A stretch of DNA of 38,449 bases from Chloroflexota bacterium (GTDB lineage: Bacteria; Chloroflexota; Dormibacteria; CF-121). The position numbers were made by a program, and so were the translations under genes. The notes beneath the pieces are model-generated. The model ran no database searches, was not told the origin of the DNA, and worked only from the letters and a program-made list of their open reading frames with translations. Positions 1-38,449 of this stretch are shown here, piece by piece. Positions within the stretch are counted from its first letter, which is position 1, and each line of letters begins with the position of its first letter. The stretch spans positions 4,518 through 42,966 of the forward strand of contig VBEE01000041.1 in NCBI GenBank assembly GCA_005881715.1. The letters run 5' to 3'.

Positions 1-3000
1 GGGCTCGCCGGGTCGGTGGCCGCCAGCGCCACGACCTTTGATTCCTCATCGCGCGCCCCGCGAAGCCGGTCGACGGCGCCCGGCAGCGCAAACTGCAGGC
101 CGCCCAGGCCGTCGATGAAGTAGCCGCGCCGGATCTTGCCGGCCTCCTCCATGGCCCGCAGCACAGGGTACAGCGAAACGAAGCCGCCGCTGATGCTTTC
201 GCCGAGCGCCGCCTCGCGGGTCAGGACGCCGTATCGTTGTAAGAGCACGCCGGCCATCGCATGGAGATGCTCGGTGCTCGACAGCTGCGGGTGCAGGAGA
301 TCGCGGACCAGGGACCAGCGGCCGGCGGCTGTCGGCGGCCCCAGCCGCATCAATGGCCGGCGCGGATTGCGACGCATCCGTGGACCGAGCATCCGCAGCG
401 GGAGAAAGGTGTCGTTCGTGACCTCGCCGGCCCAGACCATGTCCCAGAGCGCGTCCAGAACCGCGTCCTCGTCACTCGAGCCGGTCGCGTAATAGAGGTC
501 GCGGAAGAAGGATGCGCCGCGGCTTTGCAGGTGATCGCGTAAGCGCTCGTGAAGCTCGCCGCCCGGTCGATCGTCCGGCTCCCGGATCAACCGTGGCGCG
601 TCAGACCGCAGATACAGCGCGACTCGCCCGTCCGAGCTGCCCAGCGATCCCCGGCCCGTCCAGACCACCTCCCCCATCGAGATCAGCTGGTCGAGGAGTT
701 GCGGCCGGTACTCGCGCACGCGGACCGGGAGCACATCCCGTTCGAGCACCGATGCCGGGATGGCACAGCCTTGCAGCTGGAAGACGATCTCGGTGAGCCG
801 ATCGAGCCCGCTCGCCTGGATTCCGACGCCATGCCAGCTCGGTAGAAAGCGGCCGAGGACCTCAACCGGCACCGGCTCGACCTCGCGGCGCAACGCCGCC
901 AGTGACTTCCGGCGCAGCGACCGGAGCACGTCTGGATGGCAGTACTCACGCCCAGCATGGCCGGGCCGGAACTCGCCGGCCATCACGTTGCCGCGGCCGG
1001 CGAGGCGTCGCAGCGCCTGTTCAACCTCCCGCACCGGCAGTCCCCAGCGCGTCGCCGGGTCGGCGCTGAAGAAGGGGACGTGTGTCCTTGCCCAGCGGAT
1101 CAGGAGGGACGCCAGCGGCTCGTCCGTCTTTTCGAGAAACGCGTCGGGTAGACCAACCGGCAGTGCCACGCCCAGCGCGTCGCGATAACGCGCAGCGTCC
1201 TCGGCGGCGATCCACCGCTCCTCGTCGGCGATGCGGACCCGAGTGGCGCGGCGTTCCCGCTCCAGCTCAGCGAGCCATTCCGCGCGGATCCCGCGGGCCT
1301 CGGCTTCAGCCATCGTCAGGTCGCCGAGCCGCCGGAGCAGGTCGGCAGCCTCATCGGTGTCCCGCGGCCAGCGCTCTTTAAGGAGACCCTGCAACTCCAG
1401 TTCGAGGATCTCGATCGCCCGTGGATCGAGCAGCTCCCGAAGTTCTTCGGTGCCGAGCAGCTCGGCCAGGAGCTCCTTATCCAGTGTCAGCGCCTGCGCC
1501 CGCCGCTCCGCCAGGGGGGCATCGCCCTCGTACATGTACTGGCCGATGTAATCGAACACCAGGGTGGAGGCAAAGGGCGAGGCGCGCTCCGTGTCGACCA
1601 CGACGGTGCGGACCTCCCGCGCCCGGATCGCGCTCATCAGGTCACGCAGGCCATCCATGTCGAACACGTCGCTCAGGCACTCACGGTAGGTTTCGATCAG
1701 GATCGGGAACTCAGGGTGCTTGCCGGCCACCTGCAGCAGGTCATGGCTGCGCTGCCGCTGCTGCCACAGCGGGGTGCGCTCACCCGGCCGGCGCCGGGGC
1801 AGCAACAGCGCCCGGGCCGCATTCTCGCGGAAGCGCGAGGCGAAGAGGGCCGACCCATGCAGCTGTGCGGTGACAAGCTCGCGGACCTCCTCCGGGTCGA
1901 GCAGCAGGTCCTCGATGTCCGGCGCCCGGTCGGCCTCGGGGAGGCGGAGCGCAAAGCCGTCGTCCGTATAGATCATCTGGACTTCGAGATCGAGCCGCTC
2001 CTGCATTCGCGCCCGCGCGGCCATCGCCCAGGGCGCATGGATGCGAGCCCCGAACGGCGTCAACACCGACAGCCGCCAATCGCCGAGCTGATCCCGGAAG
2101 CGCTCGATCACGATGGCGCGGTCGGTCGGCACCGTTCCAGTGGCCTGAACCTGGTCCGAGAGGTAATCGAGCAGGTTGCTGGCCGCCCGATCATCGAAGC
2201 GCGAGCGCTCCTGCAATCGAGCGACGGCGGCGTCGGGCTCCATCGCGGTCAGCTCGCGCATCGCCGCGCCCATGGCGCGTCCGACCTCTACCGGCCGGCC
2301 CAGCGCGTCGCCGTGCCAGAACGCGATCCGCCCCGGCTCGCCGGGCGCGGGCGTCACCATCACCTGGGAAGGCGTGATGTCGGCGACCCGCCAGGTGGTG
2401 GCCCCAAGCACAAAGGTTTCACCAGGCCGCATCTCGTAGACCATCTCTTCGTCCAGCTCGCCGACGCGCTTGCCGTCGTCGAGCAGGTTGACGGAGAACA
2501 AGCCACGGTCCGGGATGGTCCCGCCACTCACGACCGCCAGGCGCTGGGCGCCGGCGCGGCCACGGATTGTTCCTTCGAGGCGGTCCCAGACGATGCGCGG
2601 GCGCAGCTCGGCGAATTCATCGGACGGATAACGGCCGCTCAGCATGTCGAGTGTCGACTCCAGGGCGCGAGGCCCCAGATCGCTGAAGGGATAGGCGCGA
2701 TGGACCAACTCCGAAAGGGCCGCGACCGACCACTCCTCCATGGCGGACATCGCCACGATCTGCTGGGCGAGAACATCGAGCGGATTGCGGGGGACCCGGG
2801 TCGTTTCGATCTCGCCGCGCAGCATTCGGTCGACGACGACCGCAGTCTCGAGCAGATCGCCCCGGTACTTGGGGAAGATGGTGCCCTTCGACGGCTCGCC
2901 GACCGAGTGGCCGGCGCGGCCGATCCGCTGAATCCCGCTGGCGACGCTGGTGGGCGACTCCACCTGGATGACCAGGTCGACGGCGCCCATGTCGATGCCG

Positions 3001-4064
3001 AGCTCCAGGCTGGAGGTGGCGACCAGCCCGGGGAGACGGCCGGCCTTGAGCGCATCCTCTATTAAGAGGCGCTGCTCCTTCGCGATCGAGCCGTGGTGCG
3101 CGCGCACCAGGTCCTCGCCGGCCAGCTCATTGATTGCCGCGGCCAGCCGCTCCGCCAGTCGCCGCGAGTTGACAAAGATGATGGTCGAGCGGTGCTGGCG
3201 TACCAGCTCCAGGATCCGTGGATGGATCGCCGGCCAGATACTTCGGCGGGGGCCGTCGGGCTCGGGGCCGATCCGCGCCGCCGGACCGCTCTGCGGGAGG
3301 GCCAGGGTGGAGGTCTCGCGCTCGAGATCCGCCATATCCTCGACCGGGACCTCGACCGTGATCTCCATTGGCTTGACCCGGCCGGCGTCGATGATGGTGA
3401 CCTCGCGGTTGGTGCCGCCCAGAAAGCGTGCGGTTTCGGACAATGGGCGCTGGGTCGCCGACAGCCCGATGCGTTGCGGCTCCGTCCGCGTGATGGCAGC
3501 CAGTCGTTCAAGGCTGAGGGCGAGGTGCGCGCCCCGCTTGGTCTCCGCCATTGAGTGGATCTCGTCGACGATCACCCACCGGACGCTGGGCAGGATCTGC
3601 CGCGCCGCGCTGGTCAGGAGCAGGAAAAGCGACTCGGGCGTGGTGATCAGGATGTCGGGCGGGTGGCGTTCGATCTGCCGGCGATCCCGCGGAGGTGTGT
3701 CGCCGGTCCGGATGGCCACCGTGATTGGCGACAGGGTGGCCCCCAGACGCTCGGCCTGCAAACCGATGCCGCGCAAGGGTGCCTGCAGGTTGCGCTCGAT
3801 GTCGACGGTGAGCGCCTTGAGCGGCGAAACATACAACACGCGACAGCGTTCAGCCTCGGCCGGGACCGGTTCGGTCGCCAACCGATCGATGCACCAGAAG
3901 AAGGCCGCCAGCGTCTTGCCGCTGCCGGTCGGTGCCGACATCAGGGTGTGCTGGCCGGCCGCCACCGATCGCCAGCCGCCATCCTGGACCTCGGTCGGCG
4001 TCGGGAAGGCGCCCGAAAACCAGGCGCGGGCCGCAGGCGAAAACAGGTCCAGAACGGTGGTCAT
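1..4064 (-). CDS. lhr: Lhr-family DEAD/DEAH ATP-dependent helicase, 3' end truncated by the window edge
   Basis: Minus-strand reading from ATG at 4064 (MTTVLDLFSPAARAWFSGAFPTPTEVQDGGW...SAPTGSGKTLAAFFW...VDEIHS...LSATQRP...QRIGRAGHS) shows helicase motifs I, II, III and VI with a long Lhr-type C-terminal part. It runs off the window start, so the ORF track omits it. Confidence 0.93.
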   Translation of the reverse strand, partial: MTTVLDLFSPAARAWFSGAFPTPTEVQDGGWRSVAAGQHTLMSAPTGSGKTLAAFFWCIDRLATEPVPAEAERCRVLYVSPLKALTVDIERNLQAPLRGIGLQAERLGATLSPITVAIRTGDTPPRDRRQIERHPPDILITTPESLFLLLTSAARQILPSVRWVIVDEIHSMAETKRGAHLALSLERLAAITRTEPQRIGLSATQRPLSETARFLGGTNREVTIIDAGRVKPMEITVEVPVEDMADLERETSTLALPQSGPAARIGPEPDGPRRSIWPAIHPRILELVRQHRSTIIFVNSRRLAERLAAAINELAGEDLVRAHHGSIAKEQRLLIEDALKAGRLPGLVATSSLELGIDMGAVDLVIQVESPTSVASGIQRIGRAGHSVGEPSKGTIFPKYRGDLLETAVVVDRMLRGEIETTRVPRNPLDVLAQQIVAMSAMEEWSVAALSELVHRAYPFSDLGPRALESTLDMLSGRYPSDEFAELRPRIVWDRLEGTIRGRAGAQRLAVVSGGTIPDRGLFSVNLLDDGKRVGELDEEMVYEMRPGETFVLGATTWRVADITPSQVMVTPAPGEPGRIAFWHGDALGRPVEVGRAMGAAMRELTAMEPDAAVARLQERSRFDDRAASNLLDYLSDQVQATGTVPTDRAIVIERFRDQLGDWRLSVLTPFGARIHAPWAMAARARMQERLDLEVQMIYTDDGFALRLPEADRAPDIEDLLLDPEEVRELVTAQLHGSALFASRFRENAARALLLPRRRPGERTPLWQQRQRSHDLLQVAGKHPEFPILIETYRECLSDVFDMDGLRDLMSAIRAREVRTVVVDTERASPFASTLVFDYIGQYMYEGDAPLAERRAQALTLDKELLAELLGTEELRELLDPRAIEILELELQGLLKERWPRDTDEAADLLRRLGDLTMAEAEARGIRAEWLAELERERRATRVRIADEERWIAAEDAARYRDALGVALPVGLPDAFLEKTDEPLASLLIRWARTHVPFFSADPATRWGLPVREVEQALRRLAGRGNVMAGEFRPGHAGREYCHPDVLRSLRRKSLAALRREVEPVPVEVLGRFLPSWHGVGIQASGLDRLTEIVFQLQGCAIPASVLERDVLPVRVREYRPQLLDQLISMGEVVWTGRGSLGSSDGRVALYLRSDAPRLIREPDDRPGGELHERLRDHLQSRGASFFRDLYYATGSSDEDAVLDALWDMVWAGEVTNDTFLPLRMLGPRMRRNPRRPLMRLGPPTAAGRWSLVRDLLHPQLSSTEHLHAMAGVLLQRYGVLTREAALGESISGGFVSLYPVLRAMEEAGKIRRGYFIDGLGGLQFALPGAVDRLRGARDEESKVVALAATDPAS

Positions 4065-4095
4065 GCGTCTCAGTTTATTGACCTCGTCGGGCCGG

Positions 4096-5091
4096 TCAAA
4101 ACCTGAACGAGCGAAGCAGTTCCTCCGCCGTCATATGCTGATGCGTCTCAAAGACTCGGCGCCCACCGTTGAGCAGGCCGGTGTTGTACGGGGTCGGGCG
4201 GCCGATCCGCTCGCCGAGCGTCACGATCTCACCGTTCAGGTATTCGAGCTCGCTGCTTGACCCACGCTGGAGGCTCTGCAGGGTCGATGGGCCGTAAGTG
4301 CTCTCAGGCGGGAAGTTGCCTGCCAGCCGGCCGCCGAACACCAGGTAGGCGAGCGGCATGGGAAGTGTCGACATCAAACGAAAGGTGCGCGCCCGGCGGC
4401 TTTGATCGAGGCCGAACCCGCCAAGTTGGGTGGTTTTGACGCCTTCACGAATCGTTGCAATCGATAGCCGCACCAGCCCTGGGTGGCGCAGCGCTTTTCC
4501 AATCGGCAACCCGGTGATCGCCATGATGGCGTTGTTCAGGTTCGCCATCAGCTTCGTCCAGCGGGCGCGGGTGATATCGGGGACGCGCTCGGTCTTCACC
4601 GCCGAGCTGAGCAGCGTGAGGACTGCGTCAACGCGTGCGGTCGACTCCGGAAAGGGCGCGCCCACCTGTAGCAAAGCGCTGGTATTTTGCTCGACCACGC
4701 CCGGTTGGAGATAGGTCGCGCTGATATTCAGAACACACCCGACGATGCGGTCGCGTCCGAGGATGCCGGCTGCCTCGCCGTCTGAACGGACGCCGTTCTG
4801 CATCGTCACGACCGTGGCGCTCGAAGGAAGCCCGGCGATATCGCGGCATGCGCTGGTAACGTCCTGCGATTTCACCGTGAGCAGAATGATGTCGGGGTCG
4901 TCCGGGAGTGTCGTGGTTGCCGGCAGGCGAACCCGCCGGGTCTGGTCCTGGTCCTTTAGGAGAAGCCCATTGGCGCGGATCGCGTCGATATGGTCCTGAC
5001 GCCCGATCAGGCGCACACTGACCCCGGCTTCGTGGAGGCGCGCCCCAACCAGACTCCCGATCGCGCCTGCGCCGTAGACGGCCACCTCCAT
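4096..5091 (-). CDS. panE: 2-dehydropantoate 2-reductase (ketopantoate reductase family)
   Basis: MEVAVYGAGAIGSLVGARLHEAG Rossmann start; VKSQDV and MQNGV motifs typical of PanE/ApbA. Confidence 0.88.
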   Translation of the reverse strand: MEVAVYGAGAIGSLVGARLHEAGVSVRLIGRQDHIDAIRANGLLLKDQDQTRRVRLPATTTLPDDPDIILLTVKSQDVTSACRDIAGLPSSATVVTMQNGVRSDGEAAGILGRDRIVGCVLNISATYLQPGVVEQNTSALLQVGAPFPESTARVDAVLTLLSSAVKTERVPDITRARWTKLMANLNNAIMAITGLPIGKALRHPGLVRLSIATIREGVKTTQLGGFGLDQSRRARTFRLMSTLPMPLAYLVFGGRLAGNFPPESTYGPSTLQSLQRGSSSELEYLNGEIVTLGERIGRPTPYNTGLLNGGRRVFETHQHMTAEELLRSFRF

Positions 5092-5238
5092 TTGCTTGTC
5101 ATAGCTTCGCGAATCCTGCAGATGGAGCGCCTCGAGCGCCAGCGAATGGAGCGCCTACGCTGCCATATAACCTGCTATCATGGGTGTAGCGTTTGAGCCG
5201 CGCATAGACTCATTTGCGCGCTCAGAGGAGAAGAATTC

Positions 5239-5667
5239 ATGGGTGATTCGTACGATCGGGAGATCGTCCGCGAGGAGACGAGCACGGGCGACCCGGTGCG
5301 CCCGGCGTCCGCCGCGCCGGCGATGACCTCACGCAGATCGGTCTATCGCGAGGGGAGCTATAACACGCGCGCGGTTCAAGCCGTTTGGTGGATCGTCGGT
5401 TTTATCGATGTCCTGATCGCAATCCGCTTTGTGTTGAAGCTGTTCGGCGCAAATGTGGGAGCGCCGTTCGTTCGCTTTATGTATGACGTGACCTGGCCGC
5501 TGGTCGCGCCCTTCCACGGCATCTTCAATACGACGCAGCAAGGACGCTCGATCCTCGAGCCAGAGTCGCTGGTCGCGATCGCGATCTACGCCCTGATCGG
5601 CTGGGGCATCGTTTCCCTGATCCGGTTGATGACCCGCCCGCGCTCAACCACGACCGTGGTCGACTAA
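5239..5667 (+). CDS. YggT family membrane protein
   Basis: Two hydrophobic segments, RFVLKLFGAN...FVRFMYDVTWPLVAPF pattern; SD GAGGAG upstream. Confidence 0.75.
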   Translation: MGDSYDREIVREETSTGDPVRPASAAPAMTSRRSVYREGSYNTRAVQAVWWIVGFIDVLIAIRFVLKLFGANVGAPFVRFMYDVTWPLVAPFHGIFNTTQQGRSILEPESLVAIAIYALIGWGIVSLIRLMTRPRSTTTVVD

Positions 5668-5687
5668 CCAGTTCATTTGTTCTTGTT

Positions 5688-5715
5688 GAGCCGCCCCGCT
5701 GGGCGGCTCTTGATT
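5688..5715 (+). terminator. Rho-independent terminator after the YggT gene
   Basis: GAGCCGCCC-CGCT-GGGCGGCTC perfect 9-bp stem followed by TTGATTTT. Confidence 0.8.
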
Positions 5716-5716
5716 T

Positions 5717-6190
5717 TCAAACCCTCGGCGACGATTGCCGTCGGAGAGCCGCCTCGATATCACGGACCCGGTGCCAGGCCGAGTGCCCGTCGAAGTCGCC
5801 GGGCCAGTTGGGGCCTCGCTCCCGGCGACCGAACCAATCGTCCGACTGCTTGCGAAGCGTCTGCATCACATCGTTCTGAACCTGTCGATGCCAGGCGACC
5901 ACATCGGCCGGGCGGCGACGGCGCCAGCGTCGGTAGATGAGCGCATTGCCCTGGTTGACGTCGAGGCCTCGCATTTCCGCCGGCCCTTTCTCGCCACGGA
6001 AGACGCGGGCGCTGTGCTCCTTCCAATAGATGATATGAGCCAGCGAATCCTTGACGGTCCAGGGATCCTTCGTCTCCGGCCGCGGCACCCGGCGGCGCCA
6101 GTCTGCCGGCTTCAGCCTTCTGATCAGCCGATCGAGTCGCTGATACTCGCGCCGCGTCCGGTCGGTGACCTCTTTCCGCGTATGTCTCAT
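5717..6190 (-). CDS. DinB-like / maleylpyruvate isomerase-fold protein
   Basis: Helical ~157 aa protein with WTVKDSLAHIIYWKEHSARV (DinB superfamily metal-site pattern) and a C-terminal DGHSAWHRVRDIEA segment. Confidence 0.65.
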   Translation of the reverse strand: MRHTRKEVTDRTRREYQRLDRLIRRLKPADWRRRVPRPETKDPWTVKDSLAHIIYWKEHSARVFRGEKGPAEMRGLDVNQGNALIYRRWRRRRPADVVAWHRQVQNDVMQTLRKQSDDWFGRRERGPNWPGDFDGHSAWHRVRDIEAALRRQSSPRV

Positions 6191-6199
6191 TCCCGCTCG

Positions 6200-7372
6200 T
6201 CAGCCGGCCTGGCGGACAGCGTCGGCGAGGACCTCAACGCCCTCGTCGAGCTGGGCGTCATCGATCAGGATCGAGGGAAGAAACCGAATCACGGTGCCGC
6301 CGCCGGGCAACGCCAGCACGCCGCGCTCCTGCATCGCCTTGATCACGGGTGTCACGGGCTTCTTGAGTTCGACGGCCAGCATCAGGCCGCGACCACGGAC
6401 CTCGCGGACCTGGGTAAGGCCCAATCCGCGGACGCGTTCCTGAAAGCGGTCTCCGGCGTGCTGCGCCCGACGGTGGAGTCCCTCGTCAGTAAGGACGCGC
6501 AGGGTCGCGGCTCCGGCGGCGCAGACCAGCGGGTTGCCGGCAAAGGTGCTGCCGTGGCTGCCCTTGGGGACACGGTCACTGACGGCTTCGGTCGTCACGG
6601 TGACGCCCAGCGGCAGGCCGTTGGCGATCGACTTCGACAGGCAGAGGATGTCGGGCATGATGTCCTCGCGGCTGAAGGCGAAGACCGCGCCAGTCCGGAA
6701 TCCCGTCTGGATCTCGTCACAGATCAGTAGGCTGCCGTATGCGTCGCATCGCTCGCGGATGCCTTTGAGATAGCCGTCGGCCGGCACCCGAACCCCGCCT
6801 TCGCCCTGGATCGGCTCGATGATCACGGCCCCGACCGAGTCGTCCAGCACCTTGTCCAGCGCATCGAGGTCATCGAACGGGACATGGCGCACACCTTCCA
6901 ACATGGGGGCGAACGGATCGCGGTACTTTGCGTCGGCGGTAGCGGCGAGGGCGCCAAAGGTCCGCCCATGATAGGCGCGATGCGTGGCAACGATGCCGGT
7001 TCGGCCGGTGGCGACGCGCGCGTATTTCATCGCGGCCTCGACCGCCTCCGCGCCCGAGTTCCCGAACGAGATCCGGGTCAGCGGCGGCGGCAGGAGCGCA
7101 CCCAGCGCCTGCAGGAACTCGTCGCGCGCCGGCGTGTCGAAGCTCTGGTGGGCGTTGGTCAGCCTGGCGGCCTGATTTGTGATGGCGGCCGTGACCTCCG
7201 GATGGCTGTGACCGAGAAGGTTGACGCCGTAGTTGGTCATCAGGTCGAGATATCTGCGATCCCGGTCATCCCACAGGTACGAGCCTTCGCCGCGAACGAG
7301 CCTGAGCCCCCGCCCGGCATGCAACGGAATTGGACTGAGCCGCACGTGCGTGGTCGTCAGGTCGTGACCCAT
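6200..7372 (-). CDS. lysJ: LysW-gamma-L-lysine / LysW-L-ornithine aminotransferase (acetylornithine aminotransferase family)
   Basis: PLP class III aminotransferase motifs (ISFGNSGAEAVEAAMKYAR, LLICDEIQTGFRTG, GSHGSTFAGNPLVCAA); last gene of the lysW cluster. Confidence 0.9.
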   Translation of the reverse strand: MGHDLTTTHVRLSPIPLHAGRGLRLVRGEGSYLWDDRDRRYLDLMTNYGVNLLGHSHPEVTAAITNQAARLTNAHQSFDTPARDEFLQALGALLPPPLTRISFGNSGAEAVEAAMKYARVATGRTGIVATHRAYHGRTFGALAATADAKYRDPFAPMLEGVRHVPFDDLDALDKVLDDSVGAVIIEPIQGEGGVRVPADGYLKGIRERCDAYGSLLICDEIQTGFRTGAVFAFSREDIMPDILCLSKSIANGLPLGVTVTTEAVSDRVPKGSHGSTFAGNPLVCAAGAATLRVLTDEGLHRRAQHAGDRFQERVRGLGLTQVREVRGRGLMLAVELKKPVTPVIKAMQERGVLALPGGGTVIRFLPSILIDDAQLDEGVEVLADAVRQAG

Positions 7373-8151
7373 GTGCCGGCTCCTTCAAAGGCTCGCGTCA
7401 GCGGGTGCTCGCCGCGGCCGTCGAGCAGGCCGACCGCCTGGATGCCTCGACGGATCGCCTGGCCTGCCGCCCGGAGCTTGACTCGGGCGCGACCCTTCCC
7501 GTATTCGGCCATGCCCTCGATCTCCTCCAGATGAATCAGTGGAATCACACTCCGCTCGTCACTGACGTCGCGCATGAACCCTGGGGTGTCGGCGAAGATC
7601 AGCAGGCGCTCGGCCTGAATCGCCGTGGCGATCTCCATCGCCAGCCGGTCACCGTCAACGTTGATCGCGACGCCCTCATGGCTGATGCCCGGCGGCGTCA
7701 CGACCGGCAGGAAGCCATTGTCGAGCAGCAGGCGTAGGAGCTTCGGTTCGATCTTCTCGATGCTGCCGCTGTGGTCCCCGTGCAGCATTTTGACCTTGCC
7801 GGCCTCCTGGATCCGCAGGTCCGGCTTGCGCCGGCCGATCGCGATCCCACCATCCATCGCGGTCAGGCCGACGGCGTTGGCGCCGAGGGCCCGCAACCGC
7901 TCCACAATGCGCTTGTTCTGCTTTCCCGCATACGCCATAAGGAAATGATCCATCGTGGTTGCGTCGGTGAAGCGGCTGACCTCGCCGCGCTCCGACGTCA
8001 CCATCCGCGGGGGATGGCCAAGCCGCTCGGACAGGTCGTTTAATTCCTTATTCGCGCCATGAACCATTACGAGCGGTTCTTTGCACGCCGCGACATCCTG
8101 CAGCAACGGGTCAAGGTCCGTGAGGCTGCCGCCGATCTTGATGACGAGCAT
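7357..8151 (-). CDS. lysZ: LysW-aminoadipate/glutamate kinase (acetylglutamate kinase family)
   Basis: MLVIKIGGSLTDLDPLL...VHGANKELNDLSERLG...INVDGDRLAMEIA; AAK-family signature. Start set to the internal ATG at 8151. Confidence 0.9.
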   Translation of the reverse strand: MLVIKIGGSLTDLDPLLQDVAACKEPLVMVHGANKELNDLSERLGHPPRMVTSERGEVSRFTDATTMDHFLMAYAGKQNKRIVERLRALGANAVGLTAMDGGIAIGRRKPDLRIQEAGKVKMLHGDHSGSIEKIEPKLLRLLLDNGFLPVVTPPGISHEGVAINVDGDRLAMEIATAIQAERLLIFADTPGFMRDVSDERSVIPLIHLEEIEGMAEYGKGRARVKLRAAGQAIRRGIQAVGLLDGRGEHPLTRAFEGAGTWVTT

Positions 8152-8153
8152 CT

Positions 8154-9209
8154 TCAGATCGGATAGAGGCCGGAGAACTCGAGCCCGGTTCGCTCGTCCC
8201 AACCAAAGCGAACATTCACCGCCTGGACGGCCTGCCCGGCGGCGCCCTTCATCAGGTTGTCGAGGGCGCTCATCACCACTACCCGCCGCGAATGCGGGTC
8301 TCGTTCGAAGCCGACGTCGCAGTAGTTCGTGCCCGAGAGGATCTTCGGGTTGGGATAGCGGTGGATCCCTTGCGACTCCTTAACGATTCGCATGAAGGGC
8401 TCATCCGCGTAGGCGGCGCGATAGATCTTCCACAGCGCCTTCTCGTCGAGGTCATCGTTGAGAAAGACGTGGGCGGTCGTCAGGATTCCGCGGACGGCCT
8501 CGACCGCGGTCGCGGAGAAGGCGATGCTGGGGCCGTGGCCGTTGGGTGAATTGAGGCCGAGCTCCTGGATGATCTCCGCGGTATGACGATGCGAGGTGGG
8601 GGCGAACGAGCGCATCTCGCCGCTGCGGTGCGGGTGATGCGATGCAGGCCCTGCCTCCGCGCCTCCGGCGGATGACCCCGTCTTGCCTTCGATCACGATC
8701 GGCATCGAGCGATCGACCACACCGGCACGGGTCAGCGGATACAGAGCGAGGATGGCGGCGGTGGCGAGACAGCCGCCGGCCGCGAAGCGATCGGCCTTGC
8801 GGAGTTCGTCGCGGTGCAGCTCCGGCAGGGCGTAGGTGAAGTCGCCAAGCAACGTCGGCTTGGGGTGTTCCCACCCGTACCACGTCGGGTACTGGCTCGG
8901 GTCGCGGAGCCGGAAGTCGGCAGAGAGATCGACGATGGTCGGGGCGAGCGACTGCAGTTGGTCGATCTCGCGGCTGGTCTGGCCGTGCGGGAGCGCAAGA
9001 AAGAGCACGTCAACCGGCTGGAGGGAGGCGCGCGTCTGGAACTTCAGCTCGGTGCGGCGGCGCAGATGCGGGTGCACGCTGTGCACGAACTTCCCACCCA
9101 AACGCTCGGAGCTCACCTGGGTCACCTCGACCTCGGGGTGCGACAGCAGCAGGCGGAGCAACTCACCGCCGGCGTAGCCAGCACCACCGACGACCGCTGC
9201 CCTTTTCAT
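8154..9209 (-). CDS. lysY: LysW-aminoadipate/glutamate semialdehyde dehydrogenase (ArgC family reductase)
   Basis: MKRAAVVGGAGYAGGELLRLLLSHPEVE...AAGGCLATAAILALYPL (catalytic Cys); ArgC-like. Confidence 0.92.
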   Translation of the reverse strand: MKRAAVVGGAGYAGGELLRLLLSHPEVEVTQVSSERLGGKFVHSVHPHLRRRTELKFQTRASLQPVDVLFLALPHGQTSREIDQLQSLAPTIVDLSADFRLRDPSQYPTWYGWEHPKPTLLGDFTYALPELHRDELRKADRFAAGGCLATAAILALYPLTRAGVVDRSMPIVIEGKTGSSAGGAEAGPASHHPHRSGEMRSFAPTSHRHTAEIIQELGLNSPNGHGPSIAFSATAVEAVRGILTTAHVFLNDDLDEKALWKIYRAAYADEPFMRIVKESQGIHRYPNPKILSGTNYCDVGFERDPHSRRVVVMSALDNLMKGAAGQAVQAVNVRFGWDERTGLEFSGLYPI

Positions 9210-9216
9210 CGGCCGG

Positions 9217-10290
9217 TCAGCCGGCGAGCTGGTTGAGGGCTGCGGTCAGGACATCGACGCCGCGCTCGAACTCGGCGAGATCGATCGCCTCGTTAGGCGT
9301 GTGATCGAGCTTGGAATCGCCCGGGCCGTAGGCGAGGGTCGGGCAGCCCCAAACCGGTGCCAGGATGTTCATATCCGAGGTTCCGGTTTTCATTTTGAAC
9401 CGTGGCGTGCCACTGCCGTCACGGATGCCCTTGAGGAAGGCACGCACCAATGGCGTGTTCTTCTCGGCACGAACGGCGGCATCGGCGTACTCGAAGCGGA
9501 GTTCGGCGCCGTCCGCCCAGGCTTCGAGCTGCTGCTGAAGCGCCGGCACATCGAAGTTCGGCGGCAGGCGAAAGCCGACCGTCATGGCTGCGGTGTCGCG
9601 GAAGCCATCATGGTCGGCATGGAATCGCAGAATGCGGGCGTCGAGCCGTTCGAAGCTGCCGGAACCCTTGCCTTGCCCGGCGGCGTGATCCTGGACCCGC
9701 CGAATGAAGGCGATCGCCGTGTCGGCCGCGCTCTCGTTGGGTCCGGCGCCGTGGCCCATGGGTTGCGAGAGCCGGTAACGCAACTTGAGGCTGCCCTTGT
9801 AGCCGAGCGTCACAGCGTCCCATCCGCTCGGCTCGAGCACGATCAGCTGGTCCGGTGGGCGCCGGCTCGTGAGGTGCCGGGCCCCGCGTGAGCTGCCCTC
9901 TTCCTCGACGGCGCCGATCACCGTAAAGCGATACGCCGCGCCCGCTGGTTGCCGGGCCACTGCCGTGATGGCCGCGGCCAGCGGTCCCTTGGCGTCGACC
10001 GCGCCGCGGCCGAAGAGGCGGTCTCCCTCGCGCCGCACCGGAATGAAGCCAGGGACCGTATCGATATGCCCGAGGAGCAGCACCTCGCGTGGCCCACTTC
10101 CCCAGAAGGCGACGACATTGCCGGCTTCATCGCGCCGAGCGGCAAACCCCATCGATCGCAACCTTGATACCAACCACTGACCCAATTGGCGCTCCTGCGT
10201 CGATGGGCTCGGAATCGAGAGCATCTCCTCGAGCAGCTCGATGCCGGTTTCGGTAACGGGCTCGGTTTCGGAGCGCAGCGCGGTGATCAC
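9217..10290 (-). CDS. lysK: LysW-lysine/ornithine hydrolase (M20 peptidase family)
   Basis: [11 protein letters not shown]...[15 protein letters not shown]...[15 protein letters not shown] metal-binding motifs; within the lysW cluster. Confidence 0.9.
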
Positions 10291-11141
10291 GCCGGTACTG
10301 CCTCCAGCTCGCCAACGCGAAGGACGTGATCGACGATCCGGCCCGGGATGTCGATTCCGGTGGTCTGGATGCTATTGCGGAACTCCATGGTGTAGTTGAC
10401 CTCGCTGACGACCAGGCCGTCCGGGTGCTCGAGCAGGTCGATCGCCAGCACGCCGCCGCCGACGGCTCGGGCTGCGGCACGGGAGAGGCGGTCGATCTCG
10501 GGCGTCACCGGGCAGTTGCGCGCCCGGCCGCCGCGCGCCGTATTTGTGATCCAGTGCGACGACTCGCGGTAGATCGCACAGATGGTCTCGTCGCCCACCA
10601 CGAAGCTGCGGATGTCGCGCGCCGGCTTGTTGACGTATTCCTGGATATAAAAGATGGCGTGCTGGTAGGAGCCGAGCGTGTCCTTGTGCTCGAGCAGCGC
10701 CTCGGCGGCCTCGCGATCGGAGATCTTGGCCAGCAGGCGTCCCCACGAGCCGACCGCCGGCTTGAGCACCACCGGATAGCCCAGCGTCTCGATCGCCACG
10801 AGCGCGGATTCCGGGGTGAAGGCAATCAGGGTGCGGGGGCTTGGCACGCCGGCGGCGGTAAGCGCCGTGGTGGTGTTGATCTTGTCGCCGCAGGTGAGGG
10901 CGACTTCGTAGGTGTTCACCGTCGGGACGCCCGCCTGGTTGAGGATGCGCAACGCATAGAGCGCCCGCGAATGGTGCAGGCAACGCTCGAGCACGACGTC
11001 GTAGCGGGCCGGCTCCGCAGCCAGGTCGAAGACCAGCTCGCGGTCATCGATCCGCTCGATCTCGAGCCGCTGCCGGGCGAAGGCCTCGAACAGCAGCTTC
11101 TCCTCGGCCCGGATGCGGGAGCAGAGAACGCCGATTCTCAC
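10287..11141 (-). CDS. lysX: LysW-aminoadipate ligase LysX (RimK/ATP-grasp family)
   Basis: [66 protein letters not shown] start directly after the lysW stop. Confidence 0.9.
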
Positions 11142-11142
11142 C

Positions 11143-11322
11143 TCACTCGCCCCAGTCTTCCTCTTCCTCGGGCGCCAGCTTGAGCTCGACCGGATTGCGC
11201 TCGACGACTTCCAGCTCGGCTCCGCAGTCGGCGCAGGGCACGATCTCGCCCTTTTCGACGTCCGCCGCGAGCTTGACGTCGGCCTCGCATTCCGGACACT
11301 TCGCGGTGACGACGGTTGCCAT
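11143..11322 (-). CDS. lysW: LysW amino-group carrier protein
   Basis: 59 aa [59 protein letters not shown]: Cys4 zinc-finger-like site and the diagnostic C-terminal EDWGE. SD GAGGAGG. Missed as a separate ORF by the track. Confidence 0.96.
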
Positions 11323-11819
11323 CACGACACCTCCTCGATCGCGGCCCAGCCGCGTGTTTTGATCAGGTCGATCAGCGTCCCGGCTTCCATGATGGCGACC
11401 GCCACCGGACCCGGTGTTTCCCCCTGGAACATCTTGCCATTGACAGCGATGCCGCCGGAATGGATGTCGATCGAAACGGGGTCGCCGTCCTCGATGGCGT
11501 CGTAGATCGCATCGCACTGGATGACCGGCAGTCCGATATTGATCGCATTGCGGTAGAAGATGCGGGCGAAGCTGCGCGCGACCACCGCCTGGATGCCAGC
11601 CGCCTTGATCGCCATCGGGGCGTGCTCGCGAGAGCTGCCGCAGCCGAAGTTGCGGCCGCCCACGATCACGTCGCCCGGCTGGACGCTTGCGGCGAAGTCG
11701 GGCCGGGCCTCGATAAAGCAGGCCTTGCCCAGGGCCGTGGCGTCGGTCGTCACGTTGTAGCGGCCCGGGATGATCGCGTCGGTCGAGATCCCATCGCCGA
11801 ACTTGAAGATCCTGGCCAT
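11322..11819 (-). CDS. Homoaconitase / 3-isopropylmalate dehydratase small subunit
   Basis: MARIFKFGDGISTDAIIPGRY...GGRNFGCGSSREHAP; LeuD/HacB signature. Stop overlaps the lysW start. Confidence 0.9.
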   Translation of the reverse strand: MARIFKFGDGISTDAIIPGRYNVTTDATALGKACFIEARPDFAASVQPGDVIVGGRNFGCGSSREHAPMAIKAAGIQAVVARSFARIFYRNAINIGLPVIQCDAIYDAIEDGDPVSIDIHSGGIAVNGKMFQGETPGPVAVAIMEAGTLIDLIKTRGWAAIEEVS

Positions 11820-13051
11820 CAGTTGAAGCCTCTCGGATCGGTGATGGCGCCGGCCAGCGCGGACACCGCGGCGACCGCCGGGTTGGCCAGGTAGATCTCG
11901 GCCTGCGGGCTCCCCATCCGGCCGGCGTAGTTCCGGTTGCTGGTGGAGAGCGCGCGCTCCCCGGGACCGAGCACCCCGTGCTGCCGGCCGAGGCACGGAC
12001 CGCAGCCGGCATTCATCACCAGCGCGCCCGCTTCCATGAACGTCTGGATATAGCCTCGGGCGAGCGCCTCCATGTAGATCTGCTTCGAGGCCGGCACCAC
12101 GATCGTGCGGGTGCGGGGATGGACCTGTCGCCCCTCGAAGTAGCCGGCGACGATCGCCAGGTCTTCGATCCGGCCGTTGGCGCAACTGCCCACGAAGACT
12201 TCGTCAAGCTGGGTACCCTCCACCGTACTGAGGTCCTGGACGTTGTCGATGGCCGGCGGACACGCGATCTGTGGCTCGAGCGTCTGCGCGTCGACCTCGA
12301 CGACACTGCGATATTCGGGTGCCACCGGGTGCAGGTCGGCCACTTCGGCGTCGCCCAGGTAGATGCGGGTCTGCTCGTCGGGCTCGCACAACCCGGCTTT
12401 TCCGCCGAAGTCTACCGTCAGGTTGGCGAGGGTGAGGCGTTCGTCCACGCTCATGGCTTCGACCGCCTCACCTCCCCATTCCACCGCCAGGTAATTGGCG
12501 CCTTCGGCGCCCAGCCTGCGGATCACCTGGAGTGCCAGGTCCTTGGGGAAAATGCCCGGCGGCAGGGCGCCGCGCAGGTTGATGCGGATCGTTTCCGGCA
12601 CCCGGAACCAGGTCCGGCCGGTGGCGAAGGTGACCGCAATGTCGGTCGATCCAAAGCCCGCCGCAAAGCAGCCCAGTGCGCCGTAGGTGGTGCTGTGCGA
12701 ATCGGCGCCCACCACGATGCCGCCGGGACGGATGAACCCTTTCTCCACCATGAGTTGATGGCAGATCCCTTCCTGGAAGACGTGGGTGACGCCGTACTCG
12801 GTGGCGAAATCGCGCACCAGTTTGTGCAGGCCGGCCGAGGCGACTGTGTTGGCGGGAAGAATGTGGTCGAAGACCAGGATCACGCGCTCCGGGTCCCAGA
12901 GTGGAACCTCGAGATGGCGGAAGGCCTCGATTGCCAGCGGTCCGGTGACGTCGTGGGCCATCGCGTAGTCGACCGGCGCGACCACGATCTCACCGGCATG
13001 AACATCCCGTCCGAGCCGTCGCGAGAAGATCTCTTCGGTCAGGGTTCCCAT
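11819..13051 (-). CDS. Homoaconitase / 3-isopropylmalate dehydratase large subunit
   Basis: MGTLTEEIFSRRLGRDVHAGEIV...VGADSHSTTYGALG...VFVGSCANGRIEDL...NAGCGPCLGR; LeuC/HacA Fe-S Cys motifs. Confidence 0.92.
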   Translation of the reverse strand: MGTLTEEIFSRRLGRDVHAGEIVVAPVDYAMAHDVTGPLAIEAFRHLEVPLWDPERVILVFDHILPANTVASAGLHKLVRDFATEYGVTHVFQEGICHQLMVEKGFIRPGGIVVGADSHSTTYGALGCFAAGFGSTDIAVTFATGRTWFRVPETIRINLRGALPPGIFPKDLALQVIRRLGAEGANYLAVEWGGEAVEAMSVDERLTLANLTVDFGGKAGLCEPDEQTRIYLGDAEVADLHPVAPEYRSVVEVDAQTLEPQIACPPAIDNVQDLSTVEGTQLDEVFVGSCANGRIEDLAIVAGYFEGRQVHPRTRTIVVPASKQIYMEALARGYIQTFMEAGALVMNAGCGPCLGRQHGVLGPGERALSTSNRNYAGRMGSPQAEIYLANPAVAAVSALAGAITDPRGFN

Positions 13052-13061
13052 GTGTTCTCTC

Positions 13062-14189
13062 CTAAGCCGGGACCGAGCCCCGGAGCAGATCATCGAGTTC
13101 GTCATTGCTCAGCGGGCCGGCGTCGGCGCGCCGCTTGACTTCGGCGGTGAGGGTTCGCACTTCGTGATCCGTCAGCGTCAGTCCCAGCGTCGTCGCGCGA
13201 TGCGCGATCGCGTGGCGGCCCGTCAGGCGGTGGCCGGTCATGACGGTCCGCTCGAGGCCGAAGCGGGCGGGATCGAAGATCTCGTAGCTGGACGGGTCGT
13301 TTAGCACCGCGTTGGTGTGCATGCCCGCCTTGTGGTGAAAGGCGGTGCCGCTGGTAATCGATGCGTTGAATGGAACGTCGATCCCAACCATGTTGGCGAC
13401 CATCCGGTCGAGCTCGGGAAGGATCTCGAGCCGGTAGGGCGCAACCAGGTCCGGCCTCACGCTCAGCAGACGGGCGATCATCCCGCTGAGCGGCACGATG
13501 CCGTTGCGCTCGCCGATCCCCAGAACCGTCGTGTCGATGTGGGTCGCGCCCGCCTCGAGGGCCGCGAAGGCGTTGGCGATGGCGCAGCCGGTGTCGTTGT
13601 GGGCATGGAACTCGATGTCGCAGTCGACCGCCTTGCGCACCATCGAGACCAGCTCGAAGACCTGGTTGGGAGTGGCGATCCCGACCGTGTCGGCGAGCCC
13701 GACCCGCTGCGGATGCAGGCGGTCGATCGCCTGGTAGACGCGCAGCAGGTCGCGCGGCTCTGATCGGAAGGAGTCCTCGCTGCTGAACCGCACCTCGAGC
13801 CCCTGCGACTGGATGTAGCGGACGACGTCGGTCCCGGTCTCGATGATCTCGTCGACCGTCTTGCCGTGCGAGAAGGCACGCATCGCGGATGAGGTACCGA
13901 AAAGGACGTCGATGCCGTCGGCGCCCGTGCCGACCGCCACTCGCGCGTCGTCCAGGTGGCAGCGCACGTGGGTCAGGACCTTCGCCTGCAGCGGGAGCGC
14001 GGCCACCGTTCGCAGGTCGGCCTCCGACTGCGGCGAGGCGCAGGGGGAAGTCAATTCGAGGTAGTCCACGCCGAACTGATCGAGCATCTGCGCGATCGCG
14101 ACCTTCTGCGCCGGCGTGAAGTGGGCCGGGGCGAACTGTTCGCCCTCCCGGAGCGTCGATTCGATGATCTTGAACGCTCGTATGGTCAT
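13062..14189 (-). CDS. Homocitrate synthase
   Basis: MTIRAFKIIESTLREGEQFAPAHFT...VEFHAHNDTGCAIANAFAALEAGATHIDTTVLGIGERNGIVPL; closely resembles the Thermus homocitrate synthase type. SD GGAGGTGCC-ATG. Confidence 0.92.
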   Translation of the reverse strand: MTIRAFKIIESTLREGEQFAPAHFTPAQKVAIAQMLDQFGVDYLELTSPCASPQSEADLRTVAALPLQAKVLTHVRCHLDDARVAVGTGADGIDVLFGTSSAMRAFSHGKTVDEIIETGTDVVRYIQSQGLEVRFSSEDSFRSEPRDLLRVYQAIDRLHPQRVGLADTVGIATPNQVFELVSMVRKAVDCDIEFHAHNDTGCAIANAFAALEAGATHIDTTVLGIGERNGIVPLSGMIARLLSVRPDLVAPYRLEILPELDRMVANMVGIDVPFNASITSGTAFHHKAGMHTNAVLNDPSSYEIFDPARFGLERTVMTGHRLTGRHAIAHRATTLGLTLTDHEVRTLTAEVKRRADAGPLSNDELDDLLRGSVPA

Positions 14190-14205
14190 GGCACCTCCGA
14201 AAAAT

Positions 14206-14235
14206 AAAAAGCCTTCGTCCACCGGGACGAGAGGC
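14206..14235 (-). terminator. T-box regulated terminator hairpin
   Basis: GCCT(C)TCGTCC-CGGT-GGACGAAGGC then TTTTTATTTTT on the minus strand; competes with the T-box antiterminator. Confidence 0.9.
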
Positions 14236-14520
14236 CTTCTCTCGTGGTACCACCCGACTTTGCCGTCCTCTCGCGAGAACGGCCTCTTCGAGTCCGCGGC
14301 GTGCCGCCTGAAGACTCCAGCCCGATCACGGGGGCCACCCGGCTCGGCCTACTGCCCCTCGGTTCCTCCCGCTCTGGCGGGTAAGGTGGGGGTTCGACCG
14401 GCGGCTCCGAGGCCTTTTTCGGCGGTGCCCTGGACCCTCCTTCTCAGCTTTCGGAGGTTCTCTGTCGTCCCAGCGGCCGCGTACTCGCCCTCATCAACGC
14501 CTTTGCGTATGAACTTGTTG
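14206..14520 (-). promoter_or_regulatory. T-box leader riboswitch (probable lysine specifier) controlling homocitrate synthase
   Basis: Minus-strand RNA carries GAGGGCGAGUACGCGG (stem I AGUA S-turn type), AGAGAACCUCC..GGAGGGU distal region, specifier region CGAAAAAGG, stem III CCGUUCUC-GCGA-GAGGACGG, T-box core AAGUCGGGUGGUACCACGAG and terminator GCCUCUCGUCC-CGGU-GGACGAAGGCUUUUU. Confidence 0.92.
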
Positions 14521-14526
14521 GCCGGA

Positions 14527-14556
14527 ACGATACGCGTCATGGTGCCCGGATGTCAA
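14527..14556 (-). promoter_or_regulatory. Sigma70-like promoter for the T-box/homocitrate synthase operon
   Basis: Minus strand TTGACA-N18-TATCGT, starting 13 bp after the stop of the upstream ligase gene and just upstream of the T-box leader. Confidence 0.7.
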
Positions 14557-14569
14557 GCCGGCTCAGCTA

Positions 14570-15418
14570 TTAGGCGACGGCCTCGGTCGCGCCCACCTGC
14601 TGGACGTAATCGATCACGTGGTCGGCGACGGGTATCCCGGTTGCCGCCATGAAGCCATGGAATTCGGGCGTGTAGTTGAGCTCGTTGACGAGCAGGCCGT
14701 CGGGGTGCTCGAGTAAGTCGACGGAGAGAAATCCACCCCCGACCGCCGCGGCCGCCTTACGGCAAAGCTGATCGATCTCGGGCGTGACTTCGCACACGGA
14801 CGCCGTACCATTGCGGGCCGTGTTCGTGATCCAGTGGTCGGAACTTCGGTAAATGGCGCCGATCGTCCGGTCCCCCACGACGATCGCCCGGATGTCGCGC
14901 TCGGGCTTGTTGACGTACTCCTGGATGTAAAAAATACCGTGCTGGTAGGAGCCCAACGTCTCCTTGTGCTCGAGCACGGCCTCGGCAGCGTCGCGGTCGT
15001 TGATCTTCGCCAGCAGCCGCCCCCAGGAGCCGACCATCGGCTTGAGGACCACCGGATAGCCCATCGCCTCGATTGCTTCCAGGGCGGCTTCCCGGGTGAA
15101 GGTCACGACAGTCTTTGGTACCGGCAGGCCGGCCCGCGCCAGCGCCGCCGTGGTCAGGATCTTATCGCCGCAGATGCGGGCAACTTTCGCCCGGTTGACC
15201 GTGGGCACCCGGGCGACATTCAAGAGGGTCAGGGCATAGAGCGAGCGGCCGTGGTGGATGGAGCGGTCGAGCACCACGCCAGGATGGGGGAAGCCATTGC
15301 CGATCGAGAACTTGATGCGATCCTCGTCGAGCCGCTCGAAGGGGACGCGGCGACGGCGGAGCGCCTCGAACAACGCCTTCTCTTCGACGCGGACACGAGA
15401 GCAGAGGATGCCGACCAT
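14570..15418 (-). CDS. argX: Second LysX/ArgX-type ATP-grasp ligase (putative glutamate-LysW ligase ArgX)
   Basis: [19 protein letters not shown]...[22 protein letters not shown]...[19 protein letters not shown]; paralog of the 10287-11141 ligase with a changed substrate-loop motif; divergent from argG. Alternative start at 15436. Confidence 0.75.
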
Positions 15419-15425
15419 GATTGGT

Positions 15426-15459
15426 TGCGTAATCATACAGGGTTCCGTATACTTATGCG
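15426..15459. promoter_or_regulatory. Candidate tandem ARG boxes (ArgR operator) between argX and argG1
   Basis: TGCGTAATCATACA and CGTATACTTATGCG, two imperfect 14-bp dyads with centres 20 bp apart; argR lies in the adjacent cluster. Confidence 0.4.
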
Positions 15460-15484
15460 ACCACAACCGGGCAGGAGGCTACGC

Positions 15485-16729
15485 ATGCTGGCAGTGAAGA
15501 GCAAGTTACTGGAGAAGATCGACGCGACGCCGGTGAAGACGGCGAAGAAGGTCGCCCTGGCATATTCCGGCGGATTGGACTCATCCCTCTGCGCCGTCCT
15601 GGCGAGAGAGAAGTACGAGGTCGAGGACCTCCTCGCGATCACCGTCGACGTGGGGCAGGGGCAGGACGAGATGGAGGCGGCGATCGCAAAGGCCAAAGTG
15701 CTCGGCATCACCCCGATTGTCGTCGACGCGAAGGAGGAATTTGCCAACCTCTGGCTGTCGAAGGCGATCCAGGCAAACTCCAGCTACGAGGGCTATCCCG
15801 TGTCGACCTCGATGACCCGCCAGCTGATCGCCGCGAAGATCGCTTCCCTGGCGCTCAAGCTTGGCTGCGACGCCATCATGGAAGGCAGCAGCGGCAAGGG
15901 CAACGACCAGTACCGAATGCACAACGTCTTCAAGCTCTTCGCGCCGCAGCTCAAGGTCCTGGTCCCGGTGCGCGACTTCGATCTGACCCGCGGCGAGGAA
16001 GAGGAACTGTCGAAGGAGCTGGGCATCCCCATCACCGAGGTGATGCAGGGCGGCGATGACAAGACACTGTGGTGCCGCAGCCTGGCCTCCGGGGCAGTCG
16101 GGCTCAACCAGCCGATTCCGGATCACGCCTGGCTCTGGTGGAAGTCGGCTTCGAAGGCGACGTCAACGCCGACGCAGATTTCCGTCACCTTCGAGCATGG
16201 CGTGCCGGTCGCGCTCGACGGGACCGAACGCACGCTGCCAGAAATCGTCTCGAAGCTCAACGTGATCGCCGGGAGTCATGGAATCGGGAAGATCGACATC
16301 TTCGAGGACGGCATCATGGGCCTGAAATCGCGCGAGCTCTACGAGGCGCCCGCGGCCACGGTCCTCCTCAAGCTGCATCACGACTTGGAGCAGTTCTGCC
16401 TCACCAAGGAGGAGCTCGACTTCAAGGCGTTCGTCGATCAGAAGTGGGCTTACCTCGTCTATCACGGCGCCTGGTTCAGCCCGTTGAAGGAGGGGCTCGA
16501 CGCCTTCATCCAGACGACCCAGGCCCAGGTGAGCGGGACCGTGACCGCCACCCTGTTCCACGGGACGATCGACCTGGACGCGCGGCAGAGCGATCACTCG
16601 CTGTTCTTCCCGGAGATCCGCGGGCTGCAGAGCCGGAGTTTCAACCAGCAATTGTGTGGGCCGGCGGCGCAGATCGCCGGGCTACCGTGGGAGGTTCTGT
16701 CCAGGCGCATGTCGAAGGTCTCGCACTGA
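15485..16729 (+). CDS. argG: Argininosuccinate synthase-like protein, divergent copy (ArgG1)
   Basis: KVALAYSGGLDSSLCAVLA, EGSSGKGNDQYRMHN, KSRELYEAPA; SD AGGAGG and ATG at 15485. The upstream extension in the ORF track is spurious. Confidence 0.85.
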   Translation: MLAVKSKLLEKIDATPVKTAKKVALAYSGGLDSSLCAVLAREKYEVEDLLAITVDVGQGQDEMEAAIAKAKVLGITPIVVDAKEEFANLWLSKAIQANSSYEGYPVSTSMTRQLIAAKIASLALKLGCDAIMEGSSGKGNDQYRMHNVFKLFAPQLKVLVPVRDFDLTRGEEEELSKELGIPITEVMQGGDDKTLWCRSLASGAVGLNQPIPDHAWLWWKSASKATSTPTQISVTFEHGVPVALDGTERTLPEIVSKLNVIAGSHGIGKIDIFEDGIMGLKSRELYEAPAATVLLKLHHDLEQFCLTKEELDFKAFVDQKWAYLVYHGAWFSPLKEGLDAFIQTTQAQVSGTVTATLFHGTIDLDARQSDHSLFFPEIRGLQSRSFNQQLCGPAAQIAGLPWEVLSRRMSKVSH

Positions 16730-18102
16730 GCCAGCAGCCCTGGGGCGGTCGCTTTAGCGAGGAGCCGGATCCTTTGATCGAGCAGTTCACGCGATCATTC
16801 GAGGTCGACCAACGGCTCTTCCGCGAGGACATCGCCGGCGGTCGCGCCTGGGCGAAGGCGCTGGTCGGGGCTGGGGTGCTGACCGCCGAAGAACAATTGC
16901 GCATCGACATCGCTCTCCGGGAGATCGGCACCGAGTTCGAGAAAGAGCTCGCCGCGGGTGAGGGCAGGGTGGCGGCCGCGGAAGACATCCACATGGCGGT
17001 CGAGAAGCGATTGCAGGAGAAGCTCGGCCCACTGGGCGGCAAGCTCCATACGGGGCGGAGTCGCAATGACCAGGTCGCCGTAGACCTGCGGCTCTTTGTC
17101 AGGGCTGCTGGTGGACGGTTGCTCGAGGCGATCGCGTCGCTGGCGTCGGCGCTGGTCGCCCGCGCCGAGGAACACATCGACACGGTAATGCCCGGCTACA
17201 CGCACACCCAGCGCGCGCAACCCGTTCTGCTGGCGCATCATCTCCTCGCCTACGTCGAGATGCTTCGCCGGGACGCGGGCCGGACCGAGGATGCGTTGCG
17301 CCGGGCGGACGCCTCGCCGCTGGGTGCGGGCGCGCTCGCCGGTAGCGGTTTCCCGATCGATCGCTCCGCACTGGCCCACGAGCTCGGGTTCGCCACCGCC
17401 AGCGCCAACTCGCTCGATGCCGTGGCCGACCGAGACTTCGTGCTCGAGCTGCTGGCCGCCTGCAGCATCGCGATGATTCACCTCTCTCGACTCTGCGGCG
17501 AGATCGTGCTGTGGACCAGCGTCGAGTTCTCCTTCGCGTCGCTCCCTGACGCGCTTGCCAGTGGCAGCTCGATGATGCCGAACAAGAAGAACCCCTGCGC
17601 CGCCGAGCTGGTGCGAGCCAAGAGCGGACGGGTCGCCGGCGATCTGATGAATCTCTTGATGGTGCTCAAGGGTCTTCCGCTCGCCTACAACCGCGACCTG
17701 CAGGAGGACAAGGAGGCGCTGTTCGACGGCGTCGATACCACGCTTGCCTGTCTTCAGGTCACGGCGAGACTGGTTGAGGGCCTGCAATTCGACCGCAACG
17801 CGCTGCGCACCGCCGCCCTCGATGGACATACCCTTGCGACCGAGCTCGCCGATTACCTGGCCGCCAAAGGCATGCCGTTTCGCGACGCGCATCATCTGGT
17901 TGGCCGGATGGTTGCCCACGCCATCGCCACCGGCCGTGGCTTGGAGTCGTTCAGCCTCGCCGAGCTCCAGGAGTTTTCGCGGCTCTTCAGCGCCGACATC
18001 GTCGATCATCTGACCCTGGAAGGGGCGCTCAGATCACGCGATGTCCTCGGCGGCACGGCGCCGCGACGGGTCAGGGAGGCGCTGGCGCATGTCAAAGCGT
18101 AA
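16726..18102 (+). CDS. argH: Argininosuccinate lyase (probable CTG start)
   Basis: SQQPWGGRFSEEPDPLIEQFTRSF...GSSMMPNKKNPCAAELVRAKSGR fumarase-superfamily signature. No in-frame ATG near the N-terminus; CTG at 16726 overlaps the argG1 TGA. Confidence 0.92.
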   Translation: MSQQPWGGRFSEEPDPLIEQFTRSFEVDQRLFREDIAGGRAWAKALVGAGVLTAEEQLRIDIALREIGTEFEKELAAGEGRVAAAEDIHMAVEKRLQEKLGPLGGKLHTGRSRNDQVAVDLRLFVRAAGGRLLEAIASLASALVARAEEHIDTVMPGYTHTQRAQPVLLAHHLLAYVEMLRRDAGRTEDALRRADASPLGAGALAGSGFPIDRSALAHELGFATASANSLDAVADRDFVLELLAACSIAMIHLSRLCGEIVLWTSVEFSFASLPDALASGSSMMPNKKNPCAAELVRAKSGRVAGDLMNLLMVLKGLPLAYNRDLQEDKEALFDGVDTTLACLQVTARLVEGLQFDRNALRTAALDGHTLATELADYLAAKGMPFRDAHHLVGRMVAHAIATGRGLESFSLAELQEFSRLFSADIVDHLTLEGALRSRDVLGGTAPRRVREALAHVKA

Positions 18103-18571
18103 GCGTCAGGAGGCGATCCTGGCGATCATCGCCAAACACCAGGTCGCGACCCAGGAAGAGCTCGTCGAGCGGCTGCATCGCGCCGGAATCCTGACCACGC
18201 AGGCGACCGTTTCGCGCGATATCGCGGAGCTCGGTCTGATGCGGGTCGCCGGGCCGGAGGGTCATTACATCAAGCCCGAAGACGGCCTGGGCGCTGCCTC
18301 GACGGCTGGCCGGGAGGAGAAGCTGCGCCGGCTGCTCCGCGACCTTCCCCTGACGGTCCGGCGCGGACAGGGGATCGCGGTACTGACCACCACGCCAGGC
18401 TCGGCCAGCCCGCTCGCGTCCGGGATCGACGGCGCCGGCTGGCCGGAGGTGCTCGGAACGGTGGCGGGCGACGACACCATCTTCGTCGCGCTCACCCTCC
18501 AGCCCCGCGCCTACAGCGGGCTCGCCCAGCGGCTGGCTCTGCTGGGCGCGTACGTCCAGCCCGAAGACTAG
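18089..18571 (+). CDS. argR: Arginine repressor
   Basis: MSKRKRQEAILAIIAKHQVATQEELVERLHRAGILTTQATVSRDIAELGLMRV is an ArgR DNA-binding domain; the C-terminal domain is also present. Confidence 0.92.
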   Translation: MSKRKRQEAILAIIAKHQVATQEELVERLHRAGILTTQATVSRDIAELGLMRVAGPEGHYIKPEDGLGAASTAGREEKLRRLLRDLPLTVRRGQGIAVLTTTPGSASPLASGIDGAGWPEVLGTVAGDDTIFVALTLQPRAYSGLAQRLALLGAYVQPED

Positions 18572-18610
18572 CACCCCATGAAATCTTCGATTCCCTGGGG
18601 ACCCCACTAG

Positions 18611-19960
18611 ATGCCCGAAAAGATCGTCCTCGCCTATTCCGGCGGCCTCGACACGACGGTCGCGGTGCGCTGGCTGACGCAGACCCGCGGCTTCGAGGTG
18701 ATTGCGCTTACGGTCGACCTCGGGAGCCAGCCCAAGCTTGAGGTCATCCGGGAGCGTGCCCTCGCCGCGGGCGCCGTCCGGGCCTACGTGCTCGATGCCC
18801 GCACGCCCTTCGTCGAGCGGTTCTGCTGGCCGGCGCTCAAGGCCGGCGCCCTCTATCAGAGTCAGTACCCGCTGGCGACCGCGCTTGGGCGTCCCCTGAT
18901 CGCCCAGTTGCTGGTCGAGGCCGCCGCCCGGGAGGGGGCGACCTGGGTGGGGCACGGCTCGACCGGCAAAGGCAACGACCAGGTTCGCTTCGAGGTCGCC
19001 GTCGCCGCGCTCAGTCCCCAGCTCAAGGTGCTCGCGCCGCTCCGGGATGGGATGGCCATGACGCGGGAGCAAGAGGTCGCCTACGCGAGCGCCAACAAAC
19101 TGCCCATTGAGGTCAAGCCCGAGTCGCCGTACAGTGTGGATGAGAACCTGTGGGGGCGCTCCATCGAGGCCGGGATCCTCGAAGATGCTCTCCTCAAACC
19201 CCCCGAGGACGCATTTGTATGGACCTCGTCGGTGGACAACGCCCCCGCCAACTCCGCCGAAATCGAGCTCAGCTTCGAACAGGGCATCCCCACACGACTC
19301 AACACATATCCCTCCCCCTCTGGGGGAGGGCAGGGTGGGGGGGTCGCCCTGGTCGACGAGCTGAATCGGCTTGGCGGCCTCCATGGGGTCGGCCGGATCG
19401 ACATGATCGAGGACCGCTTTGTGGGGATCAAATCGCGCGAAATCTATGAAGCCCCCGCGGCGGTCATCCTCCACGCGGCCCACCGCGCCCTGGAAGAGCT
19501 CGTGCTCGACGCCGAGACCGCGCGCTTCAAAGCCTCAGTTGCCGCGGAGTATGCGCGTCTCGTCTACCAGGGCAAGTGGTTCACCAGCCATCGGCGCGAC
19601 CTCGACGCATACGTCGAGAGCACCCAGCGCGCCGCCACCGGTCGGGTGCGCATCAAGCTCCACAAGGGAACGGCGCAGGTGATCGGCCGGTCGTCGCCCT
19701 ACTCGCTCTACCGGCCGCAGCTCGCCACCTACTCATCGGGCGATCAGTTCGACCATCAGGCCGCGGTCGGTTTCATCAAGCTGGTCGGCCTGCCGGTCCG
19801 GACGCAAGCCCAGGTGCAGGGGGCGGCCGCGACCGAGCCGCTACTTGAAGACGATCGCCATGTTGTTGAAGTCGGCCCAGGACCGCTCGAAGGCGGCCTT
19901 GCTGAACCAGTACTGGCTCCCACTGTGCCAGGGGTCGTTGACGCGGACCTGCGTCGCTGA
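18611..19960 (+). CDS. argG: Argininosuccinate synthase (ArgG2), with a low-complexity insertion and an extended C-terminus
   Basis: MPEKIVLAYSGGLDTTVAVRWL, GHGSTGKGNDQVRFEV, ENLWGRS, SPYSLY, SSGDQFDHQAAVGFIKLVGLP canonical motifs. Confidence 0.92.
   Translation: MPEKIVLAYSGGLDTTVAVRWLTQTRGFEVIALTVDLGSQPKLEVIRERALAAGAVRAYVLDARTPFVERFCWPALKAGALYQSQYPLATALGRPLIAQLLVEAAAREGATWVGHGSTGKGNDQVRFEVAVAALSPQLKVLAPLRDGMAMTREQEVAYASANKLPIEVKPESPYSVDENLWGRSIEAGILEDALLKPPEDAFVWTSSVDNAPANSAEIELSFEQGIPTRLNTYPSPSGGGQGGGVALVDELNRLGGLHGVGRIDMIEDRFVGIKSREIYEAPAAVILHAAHRALEELVLDAETARFKASVAAEYARLVYQGKWFTSHRRDLDAYVESTQRAATGRVRIKLHKGTAQVIGRSSPYSLYRPQLATYSSGDQFDHQAAVGFIKLVGLPVRTQAQVQGAAATEPLLEDDRHVVEVGPGPLEGGLAEPVLAPTVPGVVDADLRR
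19310..19343. repeat. G/C-rich palindromic element inside the argG2 coding sequence
   Basis: CCCTCCCCC-TCT-GGGGGAGGG perfect 9-bp arms followed by CAGGGTGGGGGGG; encodes PSPSGGGQGGG in-frame. Confidence 0.75.
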
Positions 19961-20671
19961 CACGCCGCTCAGCGTGACGACGTGCTCGATCAACGAGTAG
20001 CGAATCTGGATTTTTTCGTCAAAGGTCGTCCAGTACCCGACATATGGCCGATCCCATCCAGTTTCGGTCCAGGCCATGACCGGATGCCCGGCCGCGACCT
20101 CGGCGTAAATCCGGGCGGGCGTCCAGCCGTTGGCTGCCCCTTCACCGCCCTCGGCGTTGGGGACTCCGTGCGCCTGGGCGACGGCGACCAGAGGCGGATA
20201 GTAGATGCCGTAACCGGTTGGCACCAGGTCGGCGCCGTCAATGTTGCCGACGAAATTCTTGTAGGGGTTGCCCCACTGCTTCACCGTCTTGTGCCCGTTG
20301 ACGATCGGCCCCATGACCGGCCCGCGGGTATCGGGTGCGGGCTGCATCGCGATCAGCTGGTTCTGTGTGTAGGTGTGCCCCATGGCCGCCAGCGCCATCT
20401 GGAGCGCAGCCGTCTCGCAGTCCAGGTTGCGCAGCTGCTTGTAGACCGGAACGGTGAAGGTGACCGTCCCGCTCGGCGTCACGACAGGAGTTGGGGTTGG
20501 ACTCGGCGCGGGCGTGGGCGTCGGCGCCGGCGTGGGATGCTCGATGACGAGCAGCGAGGAGGGCGACGGCCGAGCCGCCGTCGTCGCCTGGAACCTCGGT
20601 GACGCGGCGACACCGATGGCGCCGGCCACGAGTACCACCAGCATCAAAATGAAAAGGATGGTTGTCCGCAT
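19841..20671 (-). CDS. Secreted or lipid-anchored C39-like (papain-fold) peptidase with a Pro/Thr-rich linker
   Basis: N-terminal TM/signal, PTPAPTPTPAPSPTPTP linker, VPVYKQLRNLDCETAALQMAL, GHPVMAWTE, EHVVTLSG, VNDPWHSGSQYWF; peptidase_C39_2-like. Confidence 0.75.
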   Translation of the reverse strand: MRTTILFILMLVVLVAGAIGVAASPRFQATTAARPSPSSLLVIEHPTPAPTPTPAPSPTPTPVVTPSGTVTFTVPVYKQLRNLDCETAALQMALAAMGHTYTQNQLIAMQPAPDTRGPVMGPIVNGHKTVKQWGNPYKNFVGNIDGADLVPTGYGIYYPPLVAVAQAHGVPNAEGGEGAANGWTPARIYAEVAAGHPVMAWTETGWDRPYVGYWTTFDEKIQIRYSLIEHVVTLSGVSATQVRVNDPWHSGSQYWFSKAAFERSWADFNNMAIVFK

Positions 20672-20964
20672 CAGGGTGGAGGCGTCACCGGCACATAGTC
20701 CCGAGCTCCGGTCTGCGGATTGTATCGGACCTTCATGAGCTGGCCTGTGGTCGGATCGACGAAACGTTCAGCGGTTTCTTGCCAGGAACCACCTCCCGTC
20801 ACAGGTGGGCGATAGCGTCCCCGCTCAAAAACCAGGGCCGCGATCACGATCAGGCCGTTAGCGAAAAGATAGATCGCGACCGGTGAGCCGACACCTAGAC
20901 CAGCCAGGACGACGGCGCCAGCCACGGCCAGGATCCCGTAACCGATGATCAGGCGCTTCAGCAC
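20671..20964 (-). CDS. Hypothetical membrane protein
   Basis: Two N-terminal hydrophobic segments, Pro-rich soluble tail; ATGA overlap with the downstream C39 gene. Confidence 0.55.
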   Translation of the reverse strand: MLKRLIIGYGILAVAGAVVLAGLGVGSPVAIYLFANGLIVIAALVFERGRYRPPVTGGGSWQETAERFVDPTTGQLMKVRYNPQTGARDYVPVTPPP

Positions 20965-20965
20965 A

Positions 20966-21292
20966 CTAGCTCCGGCTGGGCTCGATCACCGCCGCCGTCC
21001 CATAAGCGACGATCTCGCTCATCGTGTTGCCGATCTCGGACGAGTCATATTGCATTCGGATCACGGCGTTGGCGCCCATCGCAGTGGCGTTCTTGATCAT
21101 TCGGTCGACCGCGTGCCTACGCGCGTCTTCGAGCAGCTCAGTGTATTCGGTGATCTCACCGCCGCCCAGCGAGCGCAACCCGGCCATGATGTTGCCGCCG
21201 AGGCCGCGGCTGCGGACAACGAGGCCGAAAACCTGGCCCTTCATCTCCACGATCCGATGTCCGGTGACGTCTTCGGTTGTGACGACGATCAT
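20966..21292 (-). CDS. YbjQ/UPF0145 family protein
   Basis: MIVVTTEDVTGHRIVEMKGQVFGLVVRSRGLGGNIMAGLRSLGGGEITEYTELLEDAR; typical YbjQ fold sequence. Confidence 0.9.
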   Translation of the reverse strand: MIVVTTEDVTGHRIVEMKGQVFGLVVRSRGLGGNIMAGLRSLGGGEITEYTELLEDARRHAVDRMIKNATAMGANAVIRMQYDSSEIGNTMSEIVAYGTAAVIEPSRS

Positions 21293-21317
21293 CTCCGTCC
21301 TCCTCTAACTCCGATGG

Positions 21318-21923
21318 CTAGAGCCATCCCTGCTCTTCCGCGAGGCGGGCCGCCTCGGTTCGGTTGCTAACCTCGAGCTTCTGAATCGCCGAGGATAGGT
21401 AATTTCGCACCGTTCCCTCCGAGAGGAACAAGGCTTTCGCGATTTCGGCGACGCTGGCGCCGCCCTGGCCGGCGACGAGGACCTCGCGCTCGCGTTCGGA
21501 CAATGGGCTGTCTCCGGCGCTCAGCGCGGCGGCCGCCAGGCTGGGATCGACGACCCGCTCGCCCGCCATGGTGCGCCGGATCGCAAGAGCCAGCTCGTGG
21601 GCCGGCGCATCCTTCAGCATGAATCCGGCCGCGCCGCTTTCCATGGCCCGCCGCAAGAACCCAGGCCGGCCGAATGTCGTGAGAATGAGGGTCCGGCAGG
21701 CTGGGAGCGCCCGGCTCAGCTGGCCGGCGGCCGAGATGCCGTCACCACCGGGCATCTCGATGTCGAGCAGCGCGACGTCGGGCTTCGTCTGCGACGCCAG
21801 CGCGAGGATCTGATCCGCCCGGTCGGTCTCGGCGACGATTTCGATATCACCCTCCATGGCCAGCAAAGCCTTCAGCGCACCACGCACCATCGCCTGGTCC
21901 TCGGCGATTAGCACTCTAATCAA
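21318..21923 (-). CDS. NarL/LuxR-family response regulator (DesR-like)
   Basis: IRVLIAEDQAMVRGALKALL, LLDIEMPGGDG, C-terminal LSEREREVLVAGQGGASVAEIAKALFLSEGTVRNYLSSAIQKL HTH. Confidence 0.93.
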   Translation of the reverse strand: MIRVLIAEDQAMVRGALKALLAMEGDIEIVAETDRADQILALASQTKPDVALLDIEMPGGDGISAAGQLSRALPACRTLILTTFGRPGFLRRAMESGAAGFMLKDAPAHELALAIRRTMAGERVVDPSLAAAALSAGDSPLSEREREVLVAGQGGASVAEIAKALFLSEGTVRNYLSSAIQKLEVSNRTEAARLAEEQGWL

Positions 21924-21942
21924 TGGCTTACCGAGCGACGGA

Positions 21943-23067
21943 TCATGTGCTCCCCGCGTCGACCGGCGCGAACGCCTCGGGTAAGGGCAGGGTGACCCTG
22001 AGCCGAAAGCCCTCGTGAGGCAGCGGCGCGGCCGTTAGCGTTCCACCGCGCTCGAGCACCCGCTCGTTCAAGCCACGCAGGCCGCTGCCCATCTCCGGGG
22101 CCCCGCCGCGGCCGTTGTCCACTACCTCGACGGTGGCATGGCCGTCATTCGCACTGATTCGAACCGAACATCGCTTCGCTTGACTATGCCGCATCACATT
22201 GGTCACACCCTCGCGCACCGCCCAGGCCATGACGGCTTCCACCACCGGCGGCAAGCCAGCGTGGTCCTGCTCGGCTCGGAATTCCATCCCTGCCGCGGTC
22301 AGGGCTTCACGCGCCCCGGCCAGCTCCGCGCTCAAGGTTGGCTGCCGGTAGCCGGTTACTGCCTCGCGCACCTCTCGCAGCGCGTGGCGAGCAACATTCT
22401 CAATGTCTTCGACTTCATGAGCGGCCAGCCCCGGCGTTGTCTTCATCAGCCGGCCAGCCAGCTCGCTCTTGAGTGCGATGACGGACAGGCTGTGGCCGAG
22501 CAGATCGTGCAGGTCACGGGCAAACCGCAGCCGCTCCTCCCCTACCGCCAGCCGCGCGATCTGTTCGCGTGCCTGGCTCAACTGCTGGTTCGCCTCGACC
22601 AGCAGTCGGCCGGCCACGGCGGCGAACCCAACCAGCAATTCGTTGAGCAGCTGACCGGTGGACGTGGTCACGGATTCCCCGCGGGCGAGCTCGATCACCG
22701 CTGCCAGGACCGACAGGATGACGACCGCCGCCACGCCGCGCCGCCAGGGGAAGGCCGCGCCCCCCATGATGACCGCGTAGAGGAACAGACTGCCGTACTG
22801 GGGAGGGGTGCGAAGCGTGAATACGGTCAGGAGGATCGTCGCTCCCGCGACGGCCGCCAGCATAAAGCGGCGATCGGGGCCGGCGACGATCCGGATCCAG
22901 AACCATCCCCAGATCAGGGCGAGGGCGGCCAGGAGCAGCAGGCCATAGATGCGCGTCTCGGCGCTGAGTCGATCGGTCAGGAATGCACCGATCGGATAGA
23001 TGAAAAACGCAAGCCAGGCCACCATGAAGAGGCGGCCCAGCTTGATCCATCGAGGGTTCAGCGCCAT
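21943..23067 (-). CDS. Sensor histidine kinase (DesK/HisKA_3 family)
   Basis: Multiple N-terminal TMs, RFARDLHDLLGHSLSVIALKSELAGRL, VVDNGRGGAPEMGSGLRGLNERV. Confidence 0.92.
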   Translation of the reverse strand: MALNPRWIKLGRLFMVAWLAFFIYPIGAFLTDRLSAETRIYGLLLLAALALIWGWFWIRIVAGPDRRFMLAAVAGATILLTVFTLRTPPQYGSLFLYAVIMGGAAFPWRRGVAAVVILSVLAAVIELARGESVTTSTGQLLNELLVGFAAVAGRLLVEANQQLSQAREQIARLAVGEERLRFARDLHDLLGHSLSVIALKSELAGRLMKTTPGLAAHEVEDIENVARHALREVREAVTGYRQPTLSAELAGAREALTAAGMEFRAEQDHAGLPPVVEAVMAWAVREGVTNVMRHSQAKRCSVRISANDGHATVEVVDNGRGGAPEMGSGLRGLNERVLERGGTLTAAPLPHEGFRLRVTLPLPEAFAPVDAGST

Positions 23068-23078
23068 CGCGTCCCAGC

Positions 23079-23810
23079 CTAGGCGATTACTCCCTGCAAG
23101 TCGAGGCTGGTCAGGAACGTCTGCTCGGTTTTGGCGCGCGTGTCCGAGAGCACCTTGCCGTCCTTGAGCCGGATGACCCGGTCGGTCTGATTGGCGACGT
23201 CCATGTCGTGGGTCACCACCACGAAGGTCACGCCGTGCTCGCGGTTCATCCGCCGCATCAAGCCAACGATCTGCTGGCTGGTCTCGCTATCCACCTCGCC
23301 GGTTGGCTCGTCACCGAGGACGAGCGACGGCCGGTTGATCAGCGCTCGAGCGATGGCGACCCGTTGCTGCTCGCCACCCGATAGCTGGTCGGGCCGGTGA
23401 TGCATGCGGTCTTTGAGGCCAACTTCGTCCAGCAATGCCGCGGCGCGCGCCTTGCCGTCCTTTCCGTTCTTGTGGTACCGCAGCGGCAGCATCACGTTCT
23501 GGAGGGCGTTCAGGCCGGGCAGGAGGTTGAAGTCCTGAAAGACAAAGCCGAGCTTCTTACCGCGAAGGTCGGCGCGCGCCCCGTCGCGGAGTTTGCCGGT
23601 GTCCACCCCATCGAGCATGATCTGGCCGCTGGTGGGCCGGAGTAGCAGGCCGAGGAGGTCGAGGGTCGTGGTCTTGCCGCTTCCCGAGCGGCCCACGATC
23701 GAGACGAACTCTCCGGCCTCGATCGAGAGGCTGAGGCCGTCCACCGCCTTGACGGTCGTGGTGCCCTGCTTGTAATGCTTGGTCAATTCGTTCAGTTCGA
23801 TGTTTGCCAT
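23079..23810 (-). CDS. ABC transporter ATP-binding protein (MacB/LolD type)
   Basis: VSIVGRSGSGKTTTLDLLGLL, LSGGEQQRVAIARALINRPSLVLGDEPTGEVD; start set at MANIELNELTKHYKQG. Confidence 0.93.
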   Translation of the reverse strand: MANIELNELTKHYKQGTTTVKAVDGLSLSIEAGEFVSIVGRSGSGKTTTLDLLGLLLRPTSGQIMLDGVDTGKLRDGARADLRGKKLGFVFQDFNLLPGLNALQNVMLPLRYHKNGKDGKARAAALLDEVGLKDRMHHRPDQLSGGEQQRVAIARALINRPSLVLGDEPTGEVDSETSQQIVGLMRRMNREHGVTFVVVTHDMDVANQTDRVIRLKDGKVLSDTRAKTEQTFLTSLDLQGVIA

Positions 23811-23821
23811 GTGAATACCCC

Positions 23822-25015
23822 CTAGGCCGCCCGCAGCGCGCGCACCGGATCCATCCGGGAGGCACGAAGGGCGGGGATGATGCCGGCGATCGCGCCGAGC
23901 CCGACCGAGAAGACGATGGCGATGATCACCAGGCGCCACGAGACCAGGAAGAGGCTGAGGTTCGCTGCCGCCGTCGCCGCATTGACGAGGCTGGTGATTC
24001 CCCAGCCGAGGAGCAGTCCGATGCTGCCACCGATCGCGCCGATCAGGGTCGCCTCCAGCAGGTATTCGCGCAGGATGTGACGGGTGTGGGCTCCAATCGC
24101 TTTCTTGAGCCCGATCTCCCGGACGCGCTCGGTGACCGCCATCAGCATGGTGTTGATGACAGACAGGCCACCCACGATCAGCGCCAGGAGCGCGGCTCCG
24201 GTGGTGATCGCCGTGAACAGGGCGCCGCCGGACTTGAAGCTATTGACGATCGTGCTGGGCTTGGTCGCCTTGACGCCGCTGACCTGGTTGTTGATGCTGT
24301 CGGACAGATTGTCCAGATTGACGCCCGGCTTGCCGTAGACGGTCATGCCGGTGACCAGCGTGCTGGTGTCGATCCGGTCCCGAATGGCGGCTGGCAGACT
24401 GTCCTTGAGCAACATCTGGGCGTCCGTGAGGTTGATGAACGCGCCCGTGTCCGGGCCGGTCTGGGTCTTGGCCAGCACCCCGACCACAGTGAAGCTGTGG
24501 TTGACGAAGTCCGCCTTCGCATCGGACGGCCGGACCGGCAGGTCGATGGTGCTGCCGGCGCTCTTGCCGAACTCATGGGCGAAGTCCGAGCCTAGAACGA
24601 CCTCCCCCGAGGACGTGACGTCGCGACCCTGCACCAGGGTCGTCTTCACCGCTGAGTAATCGTTGGCCCGCGGATCGTAGGACGTGATGTAATCCGGGAG
24701 CCCGAAGGAGACCGTTTGCACCGATCCCGGCTTGGCCTGGACCTGGATCTCCCCAAACGCGGCCGCGACGCCGCTGACTTGCTCGACCTGAGTGACCGTG
24801 TTGAGCGGGAGCACGCTGCTGCCACCAAAGGCGCTCGCGCCGGCGGCCGTCACCTGGATGTTGGAACCGAAATAGGTAACGCCGCCGTCGAGTAGGGCGT
24901 TGAACTTCTCGGCCATCGCGCCCATCGTGACCAGCGCCAGGACGCCGATCACGATGCCGCTGATGGTAAGGGTGTTGCGCAGCTTTCGCCGCGTCAGATT
25001 TCGAATGATTTCCAT
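23822..25015 (-). CDS. MacB/FtsX-like ABC transporter permease
   Basis: MEIIRNLTRRKLRNTLTISGIVIGVLALVTMGAM...VNTMLMAVTERVREIGLKKAIGAHTRHILREYLLEA; SD GAGGAGG. Confidence 0.9.
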   Translation of the reverse strand: MEIIRNLTRRKLRNTLTISGIVIGVLALVTMGAMAEKFNALLDGGVTYFGSNIQVTAAGASAFGGSSVLPLNTVTQVEQVSGVAAAFGEIQVQAKPGSVQTVSFGLPDYITSYDPRANDYSAVKTTLVQGRDVTSSGEVVLGSDFAHEFGKSAGSTIDLPVRPSDAKADFVNHSFTVVGVLAKTQTGPDTGAFINLTDAQMLLKDSLPAAIRDRIDTSTLVTGMTVYGKPGVNLDNLSDSINNQVSGVKATKPSTIVNSFKSGGALFTAITTGAALLALIVGGLSVINTMLMAVTERVREIGLKKAIGAHTRHILREYLLEATLIGAIGGSIGLLLGWGITSLVNAATAAANLSLFLVSWRLVIIAIVFSVGLGAIAGIIPALRASRMDPVRALRAA

Positions 25016-25126
25016 GATTCCTCCTCTTCTACGATCGTTGCCGGCCCTCCGGGGTGGTTGTCGATAGGCCGCTGATTGACGGTATCGCCGTCCCGATGGT
25101 TTAACCAGTCGCACCGGTCAGCTATT

Positions 25127-25148
25127 CCGCATGACACGCGTCATGCGG
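25127..25148. repeat. Inverted repeat, candidate operator upstream of the ABC/two-component operon
   Basis: CCGCATGAC-ACGC-GTCATGCGG, perfect 9-bp arms in an intergenic region. Confidence 0.5.
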
Positions 25149-25197
25149 GTATTCGAACCCTTCCTCGACCACGCGCCCTTGCCATAAGGTTGAGGCC

Positions 25198-25350
25198 ATG
25201 AAAGATGCGCCAGACGAACTCGAAAAAGATCCCAAGGCTTCCGCGAAGGCACCGGCCGATTCGAAAGTGCCCCCCGCCAGCGAAACCTGGGTCGAGGGGC
25301 AGCCGACGTCGGAGGCCGACTATAAGGAGCCGCCCGACAGCGACGAGTAG
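25198..25350 (+). CDS. Small acidic, probably disordered protein (50 aa)
   Basis: MKDAPDELEKDPKASAKAPADSKVPPASETWVEGQPTSEADYKEPPDSDE; start-to-stop ORF. SD weak (AAGGTTGAGGCC). Confidence 0.45.
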   Translation: MKDAPDELEKDPKASAKAPADSKVPPASETWVEGQPTSEADYKEPPDSDE

Positions 25351-25373
25351 CCATTGGCCGGGCGCCAATGGTA

Positions 25374-25402
25374 TTGACGCGACGATAGAAAACGTCTATA
25401 GC
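25374..25402 (+). promoter_or_regulatory. Promoter of the LysR gene with an overlapping LysR-type T-N11-A dyad
   Basis: TTGACG-N17-TATAGC; ATAGAAAACGTCTAT (25385-25399) dyad between -35 and -10. Confidence 0.55.
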
Positions 25403-25408
25403 TAAGGG

Positions 25409-26311
25409 ATGCTGCTGGCGCAGATGGAAGGCTTCCTCGAGGTTGCCCGCCGCGGCAACGTGAGCCGGGCCGCCGAGGCCATGTTCGTCACCCAGCCGAC
25501 GCTGACCGCACGGCTCCATGCGCTGGAGCGTGAGCTCGGAGAGCCGCTGTTTGCCCGCACCCGGCGCGGCATGAAGCTCACCGACGCCGGCCGCGCCTTC
25601 CTTCCGTATGCAGAGCGGGCTATGCGGGCGGTCCGAGACGGCCGCCAGGCGCTGGCCGACGCCCGATCAGCATCCGCCGGCCGGCTGGTGCTGGGCGCCG
25701 CGCCGGCGGTGAGCACCTACGTCCTGCCTGCCCTGCTCCAGCGGTTTGCCGGTGCCTACCCCCGGGTCGAGGTGGCCGTCCGCACCGGCCATTCGGAGGA
25801 TGTTCTCCAGATGCTGCTCCGGGAGGAGGTCCAGCTCGCCATGGTGCGGGCGCTGCGGCACCCCGATATCGAGTCGATCCCGCTGTACGAGGAGGGGCTG
25901 GTGCTCGTCGTTCCTCCGGGCCACGCTTTTGCCAGGCGGTCGAAGGTCGGCATCGCCGATGTGGCATCCGAGCGGTTGATCTTCTTCGACCGAACCTCCA
26001 GCTATTACGAGCTCACCCAGGCGTTCTTTCTCAGCCTGGGCGTCACCCCTCGCGAGGTGATGGAGCTGGACAACATCGAGTCCGCCAAGAAGATGGTGCA
26101 GCGACGGCTCGGCATCGCCTTGCTGCCGCGGACCGCGGTCGCTGGCGAGCTGGCGGCGAAGACGCTGACCCAGGTCACCGTTACGGACGCGCCGGCGTTG
26201 TCGCAGAAAATCGTCGTGATCCGCCGTCGTGACCAGGGCCGGCCGTCGGGGACGGTCGCCGCCTTCCTCAATCTCCTCAGAGATTCCGACCCCGCCGCCG
26301 TCGCCTCCTAG
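25409..26311 (+). CDS. LysR-family transcriptional regulator
   Basis: MLLAQMEGFLEVARRGNVSRAAEAMFVTQPTLTARLHALERELGEPLFARTRRGMKLTDAG wHTH; periplasmic-binding-like effector domain. Confidence 0.95.
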   Translation: MLLAQMEGFLEVARRGNVSRAAEAMFVTQPTLTARLHALERELGEPLFARTRRGMKLTDAGRAFLPYAERAMRAVRDGRQALADARSASAGRLVLGAAPAVSTYVLPALLQRFAGAYPRVEVAVRTGHSEDVLQMLLREEVQLAMVRALRHPDIESIPLYEEGLVLVVPPGHAFARRSKVGIADVASERLIFFDRTSSYYELTQAFFLSLGVTPREVMELDNIESAKKMVQRRLGIALLPRTAVAGELAAKTLTQVTVTDAPALSQKIVVIRRRDQGRPSGTVAAFLNLLRDSDPAAVAS

Positions 26312-26313
26312 AC

Positions 26314-27468
26314 CTAGACGACCCGGTCTTCGGGCAGTGCCTCGACAAACTCCCGGCCAAGCCGGGCGGCATCGTACGCCTTACCGACGAGATGGTGGTA
26401 GGGCACGCCAGAGAAGAAGTGGTGACTCCGGGTCGGAAAGTCCTGGCCTTGCTCGAACTCCCTGCGCTGGAGCGCGATGTAGCCGTCCTGCTGCTCGGCC
26501 GACATCGCCTGCAGCAGCACGCTGAGGCCGTGGCCTTCGGCGTGCTGGGCGCCCAGCGTGATGAAGATGAACTTGACGCCCATTTCGCCGAGCTCGACAA
26601 ACGTCATCGGATTCGGATCCTTGAACCATTTGAAGGAGGATGACCAGTTGAAGGCAAAGCGGGCGTCCGGAAAGCGCTTCTTGATCTGCTCGGAAAACGT
26701 TTCAACGGCGCCTCGGTCCGATGTCGGAAACTCGCACCACAGCATGTCCGGCATGCCGCTGTCCAGATAGCGAAGGCCGCGGTCCACCGCGAGGTCCATG
26801 TGTCGAAGCGACTCGGGGGCGTCGACCGCACTCAGGCCGTCGGTGCGGGCGATGATGACGAAGTCGTCGTTACCCAGATCGTTCGCGACCGCGCGCGCCA
26901 TGCGAAGCTTCCCCACCATCTCGCTCACTGGGATCAACGCCTTGCCGCCGATGTGCCCGCATCGCTTGGGGAGCACCTGGTCTTCGATGTGGGCCGCGGC
27001 TACGCCGGCGGTCACGTAGAGCTCGGTGGTGCGCTGCACGTTGAAGATGTTGCCGTAGCCGCCGTCCATATCGACGATCACCGGCGGAATCTCCAGGTGT
27101 CTTGGGGCCACCCCCTTTTCCGGGTCGCCGACGGCCATGGTCAACTGGAACTTGCGCAAGGCGCTGACCGTCCGCCGGGCGGCGTCGGCGATCTCCACGC
27201 TCGAGTACAGATCCATATCGGTGGTGCCCAGATGGCCGATGGCGAAGGAGTAGCCGCTGAAGTACACGGCCTTGAAGCCGTAGTACATCACCAGCTCAGC
27301 GCCCATTGGGTCATAGACCCCCGGACCGAACAGGAATGGCTCGGTGTCGAGCAGCTGCCGCATGCGGGTGCTCGGATGGGTAAAGCGCGAGGCAGGCACC
27401 GTGAAGCCATCGGGCAGCAAGGCGCTGGCCACGAGCCGATCGGTTGGCGGGATGGCTACCGTGCTCAT
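26314..27468 (-). CDS. aceA: Isocitrate lyase / PEP mutase superfamily (likely isocitrate lyase)
   Basis: VDMDGGYGN, HIEDQVLPKRCGHIGGKALIP (KRCGH active-site motif), FNWSSSFKW. Start set at MSTVAIPP (27468). Confidence 0.8.
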   Translation of the reverse strand: MSTVAIPPTDRLVASALLPDGFTVPASRFTHPSTRMRQLLDTEPFLFGPGVYDPMGAELVMYYGFKAVYFSGYSFAIGHLGTTDMDLYSSVEIADAARRTVSALRKFQLTMAVGDPEKGVAPRHLEIPPVIVDMDGGYGNIFNVQRTTELYVTAGVAAAHIEDQVLPKRCGHIGGKALIPVSEMVGKLRMARAVANDLGNDDFVIIARTDGLSAVDAPESLRHMDLAVDRGLRYLDSGMPDMLWCEFPTSDRGAVETFSEQIKKRFPDARFAFNWSSSFKWFKDPNPMTFVELGEMGVKFIFITLGAQHAEGHGLSVLLQAMSAEQQDGYIALQRREFEQGQDFPTRSHHFFSGVPYHHLVGKAYDAARLGREFVEALPEDRVV

Positions 27469-27478
27469 CGCCTGCCGG

Positions 27479-27601
27479 TTACTCGTTCCCGTGATCGCGT
27501 TCGCAGTCGTCGGGGCAACCGCACTCAACCGTCTCGGCGCGGCAGGGCTGGTATCCGTCGATCTCGCTCGCCTGGGTGCGTTGGCCTTCCATCTCAAGCA
27601 T
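27479..27601 (-). CDS. Putative 40-aa Cys-rich leader ORF upstream of aceA
   Basis: MLEMEGQRTQASEIDGYQPCRAETVECGCPDDCERDHGNE*, GC-rich third positions, stop 10 bp before the aceA ATG; below the ORF track size cutoff. Confidence 0.45.
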   Translation of the reverse strand: MLEMEGQRTQASEIDGYQPCRAETVECGCPDDCERDHGNE

Positions 27602-27671
27602 GGAAGCCACTCTATCAACTAACCCATCATCGGGTCCAATCGTTTCTAGCGATTGGCTCGATAGAGCTCTT

Positions 27672-27866
27672 TTATATTAAGTGGAAGCTCGCCGCCATCT
27701 CCCAGGCCAGTGCGATGGCCGCCGCCAGCAAGAGCACAGCAACGATGCGGGCGTCGTTTATGGCAGCGGTGGCTGCCGACCGCAGCCGGTCCGGCAGATC
27801 TGTGATGCGCCGGGCGGCGCCGCGCAAGCTGTACTCCGAGTGCAGTCGCACGGGAAACAGTCCCAT
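27672..27866 (-). CDS. Small single-TM membrane protein
   Basis: MGLFPVRLHSEYSLRGAARRITDLPDRLRSAATAAINDARIVAVLLLAAAIALAWEMAASFHLI; SD AAGGAGGG upstream of ATG. Confidence 0.55.
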   Translation of the reverse strand: MGLFPVRLHSEYSLRGAARRITDLPDRLRSAATAAINDARIVAVLLLAAAIALAWEMAASFHLI

Positions 27867-27950
27867 CTCGCTTCCCTCCTTCCCTGAGCGATCGGGCTTT
27901 CACCGTACCAGATAACGCCGGGTCCACGTCAAGCGGCCGGGCCGACGCGT

Positions 27951-28529
27951 TCAGGCCGTGGCAGGCTGGTTCCAGCGTCGAATCACGGGATCTGCGTGCT
28001 CGTAGCCCAGGACACAGAGCGCGGCGGTCTGCAGCAGATAGTGGCGTCCGGTCTCGGGCGGCTCGCCCAACCAGCGCGCGGCGAGCACGCGCAGCACGTG
28101 GCCGTGGGCGAAGATCAAGACGTCGCCCTCCGCGGCGCGGACCTCGGTGATCACCCGGTCGACTCGGCGGCCGACATCCGCGGCCTTCTCACCGCCGGGG
28201 CCTCCGTCGCGCCAGAGCGACCAGCCGGGACGGATCTGCGTGATCTGTTTGGACGTCATCCCTTCATAGCGGCCGTAGTCCCACTCCACCAGCTCCGGTC
28301 GTGGCTTCGCGTGCGCGCCATAACCGGCCAGCCGGCAGGTCTCGGCGGCTCGCTGGAGGGGGCTGGTCAGCACCAGCGCGAACTTCCAGCTCTTCAGCTC
28401 CGGGCCCAGGGCCTCCGCCTGCCGGCGCCCCTCCTCGGTAAGGGGAATGTCGGTTTTGCCGGTGTGCCGACCGTCAAGACTCCACTCTGTCTCACCGTGC
28501 CGCAGGAGGACCGCCTCGGGCTTTCCCAG
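27951..28529 (-). CDS. Histidine phosphatase (phosphoglycerate mutase-like) family, probable CTG start
   Basis: LGKPEAVLLRHGETEWSLDGRHTGKTDIPLTEEGRRQAEALG...TSPLQRAAETC...FAHGHVLRVLAARWL; RHGE motif lies upstream of the track's start. Confidence 0.88.
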   Translation of the reverse strand: MGKPEAVLLRHGETEWSLDGRHTGKTDIPLTEEGRRQAEALGPELKSWKFALVLTSPLQRAAETCRLAGYGAHAKPRPELVEWDYGRYEGMTSKQITQIRPGWSLWRDGGPGGEKAADVGRRVDRVITEVRAAEGDVLIFAHGHVLRVLAARWLGEPPETGRHYLLQTAALCVLGYEHADPVIRRWNQPATA

Positions 28530-28538
28530 GCTGCGGCC

Positions 28539-29450
28539 TCAGCCGGTCTTGAGGTCGAGGTGCGAGGCGCCGCCACTGATCTGGATGTCGTACCGGTTGG
28601 AGGCCGAGGCATATCGCGAGCTTTGCCGCTCGAAATCACCGCCGAGGGCGCCGCTGGTTGAGCCATTGATGGTGATCGCGCTGGCACCACCACTGACGCC
28701 GACGCGCCATTCCGTTTGAGCGGGAATTCGAAGCGTCAGGTTGCTGGCACCGCCCGAAACATCGATCACGACGCTGCCCTTCGGCGGCGGAAGCTGCGCC
28801 TCCAGACGGTTGGCACCGCCCGAGATGTCAAGCTCGGTGAGCTGTAGGTGGCGCAGGTCGAGGCTCAGATTCGCTGCACCGCCGCCGAGCTCGATTTTCC
28901 ACGGGATGCGATCGGTCAGGACGAGGGCCACGTGTCGGCGGTTCGAGCCAAAGAGATGAAACGGCGAGAAGCTGGCGCTCTCTCGGATCGCGAGCGTGCC
29001 GCGCTCATGATCGAGGTTGATGGTCGGTGGATTTTCGCCGGCCGGATACTCGACATGCACCTGGTAAAGCGTGTCGCCCAGACTGCCAGCTTTGACATCG
29101 ACGCCAGCGGCGCTGTAATTCAAATCAAGGGTCGCGGCCGTCAGTCCTCCAATCTGCCCTGTGGCGTCCGCCTTTTGCGCGCCAAAGGATGTGGCGGGCG
29201 CCAGGGTTGCGTACGCGACGGCGGCGATGACGACGACCGCCGCGACGGCCAGGCCGATAAGCAGCGCCTGTCGGCGAGGCAGCGTGTAATTGAGGATGAG
29301 CTGCAAGCCGAGGATCACCAGCAACAGGGGCCACAGGTCACCCAGTCGTTCGAGCGCCGGCCGCGAGAGGACGCCTGTGTTGGCCAGCAGGACGATGACG
29401 CCGATCGCGATCAGAATCAGCGGGAAGAGCAGGCCGCGATTCCGAGACAT
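28539..29450 (-). CDS. LiaI/LiaF-like TM protein with a C-terminal beta-repeat (toastrack/DUF4097-like) domain
   Basis: LLFPLILIAIGVIVLLANTGVL...LWPLLLVILGLQLIL; repeated ISGGANRLEAQLP / VSGGASNLTLRIP / VSGGASAITING / ISGGASHLDLKTG. Confidence 0.75.
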   Translation of the reverse strand: MSRNRGLLFPLILIAIGVIVLLANTGVLSRPALERLGDLWPLLLVILGLQLILNYTLPRRQALLIGLAVAAVVVIAAVAYATLAPATSFGAQKADATGQIGGLTAATLDLNYSAAGVDVKAGSLGDTLYQVHVEYPAGENPPTINLDHERGTLAIRESASFSPFHLFGSNRRHVALVLTDRIPWKIELGGGAANLSLDLRHLQLTELDISGGANRLEAQLPPPKGSVVIDVSGGASNLTLRIPAQTEWRVGVSGGASAITINGSTSGALGGDFERQSSRYASASNRYDIQISGGASHLDLKTG

Positions 29451-29458
29451 CAGTCAGC

Positions 29459-29995
29459 CTACCGGCGGCGAACCAGGACCAGCAGCCCGATCGCGATCAG
29501 AAGGATTGGCCAGAAGAGGTCTCCGCGGAAACCACGCAAAAGCCCGAGGTTCGAGATCAGCAAGTACCCGCCCAGCGCGATCAGGATGACCCCGATCCAG
29601 ACTCCGCGGGGGCGGCCCGCCCAGCCTGCCCACCCCGGCGCCCGCCGGGTCGAGGCCGTGCCGGCGGGCTCGGGTGACGGTTGAGTTTGGGATCCGCCCT
29701 CAGGCGATCGGCTGAAGCCGGTTCGGAAATCCTCCCTGATCTCCTGGCCCATCGTCCGGATACGCTCGCTGATGTTCCGAGTGGCCGACGCCGGCGCGCC
29801 CACGGGCGGCTCCATCAAGAACCACAGCGCGAGGTACAGGAGGATGCCGATTCCCGCCCCAACCAGGGTCAGGATGACGAACGCGATCCGGACCAGGAGT
29901 GGCTCGACGCCAAAGTACTGCCCGAGACCGGAGCAGACCCCCGCGATGATGCGATCGGAACCACGTCGTAAGACGCCCCCCGTCGTCTCGCCCAT
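29459..29995 (-). CDS. PspC domain protein with C-terminal LiaF-like TM segment
   Basis: VLRRGSDRIIAGVCSGLGQYFGVEPLLVRIAFVILTLVGAGIGILLYLALWFLMEP is a PspC domain. Confidence 0.9.
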   Translation of the reverse strand: MGETTGGVLRRGSDRIIAGVCSGLGQYFGVEPLLVRIAFVILTLVGAGIGILLYLALWFLMEPPVGAPASATRNISERIRTMGQEIREDFRTGFSRSPEGGSQTQPSPEPAGTASTRRAPGWAGWAGRPRGVWIGVILIALGGYLLISNLGLLRGFRGDLFWPILLIAIGLLVLVRRR

Positions 29996-30013
29996 CGCGG
30001 GGCAATTATCGCA

Positions 30014-30169
30014 CTAAACCGTTCGGCGTCCGACCACCAGGTTATAGACGATGCCGGCGCCCGCCAGTACGAGAAGCAGCCAGATCAGGGCGCCACCAAT
30101 CTTGAGCGCGAAGAACACCAGCCAGAGCACAAACAGCACCACCACGATGGTCCAGATCAGACTAACCAC
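30014..30169 (-). CDS. Small hydrophobic protein (51 aa), Lmo0937-like
   Basis: MVSLIWTIVVVLFVLWLVFFALKIGGALIWLLLVLAGAGIVYNLVVGRRTV, GTG start with upstream GAGGAGG; not in the ORF track. Confidence 0.65.
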   Translation of the reverse strand: MVSLIWTIVVVLFVLWLVFFALKIGGALIWLLLVLAGAGIVYNLVVGRRTV

Positions 30170-30283
30170 GAAATGATTCCTCCTCGGTTGAGCGCCGCTC
30201 TCACCATGATAGCGTCGATATAAGGTTACATTTTCGCCCGATTCGAGTCAACGCCCTCTCGTGGCTTGCGGGGGGCAGAGGAT

Positions 30284-30314
30284 ATCTCCCTCCCACTTGG
30301 GGGGTGTAGGGGCG
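30284..30314. repeat. Degenerate C-tract/G-tract element, possibly related to the argG2 insertion
   Basis: ATCTCCCTCCCACTTGGGGGGTGTAGGGGCG immediately after the amidohydrolase stop. Confidence 0.35.
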
Positions 30315-31547
30315 TCAGTCGAGGTCCTTAACGAGGTCGCCGCCGAGCATCACGAGGCGGACGTGTTTTGGGTCGCCAAAGATCGCCGGATCTTGTAGCG
30401 GATCCGTATCGAGCACGATCAGGTCGGCGCGCTTGCCCGCCTCGACGGTCCCAGCCTCCTTCTCGACCCGCATCAGCGCCGCGTTGGTCCGGGTTGCCGC
30501 GATGATGGCCTGCATCGCCCCCATGACCCGAGCCTGGCAGGCGATCTCCTTCCCCTTATTGCCCTGCATCTCGGCCAGGACATCGGATCCCGAACCGATG
30601 CGAAGGCCCTTTTCGTAGGCGAGTCCCAACGAGTCGTAGGCGCCGGTCAATCCCTGGCGGATCTTGCGAACCATGTCGGGTGTCCAGCCATCGCCGGCTT
30701 CGCGCGCCGACAGTAACTCGTAAGTGATGATGGTCGGCACCAGGAAGACGTCGCCGGCGGCCAGCATCTGATCGGCGGTGGCCTCGTCCAGGAAGTTTCC
30801 GTGTTCGATGGAGCGCACGCCGGCCTTGATCGAGTTCTGGATCGCCCGCGGACCATAGGCGTGAGCCAGCACATACGTGCCGACGGCGCCGGCCGCGTCG
30901 ACCGCGGCGGCGAGCTCGTCTACCGAAAACTGCACATGGTCGAGCTCGTCGGAGGGGGAGGCCGCCCCACCGCTGGCCATCACCTTGACCTGGTCCGCCC
31001 CCCGGCGCAGCACCTCCCGAGCCGCGCGCCGCACCTGGTCGGCCCCGTCCGCCAGGATTGATTCCGAGGTGAGGCCGGGGACTTCCGGGAAGCTCCCCCG
31101 ACTGGTCCGGGCGCGGTGGTCGCCGTGGCCGCCGGTCTGCGAGATGAAGGCGCCGCTGATGAAGATCCGCGGTCCCCGGATCAAGCCGAGCCGGATGGCT
31201 TCCTTGAATCCCCAATCGAGACCGCCAGCATCGCGCACCGTGGTGAAACCGGCTTCGAGCGTTGCCTCGATTTCGTTCTTGATGCGCAGCGCCAGCACAG
31301 CCGGCGGTATGGCCGCTTCGGCGGCGGGGTCGAGGTCGAGCAGCGCCAGATGGACGTGCGCATCCAGCAGACCGGGCATCAAGGTCCGCCCCTGGCAATC
31401 AATGACGCGGGCCTCCCTCGGGCCGGCCGGCCCGCTCGCGGTCCCGATCCGGCGGATCAGGCCATCCTCGACGACGACCCGCATCCCCGCTTGAGGATCG
31501 CGCCCGGTGCAGTCGAGCAGCGTTGCATGCTCGAAGACCACGTTCAC
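30315..31547 (-). CDS. Metal-dependent amidohydrolase (imidazolonepropionase/prolidase-like)
   Basis: LMPGLLDAHVHLALLD, TTVRDAGG, GSDVLAEMQGNKG, GTVEAGKRADLIVLDTDPLQD. Confidence 0.9.
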   Translation of the reverse strand: MNVVFEHATLLDCTGRDPQAGMRVVVEDGLIRRIGTASGPAGPREARVIDCQGRTLMPGLLDAHVHLALLDLDPAAEAAIPPAVLALRIKNEIEATLEAGFTTVRDAGGLDWGFKEAIRLGLIRGPRIFISGAFISQTGGHGDHRARTSRGSFPEVPGLTSESILADGADQVRRAAREVLRRGADQVKVMASGGAASPSDELDHVQFSVDELAAAVDAAGAVGTYVLAHAYGPRAIQNSIKAGVRSIEHGNFLDEATADQMLAAGDVFLVPTIITYELLSAREAGDGWTPDMVRKIRQGLTGAYDSLGLAYEKGLRIGSGSDVLAEMQGNKGKEIACQARVMGAMQAIIAATRTNAALMRVEKEAGTVEAGKRADLIVLDTDPLQDPAIFGDPKHVRLVMLGGDLVKDLD

Positions 31548-31563
31548 GGCTCGACTAGTTTAT

Positions 31564-32346
31564 CTACGCCGCGTGGTAGGTCAGAAAGAGGTCGGTGACG
31601 TAGCCCAGCAGAAATCCAAGGAGCAGTCCCCAGCCCATTGCGGCAGGCGAGTTGAGCCGGCGGCCGAGGTGGAACATCTCGTTGACCACGTAGAGCAAGG
31701 CGCCGGCGGCGAGCGCCAGGAAGAGCACATAGACGTACGTCGAGGTGAAGACATACCCGATTACCGTGCCGAAGAAGGTCGGGCCGCCGCCGATCAGTCC
31801 GGCAATCAGCAGGAAGCCCCACGAGGGTCGAGGGGTATCGAGGGCCAGGGGGGCGGCAATGCCGAAACCCTCCGTGATGTTGTGCAGGGCGAAGCCGATC
31901 ACCAGTACCACGGCGAAGGCGACGGCACCGGTCGCCGCCGACTGCCCGATGGCCAGGCCCTCCGACAGATTGTGCAGCCCGAGCCCGGTGGCGATCATCA
32001 TCGCCAGTGTTCTGGGCGGGGCCGGCGGTGCGTTCTTTACCCGCCCGAAAAGGCGGCCGTTGAAGTAGACGAGGCCAAGCAGGCCGAGGCCGATGCCCGC
32101 CGCGAAGATCGCGACCAGCGTGAAAAAGCCGCCATCACCTCGATGCAGGGCGGCGAGCGCTGTCTCGACCGGTCCCGAGGCGTGGCTGAGAATATCCCAG
32201 AGCAGGAAAATCAGCACGCCGGTGGCGATCGCGTTGAGGAGCCCCTGGACGGTGCGCGAGAACCCCCGAATGCGTCCGACCGGGAGCCCGATGAAGATGG
32301 TGGCACCCGCGATTGCGCCAAGGGCGGCCGCAGCAGCGTGGCTCAT
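31564..32346 (-). CDS. ZIP-family metal transporter
   Basis: ~8 TMs; ATGLGLHNLSEGLAIG and GFALHNITEGFGIAAPL are ZIP metal-binding TM4/TM5 signatures. Confidence 0.9.
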   Translation of the reverse strand: MSHAAAAALGAIAGATIFIGLPVGRIRGFSRTVQGLLNAIATGVLIFLLWDILSHASGPVETALAALHRGDGGFFTLVAIFAAGIGLGLLGLVYFNGRLFGRVKNAPPAPPRTLAMMIATGLGLHNLSEGLAIGQSAATGAVAFAVVLVIGFALHNITEGFGIAAPLALDTPRPSWGFLLIAGLIGGGPTFFGTVIGYVFTSTYVYVLFLALAAGALLYVVNEMFHLGRRLNSPAAMGWGLLLGFLLGYVTDLFLTYHAA

Positions 32347-32371
32347 GTTCTGACGATCCGGCTCAGGACTC

Positions 32372-32416
32372 TATATTGTTAGCAGATGCGAAGATCACGA
32401 TTAGACAACGCTAACA
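32372..32416 (+). promoter_or_regulatory. -10 box and candidate metalloregulator dyads at the dtxR/mntR start
   Basis: TATATT ending 8 nt before ATG 32386; TGTTAGC-N26-GCTAACA and TTAG-ACAACG-CTAA (32401-32414). Confidence 0.4.
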
Positions 32417-33120
32417 CACGCTCCCGTCCGCCCTCGGAGGTGGTGGCCCACTACCTGGAGGCGATTTACTACATTCGGGCCGAAGGTGAAGTCGTGCGGA
32501 GCGCGCGCCTCGCCGACTGGCTTTCCGTCAGCCGGCCGACGGTTACAGTAGCGCTTCGGCGGATGACCCGGGATGGGATGCTGCGACTCAATGCCCGCAA
32601 AGAGATCGAGCTGACCGCCCGCGGGGAGACCGCCGCAGCCGCCATCGTGCGGCGACACCGGATCGTGGAGCGCTGGCTGACGGACGTACTCGGGCTCGAC
32701 TGGGTTACGGCGGATGCCGAAGCCGAGCGCCTCGAACATGCCGTGTCTGAGGTCGTCGAGGAAACGCTTTACCGGGCTCTGGGCAGGCCCACGAGCTGCC
32801 CGCACGGTAACCCGATCCCGGGCCATTCCACGATGCGGGCCAACGAGCTGCGGCTCTCCGCCCTGAAACCAGGCGAGACGGGCACAATCACGCGCATCTC
32901 CGAGGTGGCGCAGCGGGAAGCGCCTCCGCTGTTGCAGTATCTCCACGATCGGGGGCTCACGCCCGGGACCCGCATCACGGTGCAGGAGGTCGATGAGGTC
33001 GGCCGCACGATGCAGCTACGGGCGGCTCGGCTCTTGACGCTCAGCAGCGAGACCGCCTCAAAACTCGCGGTTGTACGGTCGGCTAGGCTGAAACCCGGAC
33101 GGGCTCGCGCTCCTCGCTAA
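32386..33120 (+). CDS. DtxR/MntR-family metalloregulator
   Basis: VVAHYLEAIYYIRAEGEVVRSARLADWLSVSRPTVTVALRRMTRDGML...CPHGNPIPG, C-terminal FeoA/SH3-like domain; divergent from the ZIP transporter. Confidence 0.92.
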   Translation: MRRSRLDNANTRSRPPSEVVAHYLEAIYYIRAEGEVVRSARLADWLSVSRPTVTVALRRMTRDGMLRLNARKEIELTARGETAAAAIVRRHRIVERWLTDVLGLDWVTADAEAERLEHAVSEVVEETLYRALGRPTSCPHGNPIPGHSTMRANELRLSALKPGETGTITRISEVAQREAPPLLQYLHDRGLTPGTRITVQEVDEVGRTMQLRAARLLTLSSETASKLAVVRSARLKPGRARAPR

Positions 33121-33220
33121 CGACAACGGGCTTGATGCTCGTTGGGGAGTGGGGGAGGATGAGCCAGCCGGCGAAAACGACGACGCTGCAGACCACCGCC
33201 ATGACCGTTGTTGGATCCAT
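33083..33220 (-). CDS. Small membrane-spanning ORF downstream of amtB (45 aa)
   Basis: MDPTTVMAVVCSVVVFAGWLILPHSPTSIKPVVVSEEREPVRVSA; strong SD AAGGAGG; 3' end antisense to the DtxR gene end. Confidence 0.5.
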   Translation of the reverse strand: MDPTTVMAVVCSVVVFAGWLILPHSPTSIKPVVVSEEREPVRVSA

Positions 33221-33234
33221 CAGTTTCCTCCTTC

Positions 33235-34473
33235 TTAATTCGCGTGGATGCTGGCGTAGGCGGGTTCACCGTGTTGCGAGAGATCGAGGCCGATAAGTTC
33301 TTCGTCTTCGTGCACGCGCAGCGGGACGATCAGGTTCACAAACTTGAGGATCGCGAAGGTCCCGACGATCGACCAGCCCCAGGCGGCGCCGACCGCCACC
33401 AGCTGAACCAGGGCCTGCCGCGGGTTGCCGTAAAAGAGGCCGTTGGCGGCGGCCGAATTGATGGCGACGGTGGCGAAGAGCCCGGTGGCCAGCGCCCCCC
33501 AGGTGCCGCCGATGCCGTGCACCGCCCAGACGTCGAGCGCGTCGTCGACCTTGATCCGCTCGCGCAGCTGGATGGCCAGGTAGCAGACCACGCCCGCGCC
33601 GAACCCGATCACGATCGCACCCATGACGTTGACAAAGCCGGAGGCCGGGGTGATCGCCACCAACCCGGCGACGGCACCGGCTGCCGCACCGATCACGCTC
33701 GGCTGCTTCTTGTGCCACCAACTCACGGTCATCCAGGTGAGGGCGGCCATCGCGGCCGCCGTATTCGTGACCACGAAGGCGCTGGTGGCCAGCGCGCCGG
33801 CGCCCAGCGCGCTGCCCGCATTGAATCCGAACCATCCGAACCAGAGCAGCGCGGCGCCCAGCACGGTCATGGTGGCGTCATGCGGCTCGACCTTCTGCTT
33901 GCCGAACCCAAGCCGCCGGCCCAGCACGAGCGCGGCGACCAGGGCCGAGACTCCGGAGCTGATATGGACGACCGTCCCGCCGGCGAAATCGAGGGCGCCC
34001 AGGTTGTGGAGCCAGCCGCCTGCGCCCCATACCCAGTGGGCGATCGGGTCGTAGACGAAGGTCGCCCACAGCAGGGAGAAGAGCACGAATGCCTTGAAGC
34101 GCTGCCGTTCGGCGAACGCGCCGCTGATCAGGGCCGGGGTGATGACCGCGAACATCATCTGGAAAAGCATGAAGGCCTGGTGGGGGATGGTCGGCGCGTA
34201 GTCAGCGTTTGGCGTGAACCCGACGTTGTTCAGGCCGACCCAGTCGAGGCCGCCGATGAGGTGGAACTTGTCGGGTCCGAATGCGAGGCTGTACCCCCAG
34301 AGCACCCACTGGACGCTGATCAGGCAGAGGATGAAAAAGCTGTGCATGATGGTCGACAGCACGTTCTTCCGGCGGACCAGCCCGCCGTAGAAGAAACCAA
34401 GAGCTGGCGTCATCAACATCACGAGCGCAGCCGATGCCAGGACCCAGGCGGTATCGCCGCTATCGATCTTCAT
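33235..34473 (-). CDS. amtB: Ammonium transporter
   Basis: [72 protein letters not shown]; Amt signature. Confidence 0.95.
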
Positions 34474-34563
34474 CTGCGGATTGTCCGACAGCAGGCCGCC
34501 CGACGTAATGGATCAGCGTTACCGAAATGCGGGGCGGATCTCGTGCGCCGGGCACAAAAACGC

Positions 34564-34917
34564 CTAGCCTGGTTTTTCGACCTCGGCTAGGCGGGCTCTG
34601 ACGATCTGCGTCATAAGCCGGTCGCGAAACGGCTTGTCGACGGTGAACCTGATGGTGCCCTTGCTCAGGTCGTAGGCCTTCAGCTCGCCGGCGTGCGCGT
34701 CGATGAAGCTGCGGCCGGTCCCATAGAGCGCGCAATGGTCCTTCCAGTAGGCCAGGTAGACGAGTGGCTTCCCGTTGGGGTGCTTGAACACCGCCATCCC
34801 GTAGCCGAGGCCTTCCGTCGCGTTGGGGGCCGCCGCCCTGATCGCCTTGCGGAGCTTGATCAGCGCCGCGCGCTTGTCCTTCGGTGCCCCGGCGAGGTAG
34901 TCGTCGACAGTTTTCAT
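34564..34917 (-). CDS. DUF1801/YdhG-like protein
   Basis: TVDDYLAGAPKDKRAALIKLRKAIRAAAPNATEGLGYGMAVFKHPNGKPLVYLAYWKDHCALY. Confidence 0.8.
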   Translation of the reverse strand: MKTVDDYLAGAPKDKRAALIKLRKAIRAAAPNATEGLGYGMAVFKHPNGKPLVYLAYWKDHCALYGTGRSFIDAHAGELKAYDLSKGTIRFTVDKPFRDRLMTQIVRARLAEVEKPG

Positions 34918-35579
34918 CAGCGATGCCAGGTGCGCTTGTCGTGGCAGAAGTGCACGGCCGCCGGCTTGAGCCGCCGCAGCTTGTCCAGCGACCGCCCGAA
35001 GGTTGACGCGTCTTCCATCATGCCGGCCCGTGGCGCCTCGCCCTCGAACATGCTAACCGTCCAGCAGGCGTCGCCCGTCATCAGCGCCGGGCCCGCGGTG
35101 GTGTCGATCTGAATGCTCTGGTGGCCGGCGGTGTGGCCAGGCGTCGTCAGTACGCGGACACCCGACGCGATCTCGCGTTCCCCATCCAGGAGCTCGAATC
35201 GCGCGCCGGCGTACTGGAGCCACGCCGCCGGCGTGTCCTTGTATTTATGGCGCCGTTCGTACTCCCTTCGCTGCACGTAAACCGGCGCCTGCGGAAACAC
35301 GGCGTTCTGGCCGCAGTGGTCGAAGTGCAAATGCGAGTTGATGACCCAGCAAATGTCAGACGGATCGACGTCGTACCGGCGCAGCGCCTCCGCAACCGAG
35401 GCATTGACCGGGCGGTAATCCTTGATCAGCTCCAGGGGAGTCCCATAGCCCGTGTCCACCAAGCCGGCACCGGCAGGATGCTTGATCAGGAACCCGTGCA
35501 CCGGGATCTCCATCGCCAGATGGGGCAGCCAGATGTGACCGAGATCCAGCCGAACGATCGCTTCTGGCGGCAGCGCCAC
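34917..35579 (-). CDS. Metallo-beta-lactamase-fold hydrolase (lactonase-like)
   Basis: NSHLHFDHCGQNAVFP, TPGHTAGHQSIQI, TGDACW motifs. Confidence 0.92.
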   Translation of the reverse strand: MALPPEAIVRLDLGHIWLPHLAMEIPVHGFLIKHPAGAGLVDTGYGTPLELIKDYRPVNASVAEALRRYDVDPSDICWVINSHLHFDHCGQNAVFPQAPVYVQRREYERRHKYKDTPAAWLQYAGARFELLDGEREIASGVRVLTTPGHTAGHQSIQIDTTAGPALMTGDACWTVSMFEGEAPRAGMMEDASTFGRSLDKLRRLKPAAVHFCHDKRTWHR

Positions 35580-35597
35580 CCCGCGATGCTAGCGGGC

Positions 35598-36845
35598 TCA
35601 GGCCTTCAGCAGCGGAAGAATTTCGAAGTTGCCGCCGAGCAGGTCGGACGCCGGCGCCTTCAGGTATCCCTGCAGCACGGAGGCGTACACCGAGCGGAAG
35701 TCGGTGCTGAATTTGAGATTGCCATTGTCCAGGTCGTTGAGGCTCGGCTGTTGGCCGTAGAGACCTCCCTTGACCGGTGCGCCCAGCAAGAACATGGGCG
35801 CTGCCGTGCCGTGGTCGGTGCCCGCGCTGCCGTTCTCTTTGACACGGCGGCCGAACTCCGACCAGGTCATGACCAGGACCTTGTCCCCCAGCCCGTGGCC
35901 CTGCAGATCTTGCATGAAGCCACTGAGCGCCTGATCGAGGTCCAGCAGGAGCTTGTCGTGCACCGGTTTTTCCCGGGCGTGGTTGTCAAAGCCTCCCAGC
36001 GTGACGTGTGCGACTCGCACGCCCAGCCCGGAGACGATCGTCTCAGCCACCAACTTGAGCGCGCTGGCGATCGGACTGTCGCTCGGGTAGGTGCCTTTCG
36101 CCTGGTAGGTGGCGTCCGTCGCCTGCAACGCGTGCGATGCCTGCAGCGCGTCCTGCAACGTCGTGTCGAGAAGGGCGCCGAAGGGGGCCGGGCCAACGCT
36201 CTTGAAGGATGAATAGAACTTCATCAGCGGGTTTTCGACGTCGACCTGCGTGCCGTGCTCATTAACCGGCTGCAACCGGAACGTCCGTAGCGACTGCAGC
36301 GCCGTGACCGGCGTCTTCGAGCGCAGCTCCGGCGGCACCAGCGATCCGGCGCTGACGCCTTCGAGCGCGTGGTTCGGGGATTCGCCGACCTGGTCGAGGT
36401 AGTTGAGATAGCGCCCGAGCCAGCCATCACCGATGCCGCCCTTAACGCTGGCCGTTTCCCAGACCGACATCGAGGCGAAGTGCGACAGGTTGGGGTTTGG
36501 ATACCCGACGCCCTGCACGACGGCCAACTGTCCGGCGTCCCAGCTGGCTTTGAGCCCCTTGAGGTTCGGGTGCAGGCCCAGCTGGCCGTTGAGGGTGAGC
36601 ACCCCCTGGTCCTGCCGAAGGGTCGGCCGGGCGTCGTGGTAGGCGCCATCCTGGAAGGGGATCACCGTGTTGAGCCCGTCGTTGCCGCCGGCAAGCTGGA
36701 CGAGCACGAGCACCCGGTCGCTGGGCGCCGCCTTCGGCGAATCGGCGGCGGCCGCCGCCACGCCGTTGGCAAAGACGGCCGGTACCGCGGACCCGGCAAA
36801 GATTGGCAGCAGGCCCTGCGTCATGAATTCGCGGCGGCTAAACAT
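35598..36845 (-). CDS. DUF1501 family protein with Tat-like signal
   Basis: MFSRREFMTQGLLPIFAG; VLVQLAGGNDGLNTVIPF; VMTWSEFGRRVKENGSAGTDHGTAAPMFLLG. Confidence 0.92.
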   Translation of the reverse strand: MFSRREFMTQGLLPIFAGSAVPAVFANGVAAAAADSPKAAPSDRVLVLVQLAGGNDGLNTVIPFQDGAYHDARPTLRQDQGVLTLNGQLGLHPNLKGLKASWDAGQLAVVQGVGYPNPNLSHFASMSVWETASVKGGIGDGWLGRYLNYLDQVGESPNHALEGVSAGSLVPPELRSKTPVTALQSLRTFRLQPVNEHGTQVDVENPLMKFYSSFKSVGPAPFGALLDTTLQDALQASHALQATDATYQAKGTYPSDSPIASALKLVAETIVSGLGVRVAHVTLGGFDNHAREKPVHDKLLLDLDQALSGFMQDLQGHGLGDKVLVMTWSEFGRRVKENGSAGTDHGTAAPMFLLGAPVKGGLYGQQPSLNDLDNGNLKFSTDFRSVYASVLQGYLKAPASDLLGGNFEILPLLKA

Positions 36846-36860
36846 CGTGGCTCATCTCCA

Positions 36861-38321
36861 TCAGTTCAGTTGAAACTCCGGCGTGGCCAGCACCATGAAG
36901 AGCAGACCGGCCTGGTCGCCGGGGTGCGCGGCGGCGTAGGCTTGCAGGCCGTCTCTTGTGGTGGGACTCACGTTTCCATCCACCAGGGTGCGCGACAGGT
37001 TGTCGAGCGAGTCGGCCGGCAGCACGGCACGCATCCGTTGGGTCGCGCCGTTGGCCAGGTTGATCCGGGTGAGCAGGGTCGAACTGTTGATCCAGGAGCT
37101 GCCGCCCGGCCAGCCGGCGACGTTGGGCGGGTAGAACAGCACCTGCCCCATCGGGGCCATCGCCGTCGCCGCCGCGACGTAGCCCTTCGCATCGGCGCCG
37201 GTTGCCTTTAACGTCTGGGCGACCAGCTCCGCCGGGCTCTTGACCAGCGCCCGATAGGCCTTTTCCGAATAGAAGGCATCCATGGCGACGATTTCGCGGA
37301 CCACCGCGCCGACGTTATGGCGGTTCTTCTGGAACGTATCCGCCAGGTGGTGGACGATCTCCGGCTCGGGGTTGGGATAGGCGAAGAAACTGAAGAGCCT
37401 GGTGCTGAGTCGTTCGGCGGTGGCCCGAAGCGGGACGAGCATGTCGACGATGTCGTCGCCCGTGAAGTTACCGGTCTTGCCCAGGAAGGTCTTTGGTCCG
37501 TCGTCGTGGAGGCGTGGGACGAACACCGAATCGGTCGTGAGGCGGCGTTGCTGCGCCCCCTGGAGCGTCCAGCCCGTAAACGCCCGGGCGGACTCGCGGA
37601 CGTCGTCCTCGGTGTAGTGACCGATGCCGGTGGTGAAGAGCTCCATCAGCTCGCGGGCGTAGTTCTCATTCGGCTTGCCCTTCCGGTTCGTTTCGGTGTC
37701 GAGGTAGATCATCATCGCCGGGTCTTTCGATACGGCTTTGAGCAGGTCGTCGAGGTTACCCATCGCCATCTTCCGAAAGAGCTGGTTCTGGGTGAACATC
37801 TGGGCGGGGCCGGCCTTGTCGAGCCCGCTGGTCAGCAGGCCGTGCCAGAACAGCGTCATCTTCTCCTCGAGCGGCCGCGCGGTCTCCACCATTCGTTGCA
37901 GCCACCACCCCTGGATGGCGGCCACCGGAGCCGCAGCGCGGCCCCCGCTCGGATCCACCGCGGGCAGCGCACCTTCGAGGCCGGCATTCGAAATCTTCGG
38001 ATAGTCGAGTAGAACCTCCGTCGCCCTGGCGGTACCCATCACCAGGTAGCGGTCGAGCTCGCCGGGCGTGGCGCCGAAGCCGGCGCGTCGGAGCAGATGC
38101 GCGACGCGGACACGCTCGTTGTTGAGCGCGCCCTGGTAGCCATGCGTGAGGTCGCGGACGTGGTCGAGGATTTGTGACAGCCCGTCGCCCTTCCACAGCA
38201 CCGCCAGCGCGGTGGCCGTCGCCCCTGCCGCGCCCGTCGCGAGCACAGCCCGGCGCGAAACCGGCCGTTTCCAGATCGGCCTGGTGGTCGCGGGCGACGT
38301 CCTCGAGGCCGCCTCGTCCAT
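36861..38321 (-). CDS. DUF1800 family protein with Tat-like signal
   Basis: RPVSRRAVLATGAAGATATA; HLLRRAGFGATPGELDR; MTLFWHGLLTSGLDK; NENYARELMELFTTGIGHYTEDDVRESARAFTGW; PPNVAGWPGG. Confidence 0.92.
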   Translation of the reverse strand: MDEAASRTSPATTRPIWKRPVSRRAVLATGAAGATATALAVLWKGDGLSQILDHVRDLTHGYQGALNNERVRVAHLLRRAGFGATPGELDRYLVMGTARATEVLLDYPKISNAGLEGALPAVDPSGGRAAAPVAAIQGWWLQRMVETARPLEEKMTLFWHGLLTSGLDKAGPAQMFTQNQLFRKMAMGNLDDLLKAVSKDPAMMIYLDTETNRKGKPNENYARELMELFTTGIGHYTEDDVRESARAFTGWTLQGAQQRRLTTDSVFVPRLHDDGPKTFLGKTGNFTGDDIVDMLVPLRATAERLSTRLFSFFAYPNPEPEIVHHLADTFQKNRHNVGAVVREIVAMDAFYSEKAYRALVKSPAELVAQTLKATGADAKGYVAAATAMAPMGQVLFYPPNVAGWPGGSSWINSSTLLTRINLANGATQRMRAVLPADSLDNLSRTLVDGNVSPTTRDGLQAYAAAHPGDQAGLLFMVLATPEFQLN

Positions 38322-38386
38322 GATGATCAGGCTAGGGCCGAGGGTTGAAATCGGCCTGAGAAGCCCCTGAGAAGGTGAACGTCACA

Positions 38387-38430
38387 ACCTCCCTCCCCCC
38401 TTGCGCGCGGGGTCGGGTGAGGGGTGTCCA
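38387..38430. repeat. Degenerate C-tract/G-tract element, possibly related to the argG2 insertion
   Basis: ACCTCCCTCCCCCCTTGCGCGCGGGGTCGGGTGAGGGGTGTCCA in intergenic DNA upstream of the DUF1800 gene. Confidence 0.35.
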
Positions 38431-38449
38431 TATACTGGATTTCAAGGAT

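Follow-up and report, generated by a model that had tools for sequence, protein, structure and literature searches.

T-boxes, including T-boxes with a lysine specifier, have long been known, and the class I transcriptional members with a long stem I (Rfam RF00230) have in common an AGUA/GAA S-turn, apical T-loops, a stem III, a UGGN bulge and an antiterminator that competes with a terminator. In the 2008 survey by Wels et al. (PMC2494555), the targets of Lys T-boxes were lysS and a lysine permease in the Firmicutes, and the T-box targets in the Chloroflexi were ileS, trpE and trpB in Dehalococcoides. The other described system close to this locus is the LysW-dependent lysine and arginine synthesis of Sulfolobus (PMC10433800), in which both amino acids are made on a single carrier by a common set of later enzymes, LysX and ArgX being distinct ligases. 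Here we describe a T-box leader in front of a LysW operon from a soil member of the Chloroflexota that has not been cultured. The window, meaning the whole stretch of DNA analysed, is 38,449 nt long, and all coordinates refer to it unless another locus is named; both the T-box and the LysW operon are on the minus strand.

The leader (14220..14506) matches the full RF00230 model (1-219) with 63.1 bits (E 2e-13) in a permissive scan, albeit under the Rfam gathering score of 93, which is why a default Rfam scan of the window reported no T-box; the leaders of congeners reach scores of up to 91 bits. In the phylum, T-boxes were found at E <= 1e-4 in 359 of 399 Chloroflexota genomes, with at least one above the cut-off in 212/399. 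The leader runs up to the ribosome-binding site of homocitrate synthase, the first gene of the LysW operon (GGAGG and the ATG at 14187..14198), and the U-run of the terminator touches this site. The initial annotation had read a T-box core, a terminator, the AGUA of stem I and its distal region from the minus strand, as well as the 3' side of the specifier loop, and each of these was found at the place given. Both the covariance search and a comparison of homologous leaders, in which the architecture is kept with compensatory changes in all 18 same-family leaders found, bear out that reading, and the presence of a T-box leader upstream of the LysW operon is confirmed.

The leader begins just after a promoter (TTGACA-18-TATCGT, 14527..14556) with 10/12 matches to the consensus and 0.0 expected in shuffles, which is placed just 3' of an argX-like gene and is conserved as GCTTGACA...TATnGT in 17/17 aligned family leaders; this dedicated promoter was missed in the initial annotation. 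Stem I (14403..14501) consists of five helices, supported by compensatory changes between 12 Lys leaders and one Asp leader. It carries the AGUA of the S-turn (14482..14485, invariant in alignments A1 and A2), the conserved apical interdigitated T-loop motifs AGAGA (14459-14463) and GCUGAGA (14442-14448), together spanning 14442..14463, and the 3' side of the specifier loop, GAAAAAGG (14413-14420). The stem II / IIA-B region (14284..14402, limits approximate) was placed from the Rfam alignment and from conserved columns among the leaders, and contains a further AGUA S-turn (14346-14355) and an F-box-like CCGTGATCGGGC (14320-14331), and is followed by stem III (14262..14283). The T-box core GGGUGGUACCACG (14243-14255) includes the bulge UGGUACC (14246..14252), of which UGGU (14249-14252) is complementary to the ACCA end of tRNA-Lys. 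The antiterminator (14223..14256) is made of helices CGGG/CCCG and ACGAGAG/CUCUCGU (fold -13.4 kcal/mol), and the intrinsic terminator (14206..14235) reads GCCU(C)UCGUCC-CGGU-GGACGAAGGC-U5 with one bulged C (fold -13.8 kcal/mol). CUCUCGUCCC is common to terminator and antiterminator, and the two folds are mutually exclusive.

These structures are kept in the relatives. Over the 18 family leaders, the stem I, stem III and antiterminator as drawn have 99.1% of their cells paired when taken together, and both partners are changed in 7 pairs; for stem III this is 98.9% of cells and for the antiterminator >99%, with two pairs changed on both sides in each. The terminator has 96.1% of cells paired and zero covariation, since it hardly varies. 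For stem I, the comparison across two families plus the Asp leader (13 sequences) gave 11 pairs changed on both sides, with the helix C-U-G-G/C-C-A-G weak across families (78% of cells paired). For the structure drawn on the 18 family leaders, none of 500 shuffles reached the observed values, and versions slid by 1-3 columns paired in 38-49% of cells; the structure is therefore more than chance.

Downstream of the leader lies a complete aminoadipate/LysW pathway of nine genes. These encode homocitrate synthase of the LysS type (13062..14189; TIGR02146, 445.6 bits, above cut-off), the large and small subunits of the homoaconitase family, HacA (11819..13051; NF001614, 545.5 bits) and HacB (11322..11840, with the true start a few codons inside; TIGR02087, 196 bits), the LysW carrier protein with a C-terminal EDWGE (11143..11322; TIGR01206, 63.5 bits, above cut-off), LysX with the LysX-type motif EFRNS (10287..11141; TIGR02144, 341 bits), the [LysW]-lysine hydrolase LysK (9217..10290; NF003367, 420.5 bits), LysY of the ArgC family (8154..9209; TIGR01850, 381 bits), the [LysW]-aminoadipate kinase LysZ of the ArgB family (7357..8202; NF010659, 324 bits), and a member of the LysJ aminotransferase family (6200..7372; NF042418, 380 bits, below the strict cut-off). 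The genes either overlap or lie no more than about ten bases apart, making a single nine-gene transcript likely. LysW synthesis is probably the only route to lysine, as DapA-like proteins in the family genomes gave sub-threshold matches only, and the window's genome has one LysA-like protein below the cut-off.

Upstream of the T-box and outside its control there is a further ligase gene of the LysX/ArgX family (14570..15418, minus strand), which has EFHGF where LysX has EF(K/R)NS. In Sulfolobus, Gly-Phe versus Asn-Thr at this motif distinguishes ArgX from LysX (PMC10433800), and we refer to the window's gene as ArgX-type. Divergent from it are argG, argH and argR together with a second, different argG (15485-19960, plus strand), and the roughly 66 bases between the ligase and these arg genes may hold ArgR sites. 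ArgJ was absent from 12/12 family genomes tested, and a second ArgB-type or ArgC-type match above the cut-off was present in 0/12; where contig positions are comparable (e.g. G000, G001, G002, G003), the ArgB-type and ArgC-type genes adjoin inside the LysW operon. Class relatives outside the family contain ArgJ and a canonical DapA. The gene content is thus that of a bifunctional lysine/arginine LysW system, with an ArgX-type ligase and without separate ArgB, ArgC and ArgJ, and a shared LysW pathway is likely from the genes present, in which the lysine switch would control the shared enzymes but not the ligase specific to arginine. We infer that arginine is produced by this route and that the LysW enzymes may act on both substrates. 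With LysZ and LysY the sole members of their families and no ArgJ found, this switch probably governs, besides lysine synthesis, enzymes on which arginine synthesis depends. If so, arginine-specific argX, argG, argH and argR would lie outside the switch and the enzymes that arginine probably requires behind it, and the cell would have to either couple both amino acids or leak. The earlier reading of this DNA had remarked neither on the upstream ArgX-type gene nor on a probable use of the downstream enzymes in arginine synthesis as well.

With regard to the amino acid sensed, the 3' strand of the specifier loop precedes the helix CCUC and reads GAA-A-AAG-G, in which we assign the specifier to AAG (14414..14416). 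In 21 leaders from two families AAG never changes, with the base 5' of it being A or C; this region is GAA-C-AAG-G in G016, GAA-A-AAG-A in the f4 family, and GAA-U-AAG-A/C in G323 and G437. The same register is found in the Asp T-box before aspS (GAA-C-GAC-C) and in the Chloroflexota Met T-boxes (GAA-N-AUG), and the AAG frame is also the default frame in TBDB, 2-4 nt from the bulge end (PMC7778990). AAG is a lysine codon, which matches the lysine operon downstream with a chance of 2 in 61 for a random sense codon. A Glu (GAA) specifier was ruled out, as GAA is the S-turn strand; a 12-base search pattern made from the specifier loop lacked specificity. The earlier proposal of a lysine-specifier T-box before an aminoadipate/LysW operon is supported in both its parts. 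It had named AAA and AAG as Lys codons in the loop without choosing between them, and the leaders of relatives point to AAG. We consider the leader to be a transcriptional T-box with a full-length stem I, specific for tRNA-Lys(CUU), with a probability of about 0.9.

The nearest alternative keeps the lysine tRNA as ligand and shifts the specifier by one base to AAA, to be read by tRNA-Lys(UUU). AAA directly follows GAA and has a purine next to it, it is by far the commoner specifier among the Lys T-boxes of TBDB, themselves among the rarest there (0.87 for AAA vs 0.13 for AAG, PMC7778990), and tRNA-Lys(UUU) is the sole lysine tRNA found in the window's own MAG, which is 89% complete and in which tRNA-Lys(CUU) was not found. 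However, the AAA frame turns into CAA in G016 and into the stop codon UAA in G323 and G437, with AAG staying in place next to A, C or U, and this together with the TBDB frame makes AAA improbable. The tRNA-Lys(CUU) is present in seven congeners (G002, G003, G005, G006, G007, G009, G011) with A as discriminator, which fits the pairing of the bulge UGGU with an ACCA end.

A somewhat smaller chance still is given to overlapping specifiers, with AAG for tRNA-Lys and AGG one base on for tRNA-Arg(CCU), by which arginine starvation would also be sensed. The window's genome contains a tRNA-Arg(CCU) with discriminator A, lysine and arginine are probably both made through the operon, alternative frames could permit multi-tRNA specificity according to TBDB (PMC7778990), and the +1 frame yields an Arg codon in all 18 leaders of the family (AGG, from AAGG) and in those of f4 (AGA, from AAGA). 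Such a pattern is nevertheless obtained automatically, as a purine after any AAG yields AGR, and two other families have AGC at this position; the +1 frame also abuts the stem directly, so that no base would remain on the 3' side of the specifier. Least credible of all is a degenerate relic or a chance resemblance to a T-box, without present function: while the score below the Rfam gathering threshold is in line with this, the promoter, specifier, structure and position are conserved in four genera of the family.

From the tRNA-Lys(CUU)-specific leader we infer tRNA binding, a response to charging and termination in the cell. Transcription would start at the leader's own promoter (14527-14556), which follows the argX-like gene closely. 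In cells well supplied with lysine, the charged tRNA-Lys may dock on stem I via AAG/CUU, and as its 3' end cannot seat, CUCUCGUCC would pair into the terminator and transcription would stop before homocitrate synthase. When lysine is short, the ACCA end of uncharged tRNA-Lys would pair with UGGU and the antiterminator would hold, allowing all nine LysW operon genes to be transcribed. With the ArgX branch on one side of the tRNA-Lys switch and one LysW enzyme set for lysine and arginine on the other, lysine status could gate arginine synthesis, a cross-pathway control by one tRNA, and in the strongest form of this idea the loop also offers the Arg codon AGG one base on; we regard such control as possible, at slightly less than even odds.

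We also looked at the distribution of such leaders in the other genomes. Lys T-boxes precede homocitrate synthase in families f1, f4 and f59 (G240, G365), with G030 and G062 among the genomes containing one, and the same is seen in G072, where the gene is partly readable and was recognised by its readable N-terminus. In f46 (G417, G437) they precede LysX, and in f76 (G323; L238) a Lys (AAG) T-box is found before dapA of the diaminopimelate pathway. When other Chloroflexota, Dormibacterota and Acidobacteriota were scanned at their homocitrate synthase loci, the T-box core motif was absent, which pointed to a restriction of Lys T-boxes to two families. This idea was dropped, because the stem I covariance model matched Lys T-boxes in further families. 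The Lys T-boxes of f4 (L016, L030, L113) lack a U-run, and for at least two of these three leaders folding suggests that the ribosome-binding site is masked instead, so that this version may act on translation.

Several T-boxes for other amino acids were also observed. The family of the window has a second T-box (L002 1501-1616 (G000:C59), L126, L115, L118) before a gene for a small conserved protein and, mostly, also an acetolactate-synthase-like enzyme. In genus g1 this has an ultrashort stem I, whose loop CUUACUCA probably offers Leu CUC, and the ribosome-binding site is hidden by a helix in L002 and L126; in genera g2 and g4 the stem I of the apparently orthologous leader is long, and its terminator ends in a U-run; judged from the leaders, this looks like a recent change from transcriptional to translational control within one family. 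The Asp T-box (L112 1501-1725, G072) has GAA-C-GAC-C, a UGGC which fits a discriminator G, and an aspS-like ORF downstream. Similarly, Met (AUG) T-boxes with an 8-nt specifier-loop strand (L242, L245, L250, L251, L252, L254 and others) are located before acyltransferase-like (metX) or threonine-synthase-like genes in the Chloroflexota.

According to the initial annotation, no T-box is known to control a LysW pathway, and our search of the open literature agrees with this, as no published T-box joined to homocitrate synthase or to this LysW pathway was found there, with key T-box reviews lying outside the search; one candidate prior report (PMC5584792) was discarded, since 'lysW' there is an unrelated transporter. 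The LysW operon thus appears to be a new target, although such leaders may be listed in TBDB without comment, and the range of T-box control is hereby widened to LysW-dependent lysine synthesis, in more than one family of the Chloroflexota. Compared with class I T-boxes in general, the window's leader is GC-rich and longer, and has an extra base between GAA and the specifier (an 8-nt 3' strand), as do the Asp and Met T-boxes of the phylum. With the Lys T-boxes of the Firmicutes (PMC2494555) it shares the lysine specifier, whereas the targets there are a ligase and a permease and here a biosynthesis operon; with the Dehalococcoides T-boxes known since 2008 (PMC2494555) it shares phylum and RNA class, and differs in amino acid and targets. 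Finally, the window's genome resembles Sulfolobus (PMC10433800) in having one carrier and later-enzyme set with separate LysX and ArgX, but here the system is bacterial, and its lysine half and the shared enzymes are placed behind a putative tRNA-Lys switch.
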